Of a DNA stretch of 42,572 bases, positions 1-42,572 are shown piece by piece. Source of the stretch: an uncultured bacterium (GTDB lineage: Bacteria; Cyanobacteriota; Vampirovibrionia; Gastranaerophilales; Gastranaerophilaceae). The notes beneath the pieces are model-generated. The model did not search any database and was not told the origin of the DNA. It saw nothing but the letters and a program-made list of their open reading frames with translations. Within the stretch, counting starts at the first letter, position 1; every line of letters starts with the position of its first letter. The stretch is from NCBI GenBank assembly GCA_902774905.1, contig CACYKF010000007.1, positions 1 to 42,572 of the forward strand. The letters run 5' to 3'. The position numbers were made by a program, and so were the translations under genes.

Positions 1-167
1 TTTTGTCGTTTGACAAAAATTGTGAGTTCAGCAAATAAATTTGCATACGGATATGTAAGTTCGGGCTTCCTGCCCTCACGAACATATCCTGTAGAGTCTC
101 GCTATCGGCTTTTTTATTTTGCCCAAATTACCATCTGCCGACTCTCACTACAATTTTTGTCGTTTGT
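1..167. repeat. Structured non-coding region bounded by 12-bp direct repeats
   Basis: This stretch holds no convincing gene; it is the 3' flank of the minus-strand zincin-like gene. The same 12-mer TTTTGTCGTTTG occurs at 1-12 and 155-166. Positions 14-26 are the inverse of 144-159 apart from a 2-nt insertion. Three further hairpins lie inside: 1-18 (7-bp arms TTTTGTC/GACAAAA), 31-44 (GCAAAT/ATTTGC) and an imperfect 41-nt hairpin at 49-89 (GGATAT/ATATCC outside, GTTCG/CGAAC inside). A T-run follows at about 110-119. It could be a dispersed repeat or a small structured RNA; the strand is unknown. Confidence 0.4.
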
Positions 168-1355
168 CTACTGCAAACCAAAGAAAAATTGTTTATTAAA
201 TTCTGCTCCCTTTTCCTTGTATTCTTTGCTTGCTCTTTCTCCGGCTTCTCTTGCTTTTACTTCAAGGTAATTATTCATATAATCCATATTCTTACTTAAA
301 TCTTCTTCATCTGACAGTTTAGGGTAATTTATTGATGCAATTGAATATTTGTAGGCTTCCATACTTTCTTGTAAGTTATCAATCGGACCAAAAATTTTTC
401 TGCTGTTTCTTCCGTATTGAGAATAACCCTTTCCTACTCTGCCGATTTGACAATATTGATATGCGTGTTCTACTTCGTGTGCACTTGTGCGAGCAAAATC
501 GCATGTACTCATTGCATACACAATTTCGTTTCTTTCTTCGTCAAAGTAGCCTGCTGTGTTGTTGCCAAGCGTATCTTCTACTCTTACTTTTATATTTAAT
601 TTGTCAAGATTTTTTTCTTTAATAAAATGTTTTGTCAGTTCTTTAATTTTTGTCTTTGTATCAAGTATAAATCTGTATGGAAGATATTTGTCATTTGCAG
701 GCAGTTTTACATTTGTTGTTTCAAAAGTTCCGGTAATATTTGGTGTGCTTTCATTTAATTCAATTTCAAGCCCTGCAATTTTTCTTAAATTGGAAATTTT
801 TGGAACTTTTCTGTCTCCGTTAAACGGATATTCGGTTATAGTTGCGCTAATTTTATTCCCGTCAATAATATTTTTGATAATTTCAAGTTTTAAACAGTTC
901 TTTCCTGCTTTTTTATTCTTTTTTGTTTCTGATATATATGTTCTCATTTCTTCTATCAAATTAGTCACAAATTCAGGTCTACCATCTGCCATTTTCTTTT
1001 GCACGATTTTTCTGTATTTGCAATTGCTTCCCTTTACATCCTGTCCGAGATGTTCGTATTCTCTAATTATTCTTTCGCCGTCTGAGGTCTCAAAAAGTCT
1101 TTGAACTATGTTTTCCCCGGAATAAAATGTTGTTATTTTCTTCTTAAAATTTTTGTCATCTTTCATACCGATTGTGACAAATGTAAAACTGTCAGCATTT
1201 TGAGGTGTATTATCCGAAAAAGTTTTATATTGTTGTATGTTTATTTTTGGCGTTTTTTCAAGCAATACAAATTTGCATTTTTCAGGATTTATTTTGTGTA
1301 TAATGTCCTGTTTTAAATGATATATTGATTTTCTAAATGCAGGGTAAATTTTCAT
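168..1355 (-). CDS. Hypothetical protein with C-terminal zincin-like (HExxH) domain
   Basis: The family of this 395-aa protein is not recognised. The C-terminal part carries HEVEH at residues 293-297, a canonical HExxH zinc-binding and catalytic motif. It is preceded by a beta-strand/turn pattern (AGYFDEERNEIVYA, about 268-281) common just upstream of the motif in gluzincin-like peptidases. A helix with glutamates follows about 70 residues later (YLEVKAREAGERA, about 363-375) and could supply the third zinc ligand. The first 220 residues are lysine-rich with no recognised domain, signal peptide or membrane segment, so a cytoplasmic location is likely. AAAGG lies about 11 nt upstream of the ATG. 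It could be a metallopeptidase or a toxin-like domain; the substrate is unknown. Confidence 0.7.
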   Translation of the reverse strand: MKIYPAFRKSIYHLKQDIIHKINPEKCKFVLLEKTPKINIQQYKTFSDNTPQNADSFTFVTIGMKDDKNFKKKITTFYSGENIVQRLFETSDGERIIREYEHLGQDVKGSNCKYRKIVQKKMADGRPEFVTNLIEEMRTYISETKKNKKAGKNCLKLEIIKNIIDGNKISATITEYPFNGDRKVPKISNLRKIAGLEIELNESTPNITGTFETTNVKLPANDKYLPYRFILDTKTKIKELTKHFIKEKNLDKLNIKVRVEDTLGNNTAGYFDEERNEIVYAMSTCDFARTSAHEVEHAYQYCQIGRVGKGYSQYGRNSRKIFGPIDNLQESMEAYKYSIASINYPKLSDEEDLSKNMDYMNNYLEVKAREAGERASKEYKEKGAEFNKQFFFGLQ

Positions 1356-1404
1356 AATTATATTGCCTTTGCTTTTTACAAAACCCCTGAATTTAAAATT
1401 TGCT

Positions 1405-1446
1405 AAATAAAATGCCCTGTAAAAGAATTTTACAGGACATTTTATA
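1405..1446 (-). terminator. Intrinsic terminator (bidirectional) after the small membrane protein gene
   Basis: A 9-bp perfect stem, CCTGTAAAA (1416-1424) with TTTTACAGG (1428-1436), has a 3-nt loop and extends by ATG/CAT after one mismatch. T-rich sequence lies on both sides, so it can act in either direction. It sits directly downstream of the stop of the 1460-1792 gene. Confidence 0.75.
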
Positions 1447-1459
1447 TTGAAATATTAAA

Positions 1460-1792
1460 TTATTTTTGAGCCGGAGTCTTGTCAGGTCTTGCAGTCGGCT
1501 GAAAATCGTGATGGCGTCTTGTTTGATTTCTGTCAAATTTTTGATTTTTAATTTGAAAATCACCCGGTCGTCTTGCATTCCATTGACCATGCATAGGAGG
1601 AATTTGTCTTTCATACATTGGTCTTGGCGGAAACGGCATTGGTCCTTTGCATGGACATTTAGGTTTTAACAGTGCCGCTGATACCAATATTGCAAGCAAA
1701 ACACCTAAAAATATTGCTGCAACCTGTGTAAAAAATCTGCCTAACTCTCCGCAATTACAAACTTTTGTTTCTTTTTTTTCTTCATCAGTCAT
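1460..1792 (-). CDS. Small single-pass membrane protein with proline-rich tail
   Basis: This 110-aa hypothetical protein has a short charged, cysteine-containing N-terminus (MTDEEKKETKVCNCGEL). One strongly hydrophobic segment follows at about residues 20-42 (FFTQVAAIFLGVLLAILVSA), then CPCKGP and a basic tail rich in Pro, Arg and Gln. By the positive-inside rule the basic tail would be cytoplasmic, or the protein could be a tail exposed outside; the sequence does not decide. AAGGAG stands 8 nt before the ATG, a strong ribosome-binding site. The PfkB kinase gene lies upstream on the same strand with a 62-bp gap. Function unknown. Confidence 0.7.
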   Translation of the reverse strand: MTDEEKKETKVCNCGELGRFFTQVAAIFLGVLLAILVSAALLKPKCPCKGPMPFPPRPMYERQIPPMHGQWNARRPGDFQIKNQKFDRNQTRRHHDFQPTARPDKTPAQK

Positions 1793-1854
1793 AATTTGGT
1801 CTCCTTATCTTATCTACATTTGTATAACGAAACTAAATTAAAATTGTTCATTTC

Positions 1855-2907
1855 TTATTCTGCTGAAATTGTAATTGCTTTGTAATCAGGTGTTTTAGCC
1901 ATCCTATCTTCAATTTCCTCAAAAGTTAGTAATCCTTGCGTTGCGCCGAAATCTGAAACAACTCCGCTGGAATTTATTGAACCTGCCATTAAAGATTTTG
2001 GAATATCAAAATTATATCTGCTCATTGCAGCACAGAAGGTTGAGGCAAAAGCATCACCTGCGCCAAGGGTTGAAACAACGGGACCGTCAAAACAAGGGCA
2101 GTAAAAATATTGTCTGCCGTTGTATGCGTAAGCACCATGTCCTCCGTCAGTTATTACTATAACCTGATAATCAGAAATTTTCAGTTTTTTAAACATTTCT
2201 TTTAAATCAGGGTGTATTGCTTCTTTTGAATATTTAATTTCTTTTGTATCCTGTCTTAAATATATTCCTGTTGCCATTTGCGCTTCTTCTTTGTTCATAA
2301 CGACTGCATCCGCAAGTGCAAGAATTTTTTTTAGATAATTGAAACCTTTTTTAATCCCTGTTGAACCTGCATTAAAACAGACCATCGTGTCATTTTCTTT
2401 CGCAAATTTCACTAAATCATCAAGTTGTCTGTTACTTTCACCGTTTAATGGCGCGATGTATAAAAGTTTTGCATTTTTAATTACTTCAAAATCAATCTCT
2501 GATTTTTTGATATGAGCATTAGCACCTCGGTGTGCAAGAACTGTTCTGTCACCTTCAAAACTTGTCAAAATTATAGAAAAACCCGTCGTATCTTTTTTGT
2601 CTTGAATTATTGAATCTAAATTTACATTTTTTGTTTTGAAAAAGTCAAAAAGACCTTTTGAATAAATATCATCTCCTACCTTGAATATAACTGCGGTATC
2701 AAAGCCTAAATTTGCAAAATTTACTGCGGTATTTACTCCGCCGCCGCCTACTTGTGTGTCAAAGTCTGTTATTTCCAATTTCGAGCCGTATGGATAACTC
2801 ATAAAATCAGTAGAATGATCTTTTTTTCGTACAGAAACTACATTAGCATCATCACATTCTACAAATACATCCATTGTCGCACTGCCAATTGTTACTACAT
2901 CAACCAT
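1855..2907 (-). CDS. PfkB/ribokinase-family carbohydrate kinase
   Basis: This ATP-dependent kinase of 350 aa is expected to phosphorylate a sugar or nucleoside. The substrate-binding glycine motif VGGGGVNTAVNFANLG is at about residues 53-68. The C-terminal PfkB signature STLGAGDAFAST is at 279-290, with GAGD at 282-285 forming the anion hole and Asp285 as the probable catalytic base. Length fits the family. A GGGAGA ribosome-binding site precedes the ATG. The pnp terminator lies just upstream, so this gene probably has its own promoter in the AT-rich 2908-2953 gap. The family is too broad to give the sugar from sequence. Confidence 0.9.
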   Translation of the reverse strand: MVDVVTIGSATMDVFVECDDANVVSVRKKDHSTDFMSYPYGSKLEITDFDTQVGGGGVNTAVNFANLGFDTAVIFKVGDDIYSKGLFDFFKTKNVNLDSIIQDKKDTTGFSIILTSFEGDRTVLAHRGANAHIKKSEIDFEVIKNAKLLYIAPLNGESNRQLDDLVKFAKENDTMVCFNAGSTGIKKGFNYLKKILALADAVVMNKEEAQMATGIYLRQDTKEIKYSKEAIHPDLKEMFKKLKISDYQVIVITDGGHGAYAYNGRQYFYCPCFDGPVVSTLGAGDAFASTFCAAMSRYNFDIPKSLMAGSINSSGVVSDFGATQGLLTFEEIEDRMAKTPDYKAITISAE

Positions 2908-2953
2908 GTTATTCTCCCTTTTACTATTATTTTTTTTTATAATAGCATAAAAA

Positions 2954-2990
2954 AAAGACTGATAGTTTATCAGTCTTTCTTTTATTTATT
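2954..2990 (-). terminator. Intrinsic terminator of pnp
   Basis: A perfect 11-bp stem, AAAGACTGATA (2954-2964) with TATCAGTCTTT (2968-2978), has a 3-nt loop. On the minus strand it is followed by a T-run (complement of the A-run at 2949-2953), just downstream of the pnp stop. T-rich sequence on the plus side could make it bidirectional. Confidence 0.85.
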
Positions 2991-3000
2991 GCCATAAGTA

Positions 3001-5145
3001 TTAGTTTATGCAATTTGCTTTATCTTCCTCTGTTACACCTTTCAGTGTAAGGTTTACTCTGCCTTTTTCGTCGATTTTAATGACTTTTACGATAACTTCA
3101 TCCCCAATATTCAAATGTGGTTCGATAGTTTCTATTCTTTCATTGCAGACTTGGGAAATATGAATCATGCCGTCTTTGCCGCCGCCCAATTCGACGAACG
3201 CTCCGATAGGAATAATTCTTACAACCTTGCCTTTGATTACCATACCGACTTCAGGTTTAAAAGTAATATCTTTAATCATTTTAATGGCAATTTTTGCACC
3301 TTCCTGATCGTTAGATGTAATAGTAACAACACCTGAATCCTGAATATCAATTTCAGCACCTGAAGCATCAATGATTTCTCTGATTTGTTTTCCGCCAGGC
3401 CCGATTACAGCACCAATATCTTCTGTTGGAATTGTCATTGTTGTAATGCTTGGTGCAAATGGGGATAATTCCTTAGCAGGTTCGGTGATTACTTCTCTCA
3501 TTTTGCCTAAGATGTGTAATCTTCCTTCTTTTGCTTGGAATAAGGCACGGCGTAATGTTTCATTTGGAATTCCTTTTGCTTTCATATCCATTTGCAATGC
3601 GGTAATGCCTGTGTCGTTACCTGTAACTTTAAAGTCCATATCTCCTAAAAAGTCTTCAATCCCTTGAATATCAGTTAATACAACAGGTTCATAACCTTCT
3701 TCTTTAATCATACCCATTGCAACACCGCCAATCATGCATTTAACAGGAACACCTGCGTTCATCAATGCCATTGAACTTCCGCATGTGGAACCCATTGATG
3801 TTGAACCGTTTGATTCAAGTACATCCGAAGTTACTCTGATTGTATAGCCAAATTCTTCTTGTGAAGGTAACGCAGGAATATTTGCTCTTTCTGCCAAATT
3901 TCCATGCCCTACTTCTCTTCTGCCCGGTCCTCTTAATGGCTTAACTTCCCCAACAGAGAAACCAGGGAAAATGTATTTGTGCATATAAGTTTTTTCTGTT
4001 TGAGGATCAACTCCGTCAAGTTCCTGTTTCATAGCAGGACCTGCCAAAGTTGCAACAGACAGAATTTGAGTTTGACCTCTTGTAAATACTGCTGAACCAT
4101 GCGCTCTTGGAATAACACCGACTTCACACCAAATAGGACGAACTTCGGTTGGTTTTCTCCCGTCTGCTCTGACTCCTTCGTCAAGAATCATTGCACGCAT
4201 AATATGTTTTTCTGCGGCTTTGAATTCTTCAGCAACAAAATCAATGCCTGTTTCTTCAATAATTTGTTTAATGTAATCATCTTCAGGTAATGCATCAATT
4301 TTTTCTTTAACTAATTTCTTTGCTTCTTCCAATTTATTCTGACGATATTCTCTGTCAAAGTTGTGATAAGCGTCAAAAATCATATCGTGTGCTGTTTCTT
4401 CAATAATTTGTGCAATTTTTGAAGTGTCATAAGGATTTGTAAATTCTTCTTTTGTTACACCACATTGTTTTGCAAATTCAACCTGTGCATCGCACTGTTT
4501 TCTTATTTCGCCTTGAGCAAATTCAACTGCGTTCATAATATCGTCTTCAGTTACAAACTTACAGCCTGCTTCAACCATGATTACAGAATCATGAGTACCT
4601 GCAACAACAATGTCTAAATCAGATTCGTGTGCTTGTTTGTGAGTCGGATTAGCAATAAAGTTGCCTTGTGCATCTCTTGAAACTCTTACTGCACCTATAG
4701 GTCCTTCAAACGGAGCACCTGAAAGCATTAAAGCGCAAGAAGCACCTAACATAGCCAATGTATCAGGCTGGTTTTCCTGATCATAACTGAATAATTGCGC
4801 AACGATTTGAATATCGTTTCTATATCCTTTTGGGAAAAGCGGTCTGATTGGTCTGTCGATTAAACGAGATACCAAAATTGCTTTGTCGCTTGATTTCCCT
4901 TCACTACGGTTGTATCCGCCCGGAATACGACCGATTGCTGACATTCTTTCTTCATAATCAATCAACAATGGGAAGAAATCTATCCCTACTCTTGGTTCTT
5001 TTGATACAACACAATGAACAAATAACATTGTGTCGCCACATCTTACGGTAACAGAACCGTTTGTTGATTGAGCATACTTTCCTGTTTCAATTGTAACGGT
5101 TTTTCCGCCGATATCTAATTGAAAACTTTTTGTTTCAGGTTTCAT
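3001..5145 (-). CDS. pnp: Polyribonucleotide nucleotidyltransferase (PNPase)
   Basis: This phosphorolytic 3'-5' exoribonuclease releases nucleoside diphosphates from RNA and is a core part of mRNA turnover. At 714 aa it is full length. It has two RNase PH domains, the first beginning near residue 10 (SFQLDIGGKTVTIETGKYAQ) and the second at about 320-540 (VRADGRKPTEVRPI and the conserved GSTSMGSTCGSSMAL). A KH domain follows at about 555-615 (GAVIGPGGKQIREI) and a C-terminal S1 domain (KGKVVRIIPIGAFVEL). AAAGGG precedes the ATG. The 5' leader on the minus strand contains a small GC hairpin (GCGCA/TGCGC, around 5166-5180); pnp leaders are often processed for autoregulation, but that is only an analogy here. 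Confidence 0.98.
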   Translation of the reverse strand: MKPETKSFQLDIGGKTVTIETGKYAQSTNGSVTVRCGDTMLFVHCVVSKEPRVGIDFFPLLIDYEERMSAIGRIPGGYNRSEGKSSDKAILVSRLIDRPIRPLFPKGYRNDIQIVAQLFSYDQENQPDTLAMLGASCALMLSGAPFEGPIGAVRVSRDAQGNFIANPTHKQAHESDLDIVVAGTHDSVIMVEAGCKFVTEDDIMNAVEFAQGEIRKQCDAQVEFAKQCGVTKEEFTNPYDTSKIAQIIEETAHDMIFDAYHNFDREYRQNKLEEAKKLVKEKIDALPEDDYIKQIIEETGIDFVAEEFKAAEKHIMRAMILDEGVRADGRKPTEVRPIWCEVGVIPRAHGSAVFTRGQTQILSVATLAGPAMKQELDGVDPQTEKTYMHKYIFPGFSVGEVKPLRGPGRREVGHGNLAERANIPALPSQEEFGYTIRVTSDVLESNGSTSMGSTCGSSMALMNAGVPVKCMIGGVAMGMIKEEGYEPVVLTDIQGIEDFLGDMDFKVTGNDTGITALQMDMKAKGIPNETLRRALFQAKEGRLHILGKMREVITEPAKELSPFAPSITTMTIPTEDIGAVIGPGGKQIREIIDASGAEIDIQDSGVVTITSNDQEGAKIAIKMIKDITFKPEVGMVIKGKVVRIIPIGAFVELGGGKDGMIHISQVCNERIETIEPHLNIGDEVIVKVIKIDEKGRVNLTLKGVTEEDKANCIN

Positions 5146-5283
5146 ATAACACCCTTTCTCTTTCTGCGCATCTTTGCGCTTTTTTTTATATACACTTCCT
5201 ATAAGTTCTTTATAATTTTACTACAAAAATAATTATATTTACACTTGGCAAAAAAAATATTTACAAGCGTTATTAGTAATATC

Positions 5284-5877
5284 ATGAAAATTGCATGTAA
5301 TAGTAATACGCCCTTTGGAGCAAAACTTATACGAGATAAAGTCAATGTCGGAAGATATGGAAATGACGGCAGATATCATGATTTTGAGTCTAATTTTGTA
5401 GAAATTCAACCTGAATGTGATAACGATGTTGAAGCATTGAAAAATGCAGTCAAATATTGGGAAAACGATAAATTCGGTATGAATGCTTGTTATGTTGTTC
5501 AGGCCGCAAAAAATGGCAGTAAATATTATGTTAATCATAAAGTTTATGCTTTAACTGCGCAGCAGGATAAATTTGAGATATTGAATCCTGACGAAATTTT
5601 GGGAGTAGTGCATGTTGTTCCCCTTGGTGGACGAAGTAAAGAATTATTTGTTGAGCATGTGCAGGCCAATCCTAATTATTTAAACAAAATTAACACAAAA
5701 TATGCCGGAATCGGCACTGCAATGATAAATTCGTTAAAAGAACTTTGTAATATGATGACATTATTTTCTTCAAAAGAAAAATCTGTCAGAGATTTTTATG
5801 CAAAAAACGGTTTTTGTGAATATCCTCCTAACACAAATGCATATACATGGATAAAAGATATATTTGATAGATTTTAA
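5284..5877 (+). CDS. GNAT-like acetyltransferase domain protein with F-G N-terminal motif
   Basis: This is a hypothetical protein of 197 aa. The C-terminal half has GNAT features: a strand VVHVVPLGG, then YAGIGTAMINSLKEL, resembling the acetyl-CoA-binding loop and helix (motif A, [QR]xxGxG/A type), and finally FYAKNGF, the usual 'FYxKxGF' element. The Q/R of the canonical loop is not obvious, so activity is uncertain. The frame is open from a TTG at 5245, but I choose the ATG at 5284. The resulting N-terminus MKIACNSNTPFGAKL matches the opening of two other small proteins here (24806 and 31096, both minus), with Phe at residue 11 and Gly/Ala after it. The gene is divergent from pnp and stands just before tRNA-Arg. 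Confidence 0.75.
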   Translation: MKIACNSNTPFGAKLIRDKVNVGRYGNDGRYHDFESNFVEIQPECDNDVEALKNAVKYWENDKFGMNACYVVQAAKNGSKYYVNHKVYALTAQQDKFEILNPDEILGVVHVVPLGGRSKELFVEHVQANPNYLNKINTKYAGIGTAMINSLKELCNMMTLFSSKEKSVRDFYAKNGFCEYPPNTNAYTWIKDIFDRF

Positions 5878-5903
5878 TTTTGTGTTAAAGTTTAAATTGT
5901 TAT

Positions 5904-5979
5904 CGCCTCGTAGCTCAGTAGGATAGAGCGGTGGTTTCCTAAACCGCGTCTTGCCCGCGTTCGAATCGCGGCGGGGCGA
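5904..5979 (+). tRNA. tRNA-Arg (anticodon CCT)
   Basis: A cloverleaf folds over 76 nt. The acceptor is CGCCTCG with CGGGGCG, discriminator A5979. The D-arm is GCTC/GAGC. The anticodon stem GTGGT/ACCGC encloses the loop TTCCTAA, giving anticodon CCT (Arg, AGG codons). The T-arm is CCGCG, TTCGAAT, CGCGG. CCA is not encoded. The variable loop counts as 7 nt in this fold, slightly long. The 3' end is repeated downstream (see the repeat entry). Confidence 0.9.
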
Positions 5980-5982
5980 AAT

Positions 5983-6016
5983 AAAAAAGAGAATAGGTTT
6001 ATCTATTCTCTTTTTT
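5983..6016 (+). terminator. Intrinsic terminator of tRNA-Arg
   Basis: A perfect 14-bp stem pairs 5983-5996 (six A, then GAGAATAG) with 6003-6016 (CTATTCTC, then six T) around a 6-nt loop. The terminal T-run belongs to the stem. It lies 3 nt after the mature tRNA end. Confidence 0.85.
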
Positions 6017-6167
6017 ATTAGTCTTGCCAAAGATTCGATTGCCATTGCGTTCGAGCGGGGAGTGAGCAGAGGCTGAAGCAGATTTTGCTTTTGGCGAAAG
6101 CCATAAAAAGCAAAATGCGAAATGCCGTTTATTGCGAACGACCCAAGACATCGCGGCGGGGCGAAAT

Positions 6168-6201
6168 AAAAAAGAGAATAGGTTTGCATATTTTCTTTTT
6201 T
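6168..6201 (+). terminator. Second, diverged copy of the tRNA-Arg terminator
   Basis: The duplicated unit carries the same left arm (AAAAAAGAGAATA) and a diverged right arm (TATTTTCTTTTTT). These still form a 13-bp stem with one G-U pair. The right arm differs from copy one while pairing is kept, which suggests some constraint or recent divergence. Confidence 0.55.
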
Positions 6202-6257
6202 GTACTCTGTTTAACGACTAAAATACTACCCTAATTAATATTTCTTTCTGTTTAAAG

Positions 6258-6263
6258 TATAAT
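6258..6263 (+). promoter_or_regulatory. Putative -10 box of the ilvD transcript
   Basis: TATAAT lies 24 nt upstream of the ilvD ATG, with AAAGGG as ribosome-binding site between them. No good -35 hexamer is found 16-18 nt upstream. Confidence 0.4.
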
Positions 6264-6287
6264 TATTTTAAATTGTAAAGGGATATT

Positions 6288-7943
6288 ATGAGAAGTGACA
6301 ATATTAAAAAGGGAATAGCACATACTCCGCACCGAGGTCTTTTAATGGCAGCGGGGGTCAGTCGTAAAAATATGGATTCTCCGTTTATCGGAATAGCAAG
6401 TTCATTTACAGATTTAATTCCGGGGCATGCAGGAATGAGAGATTTGGAACGCCAGATTGAAAAGGGTATTCATAGTGGCGGAGGTCAGGCATTTATATTC
6501 GGTGTTCCTGCAATTTGCGACGGTATTGCTATGGGGCATAACGGTATGAGGTATTCTTTGCCGTCAAGAGATTTGATTGCGGATTGTGTTGAAACTGTTG
6601 CTCAGGGCCATCAACTTGACGGCCTTGTATTACTGACTAATTGCGATAAAATTACCCCTGCAATGCTTATTGCAGCAATGCGTTTGGATATACCCTGCAT
6701 TGTTGTAACGGCTGGTCCTATGTTAGAAGGCGAAAGCAGATGTTCAAAACTTACTATGATAAAAGGCTCATTTGAAGCGGTAGGTAAGTTTCGAAACGGT
6801 GAAATTGATGAAAAAAGACTTTTGGAACTTGAAGAAGAGTCTTGTCCTACTATCGGTTCATGCCAGGGGATGTATACAGCAAATACTATGGCTTGTCTGA
6901 CAGAAGTCATGGGAATGAGTTTGCCTCTGTGCGCTACATCTTCTGCTGTATCATCAAAAAAACGCAGAATTGCTTTTGAATCAGGGATTCAGGTAGTTAA
7001 TCTTGTTAAAAATAATATCAAACCATCGGATATCATAGATAAAGAAACATTAGAAAATGCAATTATTGCTGATTTGGCGCTTGGCGGAAGTACAAACTCA
7101 ATTATGCATCTTTTGGCGATAGCAAATGCCGGCGGAATAGATTTAAAGATAGACGATTTTGACAGGTGGGGAAAGGTCGTTCATCAAATTTTAAAGTTAG
7201 ACCCTGCTGCAAGTCCTACTATGACAGAATTTCACAACGCAGGTGGTGTTCCGGCACTTATGAAAAACCTGATTAATGCAAATATCGGGGTAAAAGATAA
7301 AAATACTGTTTGCGGTTATTCTACATTTGAAATTTCAAAGGAAGCATTTGTAAATAAGGATTTAATCAAAACTTATGATAATCCGATTACAACAAAGCCA
7401 GGGCTTGGTATTTTGTATGGCAATTTAGCCCCTGACGGTTGTGTAACAAAAATATCTGGGATAGACGAAAGTTGTTATGAGTTTGAAGGCGTTGCAAAAT
7501 GTTTTGATTGTGAAGAAGATGCTATGTTTGCTTTGGAAAATGACAAAATAAATGACGGTGATGTGATTGTAATTCGCTATGAAGGACCAAAAGGCGGCCC
7601 CGGAATGAGAGAAATGCTTGCACCGACCTCTTTGCTTGTGGGTAAAGGTTTAGGAAAAACGGTTGCTCTTGTAACTGACGGTCGTTTTAGCGGAGGTACA
7701 AGAGGCATTTGTATCGGTCATGTTTGCCCTGAGGCCGCTAATGGCGGAAACATTGCGTTAATAAAAGATGGCGATAAAATTAAAATTGATGTAAATAACA
7801 GAACAATAAATATTTTAGTAACGGATGATGTGCTTGACGCAAGAAGAAAAGACTTAAAACCATTTGTGTCAAAGTGTAAGTCCGGGTATTTGTCAAAATA
7901 TGCAAGAACAGTTCAAGATGCTTCACATGGTGCGATTGTGTAG
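6288..7943 (+). CDS. ilvD: Dihydroxy-acid dehydratase
   Basis: This enzyme converts 2,3-dihydroxy-3-methyl acids to the 2-keto acids leading to valine, isoleucine and leucine. At 551 aa it is full length. Conserved features are the N-terminal [10 protein letters not shown] and a cysteine in [11 protein letters not shown] second cysteine region, [17 protein letters not shown], is typical of iron-sulfur-cluster dehydratases, as are [14 protein letters not shown] and the late [15 protein letters not shown] precedes the ATG. No other branched-chain biosynthesis gene is in the window, so ilvD is detached from an ilv operon here. Confidence 0.97.
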
Positions 7944-7995
7944 CAAAAAATATTTTTTTATGTTTTATAAAATATAAAACTTGAAAGGATTTTTT

Positions 7996-8229
7996 ATGAA
8001 AATTGGATGGAATTACAGTGATACTTGGGCAAGAGGAATTTTTGCACTAAAAAGCAAAACTAAAAAAGCACAAAGAACTGATGCGGTTAGTTCTACTTTG
8101 AAAGGGCTACTTTCGTTAAATCCTTTTGGAAATTCGCCAAAAATGCCTAAAAAGTTTCCGTCTGATGAGTTTATGACATTTAAGTATCCGAAAAGAAAAT
8201 TGCTTGATGAGATACTAAAGAATTTATAA
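7996..8229 (+). CDS. Small basic hypothetical protein
   Basis: Unrecognised 77-aa lysine-rich protein, beginning MKIGWNYSDTWARGI, with a serine/threonine and lysine middle and no membrane segment. The start is ATG at 7996 because GAAAGGA lies 6 nt before it; an in-frame TTG at 7981 overlaps that site and is less likely. An 8-bp AT-only inverted repeat (GTTTTATA/TATAAAAC, 7962-7980) lies just upstream of the ribosome-binding site, after ilvD. uppS starts 22 nt downstream, so it may be co-transcribed with the ilvD-uppS-rdgB-tolC run. Confidence 0.65.
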   Translation: MKIGWNYSDTWARGIFALKSKTKKAQRTDAVSSTLKGLLSLNPFGNSPKMPKKFPSDEFMTFKYPKRKLLDEILKNL

Positions 8230-8251
8230 ATCTTTGTTATAGGATAGTATT

Positions 8252-8944
8252 ATGGAAAAAGAGAGTGAAATAAAGCATATTGCAATAATTATGGACGGAA
8301 ATCGCAGATGGGCAAAAGAGCATAATTTGCCGTCTGCAGCAGGACATAAAAAAGGTGTTACATCTTTGAGAAATGTTGTTCGTGCTTGTGATGAATTTGG
8401 AGTTAAATATTTAACTGTCTATGCTTTTTCAACAGAAAACTGGAAACGAAGCAAAGAAGAAGTAGATTTTTTGATGGATTTGGTTGCAGTTACATTAAAA
8501 AATGAATTAGATGATATGGATAAAGAGAATGTAAAAATATCTTTTATCGGTGACCGCTTAAAGTTGTCGGATAAACTGCAAAAGGTTACCTCAAATGCAC
8601 AAGAAAAGACTAAAAGCAATACGGGAGTAAATCTTCAAATCGCATTAAATTACGGTTCAAGAGATGAAATTGTAAATGCTGTAAAATCTATTATAGATAC
8701 CGGTTACAAATCGGATGATATTACCGCAGATGTTATCTCAAAACATCTTTACACAAAAGATATTCCTGATCCTGATATTTTAATCAGAACAGGCGGGGAA
8801 AAGCGAATTTCCAATTATCTTTTGTGGCAGATTGCATATAGTGAAGTGATTGTTGTTGATGAATACTGGCCAGAATTTGACAGATGTTCGCTCTTAAAAT
8901 GTATTGAAGAATTTAACAGAAGGCAAAGGCGCTATGGAAAATAA
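8252..8944 (+). CDS. uppS: Isoprenyl (undecaprenyl) diphosphate synthase
   Basis: This is a cis-prenyltransferase that condenses isopentenyl diphosphate units to make the C55 lipid carrier for peptidoglycan and surface polysaccharides. The protein is 230 aa, normal for the family. The N-terminal catalytic motif IIMDGNRRWAK is at about residues 12-22 with Asp15, and FSTENWKRS is at about 59-67. The diphosphate-binding stretch RTGGEKRISN (179-188) is followed by LLWQIAYSE. It overlaps rdgB by 11 nt at its 3' end, indicating coupling. Confidence 0.96.
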   Translation: MEKESEIKHIAIIMDGNRRWAKEHNLPSAAGHKKGVTSLRNVVRACDEFGVKYLTVYAFSTENWKRSKEEVDFLMDLVAVTLKNELDDMDKENVKISFIGDRLKLSDKLQKVTSNAQEKTKSNTGVNLQIALNYGSRDEIVNAVKSIIDTGYKSDDITADVISKHLYTKDIPDPDILIRTGGEKRISNYLLWQIAYSEVIVVDEYWPEFDRCSLLKCIEEFNRRQRRYGK

Positions 8945-9515
8945 AATTAAAATTGTTCTTGCAACGGGCAATCCTCACAAATTACAGGAAATAAACGAAA
9001 TAACTAAAGATTCGGGAATTGAATTTATTCTGCCTGGTGGCGACTTTAATCCGATAGAAAACGGTCAGACTTTTGAGCAAAATTCACTTATAAAGGCACA
9101 GGAAGCATCAAGGATTTCTAATATGATTTCCCTTGCAGATGATTCAGGATTGTGTGTGGATGCGCTAAACGGAGAACCCGGTATTCATTCTGCAAGATAT
9201 GATACAACCCCTCAAAGACGGATAGACAAGTTACTAAAAAAACTTGCCGATACAGATAATAGGAAAGCAAAATTCGTTTGTGTTATGACACTAACAGATA
9301 AGGATGGTAATGTCTTAAATCAGGAAATCGGAGAGTGTCACGGGCAAATTGCAACTGAGCAATATGGTACAAACGGTTTTGGTTATGACCCTGTATTTTT
9401 GGTTGACGGATACGATATTACAATGGCTCAAATGAGTGAAGATTTGAAAAATAAGATTTCTCACAGAGCAAATGCCTTATCTAAAATGGTTAAATACATA
9501 AAAGAAAACCTTTAG
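8934..9515 (+). CDS. rdgB: XTP/dITP diphosphatase (RdgB/HAM1 family)
   Basis: This house-cleaning enzyme hydrolyses non-canonical purine nucleoside triphosphates (XTP, dITP, ITP) to monophosphates. The protein is 193 aa. Signature motifs are ATGNPHKLQEI (10-20), LADDSGLCVDALNG (67-80), GFGYDPVF and KNKISHRANAL. The ATG at 8934 is chosen because AAGG precedes it and its product begins MENKIKIVLATGN, in line with the family; an upstream TTG at 8904 would add ten unusual residues. The start overlaps the uppS stop by 11 nt. Confidence 0.95.
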   Translation: MENKIKIVLATGNPHKLQEINEITKDSGIEFILPGGDFNPIENGQTFEQNSLIKAQEASRISNMISLADDSGLCVDALNGEPGIHSARYDTTPQRRIDKLLKKLADTDNRKAKFVCVMTLTDKDGNVLNQEIGECHGQIATEQYGTNGFGYDPVFLVDGYDITMAQMSEDLKNKISHRANALSKMVKYIKENL

Positions 9516-9528
9516 GTAAGAGGATTGA

Positions 9529-10914
9529 TTGTATAAAAAAATACTTTTGTTTTTTATAATATTATTTATGCCCTTTACTTATGGCGCAGAAATTAAAAAT
9601 ATAACATCTATACCTGATAAAGATGTCACTGCTGTTATATCTGGTTCGGTGTCATACGATTATGATATGACGCTTGAAAATTGTATCAGGATTGCACTTG
9701 GCAATAATCCTGAGATACTCTCTGCTTTTGAAGATATTTTGGCAAATGATTCAAGATTAAAACAAATCTGGTCAAATTTTTTCCCTCAGTTTTCCTGGCA
9801 GACAAGTTGGTCTCATATCAAACAATTACAGTTGTCAGATGCCTTCAATTATAACCTTGAATATGAATACTATATACTCGGTCAGGTTACACTTCAGCAG
9901 ATGTTATATGATTTTGGAGTAACGCAAAATCAGGCTACAATTCAGCGCCTTGGTTTAGAATCAAGCAAAAAGACTTTTGCATCAGTTGTAAATGATGTTA
10001 TATATAAGACAAAAAATGCTTATTATGAACTTCTTTATTCATACGAAGCCGAAAAAGTTGCGCAGATGAATGTTGATAACTATCAGACCTTTTATAATCA
10101 GGCAAAGGCATTATTTACTGTCGGATTAAGCCCGAAAATTGATGTAACTATTGCTGAAGTTAATTTAAGTCAGGCAAAAATGAGATTAATTAGTGCTAAA
10201 AATCTTATAAATACTTCTGTTGCAAACTTAAATAATGTAATGGGTGTCCCGTATATTGAAAAATACAATATAAAAGGGGAGTTAGGCTATACCCCGCTAA
10301 ATTTGTCTTTTTCTGATGCTATTCAAAAAGCATATGACTCAAGACCGGAACTAAAAAGAGCAGAAATTGAAGTCGAACAGGCGCTTCAAAATGTAAAGTT
10401 GCAAAAAAAATTATACTTCCCGCAACTTGAATTTGACGGACATTATCAGGAAGGCGGTAAGCATTGGACTTCAAATAACGGCTGGCAAATAGGTGTATAT
10501 CTCAATTTTCCGATAATAAATGGCGCTATGATATACAATCAGGTTAAAGAAGCAAATCATTTGTATAACAAACAACTTGCTCTTGCTAAGAAAACACAAA
10601 ATGACATATATTTAGAAATTCAAAAGTCATATCTAAAGTTACACGAAAAAGAAAATCAACTTCCTGTCGCAACGCTGCAGGTAAAGCAGGCAAAAGAAAA
10701 TTATAGGATTTCTGAGGCAAGGTACAAGGTTGGCGTATCATCTCCTATTGAGATGCGTGAAGCACAAAATACTCTTGCTGAGTCTGAACTTCAGTATTAC
10801 AAGTCGCTGAGCGAATATAATATCGCGAAATCCGAATTAGAACGATGTATAGGTATAAATTTAAGTTCAGGGTCAAACTTCTTGGGAATTAATAAAAATG
10901 GTAAGAAATATTAA
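9529..10914 (+). CDS. TolC-family outer-membrane channel protein
   Basis: The 461-aa precursor belongs to the outer-membrane efflux protein family, trimeric channel partners of RND, ABC or MFS export systems. It has a clear signal peptide (YKKILLFFIILFMPFTYGA) with probable cleavage after YGA. Two repeated coiled-coil/strand halves follow, for example DYDMTLENCIRIALGNNPEI near the start of half one and LSFSDAIQKAYDSRPELKRA in half two. The start is TTG, with AGAGGA just before it and signal-peptide residues immediately after; no ATG or GTG fits. No adaptor or pump gene is adjacent, so the partner is elsewhere. Start 13 nt after rdgB. Confidence 0.92.
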   Translation: MYKKILLFFIILFMPFTYGAEIKNITSIPDKDVTAVISGSVSYDYDMTLENCIRIALGNNPEILSAFEDILANDSRLKQIWSNFFPQFSWQTSWSHIKQLQLSDAFNYNLEYEYYILGQVTLQQMLYDFGVTQNQATIQRLGLESSKKTFASVVNDVIYKTKNAYYELLYSYEAEKVAQMNVDNYQTFYNQAKALFTVGLSPKIDVTIAEVNLSQAKMRLISAKNLINTSVANLNNVMGVPYIEKYNIKGELGYTPLNLSFSDAIQKAYDSRPELKRAEIEVEQALQNVKLQKKLYFPQLEFDGHYQEGGKHWTSNNGWQIGVYLNFPIINGAMIYNQVKEANHLYNKQLALAKKTQNDIYLEIQKSYLKLHEKENQLPVATLQVKQAKENYRISEARYKVGVSSPIEMREAQNTLAESELQYYKSLSEYNIAKSELERCIGINLSSGSNFLGINKNGKKY

Positions 10915-11019
10915 GGAATCGTAATAAACATTTACATTTTTTATATATTTTGTTAGTATATTACAGTGATATGTGTATAAATGGTAGTTGTCAATAATAA
11001 ATTGACATTGGAGTTAAAT

Positions 11020-12105
11020 ATGGTTGAGAAAAAGGGGACATCTGAAGAAGATTTTGAAAAATTACTTAAGCAATATGACTACAAGTTTCAAAAGGGTGAC
11101 TTGGTAAAAGGTGTAGTATGCGGTTTTGAAGGTCAGGGAGTACTTGTTGATATCGGTGCTAAAACTACTGCCCTTATCCCAAATTATGAAGCCGTTGAAA
11201 AGGGTGAAAATGTTGAAGACAAATTCCAAAAAGGTCAGGAAGGCGAATTTCTTATTATTAGAGAAGAAGATGAAGATGGTCGTTTCCTTTTGTCTAAAAA
11301 GAAAGTTGATTTTGCTTATGCCTGGAAAGATTTGGAAAAAGCAAAAGAGGCAGATGAAACAATACTCGGTACAGTTATCAATACCGTCAAAGGTGGTGTG
11401 CTTGTTGAAGTTGCAGGGGTCAGAGGATTTATTCCTTCAAGTCAGTTGAGAGCAAAAGAATCTGAACTTGAACAAGGTTCAAAAATTGAAGTTAAAATTC
11501 TTACTCTTGATGTGCAGCAAAACAATTTTATTTTGTCTAATAAAAAAGTCTATGATGATACTGCTCAGGAGGCAAAAGATAATTTGTTCTCTCAAATTGA
11601 AGTCGGACAAATTGTTAAAGGTGAAGTTGTAAGAATTACAGATTTTGGTGCTTTTGTTGACATAGGCGGTGTTGATGGGCTTTTGCCTTTATCACAACTT
11701 TCATGGCGTTGGATAGACCATCCGACAGATATTTTGCATGTTGGGGATAAGATTGATGTTGAAGTAATATTGGTTGACCACGCAAAACAAAGAATTTCTT
11801 TAAGTCTTAAAAAACTTGAGCCGGATCCGTGGATTGAAGCAGAAAAGAATATTAAAGAAGGTGATGAAATAGAGGGTACAATTACAAGACTCAAATATTT
11901 CGGTGCTTTTGTTGAGGTATTTCCGGGGGTTGAAGCATTGTTACCTCACGATGAGGTTATAGAATATCAAAATGAAAATAAAAACATCTTGCAGGTTGGC
12001 GACAAGATTAAAACTCATATAATTAAGTTCAATCCTGCGGACAGAAGAATTGCCCTGTCAATTCACGAACAGGCTTCAGAAGTAGATTCACCTGCAAATG
12101 AATAA
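11020..12105 (+). CDS. rpsA: 30S ribosomal protein S1 (four S1 domains)
   Basis: This RNA-binding protein helps place mRNA on the 30S subunit. The product is 361 aa with four S1/OB repeats. Repeat one is near residues 24-90 (KGDLVKGVVCGFEGQGVLVD). Repeat two is more diverged (ILGTVINTVKGGVLVEVAG). Repeat three is the best match (GQIVKGEVVRITDFGAFVDI, ending RISLSLKKLEPDPW). Repeat four is GDEIEGTITRLKYFGAFVEV. The chosen ATG at 11020 has GGAG 6 nt upstream and avoids a 13-residue extension from 10981. It is shorter than the six-domain enterobacterial S1. A possible promoter (TTTACA near 10930, TAGTAT 17 nt on) lies upstream. Confidence 0.93.
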   Translation: MVEKKGTSEEDFEKLLKQYDYKFQKGDLVKGVVCGFEGQGVLVDIGAKTTALIPNYEAVEKGENVEDKFQKGQEGEFLIIREEDEDGRFLLSKKKVDFAYAWKDLEKAKEADETILGTVINTVKGGVLVEVAGVRGFIPSSQLRAKESELEQGSKIEVKILTLDVQQNNFILSNKKVYDDTAQEAKDNLFSQIEVGQIVKGEVVRITDFGAFVDIGGVDGLLPLSQLSWRWIDHPTDILHVGDKIDVEVILVDHAKQRISLSLKKLEPDPWIEAEKNIKEGDEIEGTITRLKYFGAFVEVFPGVEALLPHDEVIEYQNENKNILQVGDKIKTHIIKFNPADRRIALSIHEQASEVDSPANE

Positions 12106-12132
12106 ATGAGTAATAATTTTTGTATATGTTAT

Positions 12133-12168
12133 AACACTCGAAATCTAACAAGGTTTCGAGTGTTTTTT
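12133..12168 (+). terminator. Intrinsic terminator of rpsA
   Basis: AACACTCGAAA (12133-12143) pairs perfectly with TTTCGAGTGTT (12154-12164). The stem can extend by two pairs to leave a TAACAA loop, and a T-run follows. Confidence 0.9.
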
Positions 12169-12269
12169 ATAATGTTGACTTTTGAATATAAATAATTAAA
12201 TATATCATACATTTAGATGTTTATTGCATCTTGATAATAATACATAATACTGTAGAGAGAGTAGTAAAC

Positions 12270-12710
12270 ATGCCATTTCGTTACAGATTGCAGAAAATTT
12301 TGAACTACAGAGAAAATCAGCGTGAAGAACAAAGATTGAAAGTTCAGAAGGCTCAGGCGGCAGTTAACGAAGCAGAAAACAATATTAAGAAAAACAATCA
12401 GGCAATTGTTGATACCAAAAATGGCATGCGCTCTGCAGATCCATCCCTGTATGATTATTATGACAAGTTTCTGAAACATCTTTATGAAGAGGCTGAAAGA
12501 CTTGAACAAATAAGGCAAGAACTTCAGGAAATATTAGACGAAGAACTAAAGAAACTTGTTAAGTGCGAACAGAATGTAAAAGTTCTTGAAAAACACAAAG
12601 ACAAAAATAAAGAAATTTATCTGCAGGAAGAAAAAGCAGAAGAACTAAAGCAATTCTCAGAGTTAGGTGTAACAAGATTTTTCAGAAAAAAGACTGAAAA
12701 CCAACAGTAA
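12270..12710 (+). CDS. fliJ: Flagellar export chaperone FliJ-like protein
   Basis: The 146-aa protein is almost entirely predicted coiled coil. It opens with PFRYRLQKILNYRENQREEQ, the typical FliJ start (FxFrLqkvLdyRe), followed by long Glu/Lys/Gln heptads. FliJ works in the flagellar type III export apparatus, contacting the FliI ATPase and the export gate. ATG at 12270 is chosen for this match; an upstream in-frame start at 12231 adds 13 residues not seen in FliJ. The ribosome-binding site is weak (GAGAGAG). It is followed at 11 nt by a FliK-like gene, supporting the call. Confidence 0.8.
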   Translation: MPFRYRLQKILNYRENQREEQRLKVQKAQAAVNEAENNIKKNNQAIVDTKNGMRSADPSLYDYYDKFLKHLYEEAERLEQIRQELQEILDEELKKLVKCEQNVKVLEKHKDKNKEIYLQEEKAEELKQFSELGVTRFFRKKTENQQ

Positions 12711-12721
12711 AGGTAGAAATT

Positions 12722-13591
12722 ATGGGTATAGAAGCAACTACTTCAGCATCAGCAGCAACTTCGGTACAAAGTACAACTACAACTACGGCATCGAAAGCAA
12801 ATTCATCTGATACATCATTTAAAGATGAAATGTCAAAAGTTTCTGAGTCTGAATCCAAAAAAGATACAAAAACTGCTGATAAGGGCTCAAAAGACCTAAA
12901 GGGCGAACAAAAAACAGATAAAGATGAAAATAAGTTGTCAGTGTCTAAATTGGAAAATGAGCATAAAACTGCTTTGCAAAGTGATGCAGAAAATAAGTTG
13001 CAGGGTGCCGCTGTTCTAAATGGTCAGTTTTTAATGAATGATGCAAATATTATGCTTTCAAATGATATTCAGCAAATGATTGACAATACTGTTTCCGTAA
13101 ACGCTTCCAATCTTAAAAACTGGAGTTTTGGTTTTGGTGAAAATGGTGCAAAATCTGCATTGAAAATGAATGAATCTGATGCAGATTTCTTTATCAACCT
13201 GACTCAAAATGATAATATAAATGTTCAGTCAATTCAGGCACAGGCTCAAAGTATGGTAAATAACGGGGCTGAAATTGCAGAAGTCAAACAAAATGTTCAG
13301 GTTTCTCAGGCTTTATTAAATGCTTTAAGTGAGGCAAGAGAAAATAATCAGCCATTGAGAATTGATTTTGACCAAAATATTTCTGTAATTTTGCGAGTCG
13401 GCAGAGATGGTGCCGTTTCAGCACAGTTCATTCCCGGAGACAAAGCTGTAGAGCAATATTTGAGAAATAATATTGAATCTCTTAAAGCATCTTTTGATGA
13501 ACAGGATTTGCCTTATAGTGAACTTTCATACTCACACAGTTCAAAGGATCAAAATCAAAGACGAAGACAAGAAAAACAACAAGGAGAATAA
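12722..13591 (+). CDS. fliK: Flagellar hook-length control protein FliK-like
   Basis: This 289-aa protein has the two-part layout of FliK. A low-complexity Ser/Thr/Ala/Lys/Asp N-terminal region (first about 85 residues) serves as a ruler in the family. The C-terminal domain at about 195-265 (PLRIDFDQNISVILRVGRDG, then AVSAQFIPGDKAVEQYL) matches the Flg_hook pattern of alternating strands followed by a helix and SxxDEQDLPYSELS. It ends in a polar Gln/Arg tail. FliK measures hook length and triggers the export substrate switch. The position between fliJ and a hook/rod gene supports the assignment; sequence similarity alone would be modest. Confidence 0.75.
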   Translation: MGIEATTSASAATSVQSTTTTTASKANSSDTSFKDEMSKVSESESKKDTKTADKGSKDLKGEQKTDKDENKLSVSKLENEHKTALQSDAENKLQGAAVLNGQFLMNDANIMLSNDIQQMIDNTVSVNASNLKNWSFGFGENGAKSALKMNESDADFFINLTQNDNINVQSIQAQAQSMVNNGAEIAEVKQNVQVSQALLNALSEARENNQPLRIDFDQNISVILRVGRDGAVSAQFIPGDKAVEQYLRNNIESLKASFDEQDLPYSELSYSHSSKDQNQRRRQEKQQGE

Positions 13592-13594
13592 TAT

Positions 13595-14434
13595 ATGAAT
13601 GATGCTTTTATTACGGCATTAAACACCCAATATGCTACAGTAAACTGGATTGATGTTTTGTCTGAAAACATGACAAATACATATACTCCGGGCTATCGCG
13701 AAAAACAAGTTACTTTTAAAACTTTTTTAAACGGAGCAATTGTTGACGATTTTGAAAAAAATAACGGTCAGGGAAAATCTACTCCCGGTACTTCAAAGAA
13801 CAACTTGTTTATTGAAGGTAAAGGTTATTTTTTAACCAAAACTGCCGAAGGTAAAAGTGTTTACACCCGTCTTGGAGATTTTGACTTTGACAAAGAAGGT
13901 GTTTATCGTGCTAAAAATGGCAATACTGTTCAAGGCTACATTTTGAATGATAAGGGAGAAATAATGCAGGGAACAAGAGCATTAAGCGCAGATTTATATC
14001 AGGAAACAGCAATGAAAGGCGGTGCACTTGATATTCCTACAACAACTATCAAGATGTGGATTGACCCAAATAATGGTAAATTTCTCGGTAAATATGATGA
14101 ATATGAAATTAAAAATGACGGAACAATTGTAGGTAAGGCTGAAAGCGGGAAAAAAGTTGTGCCGCTATACAAAATTACCACAAGAAATTTTCATAACTGT
14201 TCGGGTTTATATGAGTACAAAGACGGATTATTCCTTGAAACAGAAGAATCAGGCAAACCTGTTTTGGGTGTAGGTGAAATTCGCTCAGGGTTATTAGAAC
14301 TTTCAAATGCGGATTTAAAGGTGAATATTTCCTATTATCAAATGGCAAAACAACAGATGGAAGTCGTAAATAAGATAATTTCATCAAATAAAGACCTCTT
14401 ACAACAAGCATTGCAACTTGTCGGAGGCTCATAA
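13595..14434 (+). CDS. Flagellar hook/rod protein (FlgE/FlgF/FlgG family)
   Basis: This 279-aa protein has the conserved axial-protein ends. N-terminally, ALNTQYATVNWIDVLSENMT is followed by TNTYTPGYRE, the 'NxANxxTxGYK' type rod motif. C-terminally there is LELSNADLKVNISYYQMAKQ and a final amphipathic helix for coiled-coil packing. The middle has GKGYFLTKTAEGKSVYTRLGDFDFDKEG, the FlgE/F/G core. Length fits FlgF or FlgG better than the longer FlgE, but hook proteins can be short; the subtype is left open. It starts 3 nt after fliK with GGAG upstream. Confidence 0.82.
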   Translation: MNDAFITALNTQYATVNWIDVLSENMTNTYTPGYREKQVTFKTFLNGAIVDDFEKNNGQGKSTPGTSKNNLFIEGKGYFLTKTAEGKSVYTRLGDFDFDKEGVYRAKNGNTVQGYILNDKGEIMQGTRALSADLYQETAMKGGALDIPTTTIKMWIDPNNGKFLGKYDEYEIKNDGTIVGKAESGKKVVPLYKITTRNFHNCSGLYEYKDGLFLETEESGKPVLGVGEIRSGLLELSNADLKVNISYYQMAKQQMEVVNKIISSNKDLLQQALQLVGGS

Positions 14435-14472
14435 GTTTAAAGATTTTTTACACAGTATTAAACTCCATTTAC

Positions 14473-14496
14473 AAGAGGCGTGTTCGCCTCTTTTTT
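14473..14496 (+). terminator. Intrinsic terminator of the fliJ-fliK-hook operon
   Basis: AAGAGGCG (14473-14480) and CGCCTCTT (14485-14492) form an 8-bp stem with loop TGTT, followed by further T. Confidence 0.92.
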
Positions 14497-14508
14497 ATTA
14501 TTTTGGTA

Positions 14509-14537
14509 TTTACAATTTTGTTTAAAATATGTAAAAT
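14509..14537 (+). promoter_or_regulatory. Sigma-70-type promoter of rpiB-rsfS
   Basis: The -35 TTTACA (14509-14514) and -10 TAAAAT (14532-14537) are separated by exactly 17 nt, between the flagellar terminator and rpiB. Confidence 0.7.
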
Positions 14538-14575
14538 GGTAATGTAGATAGTTTTAGTTTGGCAAGGAGTTAAAT

Positions 14576-15010
14576 ATGGACGATATTAAGGTTGCAATCG
14601 GTTGTGATCACGCAGGTTTACACTATAAGGAAGCCGTTATTGATTACTTAAAATTCAGAGGAATAGAATTTGAAGATTTAGGAACTTATACTCCTGAATC
14701 CTGTGATTATCCTGTCATTGCAAGAAAAGTTTGCGAGAAAGTCATTCATAATGATGCTAACAGAGGGATTTTAATTTGCGGAACAGGTATAGGCATGTCA
14801 ATTGTTGCAAATAAGGTTCATGGTATAAGAGCGGCACTTTGCGGTGATACTTACAGCGCAAGAGTATCAAGAGCGCACAACAATGCAAATGTTTTGTGTA
14901 TAGGCTCAAGAGTTATCGGTGAACATTTGGCACTCGATATTGTTGATACATGGTTAAAAACAGGTTTTGAAGGCGGTCGTCACAAAAAACGCGTTGATAT
15001 GATTGAGTAG
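14576..15010 (+). CDS. rpiB: Ribose-5-phosphate isomerase B
   Basis: This enzyme interconverts ribose 5-phosphate and ribulose 5-phosphate in the pentose phosphate pathway. The protein is 144 aa, typical RpiB/LacAB length. Conserved elements are IGCDHAG (8-14) with the active-site Asp-His, GILICGTGIGMSIVANK (64-80) with catalytic Cys68, and RAHNNANVLCIGSRVIG (99-115). GGAG precedes the ATG. It works in the same pathway as the transketolase half at 38925-39749. rsfS follows 12 nt downstream. Confidence 0.96.
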   Translation: MDDIKVAIGCDHAGLHYKEAVIDYLKFRGIEFEDLGTYTPESCDYPVIARKVCEKVIHNDANRGILICGTGIGMSIVANKVHGIRAALCGDTYSARVSRAHNNANVLCIGSRVIGEHLALDIVDTWLKTGFEGGRHKKRVDMIE

Positions 15011-15022
15011 AGGTGAATAAGA

Positions 15023-15421
15023 TTGGAAAATCAAATAGATTCTCATAAATTAGCCTGTGTAATAGCACAAATTTTAGATGATAAACTTGGAAAAGATATT
15101 ACTATTTTAAATATCAGCCATGTTTCTTCACTTGCTGATTATTTTGTAATAGTATCAGGTGATTCTACTCCACAGGTTAAGGCTTTGATGGAAACAGTAA
15201 AAGACAAAATAAAAAAGCATTTTTCAAGACTTCCCATTCGGAATGAAAATGATATGAAAAATCGTTGGAATTTGCTTGATTATGGGGATGTTGTTGTCCA
15301 TATTTTACATAAAGAAGAACGAGACAACTATGCGCTTGAAAAATTCTGGAGTCACGCTTTTAGTATAACTGAAGAAGTGTGGCGCAAAGAAGCATCACAA
15401 TATAGTGAATATACAAAATAA
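15023..15421 (+). CDS. rsfS: Ribosomal silencing factor RsfS
   Basis: This protein binds ribosomal protein uL14 and blocks subunit joining under low nutrients (Iojap/RsfS family). The 132-aa product contains the core pattern ITILNISHVSSLADYFVIVS, then DYGDVVVHILHKEERDNYALEKFW, which corresponds to the family's 'W.LlDyGdvvVHiF..e.R.fY.LE.lW'. The start is TTG at 15023, with AGAGGTG 7 nt upstream; no ATG lies nearby in frame. It is co-transcribed with rpiB. Confidence 0.94.
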   Translation: MENQIDSHKLACVIAQILDDKLGKDITILNISHVSSLADYFVIVSGDSTPQVKALMETVKDKIKKHFSRLPIRNENDMKNRWNLLDYGDVVVHILHKEERDNYALEKFWSHAFSITEEVWRKEASQYSEYTK

Positions 15422-15423
15422 CA

Positions 15424-15446
15424 AAAGCCGGTTTAATACCGGCTTT
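15424..15446. terminator. Bidirectional terminator between rsfS and the phosphomannomutase gene
   Basis: AAAGCCGGT (15424-15432) and ACCGGCTTT (15438-15446) form a 9-bp stem with a TTAAT loop between two convergent genes. The T-run is better on the minus strand. Confidence 0.8.
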
Positions 15447-15450
15447 AAAT

Positions 15451-16881
15451 TTATACTTTAGATTTCAAACATTCATCAAGACAATTTATCATTGTATCTT
15501 TAAATCTGTTACATTCAGGCTCGTTATTTGCCTCAAATCGGAGAGTAAATACCGGCTCGGTGTTACTTTGCCTAATTAATGCAAAACCGCCTTTAAAAAC
15601 GATTCTCATACCGTCTAAAGTAACAATATCTTCAATTTTAGAACCAAACATATCAGGATTTTGTTCAACTTTAGTTTTTACATACTCCAAAGTTGATTTT
15701 TTCAATTCATTCGGACAAGGATAGCGTACTTCAGGACTTGAATATACTCTTTCAAACGGTTCAAGCATAGATTCAATTTTAAATTCGCTGTTTTGTTTTT
15801 TATTTTTTGCAATAATTTCTATCATACGACACCCTGCATAAACAGCGTCATCATATCCGTAATATCGGTCTTTAAAGAAAGTATGACCACTCATTTCTCC
15901 GCCTAAGAGTGCATTTGTTTCTTTCATTTTTTCTTTAATAAATCCGTGACCTGTTTTGCACATTATAGCATGCGCGCCTGTTGCATTGATTTCATCATAC
16001 AACACCTGAGAGCATTTAACTTCAGACACTACATTAACATTTGTTCCCAAATCTTTTATTATATCAAGTGCGTAAATTAAAAGTAATTTGTCGCCTGTCA
16101 TTGGGTTACCTTTAGAATCTACAACTCCAATTCTGTCTGAATCTCCGTCAAATGCAATACCTAAGTCCGCATTATCTTCAATAACATGCTTACATAAGTC
16201 TTTTAATGTTGAAAAAACGCTCGGATTCGGGTGGTGGTTAGGAAATCTTCCATCAGGTTCGGAATACAATTCAACCACCTCACAACCTATCTGACGGTAT
16301 AATTCCGGTCCTACAACTCCGCCTGTACCGTTTGCACTGTCAACAACGACTTTTATTCCTTTGCCGATATTCCCGAATCTTTGTTTCATATCTGCGATAT
16401 ATTCCGGAATAATATCAACTTTAAAGTTCGGATTATTTTTTTCGTTGTATTCTTTCCACAATGCAAATGTTTCTTCTTTAACTTCTTTTATTTGTTTTTC
16501 GTTTAATGTCTGGTGATTATAGGTCATTTTAAGACCGTTATATTCGCTTGGGTTATGGCTTGCGGTTATGACCATTGCACCGTCTAATTTATGCGCAAAT
16601 TCTGAATAATAACCGATTGGTGATGGCGCAATTCCATAGTCTTCAATATGTTTAACTCCGGAATCTAAAAGTCCGGTAATTAAAGCCTTTTTAAGCGGCT
16701 CAGAATGAAGTCTTGCATCCATACAGACACCGATTTTTAAGTCAGATGATTGTTTGCCGTTTTGTTTTGTAAGCCAATTTATATAGCCCAAACCAATATT
16801 ATAAAATTGTTCTTCAGTTATATCTTCTCCGTAAATTCCTCTGATATCATTTTTCCCGAATGCGTGTTCATATTTTTGCAT
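15451..16881 (-). CDS. Phosphomannomutase/phosphoglucomutase (alpha-D-phosphohexomutase)
   Basis: This 476-aa alpha-D-phosphohexomutase moves phosphate between C1 and C6 of mannose or glucose, feeding nucleotide-sugar synthesis. The phosphoserine loop TASHNPSEYNGLK has Ser108. The metal loop is DGDSDR at 245-250. The sugar-binding GEMSGH is near 318-323, and the C-terminal phosphate-binding loop is RQSNTEPVFTLRFEA. The ManB/AlgC branch is suggested by the KNDIRGIYGEDITEEQFYNIG opening. AAGGGG precedes the ATG. The start codon is only 34 bp from the divergent permease gene. Confidence 0.93.
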   Translation of the reverse strand: MQKYEHAFGKNDIRGIYGEDITEEQFYNIGLGYINWLTKQNGKQSSDLKIGVCMDARLHSEPLKKALITGLLDSGVKHIEDYGIAPSPIGYYSEFAHKLDGAMVITASHNPSEYNGLKMTYNHQTLNEKQIKEVKEETFALWKEYNEKNNPNFKVDIIPEYIADMKQRFGNIGKGIKVVVDSANGTGGVVGPELYRQIGCEVVELYSEPDGRFPNHHPNPSVFSTLKDLCKHVIEDNADLGIAFDGDSDRIGVVDSKGNPMTGDKLLLIYALDIIKDLGTNVNVVSEVKCSQVLYDEINATGAHAIMCKTGHGFIKEKMKETNALLGGEMSGHTFFKDRYYGYDDAVYAGCRMIEIIAKNKKQNSEFKIESMLEPFERVYSSPEVRYPCPNELKKSTLEYVKTKVEQNPDMFGSKIEDIVTLDGMRIVFKGGFALIRQSNTEPVFTLRFEANNEPECNRFKDTMINCLDECLKSKV

Positions 16882-16898
16882 AATACATCCCCTTTATT

Positions 16899-16904
16899 TA
16901 TAAT
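16899..16904 (+). promoter_or_regulatory. Putative -10 box giving a near-leaderless permease mRNA
   Basis: TATAAT ends 11 nt before the permease ATG at 16916, and no Shine-Dalgarno sequence lies between them. A start about 7 nt past the box would leave a leader of about 4 nt. No -35 match was found. Confidence 0.4.
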
Positions 16905-16915
16905 TAAATCATAAC

Positions 16916-17797
16916 ATGAAAGAGTTTTTAAATAAATTATTTGATAATAAATCAATTACTGCGTGGGTATTTGTTTTGCCTGCAGTATTGGGCATTTTTT
17001 TATTTATAATAATTCCGATATTTTGCTCTCTCGGTTTAAGTTTTACAAAATGGGATTTGCTTAATCCTATTAAATTTGTCGGATTTGATAATTATAAATT
17101 GATATTTAGTGAACCTTTATTTTATAAAATATTGTTAAATACCGTTGTATTTGCGTTATCTGTTTCGGTTTTAGGGGTAATAATACCGTTGATATTAGCA
17201 TCAATACTCAATTCTAAAATAAGAGGAAGTGAATTTTTTAAAAGTGCATATTTTCTGCCTTTTATTACCCCGATGGTCGTAATCGGAATAGTATGGGCAT
17301 GGATTTTTGACCCTAATATAGGATTTTTAAGTCAAATTTTACATTTACATATAAATTGGCTCTATGACTTAAAATTTGCATTGCCTGCACTTATTATAGT
17401 CAATGTATGGAAATTAATCGGCTACAATATGATAATTTTTCTGTCCGGTTTTTCAAATATATCGCAAAGTCTTTTTGAATCAGCAAAAATTGACGGAGCA
17501 AATTCCGTTCAGGTTTTTAAAAATATTACTGTTCCGTTGTTATCGCCTACAATATTTTTTGTTGTTATAATCACCGCAATAAGTTCATTTCAGGTATTTG
17601 ATTTGATTTATCTTATGACAGAAGGCGGGCCGTTTGATTCAACAAATGTTTTGGTTTATGCGATATATAAAAATGCATTTGAGTATTTTAATGTCGGAAA
17701 AGCAAGCGCTATTGCTTATGTTCTGTTTGCTATAATTCTTGTTTTAACACTGATTCAGTGGCATTTGCGTAAAAAACTTGTTTATAATGAAGATTAA
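16916..17797 (+). CDS. Sugar ABC transporter permease (MalF/UgpA type)
   Basis: This 293-aa integral membrane protein has about six transmembrane segments. The first is AWVFVLPAVLGIFLFIIIPI, near residue 16. The cytoplasmic EAA loop ESAKIDGANSVQVFKNITVP contacts the ATPase, as in carbohydrate-uptake (CUT1) permeases. The family normally has a second permease directly downstream plus a solute-binding protein and an ATPase; none is visible here. After the gene come 250 bp with only a tiny ORF, then an unrelated oxidoreductase. Either the partners are elsewhere or the operon has been broken. Confidence 0.9.
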   Translation: MKEFLNKLFDNKSITAWVFVLPAVLGIFLFIIIPIFCSLGLSFTKWDLLNPIKFVGFDNYKLIFSEPLFYKILLNTVVFALSVSVLGVIIPLILASILNSKIRGSEFFKSAYFLPFITPMVVIGIVWAWIFDPNIGFLSQILHLHINWLYDLKFALPALIIVNVWKLIGYNMIIFLSGFSNISQSLFESAKIDGANSVQVFKNITVPLLSPTIFFVVIITAISSFQVFDLIYLMTEGGPFDSTNVLVYAIYKNAFEYFNVGKASAIAYVLFAIILVLTLIQWHLRKKLVYNED

Positions 17798-17861
17798 AAT
17801 TAAAGTTTTCTGTAATTGTTCCGTAAATATACATGTGAAGTTAATAAAGGGCATGTGTATT

Positions 17862-18002
17862 ATGTATGATGAATTAGTTAAAAAGCGTATTATTATTGAG
17901 TTTGAAAACCTTATAAATAGTGCAAAAGATGAAAATAATGATGTCGATTCTTATGCTCAATTTATGAAAGAAGTTATCTTAAATACCTATGGTGTAAACT
18001 AA
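17862..18002 (+). CDS. Tiny hypothetical protein
   Basis: This is a possible 46-aa acidic protein, MYDELVKKRIIIEFENLINS onward, with no membrane segment or known motif. The ATG at 17862 has AAAGGG about 10 nt upstream. The reading frame is open further 5' (17778), but the upstream codons look non-coding and lie before the ribosome-binding site. It could be a real small gene or chance. Confidence 0.4.
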   Translation: MYDELVKKRIIIEFENLINSAKDENNDVDSYAQFMKEVILNTYGVN

Positions 18003-18048
18003 TCACTCAGGGAATAAAATTTTTATAACATTATTCAAAGAATATGAT

Positions 18049-19407
18049 ATGAATATTGTTATAATTGGCGGTGTCGCATCAGGTGCAAAAGCCGCTGCTA
18101 AGGTTAAAAGATTACTCCCTCATGCAAGCGTAAAAATGTTTACGGATGATACGCATGTTTCGTATTCATCGTGCGGTCTGCCATATTATATACAAGGCAA
18201 TTTTAACGATTATACTTCACTTTTGGTTCGTTCACCGGAAGAATTTAAAGCATCCGGAATTGATGTATTTTTACAATCCAAAGTAGAAAAAATTTTCCCT
18301 GAACAAAAAAATGTTCTTGTAAAAAATTTTGAAACAGTTGAACTCGTTCCTTATGACAAACTTATTATTGCAACCGGAGCAAGTCCCGTAAGACCAAAAA
18401 TAAAAGGCATAGACGATTTTGAAAATATTTTTACCGTAAGAAAAATTGAAGACGGAATAAATATAAGAGAAAAAATGTTAAAGTCTAAAAATGCTGTAAT
18501 AATAGGCGGAGGGTATATCGGAATTGAAATGCTTGAAGCATTTTCAAAAAACAATGTTTACACTCATCTGTTTGAACGCAGTTCTCAAATTATGCCAACA
18601 CTTGATTTAGAAATGTCAGAAGTTGCAAAAAAGCGTTTGAATTCAATAGAAAATAAAAATTTTGAACTTCATACAGATTCAATGGCAACAGAATTTATCG
18701 GTAAAGATGGTGTTTTAACAGGGGTAATAACATCTGACGGTAAACAATATGAATGTGATTTGGCAATTGTCTGTGCAGGTGTAAAACCAAATACAGAACT
18801 CGCCAAAGAAGCAGGGATAGAAATAGGAGAAACCGGTGCAATTAAGGTTAATAAACTTATGCGTACATCTGTTGAAGATATATTTGCTTGCGGTGATTGT
18901 GCTGAAAAAACACATATAGTTTCAGGTAAAAAGGTCTGGGTACCTTTAGGCTCGACTGCAAACAAAGAAGGCAGATGTGCTGCTATGAATGTAGCGGGTG
19001 TATATTGCGAGTTTGAAGGTATTTTAGGCTCAATGGTCACAAGATGCCTAAATACTACTATTGCAATGACAGGTTTAACAGAAAAAGAGGCTTTTGAAAT
19101 CGGCTTTAAGCCTGTGTCTGTTGTTGTAAGCAAATATGATAAAGTTGCATATATGCCAGATACAGGTGAAATAACGCTAAAAGTAGTTGCAGATAAAATA
19201 ACAGGTCTGTTACTTGGGGCGCAAGCAGTAGGTTCAATAGGCGCAGATAAGCGTGTCAATACTGTCACTTCAGGTTTGATAGGTCATTTAACAGTAGAAG
19301 AATTTAGTAATAATGACCTGACTTATTCTCCTGCATATTCACCAACAATTGACCCGCTATTAAATGCAATGCAGATATTATGCAGCAAAACCGCACGCTC
19401 ATGTTAA
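18049..19407 (+). CDS. CoA-disulfide reductase / NADH oxidase-like FAD flavoprotein
   Basis: This 452-aa pyridine-nucleotide-disulfide oxidoreductase belongs to the single-cysteine branch (CoA-disulfide reductase, NADH oxidase, NADH peroxidase). The FAD-binding IIGGVASGAKAAAKVKR is at 5-21. The redox cysteine is Cys42 in YSSCGLPYY. The NAD(P)H Rossmann motif is AVIIGGGYIGIEMLEAF, and the second FAD motif is DIFACGDCAE. It has a dimerisation domain but no C-terminal rhodanese domain. Roles in the family are reducing CoA disulfide or oxygen and peroxide; the residues seen do not separate these. The ribosome-binding site is weak. Its 3' end overlaps the convergent oxidoreductase by 9 nt. Confidence 0.9.
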   Translation: MNIVIIGGVASGAKAAAKVKRLLPHASVKMFTDDTHVSYSSCGLPYYIQGNFNDYTSLLVRSPEEFKASGIDVFLQSKVEKIFPEQKNVLVKNFETVELVPYDKLIIATGASPVRPKIKGIDDFENIFTVRKIEDGINIREKMLKSKNAVIIGGGYIGIEMLEAFSKNNVYTHLFERSSQIMPTLDLEMSEVAKKRLNSIENKNFELHTDSMATEFIGKDGVLTGVITSDGKQYECDLAIVCAGVKPNTELAKEAGIEIGETGAIKVNKLMRTSVEDIFACGDCAEKTHIVSGKKVWVPLGSTANKEGRCAAMNVAGVYCEFEGILGSMVTRCLNTTIAMTGLTEKEAFEIGFKPVSVVVSKYDKVAYMPDTGEITLKVVADKITGLLLGAQAVGSIGADKRVNTVTSGLIGHLTVEEFSNNDLTYSPAYSPTIDPLLNAMQILCSKTARSC

Positions 19408-20682
19408 TTGCGTTTTTATATATTTTGCAACGGCTTCACCCATAGAAAAACAACTTGACTGAACTCTTAGTGCGCCTTGCGCCATTTCATCCGCGCTCAA
19501 TCCTCTGCCTGCGACAAATAAATTGTCGTAATCGGCACTCATAAGGCTTTTTATCGGTAGTTGATATTCGCCCGTCATTTCAAGTGTTGAGGTGTTTTTA
19601 TCTTTAGAATGAACATCAACAGGATAATTTGAAATCAAAACAGGATTATCAAATTTCTTGCCGCTTCTTAAATCGTCTATTGTATAAACATATTTCCCTT
19701 TAATTCTTCGATATGCTCTTATACCAACCATATCTGCAATTTTTGTAATATAAGCATTTTCAAACCCGGGCAAATAGATATTGCAAAATTTTGCAATACG
19801 ACTAATTGCACACACACCATCAGTTTTGGCTCTTTTAATATCTTCTTTATCCTCTAAATTATAATTCTCTAAAAGTCTTGGACAGTTAAAAGCCACAGAT
19901 TGAGGACATCCTGCTATGCTAAATATCTGAAAATAGTTTCTGTCAGTGTCTTTTAAAATATTTTTTGAAACAGCGTCATCAAATAACGGGGCTAAAGCCC
20001 AGTGTTTATCACTATCCCAAGTGTATGCCGTTGAAAAATAAGGCTCATTATCTATGTATTCGACAGTTGTAACATCCCTGTCTTTGTCGTATTTACTTAA
20101 CCATTGTGCAAATTTTCTGTTGTCTATTCCGCTCATAATAAATCTGAAACTTATAGGCGGAATTTCATTTTTATTTTCTAAAAAATTACAATTAATATTT
20201 TTTGAAAAATCTAAATTTCCACTCGCATCTACAATATAGTTCGCTTCGATACATACCGATAACATATATTCACTACTTTGTATATTATTAGTATGTATCG
20301 TATCGTAATATACCGATAATATTTTTTTGTCTTTTACTTCAGCATGAGTTGCTGATGAGTTAAATTTTATATCAACTTTTAGATTTTTTAGTAGTTTATA
20401 TAGTACATCTTTTAAAATAATCGGATTAAACCAACCGGGATTATCCTGATAAGTAACCTGCGCTTTGTTTTTCGCCATTTCTTTAATCAATAATTTGTAA
20501 AAATCTGTGTTGATTTGGTTTTCGCCTGACTTCATAACCGGAACGACAAGTCCGCCGGTCATTGTACCGCCAAGATAAGATTCTTTTTCAAGCAGGAGAG
20601 TTTTTAAGCCGAGTTTTGCGCAGTTATACGCGCAGGAACATCCGGCAGTACCACCGCCGATTATTACAACATCATAATTCAT
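19399..20682 (-). CDS. FAD-dependent oxidoreductase coupled to the MnmC-like methyltransferase
   Basis: This 427-aa flavoprotein has the FAD dinucleotide-binding motif VVIIGGGTAGCSCAYNCAKL (5-24), the loop YLGGTMTGGLVVPVM (36-50), NYIVDASGN (148-156) and a late LFVAGRGLSADEMAQGALRV. These resemble the FAD_oxidored family (PF12831-like) rather than the DAO fold of MnmC. The ATG at 20682 is preceded by AGGAGG, which lies inside the last codons of the upstream methyltransferase; the two genes overlap by 11 nt, so they are translationally coupled. Residues about 124-142 (including YYDTIHTNNIQ) look like extra sequence encoded by a palindromic repeat shared with that methyltransferase. Substrate unknown; a role in tRNA wobble modification is inference. 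Confidence 0.85.
   Translation of the reverse strand: MNYDVVIIGGGTAGCSCAYNCAKLGLKTLLLEKESYLGGTMTGGLVVPVMKSGENQINTDFYKLLIKEMAKNKAQVTYQDNPGWFNPIILKDVLYKLLKNLKVDIKFNSSATHAEVKDKKILSVYYDTIHTNNIQSSEYMLSVCIEANYIVDASGNLDFSKNINCNFLENKNEIPPISFRFIMSGIDNRKFAQWLSKYDKDRDVTTVEYIDNEPYFSTAYTWDSDKHWALAPLFDDAVSKNILKDTDRNYFQIFSIAGCPQSVAFNCPRLLENYNLEDKEDIKRAKTDGVCAISRIAKFCNIYLPGFENAYITKIADMVGIRAYRRIKGKYVYTIDDLRSGKKFDNPVLISNYPVDVHSKDKNTSTLEMTGEYQLPIKSLMSADYDNLFVAGRGLSADEMAQGALRVQSSCFSMGEAVAKYIKTQLT
20247..20312 (-). repeat. Palindromic repeat inside the FAD oxidoreductase gene
   Basis: CGATACATAC (20247-20256) and GTATGTATCG (20291-20300) are perfect 10-bp inverted arms. The right part (20284-20312) matches 21575-21603 in the neighbouring methyltransferase gene at 26 of 29 positions, including the identical 16-mer GTATGTATCGTATCGT. 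Both copies are read in the same frame, giving YYDTIHTNNI here and YNDTIHTDNI there. Confidence 0.7.
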
Positions 20683-21943
20683 TTTTCCTCCTTGCTTTGA
20701 GATATTGTGAACTTGATATTCTGTGACTGTTATCAACCTCTGTTTTATGTGCCGCTATAATTGCCTCATTTTGAGCCGTTAAATTTTCATCACGATAAAA
20801 TATACCTGCCCGAGTTTTTAAAAGCCCTAAATCGGCTTCAGAAATCGGATGATTTATAAGTGCTTTATTTTTTACTGCTATAGTTCCCTGAAATTTATTT
20901 AATCGTTCGTTATAAATATTGCCGATTTCAAACCCCGCTTCAATCATTGCTGAACGAATTTGTGCTGCTGAAGAATATGTAAATAACATTCCGTCTTGTT
21001 CCATGATTTTATAAAGGCATTTAAAAAATTCATAAGTCCAAAGGCAAGGACACTTCGAAGGAGTAAATGCATCTAAAAATATCAAATTATATAAATTTTT
21101 ATCGTCTTTTACTACATTTCTTGCATCATCAATTTTTATACTAAAATCAAAATCTTGTATTTTATACCTTTTTAACCCTCTTTTATAACTATACGATAGA
21201 TACCTATAATATATATTATGTAAATTTAAGAGTTTTTTAGAGTTAGGTCTATTTGTAAGTATATGTTTTAATAAACCTTTAAAATCGCTTTTAAAATACC
21301 TGTTATATTCATTATTGTTTAAAATAGAGAGTATTAAAGGGTTTTGAAGTATTTCAGGGCTATTTTGGGCTATTTTTGATAAAATTTGAAAATTTATTAA
21401 ATCATTAATTTTAGGAATTTTTTTATTTCTGTGATTCAGATACTTATTTATGTCGTGTTTATCCAAAATATCAGAATTATTCTTAAAATTTTTCACACCT
21501 GTTTTTATAAAAGGTGATAATCCGAATAAAATTTCATCATTGTCTATGGCTGTTACAGTAATTTTATTATAAATATTATCTGTATGTATCGTATCGTTAT
21601 ATATTTGAGGATTATCAACTAAATTATTATTGGTATATATCGCTCCGTACCAATTAGAATTATTTAAATTATTTTTTTTTATATTTTTTTTTAAATTCAC
21701 TAATTTTTTTTTGTTTTCAAAAATATAATTAAAAAAACTTTTTGTGTTATATCCGATGCCATAACATATATCGAGAATTTTTATATCGTCGTGATTTAGT
21801 AATACTTCCCAATTTATAGGGTAAATAAATTTTTCATAGGCTTCTGTTAGGGCACCTGATGCGCTATGATAGATGTCGTCGAAGTCTTGGCTATACAAGC
21901 CAACTGAACCGTCATTAGTAAAATATGGTTGAAAATCACTCAT
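20672..21943 (-). CDS. MnmC-like tRNA methyltransferase (DUF752-type), with insertion
   Basis: This SAM-dependent methyltransferase of 423 aa resembles the MnmC methyltransferase domain, which turns nm5U into mnm5U at tRNA position 34. Family features are NDGSVGLYSQDFDDIYHSAS and GALTEAYEKF near the N-terminus, SAM motif I DICYGIGYN (58-66), TAIDND (131-136) after strand two, and the catalytic-site-like LDAFTPSKCPCLWTYEFF. It stands alone, as in Aquifex, instead of being fused to an oxidase. The 65 residues between motif I and the acidic strand-two end are about 35-40 more than usual and are Asn/Lys-rich; they contain two copies of the repeat peptide. A -10-like TAAAAT ends 6 nt before the ATG and no Shine-Dalgarno is seen. 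Confidence 0.85.
   Translation of the reverse strand: MSDFQPYFTNDGSVGLYSQDFDDIYHSASGALTEAYEKFIYPINWEVLLNHDDIKILDICYGIGYNTKSFFNYIFENKKKLVNLKKNIKKNNLNNSNWYGAIYTNNNLVDNPQIYNDTIHTDNIYNKITVTAIDNDEILFGLSPFIKTGVKNFKNNSDILDKHDINKYLNHRNKKIPKINDLINFQILSKIAQNSPEILQNPLILSILNNNEYNRYFKSDFKGLLKHILTNRPNSKKLLNLHNIYYRYLSYSYKRGLKRYKIQDFDFSIKIDDARNVVKDDKNLYNLIFLDAFTPSKCPCLWTYEFFKCLYKIMEQDGMLFTYSSAAQIRSAMIEAGFEIGNIYNERLNKFQGTIAVKNKALINHPISEADLGLLKTRAGIFYRDENLTAQNEAIIAAHKTEVDNSHRISSSQYLKARRKNEL
21184..21204 (-). repeat. Inverted, diverged copy of the GTATGTATCG repeat
   Basis: On the minus strand this reads GGTATCTATCGTATAGTTATA. It differs at two of about 20 positions from the repeat at 21582-21601, in opposite orientation. 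It is coding, in the frame of YRYLSYSY of the methyltransferase. Confidence 0.45.
21575..21652 (+). repeat. Two direct copies of the GTATGTATCG repeat inside the methyltransferase gene
   Basis: Copy A (21575-21603) is 26/29 identical to the copy in the oxidoreductase gene. Copy B (about 21626-21652) is more diverged (GTATATATCG and a following CGT kept). On the coding strand both are in the same frame, giving IYNDTIHTDNI (114-124) and WYGAIYTNNN (98-107). They fill the unusual insertion between the first two strands of the methyltransferase fold. Confidence 0.65.
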
Positions 21944-21949
21944 ATCAAT

Positions 21950-21955
21950 ATTTTA
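21950..21955 (-). promoter_or_regulatory. Putative -10 box for a leaderless methyltransferase mRNA
   Basis: TAAAAT on the minus strand ends 6 nt before the ATG at 21943, the same spacing as at the WecG-type gene. No ribosome-binding site is present. Confidence 0.4.
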
Positions 21956-22041
21956 CGCGATAATTATTCAAGTTTCAATTTGTGTATTTTTGTAAATTAG
22001 CCGTTTATTATATGCGTTTTTTGGTTAATTTGGCATATTTT

Positions 22042-22050
22042 TGGTATAAT
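22042..22050 (+). promoter_or_regulatory. Extended -10 promoter of thrB
   Basis: TGGTATAAT is an extended -10 element (TGn plus perfect TATAAT). It lies 20 nt before the thrB ATG, with the GAAGGA ribosome-binding site between. A -35 match is poor, as is usual for extended -10 promoters. Confidence 0.6.
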
Positions 22051-22070
22051 AAGTACAGAAGGAAGTTATT

Positions 22071-23012
22071 ATGAAAGTAAGCGTAAAAGTGCCGGCAACG
22101 ACGGCGAATATTGGTCCCGGATTTGATACTTTGGGTATGGCTTTGCCTTTATATAATACTGTTACTATAGAAGAAACGGTTTTACCCGGTACAGGTGTTG
22201 AAATTAATGTCCTGTCAGATGGCTTTTCAATAGATGAATTTGCACTTGAACACATTCCGCAAGATGAAAACAGCATTGTATATAAGGCGGTAGAACTTTT
22301 ATATAACTCCATAGGGCAATCTCCAAGCGAATTAAAAATAACAATAAAATCAGGGATTCCTGTTTCAAGGGGATTAGGCAGCAGTGCATCTGTCATCGTG
22401 GGGGCTTTAATCGCTGCGAATGAACTTCTTGGGCATCCTGCAGATGATTTGGCTCTGTTATCAATTGCTTCTGAACTTGAGGGACATCCTGATAATATTA
22501 CACCTGCTTTTGTGGGCGGACTTGTTATATCTTCGCAGGAAGACGATGGTTCTGTTGTTTACAGAAAACTTGATTGGCCATCAGAGTGGGCGATTACTGT
22601 TTGTGTTCCTGATTTTGAACTTTCAACTGATATTGCGCGATCAGTTCTTCCTAAAGATGTTCCGCTTAAAGATGCAGTATTTAATGCTCAAAGACTTGCA
22701 ATGTTTGTAGAGGCTGTTCATACGAAAGATGCTGAACTTATGCGTCTTGCTCTAAAAGACAGACTTCACCAGCCATACAGAATGAAACTTATTCAGGGTT
22801 TAGATGAAATTATGGATAGTTTCAAACATAATGAAGATGTTTTAGGTTGTGTTATAAGTGGTGCCGGTTCATCAGTTCTTATTATTTCAAAGAAAAATAA
22901 TCTTGATAAAATTCACAGTACAGTAAGGGATATTTGGACAAGTCTTAATATTAAATCTGAAATTAAGACGCTTAATGTTGAACCTGAAGGCGCAAAAATT
23001 GTTGAAGAATAA
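22071..23012 (+). CDS. thrB: Homoserine kinase
   Basis: This GHMP-family kinase phosphorylates homoserine on the way to threonine. The protein is 313 aa. It begins MKVSVKVPATTANIGPGFDT, the ThrB signature (P.T.aNlGpGFD). The GHMP ATP-binding loop GIPVSRGLGSSASVIVGAL has GLGSSAS at 101-107. The C-terminal GHMP motif is LGCVISGAGSSVLII. The ATG follows GAAGGA by a normal spacing. It has its own promoter and stands alone; thrA and thrC are not in the window. Confidence 0.96.
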   Translation: MKVSVKVPATTANIGPGFDTLGMALPLYNTVTIEETVLPGTGVEINVLSDGFSIDEFALEHIPQDENSIVYKAVELLYNSIGQSPSELKITIKSGIPVSRGLGSSASVIVGALIAANELLGHPADDLALLSIASELEGHPDNITPAFVGGLVISSQEDDGSVVYRKLDWPSEWAITVCVPDFELSTDIARSVLPKDVPLKDAVFNAQRLAMFVEAVHTKDAELMRLALKDRLHQPYRMKLIQGLDEIMDSFKHNEDVLGCVISGAGSSVLIISKKNNLDKIHSTVRDIWTSLNIKSEIKTLNVEPEGAKIVEE

Positions 23013-23036
23013 GAATATTTATTATTTTAATCTCAA

Positions 23037-24395
23037 TTATTCTTTAATTTTTGCCGTAACTAATGATGCTAAAAGTAAACAACCTGCCCCAATGTAGAAG
23101 GTCAATTCATAGTGATGGTTTAGCCCGCCATTCATAACAGATATATTGATTAACCAGCCGACTAAAGTACATACAAAAACTTGCGGACCTGCGATAAATA
23201 TGTTAAATATACCCATTACAGAGCCTTCTGTTCCGGGTTTAATAAAGCGTGATAACATTGCAAACGGAAGTGCACAAACACTTGCCCAGCCGATACCTGA
23301 AAGTCCCATAAAAAACAAAACCGCAGCCTGATTATGTCTGAAAAATGCAAGACCTAAATAGGCCAATACCATTGATAACATTGAAACAATGTGGACTTTT
23401 TTATTACCGAATTTGTTAGCCAAATTTGCAAGCGGAATTGCAATTAAAAAGCATACTAAATTAAATACCGCAAGACAAATAAGGGCATAATTCTGTGCAG
23501 TTTGTTCTAATGCTTTATCGACAGTTGCACCTGCCAAATCAGGAATATTATAAACTGTATGAATTGCAAACGGTGTTATATAAATTAAAAGACACATCAT
23601 ACCTATCCATGTAAAAAATTGCATAAGGCATATCTTTTTAACTTCAGGAGAAAGTAAGAAAAATTCTTTTAAATTTTGCCAAAAACTGGTCTGATTGTCA
23701 TTCTGAACTTGTTTCAGAATCTCCTTTTTATCTAAAGTAGATTTTTCTTTTATAGTAAAACAAGTCCAAATCATAGCAAGAGTAAACGCTATACCTGCCA
23801 TTAAAAATTGCGCTTCAATCGGCATCTGATAATTAAATACAAATTTTAGTAAAGGTGCAACAATCATTGCTATAACTGAACCTAAACCTATTGCCAAACT
23901 TATATATGAATTAGCATTTGCATGTTGTTCTTTGGGGACAACATCTGGGATTAAAGAGCGATATGGACCCTGTGCAATATTAATACATGCATCAATTACC
24001 CAAATAAGTATTGCAGCGATTAGCAAACCTCCCCATGCAGGCATATTTATATTAAATAAATTACTTATCATATCAGAAATTCCTGCAGAATGAGGAAATG
24101 CCCAAAGCGCAATAGCAGTAATTATTGCACCTCCTAATAAATACGGTCTGCGTCTGCCGAATTTTGATTTTGTATTATCACTCAAAACACCTACAATCGG
24201 CTGAACAACCATCCCTGAAAATGGTCCGGCAAGCCAAATAAGGCTATATAAGAATGGCGAAGCCCCCAAACTTGATGTTACAGGTTCTGCGAGCGCAATT
24301 CTCATTTGCCACGCAAATTGCAACCCTAAAAAACCAAGCGCCAAATTTAAAAAATTGATTGTCGTAAATCTTTTTAATTCCGTGTTTTCGTTCAT
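23037..24395 (-). CDS. MFS/GPH-family sugar transporter (SLC45/sucrose-symporter-like)
   Basis: This 452-aa membrane transporter has about twelve segments. The first loop carries GVLSDNTKSKFGRRRPYLLG, the GPH/SLC45-type signature, and the N-terminus NFLNLALGFLGLQFAWQMRI also fits that group, which moves sucrose, maltose or related glycosides with cations. The central cytoplasmic loop contains KKEILKQVQNDNQ, encoded by a palindromic repeat (23697-23723) read in frame. AAGGGG precedes the ATG. It is the last gene of the gatC-pyrG-small protein-transporter run. The true substrate is unknown. Confidence 0.88.
   Translation of the reverse strand: MNENTELKRFTTINFLNLALGFLGLQFAWQMRIALAEPVTSSLGASPFLYSLIWLAGPFSGMVVQPIVGVLSDNTKSKFGRRRPYLLGGAIITAIALWAFPHSAGISDMISNLFNINMPAWGGLLIAAILIWVIDACINIAQGPYRSLIPDVVPKEQHANANSYISLAIGLGSVIAMIVAPLLKFVFNYQMPIEAQFLMAGIAFTLAMIWTCFTIKEKSTLDKKEILKQVQNDNQTSFWQNLKEFFLLSPEVKKICLMQFFTWIGMMCLLIYITPFAIHTVYNIPDLAGATVDKALEQTAQNYALICLAVFNLVCFLIAIPLANLANKFGNKKVHIVSMLSMVLAYLGLAFFRHNQAAVLFFMGLSGIGWASVCALPFAMLSRFIKPGTEGSVMGIFNIFIAGPQVFVCTLVGWLINISVMNGGLNHHYELTFYIGAGCLLLASLVTAKIKE
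23697..23723. repeat. In-frame palindromic repeat in the transporter loop
   Basis: ATTCTGAA (23700-23707) and TTCAGAAT (23713-23720) form an 8-bp stem with a 5-nt loop, flanked by GTC and CTC. On the coding strand it gives EILKQVQND. From memory, similar TTCTGAA-type palindromes occur as dispersed repeats in several bacterial groups, sometimes within genes; I cannot verify this here. Confidence 0.6.
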
Positions 24396-24437
24396 TTAAA
24401 CCCCTTATCCAATGTTTATTATCACAATATTTGAAAA

Positions 24438-24806
24438 TTAAAACGGTAAATCGTCATCTTTATCTTCAGTTGACTGCCAATTTGTAGTATAATCTGTCCA
24501 ACTCTCTTTATAATCATTACTCAAATAATTTGCTTTAAATATCTCTTTTAATAAATTCGAATACATCATTAGGTTTGACAGAGACTTAGATTTCCAATAC
24601 TTACCGTTGTCCTTTTTGATACATTCTTCAAATTCATTATCTTTACTGTCAGGTGTCAGAACAAAAATATCATCTTCCCAATGTTTTTGCGTTGCGACAA
24701 TATCATCATTTGATAAAATAAAATTTTCGGTATTATCCCCGACATATTTTCTATCAATTTTGTATAATCCTTGAAAATATGTATTGTTAATAGGACTGAC
24801 TTTCAT
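24438..24806 (-). CDS. Small protein with F-G-type N-terminus and SSB-like C-terminal tail
   Basis: This 122-aa protein has no recognised fold. Its N-terminus MKVSPINNTYFQGLYKI shares the pattern of two other proteins here (Phe at residue 11, Gly near 13, NN at 7-8). Its C-terminus is STEDKDDDLPF, ending in the acidic DDDLPF tip that bacterial single-stranded-DNA-binding protein uses to recruit repair and replication partners, yet no OB fold is apparent. The ATG overlaps the pyrG stop by one base (TAATG), with AAGGAG upstream, so it is translationally coupled to pyrG. The SSB-mimic role is inference; an acidic tail by chance is possible. Confidence 0.75.
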   Translation of the reverse strand: MKVSPINNTYFQGLYKIDRKYVGDNTENFILSNDDIVATQKHWEDDIFVLTPDSKDNEFEECIKKDNGKYWKSKSLSNLMMYSNLLKEIFKANYLSNDYKESWTDYTTNWQSTEDKDDDLPF

Positions 24807-26416
24807 TATTTTTTGCTCCTTTGTTTTAATGCGGCATCAATAAGCCCTTTAAACAGCGGATGCGGTCTGTCAGGTCTTGATTTAAATTCAGGATGAAATT
24901 GGCAAGCGACAAACCAATCAAGTTTTGGCAACTCAACGATTTCTGCTAACATTCCGTCAGGTGACATCCCGGAAAATACCAAACCTGCTTTTGATAATCT
25001 GTCTATATATTCGTAATTGACTTCGTATCTGTGCCTGTGGCGTTCGGAAATAATATCTTTTCCATAAGCCTTATGTGCAACTGTACCTTTTTTCAGATAG
25101 CAGTCATAGGCACCTAATCTCATTGTACCGCCGTAACCTTTTACATGCTTTTGGTCAAGCATCATATCAATTACAGGATTTGCAGGATTATCATCAAATT
25201 CTTTAGAATTGGCATCTTCAAGTTTAAGAACATTTCTTGCATACTCAATAACTGTACATTGTAAACCCAAACATAACCCTAAAAACGGCAGGTTGTTTTC
25301 TCTTGCGAAGCGAATTACATTGAGTTTGCCTTCAATACCTCGAACCCCAAAACCTCCCGGAACAACAACCGCATCAATATCTGATAATGCTTTTTTACAG
25401 CAATCATAATCAACACAGTCTTCTGAGTTTATCCATTTAATTTCAACAGAAGCACTATCGGCATATCCTGCGTGTTTTAACGATTCAACAACCGAAATGT
25501 AGGCATCAGACAATTTTGTATATTTACCTGCAATACCGACTTTAATTGATTTGGTCGGGTTTTTAATTTTTTCAACAAGTTTTTCCCATGATTTTAAATC
25601 CGGCTTTTTATCTTTAACTCCGAGCATTTTTAAGGCAACAGAGCAAAGTCCCTGTTCTTCAAGTGCAAGCGGAACTTCATAGATAGTCTTCATATCTCTG
25701 CATTCGATTACTGCATCTTTACTTAAAGAGCAGAACAAGGCAAGTTTTTCTCTTTCTGTTTTTGGAATAGGTTTTTGAGTTCTACAAACCAAAATCTCAG
25801 GCTGTAAACCATAACTTCTCAATACATTAACGCTGTGCTGCGAAGGTTTAGTTTTTAATTCCCCTGAAGTTGGAAGGTAAGGTAACAAGGTACAATGAAT
25901 AGAAATTGCATTTCCATATCCCATTTCCGCTTTATATTGTCTTATTGCCTCAATAAATGGCAAAGACTCAATGTCACCAATTGTTCCGCCGATTTCAATA
26001 ATGTGAAAATCAGGATTAAACTGTTTTGTCGCCCCGACAATTCTTGATTTTATTTCATTTGTAATATGTGGAATAACCTGTACCGTTGCGCCTAAATAAT
26101 CGCCTTTTCTCTCTTTTTCAATAACTTTTTGATACACACTGCCTGAAGTAACATTATTAAATTTACCCAAATTTGTGTCCGTAAATCTTTCATAATGTCC
26201 CAAGTCAAGGTCTGTTTCCGCGCCATCATCTGTTACAAAGACTTCACCATGTTGAAACGGACTCATTGTTCCCGGGTCAACATTTATATAAGGATCAAAT
26301 TTTTGGTTTATAACGCTATAGCCTCTTGATCTTAACAATTTACCCAAAGATGCTGCAACAATACCTTTACCCAATGAACTTACAACACCGCCTGTCACAA
26401 ATATATACTTTGTCAT
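24806..26416 (-). CDS. pyrG: CTP synthase
   Basis: This enzyme aminates UTP to CTP using glutamine or ammonia and ATP. The protein is 536 aa. The N-terminal synthetase domain starts MTKYIFVTGGVVSSLGKGIV and contains FDPYINVDPGTMSPFQHGEV. The C-terminal class-I glutamine amidotransferase has the nucleophile elbow GLCLGLQ (about 378-384) and CQFHPEF for the His-Glu pair. AGGGG lies before the ATG. Upstream gatC is 43 nt away, and the downstream small gene overlaps the stop. Confidence 0.98.
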   Translation of the reverse strand: MTKYIFVTGGVVSSLGKGIVAASLGKLLRSRGYSVINQKFDPYINVDPGTMSPFQHGEVFVTDDGAETDLDLGHYERFTDTNLGKFNNVTSGSVYQKVIEKERKGDYLGATVQVIPHITNEIKSRIVGATKQFNPDFHIIEIGGTIGDIESLPFIEAIRQYKAEMGYGNAISIHCTLLPYLPTSGELKTKPSQHSVNVLRSYGLQPEILVCRTQKPIPKTEREKLALFCSLSKDAVIECRDMKTIYEVPLALEEQGLCSVALKMLGVKDKKPDLKSWEKLVEKIKNPTKSIKVGIAGKYTKLSDAYISVVESLKHAGYADSASVEIKWINSEDCVDYDCCKKALSDIDAVVVPGGFGVRGIEGKLNVIRFARENNLPFLGLCLGLQCTVIEYARNVLKLEDANSKEFDDNPANPVIDMMLDQKHVKGYGGTMRLGAYDCYLKKGTVAHKAYGKDIISERHRHRYEVNYEYIDRLSKAGLVFSGMSPDGMLAEIVELPKLDWFVACQFHPEFKSRPDRPHPLFKGLIDAALKQRSKK

Positions 26417-26459
26417 ACCTACCCCTTATAATTTAAAAACATATCCCTAAAATTTATAA

Positions 26460-26741
26460 TTAACCGATTTTTGGAACTTTAAAAAATCCGTTTTCTTCGT
26501 CAGGAGCGTTTGACATCAACGCTTCTTTAGAAATTTCCTGATTTGGAACATCTTCTCTTGTTACATTACAAAAATCAACTACCTGAGTCATCGGTTTAAC
26601 ATTTGTTGTATCAACTTCATTCATTTGATCAACATATTTTAAAACATCCCCAAGTTGTTTTGTATATAATTCTTTTTCTTCTTCTGTTAATTCAAGTCTT
26701 GCAAGTTTTGCAACATGCTCAACATCTTTTACTGTAATCAT
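26460..26741 (-). CDS. gatC: Asp-tRNA(Asn)/Glu-tRNA(Gln) amidotransferase subunit C
   Basis: This 93-aa subunit stabilises the GatA-GatB complex that amidates mischarged tRNA. Family features are ITVKDVEHVAKLARLELTEE at the N-terminus, the middle helix YTKQLGDVLKYVDQMNEVDT, and the extended linker ending in NGFFKVPKI. A strong AGGAGA ribosome-binding site precedes the ATG. It probably leads an operon with pyrG. gatA and gatB are not here. Confidence 0.95.
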   Translation of the reverse strand: MITVKDVEHVAKLARLELTEEEKELYTKQLGDVLKYVDQMNEVDTTNVKPMTQVVDFCNVTREDVPNQEISKEALMSNAPDEENGFFKVPKIG

Positions 26742-26828
26742 TTTCTCTCCTAATCAATTGTCTTTATATATAAATAATAACATAAACAAATTATAATAAA
26801 CGACAAATTAATAATTATTTATGATATT

Positions 26829-27620
26829 ATGAACATGTTAGGGGATAATGAGATATATAATATGAGTGATATTGAACAGTTGGAAGACAAAATATATTCT
26901 TTTAAATGTGAAAAGGATTTGAAAAAAAAGCATGTTCTTTACCTTAATCTTGTTGAGGATGCGCTTAAACTTGTGCATAAAATCGTATCCTCTGTATATC
27001 CTCTTCCTATAAGTGTTACAAGGGATGATTTGGTTCAAGTTGGAGCAATCGGGCTTTTAAAAGCAATTGAAACATATAAAATTCAGGATAAAGGGAGTTT
27101 TAAAACTTACGCATCTAAATTTATAAAGGGTAAAATTTTGCAATATTTGAGAGATAAAGTTAATCTTGTTAAAACCCCGAGAGAAACATCTGAAAATATT
27201 AATGCTGTAAAAAATTATCTTGAAAGCCTTTCTCCGAATACAAACCCGACGGTAAAAGATATTTCTGCCGCTTTGGGTATTCCTAAAAATCATGTTCAAG
27301 ATATTTTAAATTTAGAAACTATAAAAAATATTATATCGCTTGACCAAAAGGTATATTCTTCAGACGGAGTTGAAACACTTGCTGATCGTATTCAATCGGG
27401 TGACGATAAAGAACAAGAGAGAAATTATGAAAACAAAAAAGTGATTGAATTTGCACTTGAAAAACTTCCTGATGATGAGAAAAAAGCGATTTATTATTAT
27501 TATATAGCAGGTGATACAAAGAAAAATATTTCAAAAGAACTCGGGGTCTCGCAAACTCAGGTTGCAAGACTTATAAAACGAGCATTAAATAAGATGTATG
27601 AAATTATACATGAAGATTAG
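26829..27620 (+). CDS. Sigma-70-family RNA polymerase sigma factor (group 3, SigB/FliA-like)
   Basis: This alternative sigma factor is about 263 aa. Region 2 carries DDLVQVGAIGLLKAIETY and FKTYASKFIKGKILQYLRDK (core binding and -10 recognition). Region 3 resembles PTVKDISAALGIPKNHVQDI. Region 4 has the helix-turn-helix KNISKELGVSQTQVARLIKR for the -35. There is no region 1.1. The start is uncertain: ATG at 26829 or at 26835, with no clear ribosome-binding site, and a -10-like TATGAT at 26820-26825 that would give an almost leaderless mRNA. The prepilin peptidase follows 8 nt downstream, suggesting a shared operon. Confidence 0.88.
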   Translation: MNMLGDNEIYNMSDIEQLEDKIYSFKCEKDLKKKHVLYLNLVEDALKLVHKIVSSVYPLPISVTRDDLVQVGAIGLLKAIETYKIQDKGSFKTYASKFIKGKILQYLRDKVNLVKTPRETSENINAVKNYLESLSPNTNPTVKDISAALGIPKNHVQDILNLETIKNIISLDQKVYSSDGVETLADRIQSGDDKEQERNYENKKVIEFALEKLPDDEKKAIYYYYIAGDTKKNISKELGVSQTQVARLIKRALNKMYEIIHED

Positions 27621-27628
27621 GAGGAAAT

Positions 27629-28690
27629 ATGATACCGTTTTTAATATTTATATTCATAACAGGACTTGTAATTGGGAGTTTTTTGAATGTAGTAATTTTA
27701 AGAACATTGAGTAATGAATCAATAGTCTTTCCGGGTTCAAAATGCCCAAAATGCCAAAATCCATTGAAATGGTGGCATAATATTCCTGTTTTTTCATATA
27801 TATTTTTAAGAGGTAAATGCGCATTTTGCAAAGAAAAAATAAGTATTCAGTACCCGATTGTTGAACTTATTACAGGGCTTATATTTACGGGATTTGGATA
27901 TTTGTATCTGAACACAATATTTAATTCAAACGAATCAGTTCCTATACTTACTCTTATGTTTATTGTATCTGTCATTGCTTCGTCATTATTTATTGTAATA
28001 TCAGGTACAGATTTTAAGGAAATGCTTGTCAGTGATATTCACACATATTCTTTAATCGGACTTGGCATTATTTATAGTATAATAATTGGTTTATTTGCAT
28101 TTTACGGAGATTTTAAATTCGGAATAACAACATGGAGCCTTTTATTTACACCAATTTTATATACAATTTTAGCAATAATTTGTTCGTTTGTGTTTATGGA
28201 ATTGATAAGGCGCATTTGCAATTTTATTATGAAAACAGAAACTTTTGGAGATGGTGATTCATATATATTTGCGGGAATTGCAGGGGTTGTAACATCAATG
28301 TTTGGAGCAGGTGATTTTCGTTATTTACTTGTAATGTTACTTATTATGTTTTTCATGAGTGTAATTTTGTCAGTTTTAATAACATTTCCGTTTTATATGA
28401 AAAAACTGTTTCAGGAAAAGAATTTGTTTTTAGCCGGTCTTATAAGCACTTTTATAATTTATACAGCGGGATATTTTACAGCATCTTCATTAGGTATGCT
28501 TGATAGTTCCGTTGTTTTATGGATATGCACAATAATACTTGTTTTGCTTGGAATAGTATTATGCCTTGAAATATTAAAAGGAATAAAAAAACATGATCAA
28601 ACAGGTACAATGATACCTTTTGGACCATCACTTTGTTTGTCAGGTCTGATTGCTCTTTTCCTAATGCCGATACTTCTCGGCATAGTTTAA
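27629..28690 (+). CDS. pilD: Type IV prepilin peptidase (A24 family)
   Basis: This bifunctional membrane protease and N-methylase cleaves prepilin leaders. The protein is 353 aa, longer than usual because of extra C-terminal transmembrane segments. The N-terminal domain has GSFLNVVILR and two zinc-type pairs, CPKC (39-42) and CAFC (64-67). The catalytic aspartates are expected in GTDFKEMLVSD (Asp128 or 136) and FGDGDS (Asp210). AGGAGG precedes the ATG. The large prepilin at 36749-38902 is a plausible substrate. It overlaps the convergent ruvA stop by 4 nt. Confidence 0.93.
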   Translation: MIPFLIFIFITGLVIGSFLNVVILRTLSNESIVFPGSKCPKCQNPLKWWHNIPVFSYIFLRGKCAFCKEKISIQYPIVELITGLIFTGFGYLYLNTIFNSNESVPILTLMFIVSVIASSLFIVISGTDFKEMLVSDIHTYSLIGLGIIYSIIIGLFAFYGDFKFGITTWSLLFTPILYTILAIICSFVFMELIRRICNFIMKTETFGDGDSYIFAGIAGVVTSMFGAGDFRYLLVMLLIMFFMSVILSVLITFPFYMKKLFQEKNLFLAGLISTFIIYTAGYFTASSLGMLDSSVVLWICTIILVLLGIVLCLEILKGIKKHDQTGTMIPFGPSLCLSGLIALFLMPILLGIV

Positions 28691-29307
28691 GCAGACAAAA
28701 TTTGAAGCGATTTTTTTAGTATTTCTTCAGCAGATGAATTTTTGTCAAGAATTGCAATAGCCTGCTTTATAGCAGCAGTTATTTCATTGTTTTCATAACC
28801 GAGAGAGAAAAGTACCATTCTTGCATCTTCAATGTTTTGTCCGTTCAGCGCCGAATTATCAGTAGTGATTGCGGGAATATCAATGTCTTTTGATGAATTT
28901 AACTTTCCTTTTAGTTCAAGGATAATTTTTTGCGCAAGTTTTTGACCAACCCCTTTTGCTGTTGTTAAAGCCTTATAATTTTCATCAAGAACAAAACCGA
29001 CCAAATCATTTACTGTAAACGAATTTATAAGCGCAAGAGCCATTTTTGAACCGACTCCGGAAACAGAAGTTAATATACTAAACATATCTCTTTCTTCACG
29101 CTTTAAAAAACCGCATAAAGACATTTTATCCTCTTTGTGAAGCAATACCGTAAACATTTTAACCTCAGCATTTTCTTCATTTAGCAAGTTAAAATCTCTT
29201 TGTGTGACCTCATATAAATATCCTGTCAAATTTGACTCTATTGTAACAAAATAGCCCTTTGTTGAAGCATTTTTATATGTAAATATACCTTTTATATAAT
29301 CGTACAT
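28687..29307 (-). CDS. ruvA: Holliday junction branch migration protein RuvA
   Basis: This 206-aa protein is the junction-binding subunit that loads RuvB helicase. It has an N-terminal OB-fold (MYDYIKGIFTYKNASTKGYF), two helix-hairpin-helix motifs (ILTSVSGVGSKMALALINSF and LTTAKGVGQKLAQKIILELK), and a C-terminal RuvB-binding helix domain (ARMVLFSLGYENNEITAAIK). Its start lies 3 nt after the dnaA stop, with AAGGA inside the dnaA end, so the two are coupled. Confidence 0.97.
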   Translation of the reverse strand: MYDYIKGIFTYKNASTKGYFVTIESNLTGYLYEVTQRDFNLLNEENAEVKMFTVLLHKEDKMSLCGFLKREERDMFSILTSVSGVGSKMALALINSFTVNDLVGFVLDENYKALTTAKGVGQKLAQKIILELKGKLNSSKDIDIPAITTDNSALNGQNIEDARMVLFSLGYENNEITAAIKQAIAILDKNSSAEEILKKSLQILSA

Positions 29308-29310
29308 TAT

Positions 29311-30735
29311 TTAATCCTTTAGTGACAATGTTATATCATTAATAACTTGTTTCAAATCTATATCCGTTTTTATTTTTTCACCTATTACATCTCTGCAGGA
29401 ATATATAACAGTAGAATGTTTTTTGTTGAAAAAATCACCTATACTTTCATAACTCATTTTTAATATTTCCCTGCACAAGTAGAGGGCAATCTGACGCGCT
29501 TTTGCAACTTTTTGATTTCTTGCACTTCCTTTTAAATCTTTTACGCTAACATCAAAATACTGTGCAACTTTTTCAGCCAGAACATCCGCAGTTATTTCGC
29601 GTTTTTTAATCTCAAGATTGAGTGCTTTTTGAGCGGTTTCTATATTAACATCAGTTTCAAACACCTCTGCATAGGCACTAACCTTATTAAATGCACCTTT
29701 TAGTTCTCTTACATTGTCGGTGAAATTTTGGGCAATATATTCATAAACATCATCTGTCGCATTTACATTTAGCTCTTGTGCATAAGCCTTTACAATTCTG
29801 AATCTTGTATCATAATCCGGAGAAACAATATTTACAACCAAGCCCATTTCAAAACGGGTACGCAATCTGTCATCAAGATTTGGTATATCTTTTGGTTGTC
29901 TGTCAGATGCAATTACTATTTGCTTATTGTTCGTATATAAAGCCTGAAATGTGCTGAAAAAATCCTGCATTGTTTTTGCTTTTGACTCTATAAACTGAAT
30001 GTCATCCATCAAAAGAACATCAATATTTTCAAATTTTTGTCTGAATTTTCGCATTTGAACATTGTTACAGTCATTTCTTCGCCTGCCGTTTGGAAGTTCA
30101 TTTAATTGAAAACATTTAATCCACTCTTTAAAATATTCTTCCATTCGGACATAGCGCACTTTTAATTTCGTATTAAATAAAATATAATGTCCGATTGCTT
30201 GTAACAAGTGTGTTTTTCCAAGTCCTGATGCCCCATATATAAAAAGCGGATTATATTTTTGTGCAGGACTTTTTGCTACCATAAGAGAAGCATTATATGC
30301 AAATTTTGAATTATCTCCGACAACAAAATTGTCAAATTTCAGATTCAAGTTAAGATTTGCATCAGACTGCATTTGAGCAAGTGATTTCTTAACTTCTTGT
30401 TCTTTGATATCCTCCTGAGTCTGACCTGATAAAATTTTTGACTTTTGTTTTTTTCTCTTTTCTATATATTTTTTACCGAGTTCAGCATCATAATTGAGCG
30501 AAAAAGAAGAATTCTGCCCTATAACAGATGAAATTGCAGTTTTAAAAACACTATACCAAGAGTTTTTAATTATATCAACAGACATCTGCTGCGGAGATAA
30601 AAGTACAAGCGTGTTATTTTCTAAATCAACTGCCTCTAAAGGTGTTATCCATGTATTAAATACATGCTCAGGAACAACATCAATCAATTCCTGTTTAACT
30701 TTTGCCCATACTTCTTTTACTTCTGTAATATCCAT
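29311..30735 (-). CDS. dnaA: Chromosomal replication initiator protein DnaA
   Basis: This AAA+ initiator of 474 aa binds DnaA boxes and opens oriC. Domain I starts VWAKVKQELIDVVPEHVFNT. Walker A is GASGLGKT (168-175) and Walker B/DDIQ is at 244-247. Sensor I is in IVIASDRQPKDIP. Domain IV has the signature ARQIALYLCREI and NKKHSTVIYSC. An insertion of about 13-15 residues (around 209-224, QLNELPNGRRRND) sits between the initiator-specific motif and Walker B. No ribosome-binding site precedes the ATG; TAATAT ends 6 nt before it. dnaN is not next door, and no cluster of DnaA boxes is seen. Confidence 0.97.
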   Translation of the reverse strand: MDITEVKEVWAKVKQELIDVVPEHVFNTWITPLEAVDLENNTLVLLSPQQMSVDIIKNSWYSVFKTAISSVIGQNSSFSLNYDAELGKKYIEKRKKQKSKILSGQTQEDIKEQEVKKSLAQMQSDANLNLNLKFDNFVVGDNSKFAYNASLMVAKSPAQKYNPLFIYGASGLGKTHLLQAIGHYILFNTKLKVRYVRMEEYFKEWIKCFQLNELPNGRRRNDCNNVQMRKFRQKFENIDVLLMDDIQFIESKAKTMQDFFSTFQALYTNNKQIVIASDRQPKDIPNLDDRLRTRFEMGLVVNIVSPDYDTRFRIVKAYAQELNVNATDDVYEYIAQNFTDNVRELKGAFNKVSAYAEVFETDVNIETAQKALNLEIKKREITADVLAEKVAQYFDVSVKDLKGSARNQKVAKARQIALYLCREILKMSYESIGDFFNKKHSTVIYSCRDVIGEKIKTDIDLKQVINDITLSLKD

Positions 30736-30793
30736 ACAAAAATATTACAATAAAGAATTTATCTTTCAAATAAAAAATAAACTTTTGTAATCA

Positions 30794-31096
30794 TTATGAA
30801 GGAATTTTTGAATTTCTAATTGCGCTTTTAAATAGAGAATGAGCAAATTTCATGCATGCTGCACCACCTGCGCTTAAAACAGAACCTGCAGTAGCAAATG
30901 CTCCATCCATGACTTTTGCGGAATAATGAATATGATGAATCGGATCAGATGCAGGAACACTTGATAATGCTCCACTGCCTGACAGTGATGTCCCAAGGCT
31001 TGAGACAATGGCACCGTCACGAATGTCATTTTTTGCGGCCTTTGATATCTTTATTCTTGCTCCAAATGTTTGGTTATTTAAAGTATTTACTTGCAT
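30794..31096 (-). CDS. Small Ala/Gly-rich protein with F-G N-terminal motif
   Basis: The start is the ATG at 31096, because AAAGGAGG stands 7 nt before it; the frame is open further upstream but that stretch belongs to another small gene. The product is 100 aa, beginning MQVNTLNNQTFGARIKI, which matches the openings of the 5284 and 24806 genes. The rest is Ser/Gly/Ala-rich (SSLGTSLSGSGALSSVPASD), with a His patch (DPIHHIHYSAKVMD) and a moderately hydrophobic C-terminal helix (AGSVLSAGGAACMKFAHSLF). No family recognised. dnaA follows 58 nt downstream. Confidence 0.75.
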   Translation of the reverse strand: MQVNTLNNQTFGARIKISKAAKNDIRDGAIVSSLGTSLSGSGALSSVPASDPIHHIHYSAKVMDGAFATAGSVLSAGGAACMKFAHSLFKSAIRNSKIPS

Positions 31097-31157
31097 ACTT
31101 ATTCCTCCTTTACCCTCAATAAAACATGTAAAAATATTTTTTGCTATTAATTCTTGT

Positions 31158-31304
31158 TTATTTATTTTCAACAGGTATATAAACCTCAACAGGTTTACCG
31201 CCATTGTTGTTTTTAAAACGAATTTCATAAGACTTCGGCTCTTTTTTACTAAAATCTTCTTTTTGATAACCAAACAAAAATTTCATAAATTCCTTGCTAT
31301 ACAT
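31158..31304 (-). CDS. 48-aa hypothetical protein
   Basis: This short gene reads MYSKEFMKFLFGYQKEDFSK and ends VEVYIPVENK, with a stop at 31158-31160. AAGGAG lies 5 nt before the ATG, a strong site. Codon use is coding-like, and the second half (YEIRFKNNNGGKPVEVYIPV) looks like two beta strands around a turn. The F-G-Y element at residues 11-13 falls near the position of the F-G motif in the neighbouring protein, but the rest does not match. Function unknown. Confidence 0.65.
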   Translation of the reverse strand: MYSKEFMKFLFGYQKEDFSKKEPKSYEIRFKNNNGGKPVEVYIPVENK

Positions 31305-31474
31305 ATTACTCCTTACACACTATTGCTAATGTAAATACACCACACATATATAATAAAACATGCTAAATCTTAAATTTGCGCTGCGTTACAAATTTGTTAC
31401 AATTATTATTAATACATAATCCTGTTTTTTTGATATTATAATAGTGTAATATTAAAGGTTATAGAAAAATTATT
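31305..31474. promoter_or_regulatory. Divergent intergenic region before the sigma factor gene
   Basis: This 170-bp AT-rich region contains TATAAT at 31437-31442 (plus strand, 33 nt before the sigma factor ATG) and a repeated GTTACAA element (31384-31390 and 31395-31401, 11 bp apart) that could bind a regulator. No good -35 and no gene. AAAGG near 31455 is a distant ribosome-binding site. Confidence 0.4.
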
Positions 31475-32107
31475 ATGTCTGTTGAAGATAAAAAACTAAG
31501 AGAATATAAAGATTTAATTGAAATTATAGCAAAGGTGGAGTATCAGAAATTTTCATCATCGCATCTTATTGAATTGCCTGAACTTGTTAATATTGGTACA
31601 CATGCACTTTACATATTATTCAAGAATAATGATCCGTCACACTATAATAATACTTATCTTTCAACCGCTATAAAGTGGGCTATCAGAAACGAAGTCAGAC
31701 GAAGATACAAATGGTACACTCTTAAAAATAAAAGACAAGACGAACCAGAATTTGAGAATGAAGATAAAATTTCAGATAATGACCCTGTTGAAATAAGAGC
31801 AGAAGTTTATAAAAATATATTATCAATTGACGAATTGCAAGATGCCGAAGTCCCGACACAAATAAAGTCAGAGGATAAAAATCCGGAAGAAAGTATTGTG
31901 TTTGGAGAACTTAAAAACGGAATACTTGAAGCAATGGAAAAACTTCCTCCAAGAGAAAAAGAGTTTATTGAATGTAAGTTCTTTAAAGATAAAAAGTTAA
32001 GAGAAATCGCTGATGAATTTAATATTTCTCAATCAAGGATATCAAGAATAATTCAATCAGGATTAGACCGTATAAAAAAAGACTTGGCAAAACAAGGAAT
32101 AATTTAG
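31475..32107 (+). CDS. Sigma-70-family RNA polymerase sigma factor
   Basis: This protein of 210 aa has a diverged region 2 (LPELVNIGTHALYILFKNND, then YLSTAIKWAIRNEVRRRYKW, resembling the DLxxxGxxAL and fxtya..wIr..i patterns). Its region 4 is clear (AMEKLPPREKEFIECKFFKD and LREIADEFNISQSRISRIIQ). It has an acidic linker of about 60 residues and no regions 1.1 or 3. It is distinct from the other two sigma genes in the window. It is followed 2 nt later by gcvPB, so it likely heads that operon; whether it controls these genes is unknown. Confidence 0.85.
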   Translation: MSVEDKKLREYKDLIEIIAKVEYQKFSSSHLIELPELVNIGTHALYILFKNNDPSHYNNTYLSTAIKWAIRNEVRRRYKWYTLKNKRQDEPEFENEDKISDNDPVEIRAEVYKNILSIDELQDAEVPTQIKSEDKNPEESIVFGELKNGILEAMEKLPPREKEFIECKFFKDKKLREIADEFNISQSRISRIIQSGLDRIKKDLAKQGII

Positions 32108-32109
32108 GG

Positions 32110-33531
32110 ATGAAAACTATATTTGAAAAAAGTAACAACGCAGACGGCATAAATTTTGTTAATGAAACAAAAAAAATTGACTTTCTGCCTGCTGAACTGT
32201 TAAGAAGCGAAAATGTTAATCTGCCTCAACTATCTGAACTTGATGTAATGCGTCATTATAAAGAATTATCGGATATGAATTTTTGTATTGAAAAAGGTTT
32301 TTACCCGCTTGGTTCATGCACGATGAAGTATAATCCGAAAGTAAATGAATTTTTGTCATCTCTTGATGGTTTTGATATTCACCCTGATGCTAATGATGAT
32401 TTTGCGCAAGGTTCATTAAAACTTATGTATAACCTTGGAAATGCTCTAAAAGAAGTTACAGGTATGGATGCACTCACTCTTCAGCCATCAGCGGGCGCTC
32501 ATGGCGAACTTACGGGAATGATGATTGTAAAAAAATATTTTGATACAATCGGAGAAACAAGAACAAAAGTAATTATTCCTGACAGTGCGCATGGTACAAA
32601 CCCTGCAAGTGCTAAAATGGCAGGATTTGACATTGTTGAAATAAAGTCAAATGATAAAGGTCAGGTTGATATTGATGCGCTGAAATCTGTTTTAGATAAA
32701 GATGTTGCTGCTATTATGATGACTAATCCAAATACTCTGGGCATATTTGAGGAAAATGTTAAAGAAATTTCTGACATAATGCATGCTAACGGTTCTTTAC
32801 TTTACTATGACGGTGCTAATTTCAATGCAATTATGGGTTATACAAACCCAAAACTTATGGGATTTGATGTTGTTCATCTTAATTTACACAAAACATTTTC
32901 TACTCCACACGGCGGTGGAGGTCCAGGGGCAGGTGTTGTCGCTGTTGTAAGTAAATTAAAGGATTATTTGCCAAAACCTGTCATTGATTTTGACGGTAAA
33001 AAGTATTTCAGAAATTATAATATAAAACATTCAATTGGCAGTGTAAAAGATTATTGCGGTAATTTCGGAGTTTTGGTAAGAGCGTATGCTTATATACTTA
33101 TGATGGGCAAAAACTTGAAAAATGCTACCGAAAATGCTGTTCTAAACGCTAACTACCTTAAAGAAAAATTAAAAAAATACTATAATTTGCCTTATGATGA
33201 ACCTTGTATGCATGAATTTGTTATTACAGGAGAAAAACAAAAGGAAGAAAATGGAGTTTCTACCCTGCATATTGCAAAAGCATTAATGGATGGTAATACA
33301 CATCCTCCTACGGTTTACTTCCCGTTAATTGTTCATGAGGCTATTATGATAGAACCTACCGAATCTGAAAATAAAGAGGTTCTTGATGAATTTGTAAATA
33401 CAATGATTGAGATTGCAAATGAATGTAAAATCAATCCACAAAAAGTTCTTGATGCTCCGCATACAACACCGGTCAAAAAAATTGACGAAGTAACTGCCGC
33501 ACGGCATCCGGACTTGAATTTTAAAGGATAA
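32110..33531 (+). CDS. gcvPB: Glycine dehydrogenase (decarboxylating) subunit 2
   Basis: This is the PLP-bearing half of the P-protein of the glycine cleavage system, which decarboxylates glycine and passes aminomethyl to the lipoyl H-protein. At 473 aa it is the split-type subunit. Motifs are GFYPLGSCTMKYNP, LQPSAGAHGELTG and HLNLHKTFSTPHGGGGPG, with the lysine as probable PLP Schiff base. AAGGA lies in the end of the upstream sigma gene. Subunit 1 (gcvPA), gcvT and gcvH are not in the window, although they commonly sit next to it. Confidence 0.96.
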   Translation: MKTIFEKSNNADGINFVNETKKIDFLPAELLRSENVNLPQLSELDVMRHYKELSDMNFCIEKGFYPLGSCTMKYNPKVNEFLSSLDGFDIHPDANDDFAQGSLKLMYNLGNALKEVTGMDALTLQPSAGAHGELTGMMIVKKYFDTIGETRTKVIIPDSAHGTNPASAKMAGFDIVEIKSNDKGQVDIDALKSVLDKDVAAIMMTNPNTLGIFEENVKEISDIMHANGSLLYYDGANFNAIMGYTNPKLMGFDVVHLNLHKTFSTPHGGGGPGAGVVAVVSKLKDYLPKPVIDFDGKKYFRNYNIKHSIGSVKDYCGNFGVLVRAYAYILMMGKNLKNATENAVLNANYLKEKLKKYYNLPYDEPCMHEFVITGEKQKEENGVSTLHIAKALMDGNTHPPTVYFPLIVHEAIMIEPTESENKEVLDEFVNTMIEIANECKINPQKVLDAPHTTPVKKIDEVTAARHPDLNFKG

Positions 33532-33533
33532 AT

Positions 33534-34682
33534 ATGTCAGATAATAATAAAAAAAATAAGAAAAAAGTATCATTTCCTCATATGGGAACTGTTAGTTATG
33601 CGTGGTCAGCAGCGTTAAGAATTATCGGCTGCGAGCCGTATGTTGAACCTTATACAAGTAAGAGAACTTTGTCTTTAGGAACAAAACATTCTCCGGAAGC
33701 AATTTGTATTCCTTATAAACTTATTTTGGGAAATTTTATTGAAGCTATCGAAGGCGGTGCAGATTATGTATCAATGATTACATCTCCGGGATGTTGTCGT
33801 TTGGGTGAATACGGCAAATGTATTTCTAATGCACTTAAAGACTTAGGTTATGAAGCGAAATATGTTGAAATGCAACTCTATGATGGCATAAAAGGAATGT
33901 ATAACTATTTAAAAACTGTCAGCGGAACAAATAACATGTTTTTGTTTACCAGAGCGATTTTGATTGCAATGATTAAAACATTTATGCTTGACAGTCTTGA
34001 AACAAAACTTTCATACTGCAGAGCAAGAGAAATTCATTTTGGGGATGCCGAAAAACATTACAAAAATGCTCTTAAAATTATTGACGAAAATGATACAATT
34101 GCAGGCTTAAATAAGGCAAGAAAACTTATCAATGAAGAAATGAAAAAAGTTGAAATTAATCCTAAAAAAGATGTGTTATATGTGGATATAACCGGAGAAA
34201 TTTATATTGTCAATGATGAGTTTTCAAACCAAAATATAGAAAGAGAATTAGGCAGAATGGGTGTTCAGGTCAGAAGAAGTCTGACTTTGACAAGTTTTTT
34301 AAAGGACGCAATAATTCCTAAAATTTTAAGAAAAGGGGAAACTCACTTACAAAGGGCTTTTCGTCTTGCAAAACCATATCTTATGAGAGATATTGGCGGA
34401 GATTCATTGGAATGTGTTTCTGATGTTGTTTATGCACAAGAGCGAGGTGCTGATGGAATTATTCACCTTAGTCCTTTCACTTGTATGCCTGAAATTATGT
34501 CACAAAATATTTTTCCAGCAATGCGAGAAGATTGTGATATCCCAATTTTGGCACTTATTATGGACGAACAAACAGGAAAAGCCGGATATGTTACAAGAAT
34601 TGAGGCTTTTGTTGATTTAATGCGCAGAAGAAAGAGAAAACTTCAATCAATTGCTACAGAACAAAAACAGACTGTTTCTTAA
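33534..34682 (+). CDS. Acyl-CoA dehydratase activase-related (DUF2229-like) protein
   Basis: This 382-aa protein resembles the CoA-substrate-specific enzyme activase-associated family (2-hydroxyacyl-CoA dehydratase-like subunits, DUF2229/COG3581 type). It starts KVSFPHMGTVSYAWSAALRI and contains HSPEAICIPYKLILGNFIEA, the cysteine cluster ITSPGCCRLGEYGKC and the late IHLSPFTCMPEIM, plausible iron-sulfur ligands. In other genomes a partner ATPase activase is adjacent; here it follows gcvPB by 2 nt and no partner is seen. Enzymatic role unknown. AAAGGA precedes the ATG. Confidence 0.75.
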   Translation: MSDNNKKNKKKVSFPHMGTVSYAWSAALRIIGCEPYVEPYTSKRTLSLGTKHSPEAICIPYKLILGNFIEAIEGGADYVSMITSPGCCRLGEYGKCISNALKDLGYEAKYVEMQLYDGIKGMYNYLKTVSGTNNMFLFTRAILIAMIKTFMLDSLETKLSYCRAREIHFGDAEKHYKNALKIIDENDTIAGLNKARKLINEEMKKVEINPKKDVLYVDITGEIYIVNDEFSNQNIERELGRMGVQVRRSLTLTSFLKDAIIPKILRKGETHLQRAFRLAKPYLMRDIGGDSLECVSDVVYAQERGADGIIHLSPFTCMPEIMSQNIFPAMREDCDIPILALIMDEQTGKAGYVTRIEAFVDLMRRRKRKLQSIATEQKQTVS

Positions 34683-34700
34683 AATTAGGAGTTAATTATT

Positions 34701-35438
34701 ATGTTTAAATTTCTAATTGAAAATTTTAAACGAACAAATGATTGCATAATCCTTGCTACGCCTATGGTTTTGTTTTTTATTGCACTTCAGTGGTATATCG
34801 AATCAAATCAATACAGTCTGTCATCAATTTCAAGTTATGTGTTTTTCTACATTACGCTATGGGTATTTATAAGCGGATGTTTTGCCGGATGGTTTTATAT
34901 GGTTAAGAAGACACTTCAGTTTTCAAAAAAGACTTTTTTATTTGATACGGACAGGCTTACTGCGTTATCAAAATTGTTTTCTTGTCTTATAAAAGGTATC
35001 GGGAAATTCTTTTTGCCAATTTTGGTAGTTGTAGCAAGTTGTTTTGCATTTAATATTATTAAAATGATTTTATTATTCTTTGCTTATACCGACAAATTAA
35101 AAGATCAATATTATTTAATTTCTGTCATTAGTATTTTTGTTGTGTATGTTATTGGTTACTTTTTCATATTTTGGATACCTGAAATTGTCTATACATACAA
35201 AAATCCTTTTATTTCTCTTTTAAAAGCAGTAAAAAAAGCGTTTATAATTTTTCCTAAAATGGTTATTCCTTATATTTTTATCTGTAGTATTATGTCAATA
35301 ATCGATTTCTTACTGGTGAATAGTCAGACATATCCTTTTTTATATTTCTTTTTACTTTTAAGCGCATATTATTTCGTATTGTATTCGGTATTATTGGTAT
35401 TTGGCTACTATGAAAAGAATTTTGTCGAAGAAAATTAA
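34701..35438 (+). CDS. Polytopic membrane protein of unknown function
   Basis: This 245-aa protein has about six hydrophobic segments, for example ILATPMVLFFIALQWYI (near 17-33), YVFFYITLWVFISGCFAGWF (near 46-65), FFLPILVVVASCFAFNIIKM (near 103-122) and a final FLYFFLLLSAYYFVLYSVLL. Basic loops lie between. No family or catalytic motif recognised. AGGAG precedes the ATG. Its end overlaps the start of miaA by 29 nt, so it is part of the gcvPB operon run. Confidence 0.75.
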   Translation: MFKFLIENFKRTNDCIILATPMVLFFIALQWYIESNQYSLSSISSYVFFYITLWVFISGCFAGWFYMVKKTLQFSKKTFLFDTDRLTALSKLFSCLIKGIGKFFLPILVVVASCFAFNIIKMILLFFAYTDKLKDQYYLISVISIFVVYVIGYFFIFWIPEIVYTYKNPFISLLKAVKKAFIIFPKMVIPYIFICSIMSIIDFLLVNSQTYPFLYFFLLLSAYYFVLYSVLLVFGYYEKNFVEEN

Positions 35439-36294
35439 AGTAATTGCTGTTGTTGGTCCGACTGCAAGCGGTAAAAGTGCTTATGGTATAGAACTTGCAA
35501 AAGAGGTTAATGGAGAAATTATATCAGCAGATTCAAGAATTGTATATAAAGGCTTTGATATTGGGGCAGCAAAACCTACAAAAGATGAAATGCAGGGTAT
35601 TCCTCACTATTTAATTGATATAGTTGAGCCAACATTTGACTACTCAGCAGGCTTATACAAAAAACAAGCCACAGGCATTATAAATGACATTTCAAGCAGG
35701 GGTAAAATACCGATTATAGTCGGCGGAACAGGATTATACACAGATATATTGCTAAAAGGCTTTGATTTACCTGATATAACACCGGATAAAGAGTTAAGAA
35801 AAAATTTAGAGAAATTTTCAGCAGAAGAACTTTATGCAAAACTTAAAGAAATAGACTTAAAAGGCGCTGAAAGTATTGATTCTAATGATAAAAAGAAAAT
35901 TATTCGTGCATTGGAGATTATACATTTAACTGGTAAAACTCTTGAACAGGCAAGAGGTAAATCTCAAAGTGAATATGAAATTGAATGGATAGGTAAAAAT
36001 TTCGAGCGAGATGCCTTGTACCTGCGAATAAATAATAGAGTTGATAAAATGCTTGAAATGGGACTTATTGAGGAAACAAAAGGTCTGCTAAGTAAGTATG
36101 GCAGAGCATATAATATAATAAATACGATTGGATATAAAGAAATAACTGCATATCTTGATGGCACGCTTTCTCTTGATGAAAGTATAGAACTTTTGAAAAA
36201 AAATACAAGAAACTATGCAAAACGCCAACTAACATGGTTTAGAAAAAATCCGGAAATAAAATGGGATGTTTACCCCGAAAAACTAAAAAAATAG
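35410..36294 (+). CDS. miaA: tRNA dimethylallyltransferase
   Basis: This enzyme prenylates A37 of tRNAs reading UNN codons. The product is 294 aa from ATG 35410; a TTG three codons earlier is the only competitor. Motifs are the P-loop VVGPTASGKSAYG (14-26), IISADSRIVYKGFDIGAAKP (38-57), PIIVGGTGLYTDILLKGF and the C-terminal KKNTRNYAKRQLTWFRK. The start lies inside the preceding membrane-protein gene without a clear ribosome-binding site, suggesting coupling. Its stop abuts the convergent YhcH stop with no gap. Confidence 0.97.
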   Translation: MKRILSKKIKVIAVVGPTASGKSAYGIELAKEVNGEIISADSRIVYKGFDIGAAKPTKDEMQGIPHYLIDIVEPTFDYSAGLYKKQATGIINDISSRGKIPIIVGGTGLYTDILLKGFDLPDITPDKELRKNLEKFSAEELYAKLKEIDLKGAESIDSNDKKKIIRALEIIHLTGKTLEQARGKSQSEYEIEWIGKNFERDALYLRINNRVDKMLEMGLIEETKGLLSKYGRAYNIINTIGYKEITAYLDGTLSLDESIELLKKNTRNYAKRQLTWFRKNPEIKWDVYPEKLKK

Positions 36295-36738
36295 TTAAAC
36301 TTTAATTTTTACTACGACTTTTTTCACTTCTGACGGAAATTCATCACAAATTTGGGGCGCATGTGCCTCATGCGGAAATAATATAACAAAATTTGAACTA
36401 TCTAATTTTACACGCGGATAGTCATTAACCGGCTGAGAATAAAAAGCAATATCTTTTTCTTCATTGTAAGGTATTTTTACTGTTAAAATTGATTTATCAG
36501 TATAAGATATAAATTCATTTCCTTTTAATAAAATTTGAATATCGATATATTTATTATGTGCTTCAAATTGTGCATCAGTTGTGGTTTTTGTTATGTACGA
36601 TTCTATATTCACATAAATATCATCAGATAAATCTACACGCCCCAATTCTATGTCACTTGTAAGATTTTTAATAAAATCCTTTGCAATATTTGGGATGTCA
36701 GAATATATATCAATATTTTCAAGTTTATCTGTAATCAT
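36295..36738 (-). CDS. YhcH/YjgK/YiaL (DUF386) family protein
   Basis: This 147-aa cupin-like protein contains EAHNKYIDIQILLKGNEFIS and FVILFPHEAHAPQIC, the conserved metal-binding histidine and glutamate elements. The family is linked to sugar anomerisation, such as sialic acid (NanQ) and beta-galactosidase-associated proteins. It starts 10 nt after the prepilin gene on the minus strand; no sialic acid genes are nearby, so its substrate is open. The ribosome-binding site is weak (GTGAG). Confidence 0.88.
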   Translation of the reverse strand: MITDKLENIDIYSDIPNIAKDFIKNLTSDIELGRVDLSDDIYVNIESYITKTTTDAQFEAHNKYIDIQILLKGNEFISYTDKSILTVKIPYNEEKDIAFYSQPVNDYPRVKLDSSNFVILFPHEAHAPQICDEFPSEVKKVVVKIKV

Positions 36739-36748
36739 ACAAATCTCA

Positions 36749-38902
36749 CTATAAGAATTTAACCTTATTTTTAAGTTTTACAAAACATCTGTGATTATAA
36801 CACGGGTTACTATTTGAATATATAAAATTATCAATAGGTGTATGGCTGTCTCGGAATTTTGACCCGAGGTTTTGACAGTATGGAGTATAAGCACTTATTT
36901 CAATGGATAAGCATAATGCTCTTGCATAAGGAATAGAAGGATAAACATTTATTTTCTGTCGTTTACCGTCAATAACATCATAGTAAAATACATCCGCACT
37001 TAAAGCCGAACTATTTCCTCCCTGAAAGAGTGATGAACTATCCTTAGTATTGTCTGCATTGGCTTTAGCCGCATTAAGCGGATACGCAGGATATACATGA
37101 CCGTTTGAACTTACATAAAACGGAAATACATCCTTCCATAAAGTTCCGCCTCCACCCATTTCATCATTATCTTTTGTCCCATTAATATCAATAAATACTG
37201 TAAAGCCATTAATTGCGTATGTTCTTGAATCTTTTAGGTAATCTTTTCCTTCATATTGAGTGATTAAATCAGAAAAATCAGCCGTTGAACAGCAATTTCT
37301 TGAGTCTTTAAGTTTTTGTGAACCGTTACCGGCATCCACCGAAAAACATTTTTCATCATTCTTACAATAATAGTCTGTTCCGTTTGTGCATGATGTTTCG
37401 ACAGTATCTGCATTATATTTACATATATTAACTTTGGGCGCATAATCATCAGGGTTATATGATAAGCCTGCAATTGAAGCAGATTTATCCGATAATATCC
37501 ACATTCTTAATCCGTTTGCAAAAATTATATTCGGTTCAACATTGTTAAATGCACCAACAACCGCCTTTGATGACAGATAAGGTGTATTACTTTTTGTTAT
37601 AGCCTTATATAAATCCTCATAATAAGCCACTCCGGCATCATCTTTGAATTTATCACAATTATGCGTTGATACATTCCAATTATACGAAACTAATTCGCAG
37701 AATCTTTTTGCACTGACAATTGGAGAATTACTTATACAAACATTATCAACAAGATGCGAACCGGCAGGGCATGTGTTACCAGAAATATTACATACTGTTG
37801 GAGAATCTGCATTATTAGGTGTATAGCCTTCTGAACAAACACATTTTGCAAGTGCCGAACTATAATGTGAATTTTGAGGGCAGCATGTTCTTGTTTTTTC
37901 ATTAAACGCTCCATAACTGCAATTCAGACATGGGACAGCCGCAGATGCATAATACGGGAATTTACCTGTTTGCGGGGTAGGGCAACAAACATTACTGTTA
38001 TTTATTGCCCTAACCGGAGCGGATGCACTACACTCGCAGAAAAAAGCAGTACTTGCTGCATTATTATCCATATTTGTAAAGCCATACTTATTACAATTTA
38101 TAGAGTTATTAACAGTTTCATCACTACCAACTCCCAGTGATGGCTGAGTATATTCAAGATCAGGATCATTGACACTTATTATACATTCTCCATAAGAGGC
38201 AATATTAGAAGTTTGAGTTAAAAGTACTTCCTTATAACAGTTTTTTTTGTCTGAGTTACAATTATATGCCCCCGTACAATTTTGAGCAAGCCACTTACAA
38301 TAATCAAGTGCATTATAATTTGTCGTGGTAAGCATGGATTTTACATTTGCAAGCGACATATTAGAGCACATAAATCTTTTTTTTATAAAATCATCAGTTC
38401 TGAATAAATTTTTACAAAGTGCTTCATTTTGAACTGTCTGAATTTCGATAGCAGACCAGGTATTACCGGCATAGACATCATAATCTTTTACAACATGAGG
38501 ATTTCCAAGACAAACTCTTACATAATCATACTCATAACTTGGGAATGATACAATTTCTGAAGTTTGTATAGCAGCATGTGCCTTGGGCATAAGAAACTTA
38601 GATAAACCACTTTCAGAATTTGTAATATAATTTTTTGATTTTAATGGGGTATAAAGATTCAATGCACCTGTATTTTCTTCATCAAGAATAATTGCACCCT
38701 CAGGGTCTCCGAAAGCAACAATTTGAGAAGCCATTTTTTCAACTGTTTTAAATGCCATATAATAGGCAAATTCATCAGTTTTCTTAGTCTGATTTACAAC
38801 AATAGGAATACACAACATTACTAAAATACTCACAATTAAAAGGCTTATGCCAATTTCCATAAGAGTAAAAGCGTTTTTAAGTTTTTTAGTCATATCCCTC
38901 AT
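36749..38902 (-). CDS. Large cysteine-rich prepilin-like protein
   Basis: This 717-aa protein has a type IV prepilin-type N-terminus. A short basic leader MRDMTKKLKNA is followed by FTLMEIGISLLIVSILVML, with Glu at +5 of the mature chain. Ala, not Gly, precedes the cleavage site. The extracellular part is very long and has more than 30 cysteines, clustered in the middle (about 265-415) in EGF-like spacing such as CCPTPQ, CLNCSYGAFNEKTRTCCPQN and CVCSEGYTPNN, suggesting many disulfides. The ATG at 38902 follows GGGGG. The prepilin peptidase of this window could process it. It may be a minor pilin, pseudopilin or adhesin. Confidence 0.85.
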   Translation of the reverse strand: MRDMTKKLKNAFTLMEIGISLLIVSILVMLCIPIVVNQTKKTDEFAYYMAFKTVEKMASQIVAFGDPEGAIILDEENTGALNLYTPLKSKNYITNSESGLSKFLMPKAHAAIQTSEIVSFPSYEYDYVRVCLGNPHVVKDYDVYAGNTWSAIEIQTVQNEALCKNLFRTDDFIKKRFMCSNMSLANVKSMLTTTNYNALDYCKWLAQNCTGAYNCNSDKKNCYKEVLLTQTSNIASYGECIISVNDPDLEYTQPSLGVGSDETVNNSINCNKYGFTNMDNNAASTAFFCECSASAPVRAINNSNVCCPTPQTGKFPYYASAAVPCLNCSYGAFNEKTRTCCPQNSHYSSALAKCVCSEGYTPNNADSPTVCNISGNTCPAGSHLVDNVCISNSPIVSAKRFCELVSYNWNVSTHNCDKFKDDAGVAYYEDLYKAITKSNTPYLSSKAVVGAFNNVEPNIIFANGLRMWILSDKSASIAGLSYNPDDYAPKVNICKYNADTVETSCTNGTDYYCKNDEKCFSVDAGNGSQKLKDSRNCCSTADFSDLITQYEGKDYLKDSRTYAINGFTVFIDINGTKDNDEMGGGGTLWKDVFPFYVSSNGHVYPAYPLNAAKANADNTKDSSSLFQGGNSSALSADVFYYDVIDGKRQKINVYPSIPYARALCLSIEISAYTPYCQNLGSKFRDSHTPIDNFIYSNSNPCYNHRCFVKLKNKVKFL

Positions 38903-38924
38903 TAATTACCCCCAAAAAGTATAA

Positions 38925-39749
38925 TTATTTAAGTTCTTCTATTGCTTTAAGATAATCCGGTTCTTTTGGAGCAGTACCGTGCCAACCCGGGTTATTTTCC
39001 ATAAAACTTACACCTTTGCCTTTTATTGTATTCGCAACTATTACAGAAGGTTTATCAGACTTTTTGGCATTTTCTATCGCTTCGTATATTTGCTCAATGT
39101 TGTGCCCGTCAATTTCTGTAACATTCCAGCCAAAAGATGTTAATTTTGCGGATATATCGCCAAGTGCCATAACATTTTCAGTGTTGCCATCAATTTGGAG
39201 CATATTACGGTCAATAATTGCCACAAGATTATTAAGATTTCTGTGTGAACCTTGCATAAATGCTTCCCATACATTGCCTTCTTGTATTTCTCCATCACCA
39301 AGTAAAACAAATACATTTGCTGGATTTTTATCAAGTTTTAATGACATTGCAATTCCACAAGCAAATGACAAACCTTGTCCCAATGAACCTGTAGGGATTT
39401 CTATTCCCGGCAGAATTGTTGTCGGATGTCCCTGCAGTCTTGTGCCTAACTTGCGGAAAGTTTTTAACTCTTCTTTATTTATATATCCTATTTGAGACAT
39501 TACAGAATACAATAAAGGTGATATATGACCTTTAGAAAGCACAAATCTGTCTCTCTTTTCATAATCAGGAGATTCTTTCCAATCCAATACATTGTTCATA
39601 CATTTGTGGAATAACACAGTCAGTATTTCACATGAGGAAAGCGAACCTCCAATATGACCGGACTGAGCGGAATATACCATCTCAATAATATTGCGCCTGC
39701 TTTCTTTACAATAATTTTTTATTTCATTTATTTCTGATTCGGATAACAT
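38925..39749 (-). CDS. Transketolase, N-terminal (TPP-binding) subunit
   Basis: This 274-aa protein corresponds to the pyrimidine/diphosphate half of transketolase in split-gene organisms. It has SGHIGGSLSSCEILTVLF (30-47), LSKGHISPLLYSVM and the ThDP/Mg motif GDGEIQEGNVWEAF (151-164). The matching C-terminal subunit is normally directly downstream, but here the next gene is the large prepilin, so it must be encoded elsewhere. It starts 2 nt after the end of the WecG-type gene, with AGGTAG upstream. With rpiB it would serve the non-oxidative pentose phosphate pathway; synthases of the DXS type are excluded by length. Confidence 0.92.
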   Translation of the reverse strand: MLSESEINEIKNYCKESRRNIIEMVYSAQSGHIGGSLSSCEILTVLFHKCMNNVLDWKESPDYEKRDRFVLSKGHISPLLYSVMSQIGYINKEELKTFRKLGTRLQGHPTTILPGIEIPTGSLGQGLSFACGIAMSLKLDKNPANVFVLLGDGEIQEGNVWEAFMQGSHRNLNNLVAIIDRNMLQIDGNTENVMALGDISAKLTSFGWNVTEIDGHNIEQIYEAIENAKKSDKPSVIVANTIKGKGVSFMENNPGWHGTAPKEPDYLKAIEELK

Positions 39750-39751
39750 AA

Positions 39752-40468
39752 TTATCTACCTATCATCCTTTCTTTTACGACTTTTAACATAAATATCGGT
39801 AATGTAGGAATAATTCTTTTAATTCTTTCCGGCTGCGATATAGTTCGATACAGCCACTCAATACCGAGTTTTTGAAACAATTTCGGGGCTCTTTTTACCA
39901 TTCCTGCCCAAACATCAAAACTTCCGCCAAGACCTATCATAACAGCATCAGGTAATACCGATTTTAATTCACTTATAAAAAATTCCTGTTTAGGAGAACC
40001 CAATGCAACAAGCACAAAATCAGGTCGCTTTTCTTGTAGTTCTTTCATAATATCAGTTGAATCAGAAAAATAACCGTCATGCTGATATACGATATTAAGA
40101 TTAGGTAACTCAGATTTTATATTTCTTACAGCATTTTCAATAACTTCAGGCTTTGCACCGACAAAAGCAACCGATTTATTAAGATTATTAGCACGAATCA
40201 AAAGAGCCTTGCCAAAATCAATACCGGGAATTCTCTTTACATTTTTGCCTAAAATCTTTAGTCCCAACTGAATACCTATTCCGTCAGGTACAACCATTTC
40301 CGCACAATTTATAATAGATTTGAATCGACAGTCTTTATTTGCACATTCAATCATTTCGGGATTTATGGTTATAACCTGTCCATGATTATCTACAATATAA
40401 TCAACTGCGTCTTCAAACGAAAAAGTATCGACTCCATATCCCAAAATATCAACCGTATTTCTATCCAT
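39752..40468 (-). CDS. WecG/TagA/CpsF-family glycosyltransferase
   Basis: This enzyme probably transfers N-acetylmannosamine(uronate) or a similar sugar to a lipid-linked acceptor for surface polysaccharide. From the ATG at 40468 it is 238 aa. Family motifs are VITINPEMIECA, VVPDGIGIQLGLKILG (with the Asp in PDGIG), VGAKPEVIENAVRNI, the LVALGSPKQEFFI signature and the basic GIEWLYRTISQPERIKRI. An in-frame ATG at 40486 lies upstream of the -10 box and would be outside the transcript; the 40468 start is 6 nt after TATAAT, so the mRNA is probably leaderless. It heads the operon with transketolase, prepilin and YhcH. Confidence 0.93.
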   Translation of the reverse strand: MDRNTVDILGYGVDTFSFEDAVDYIVDNHGQVITINPEMIECANKDCRFKSIINCAEMVVPDGIGIQLGLKILGKNVKRIPGIDFGKALLIRANNLNKSVAFVGAKPEVIENAVRNIKSELPNLNIVYQHDGYFSDSTDIMKELQEKRPDFVLVALGSPKQEFFISELKSVLPDAVMIGLGGSFDVWAGMVKRAPKLFQKLGIEWLYRTISQPERIKRIIPTLPIFMLKVVKERMIGR

Positions 40469-40474
40469 ATAGAT

Positions 40475-40483
40475 ATTATACCA
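40475..40483 (-). promoter_or_regulatory. Extended -10 promoter of the WecG-type operon
   Basis: TGGTATAAT on the minus strand ends 6 nt before the chosen ATG. Its -35 region overlaps the -10 box of the divergent gene. Confidence 0.6.
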
Positions 40484-40498
40484 CATCAGAGATAATTA

Positions 40499-40507
40499 TG
40501 CTATAAT
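40499..40507 (+). promoter_or_regulatory. Extended -10 promoter of the secreted-protein gene
   Basis: TGCTATAAT (TGn plus perfect TATAAT) ends 9 nt before the ATG at 40517. No Shine-Dalgarno sequence lies between, so the mRNA is probably nearly leaderless. Confidence 0.55.
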
Positions 40508-40516
40508 TTTAATGTA

Positions 40517-41353
40517 ATGTATAAGAAGATTATAAAACTTTTCTTTATATTTATTTTTCTTGTTTTCTCGGCACTAAAAGTCCATGCCGTTCAGTTTGAT
40601 TTACTTGTTCTTCCGACTGATATAATGACCGTATGCGACAACTATTTTTGCTTCCCTGAAGCATCAAATATTGTGGCAGAGGATGTTATTTCAAATTTAA
40701 AAGAATATAAAAATATTAATGTAAAAACACTTTATGAAGTTCGCCATAAGTTAAACTCAAATTATCAGTTAAAAGATAAAACATTAAAGGCGCTGAACGA
40801 ATATAACCAAAAAGATAAAATTAATTTTTCATCTTTAAATGATTTGGCAAAGGAATTCAATGTAAAATCAATACTTGTAATTGACACATATACAATAAAT
40901 GATAAAACTCAGTTAAGACGCAATCTGTGGGACACTCTTGAAATTGCTACCGCTTTCAAAATCACATATCCGTTTGAACTCAAAACATCTGCAGTACTGT
41001 TAGATTGCGTAAATTCACTTGTAATGTGGAGCGGAAAATATAATAAAAATGTGTCTGACAGTTTTGGATATTATAGCGCTAATAATCAAACTCAGGCTCT
41101 TTCACAGTTAGAAAAAATTAAGCAGTATTCATATGAGATTATATCAAAAAACATCAGCCAAAATGTTTATATGCGCTTTTTCCCGAAGGATGTAAGAACA
41201 TTTAATATTCCTAAAAATAAATCGGAAGATGCTCCGACAAAATTCGTTCCTAATGCTCTGGAACATTTGTCCGATCCGCATATACGCAAGGAATTAGATA
41301 ATGATACAAATAAAAAGTTTAGAGATTTTGATTTAGACGATTTTGTTTTCTAA
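40517..41353 (+). CDS. Secreted/periplasmic hypothetical protein
   Basis: This 278-aa precursor has a signal peptide ([20 protein letters not shown], cleavage probably after KVHA near residue 24). The mature part has an alternating pattern: a leading strand [11 protein letters not shown], helices around [10 protein letters not shown], then [20 protein letters not shown], loosely like the alpha/beta domain of CsgG or TolB-N. Later comes [20 protein letters not shown]. The C-terminal 60 residues are charged and probably disordered. No catalytic motif seen. I do not recognise the family. It is divergent from the WecG-type operon. Confidence 0.75.
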
Positions 41354-42255
41354 TCTTTAATAAACTCTTTAAAATGCTTTGTCGATGGATTTTGTCGCAT
41401 TTTTAGTAATGCAAGATTTTCAAGTTGTCTTATCCTCTCTTTTGAATACCCTAAATTATGTCCTACTTCAAGTAATGTTTTAGGTTTATCGTTTTCAATT
41501 CCAAAACGCTGAATAATAATCTCTTTTTCTTTTGGAGTAAGAACATTTAACAAATCATCCATACTTGAGTACAAATATGAATTATTAACGCATTCATCCG
41601 GCTGAAGATGACTGTTATCTTCGACAAAATCTCCCAAATTCAAATCATCTGTTACTGCCGTTTCAAGACTCAAAGGTTCTAAATTTATTGAATGTTTTAT
41701 CTTAAAAAGTTGTTTTTCGTTTATATCCATAAACTCACACAATTCCTCATCTGTTGGCGGTCTGTCAAACTTGTCCTGTAAGTAACATTGTGCAAATTTT
41801 AGTTTTTTTATCTTATCAGTCATGTGAACAGGAATTCTTATTGTTTTTGAATTATTCGCTATTGCTCTTGCAATAGCCTGTTTTATCCACCATGTTGCAT
41901 AAGTTGAAAATTTAAAATTTTTTCTGTAATCAAATTTCTCAGCAGCCCTCATTAATCCTATCGACCCTTCTTGTACCAAATCCATAAAAAGAACACCGCG
42001 CCCTGTGTATTTTTTTGCTATACTCACCACAAGGCGCAAATTTGCCTGAACAAGTTTTTTCATTGCATTGTTGTCCTTTTGCTCTCTGATTAATCTCCCC
42101 AACTCCTTTTCCTGATTTGTTTTTAATAACTTGAATTTACTGATATCTTTTAAATAATCCTGTAGAATATCATCCTCAAATACAACATTGTCAAAGTATT
42201 TATTTCCGTCATCATCAAGATTTAATTTTTCATACTCCATTAATTCAGTTGTCAT
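41350..42255 (-). CDS. RpoD-like sigma-70 factor (group 2-like)
   Basis: This 301-aa protein has the full RpoD core without region 1.1. Region 1.2 is [17 protein letters not shown]. Region 2 is [20 protein letters not shown] and [20 protein letters not shown], then [20 protein letters not shown]. Region 3 starts [13 protein letters not shown], and region 4 has [20 protein letters not shown] and [20 protein letters not shown]. The housekeeping sigma is usually longer, so this may be a second, stationary or stress-type sigma as in cyanobacterial group 2; it could also be the main one in a reduced form. GGAG precedes the ATG. Its end overlaps the convergent gene by 4 nt. Confidence 0.92.
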
Positions 42256-42335
42256 AACCCTCTCCTCTACTCTATCTTCAAACTTCCAATTATATTGACG
42301 AACATTAAAAAAAAATGTTCCGTAACTTTTACCGC

Positions 42336-42364
42336 TTGACAGTAAAAAATGTTTTTGATACTAT
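42336..42364 (+). promoter_or_regulatory. Strong sigma-70 promoter of tRNA-Val
   Basis: A perfect -35 TTGACA (42336-42341), a 17-nt spacer and -10 TACTAT (42359-42364) lie 48 nt before the tRNA. This is the best promoter match in the window. Confidence 0.85.
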
Positions 42365-42369
42365 GAATC

Positions 42370-42388
42370 TTGCTAAAGGATTTAGCAA
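42370..42388 (+). other. Perfect hairpin in the tRNA-Val leader
   Basis: TTGCTAAA (42370-42377) pairs with TTTAGCAA (42381-42388) around GGA, about at the expected transcription start and before the tRNA. It could be a processing signal or an operator. Confidence 0.4.
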
Positions 42389-42412
42389 TTGCTGAAAAAT
42401 AAATAGTCATAA

Positions 42413-42488
42413 GGGCGTTTAGCTCAGTTGGTAGAGCGTCTCCCTTACAAGGAGAGGGTCATAAGTTCGAGTCTTATAACGCCCACCA
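42413..42488 (+). tRNA. tRNA-Val (anticodon TAC)
   Basis: The 76-nt cloverleaf has acceptor GGGCGTT/AACGCCC, D-arm GCTC/GAGC, and anticodon loop CTTACAA with TAC for valine. The T-arm is ATAAG/CTTAT with TTCGAGT. It ends ACCA, so CCA is encoded, unlike the tRNA-Arg above. Confidence 0.95.
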
Positions 42489-42490
42489 TT

Positions 42491-42518
42491 AAAAAGAACC
42501 TTATAGGTTCTTTTTTTT
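42491..42518 (+). terminator. Intrinsic terminator of tRNA-Val
   Basis: AAAAAGAACC (42491-42500) pairs with GGTTCTTTTT (42506-42515) around TTATA and continues into T. It is the inner part of a longer nested inverted repeat reaching into the tRNA. Confidence 0.85.
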
Positions 42519-42539
42519 GTGGGCAAAAAGACTCGAATG

Positions 42540-42566
42540 TTAAAATTATTCGTTGAATAATTTTAA
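42540..42566. repeat. Perfect 12-bp inverted repeat at the window end
   Basis: TTAAAATTATTC (42540-42551) and GAATAATTTTAA (42555-42566) form a perfect palindrome with a 3-nt centre. It may be a terminator or operator for a gene beyond the window; nothing in the window decides. Confidence 0.5.
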
Positions 42567-42572
42567 CCTCGT

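What the first reader, a model, noticed from the sequence alone, without database searches (positions are those of the whole stretch)
5284..5340. A shared N-terminal F-G motif opens three otherwise unrelated small proteins
The genes starting at 5284 (+), 24806 (-) and 31096 (-) begin MKIACNSNTPFGAKL, MKVSPINNTYFQGLYKI and MQVNTLNNQTFGARIKI. All have Phe at residue 11 and Gly and/or Ala at 12-13, with a common pattern M-[KQ]-[VI]-x4-N-x2-F-x-[GA]; the rest of the chains is unrelated (GNAT-like, SSB-tailed, Ala/Gly-rich). For two of them a strong Shine-Dalgarno fixes the start. A short tag at the very N-terminus of different proteins suggests a sorting, secretion, tethering or processing signal that I do not recognise as described.
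Basis: seen in the sequence. Interest (0 to 1): 0.78.

Follow-up and report, generated by a model that had tools for sequence, protein, structure and literature searches.

The report
Shared N-terminal tag in gut Melainabacteria
Dozens of otherwise unrelated proteins in an uncultured group of gut bacteria (Gastranaerophilales) begin with the same short two-part tag, which evolution preserves letter by letter, pointing to an undescribed system that reads new proteins by their first ten to twenty residues.

Summary
The window is from a Gastranaerophilales (Melainabacteria) genome. The three starts fit the stated pattern exactly and belong to a recurrent, bipartite N-terminal tag: M-[KQRN]-[VI]-[NS]-x-[IV], a flexible N/S/Q-rich linker of very variable length, then [NST]-F-x-[GA]. 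A strict regex finds 12 of 738 proteins against 0.07 in shuffles. A DNA pattern (ribosome-binding site plus tag) gives 47 matches in 85 genomes of the family and none for its mirror control; 41 of 46 distinct ones are in frame. It is nearly absent elsewhere in the phylum. In orthologous families the tag is kept while the residues after it change, and codons vary synonymously, so the peptide is selected, not the RNA. Carriers are mostly orphan proteins (3 of 43 with a Pfam domain, against 15 of 20 controls) but include a papain-like giant, a GH77 enzyme, an AAA+ ATPase, a sigma-like factor, and lipoprotein precursors with the tag ahead of the signal peptide. Most likely it is a sorting/handling signal read in the cytosol by a dedicated receptor. 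Export through a flagellin-less type III apparatus is the main rival. Receptor and function are unproven.

The parts
5284..5322 (+). tag MKIACNSNTPFGA of a GNAT-like protein (gene 5284-5877)
   Evidence: tagged 29%-identical paralog in L002
5284..5877 (+). tagged protein, 197 aa, weak match to acetyltransferase (GNAT) domain
   Evidence: Acetyltransf_7 E=0.005, below cut-off
24768..24806 (-). tag MKVSPINNTYFQG
   Evidence: identical in ortholog L044 (81% identity overall)
24438..24806 (-). tagged 122-aa protein with an SSB-type C-terminal tail (DDLPF), start overlapping the stop of the upstream CTP synthase gene
24816..24822 (-). ribosome-binding site AAAGGAG of the tagged gene
31058..31096 (-). 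tag MQVNTLNNQTFGA
30794..31096 (-). tagged 100-aa Ala/Gly/Ser-rich orphan protein; N-terminal 43 residues resemble another tagged orphan in the genome (L041:14904-15308, 37%, E=0.012)
31104..31111 (-). ribosome-binding site AAAGGAGG of the tagged gene
12270..14434 (+). FliJ-like, FliK-like and FlgE/F/G-like genes of the flagellum-type export apparatus (candidate machinery only; these proteins carry no tag)
   Evidence: Flg_hook E=4e-6, FlgE/F/G D1 E=8e-10, FliJ E=0.005

Best explanation
The three starts are members of a lineage-specific N-terminal short linear motif, with perhaps 40-50 copies per genome by extrapolation. It has two contact elements, M-[KQRN]-[VI]-[NS]-x-[IV] at the extreme N-terminus and [NST]-F-x-[GA] a little further in, joined by a flexible, low-acidity N/S/Q-rich linker. 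Shown: it is real, at the N-terminus, modular, selected as peptide and confined almost wholly to Gastranaerophilales. Inferred: one dedicated cytosolic receptor (adaptor, chaperone or protease adaptor) reads it on newly made proteins and gives a set of mainly lineage-specific proteins a common treatment (sorting, escort or turnover) before or independently of Sec translocation. A soluble FlhA C-domain-like protein found in every genome of the order examined is a candidate receptor; that step is speculative.
For: Enrichment at N-termini only; pattern test in other genomes, 26 v 0 and 47 v 0 with 41/46 in frame, p 5e-15. Purifying selection: in one family tag residues 1-16 are 15/16 invariant while the next 22 residues vary with indels; 79 synonymous against 5 nonsynonymous codon pairs. 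In another, 15 of 15 orthologs keep it (12 read MQVNSVS or MQVNSIS), some only 32-36% identical to the query overall, with linker and indels varying. GH77, the 1996-aa protein and the EF-hand family keep the pattern with changed letters. Codon use ordinary, Ser as both TCN and AGY. Tag precedes Sec or lipoprotein signal peptides in several families and sits on an SSB-tailed protein, a sigma-like factor and an AAA+ ATPase: different destinations, so a cytosolic step.
Against: No receptor has been identified and no experiment exists. The carriers share no visible function. Signal peptides were judged by eye, not by a trained predictor. The sigma-like tagged protein is one gene in one genome and could be a chance match. 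A very general role remains hard to distinguish from several separate ones. Sampling covered parts of genomes, and start sites come from my own gene caller.
Confidence: 0.45

Rival explanations
1. The tag is an export signal for a flagellum-derived type III apparatus that these bacteria keep after losing flagellin; carriers are secreted effector-like proteins.
For: All 26 order genomes have FlhA-type proteins, including the window's genus where 15 of 16 genomes lack flagellin. FliE, FliF, FliH and FlhA are in the own genome, FliK-like and FlgE-like in the window. N-terminal 30 residues are N/S/Q-rich and poor in L, D, E, carriers are orphans and clustered. Bipartite layout recalls the dual signal of flagellar early subunits (PMC8983047). 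Tagged GH77 lies beside a soluble FlhA_C-like gene. Basal bodies as protein exporters were proposed in Buchnera (PMC3459982).
Against: Other families of the class have the same FlhA types but no tag. FliK-, FlgE- and FliE-type proteins of the same apparatus lack the tag. The tag also precedes Sec or lipoprotein signals and sits on an SSB-tailed protein and a sigma-like factor. The second element has no hydrophobic residue at F+4 beyond background, and spacing is much too short for the flagellar dual signal.
Confidence: 0.25
2. It is a regulated degron or a cleavable leader: a cytosolic protease or its adaptor recognises the tag and degrades or trims the carriers.
For: Known N-terminal degrons are short and begin Met-basic-hydrophobic (own knowledge of ClpX N-motifs); a tag on precursors would allow quality control before translocation; F-x-[GA] could be a cleavage site.
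Against: No evidence here of cleavage or turnover; the carriers do not include obvious short-lived regulators apart from one sigma-like protein.
Confidence: 0.15
3. The tag is part of each protein's own fold, like the first strand and turn of RecF/SMC-type ATPases (MKIxxIxIxNFKG), and the resemblance is structural convergence.
For: The strict DNA pattern also hit two such ATPases in Firmicutes (L221, L222).
Against: Carriers are unrelated and lack that ATPase fold; linker length varies freely within families; the tag can precede a signal peptide. The two structure models attempted are too poor to test this.
Confidence: 0.06
4. The signal is in the RNA (translation enhancer or binding site), not in the peptide.
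For: Early A-rich codons (GTA for Val) are somewhat preferred.
Against: Synonymous codons vary freely, Ser by both codon boxes, Arg by AGA and CGT; synonymous changes dominate in orthologs.
Confidence: 0.04
5. Chance.
For: Three short matches in one window could arise by looking.
Against: 47 v 0 in independent genomes and in-frame excess.
Confidence: 0.01

Closest known systems
Dual N-terminal signal of flagellar rod/hook subunits (hydrophobic N-terminus plus gate recognition motif), PMC8983047
   Same: Two separate elements near the N-terminus, the first with small hydrophobic residues, the second built on Phe; modular on different proteins
   Different: Second element is F-x-[GA] without a hydrophobic residue at F+4; spacing is far shorter (median Phe at residue 13) and variable; absent from FliK/FlgE/FliE-type proteins of the same genome
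Type III effector N-terminal signals (composition-based)
   Same: First 20-30 residues rich in N/S/Q, poor in L, D, E, no Sec-type hydrophobic core
   Different: Has a recognisable consensus; found also on proteins with Sec/lipoprotein signals and on cytosolic proteins
Extended signal peptide region of autotransporters
   Same: Conserved N-terminal extension ahead of a signal peptide
   Different: Here also on proteins without any signal peptide; other consensus (from own knowledge)
ClpX N-terminal recognition motifs (degrons)
   Same: Short, start with Met-basic-hydrophobic
   Different: Second Phe-Gly/Ala element and long variable linker; no turnover data
Encapsulation peptides of bacterial microcompartments
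   Same: Short terminal tag on unrelated cargo
   Different: Those are amphipathic helices; this one is polar and helix-poor by composition, and some carriers are membrane proteins (from own knowledge)

Membership tests
Recurrent N-terminal short linear motif | More frequent at N-termini than inside proteins or in shuffles | tested here: met
   12 v 0.07 (shuffled) and 0.21 (internal Met); 47 v 0 by DNA pattern
Recurrent N-terminal short linear motif | Conserved in orthologs more than neighbouring residues, at amino-acid level | tested here: met
Sec or lipoprotein signal peptide | Hydrophobic core within the first 35 residues | tested here: not met
   1 of 43 tagged v 314 of 1755 untagged proteins (p=0.004)
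[quoted passage not shown]
   V/I at 3, I/V at 6
Flagellar early-subunit dual signal | Gate recognition motif F-x-x-x-hydrophobic | tested here: not met
   F+4 hydrophobic in 26/58, background 42%
Flagellar early-subunit dual signal | Motif about 30 residues from the N-terminal signal | tested here: not met
   Phe at median residue 13, 75% at 19 or earlier
Type III secretion substrate | Type III export gate present in the same genomes | tested here: met
   FHIPEP in 26 of 26, without flagellin in the genus
Type III secretion substrate | Tag follows the apparatus across taxa | tested here: not met
   other families of the class have FHIPEP but no tag
Type III secretion substrate | Protein leaves the cell in an apparatus-dependent way | not testable with these tools
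   needs secretome or reporter assay
RecF/SMC-type ATPase N-terminus | Walker A ATPase domain follows | tested here: not met
   Pfam scans of 43 tagged proteins find a single AAA+ ATPase and no RecF/SMC domain
Degron / cleaved leader | Tag-dependent turnover or cleavage | not testable with these tools
   needs half-life or N-terminomics data

The most novel reading that the evidence does not exclude
Gastranaerophilales use one short N-terminal two-part tag to route a set of lineage-specific proteins, including secretory precursors, through an undescribed receptor pathway, possibly built from a flagellum-derived type III gate and an order-specific soluble FlhA_C-like protein.
Probability: 0.35. 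Interest if true: 0.88.

Novelty: new variant of a known kind. Interest (0 to 1): 0.72.

Why it matters
N-terminal sorting signals define pathways. A conserved tag on many orphan proteins of an uncultured, flagellin-less gut lineage would mark a whole set of functionally related unknown proteins at once and give a handle on how these host-associated bacteria deliver or manage them. It also makes a testable prediction about why they keep flagellar export genes.

Tried and rejected
Chance and RNA-level explanations were rejected by the mirror-pattern control, in-frame excess and codon tests. The flagellar dual signal was tested and not met. Sec signal not met. Pfam and NCBIfam found no known domain in most carriers. 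Structure predictions of the GNAT-like window protein (single sequence) and of the lipoprotein-like family (six sequences) gave unusable confidence, so no fold search was run. Literature searches found no description of such a tag in this group, but the library holds open-licence papers only.

Full report
What was checked. The window lies in a 2.0 Mb genome (51 contigs) of the order Gastranaerophilales: a scan of 84,980 species with a strict tag pattern returned mostly records named Candidatus Gastranaerophilales or Melainabacteria. Two have strong ribosome-binding sites; 5284 has none and an upstream TTG start is possible, but its 29%-identical paralog elsewhere in the genome begins MNSVSFSG, so a tag at that start is likely.

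Is it more than chance? I called genes in 842 kb of the genome with a codon-based caller. A strict pattern (M[KRQN][IV][NSDAQ]x[IVLP], then F[GKTQE][GA] by about residue 36) occurs in 12 of 738 proteins; shuffling residues gives 0.07 and internal methionines predict 0.21. That pattern was tuned on this genome, so the cleaner test used other genomes: a DNA pattern of ribosome-binding site, start and tag gave 26 matches in 60 genomes of the order and none for the same pattern read backwards. Over the phylum it gave 47 matches in 85 genomes of the family (control 0), and 5 in 109 other genomes (control 3). Of 46 distinct order matches, 41 are in frame without a stop, where one third would be by chance (p 5e-15). 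In 74 genomes of the class outside the order there were 3 matches: one with a stop, one unconvincing, and one (G079, MKINPIVSQSTPRFSG) that looks genuine. Among the 27 hits of the species-wide scan, 21 are N-terminal tags on Gastranaerophilales or unnamed and doubtfully named gut metagenome-assembled genomes; the rest are Streptococcus and Lacticigenium frames without the element, and two RecF/SMC-type ATPases whose first strand resembles the tag.

The tag. From 43 hand-picked tagged proteins among 1,798 genes of the order (2.4%): position 2 is K, Q, R or N; 3 is V or I; 4 mostly N, S, D, Q, T; 6 mostly I, V or L; 8 often N; then after 0 to about 40 residues comes [N/S/A/T]-F-x-[G/A]. The stretch is rich in N, S, Q and poor in D, E and L. 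So the fixed spacing in the finding is a special case.

Selection acts on the peptide. In a family of six lipoprotein-like proteins (alignment A1) 15 of the first 16 residues are invariant, the next 22 vary with insertions, then a signal-peptide-like stretch is conserved again. Codon pairs within the tag are 79 synonymous against 5 nonsynonymous. In the L020 family all 15 orthologs read keep the tag, 12 of them starting MQVNSVS or MQVNSIS, including ones only 32-36% identical to the query overall, while the linker before the Phe changes in length. The GH77 enzyme keeps the pattern as MRVLGINNNQITFRRR, MRVLGIDNRIAFQRR and MYINRINTYAPQKVSFQRR, the 1996-aa protein as MRINRVNNCTAFTG and MKIYSINLFTQNFTG, and an EF-hand family as MKINAVGYQNFTG and MRITAIQNYHTNPNFYG. 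Codons are ordinary for the genome; Ser uses both boxes. The 24806 ortholog in G002 has an identical tag, down to the nucleotides, so it says nothing on selection by itself.

Which proteins carry it? Mostly orphans: 3 of 43 scanned reach a Pfam cut-off (GH77, sigma-70-like, AAA+), against 15 of 20 random untagged proteins of similar size (p 8e-8). Carriers cluster (11 tagged pairs within three genes, 2.6 expected, p 0.0005). Several are membrane proteins. In at least three families the tag stands ahead of what looks like a complete Sec or lipoprotein signal peptide (L217 family; L198/L199; L194 and L152:1674-2291). By eye from conserved residues, the 1996-aa protein looks like a papain-type protease (QKQHGMC...NSWG; no Pfam hit). 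The window's 24806 protein has an SSB-type tail that its ortholog keeps (DDLPF, DDIPF) although the residues before it differ.

How it may work. Carriers have different destinations, and in secretory precursors the tag would be removed with the signal peptide. It therefore most likely acts on newly made chains in the cytosol, read by a dedicated receptor through two contact points. This is inference; no receptor was found. The main rival is type III export. Every order genome examined has FlhA-type proteins, of three kinds: a canonical one in families that have flagellin; a second one in all; and a soluble protein with a DUF4177-like start and an FlhA C-domain. The window's genus lacks flagellin in 15 of 16 genomes (the one hit is in a genome with 6% contamination) yet keeps FliE, FliF, FliH, FlhA, and FliK-like and FlgE-like proteins. 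In most other genera of the family the soluble protein is next to the tagged GH77 gene (coordinates; read in two loci); this adjacency may be a single inherited event. Published work read such partial sets as flagella or lost motility (PMC3787301, PMC5877343); retained basal bodies as exporters were proposed for Buchnera (PMC3459982). Against type III export: other families of the class have the same FlhA types but no tag, the apparatus's own FliK-, FlgE- and FliE-type proteins lack it, and the known flagellar dual signal (PMC8983047) differs in motif and spacing.

Limits. Sampled genomes, a home-made gene caller, signal peptides judged by eye, no usable structure model, and no experiment.

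Noticed in passing
window 12270-14434; L108 (G000:C31): The genus lacks flagellin (15 of 16 genomes) yet keeps FliE, FliF, FliH, FlhA, and FliK-like and FlgE-like genes: a flagellum-type export apparatus without filament.
   Followed up: partly
L109:9522-11000: A soluble protein with a DUF4177-like start and an FlhA C-terminal domain, without membrane part, is present in every order genome examined, beside BamA, OmpH/Skp-like and nucleoside phosphorylase-like genes.
   Followed up: partly
L152:9225-11252, L161:8718-10682: Most genomes of the order have two GH77 copies; one carries the N-terminal tag, while matches to the other begin only at about residue 24, as if it lacks the tag.
   Followed up: partly
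window 24438-24806: Protein ends in an SSB-like C-terminal tail (DDLPF; DDIPF in the ortholog) without an SSB domain; its start codon overlaps the stop of the CTP synthase gene.
   Followed up: partly
L014:12274-18264: 1996-aa tagged protein with motifs resembling papain-type cysteine proteases (QKQHGMC, NSWG); no Pfam hit.
   Followed up: no
window 168-1355: 395-aa protein with a weak match to a metallopeptidase toxin domain (Tox-MPTase4, E 7e-5, just under cut-off); no tag.
   Followed up: no
L198, L199, L217 family: Lipoprotein-like precursors with a 40-70 residue N-terminal extension, Asp right after the Cys in most, and low-complexity stretches.
   Followed up: no
L226, L228: Tagged genes in metagenome-assembled genomes labelled Muribaculaceae and Heliobacteriaceae; possibly mislabelled or contaminated with Gastranaerophilales.
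   Followed up: no
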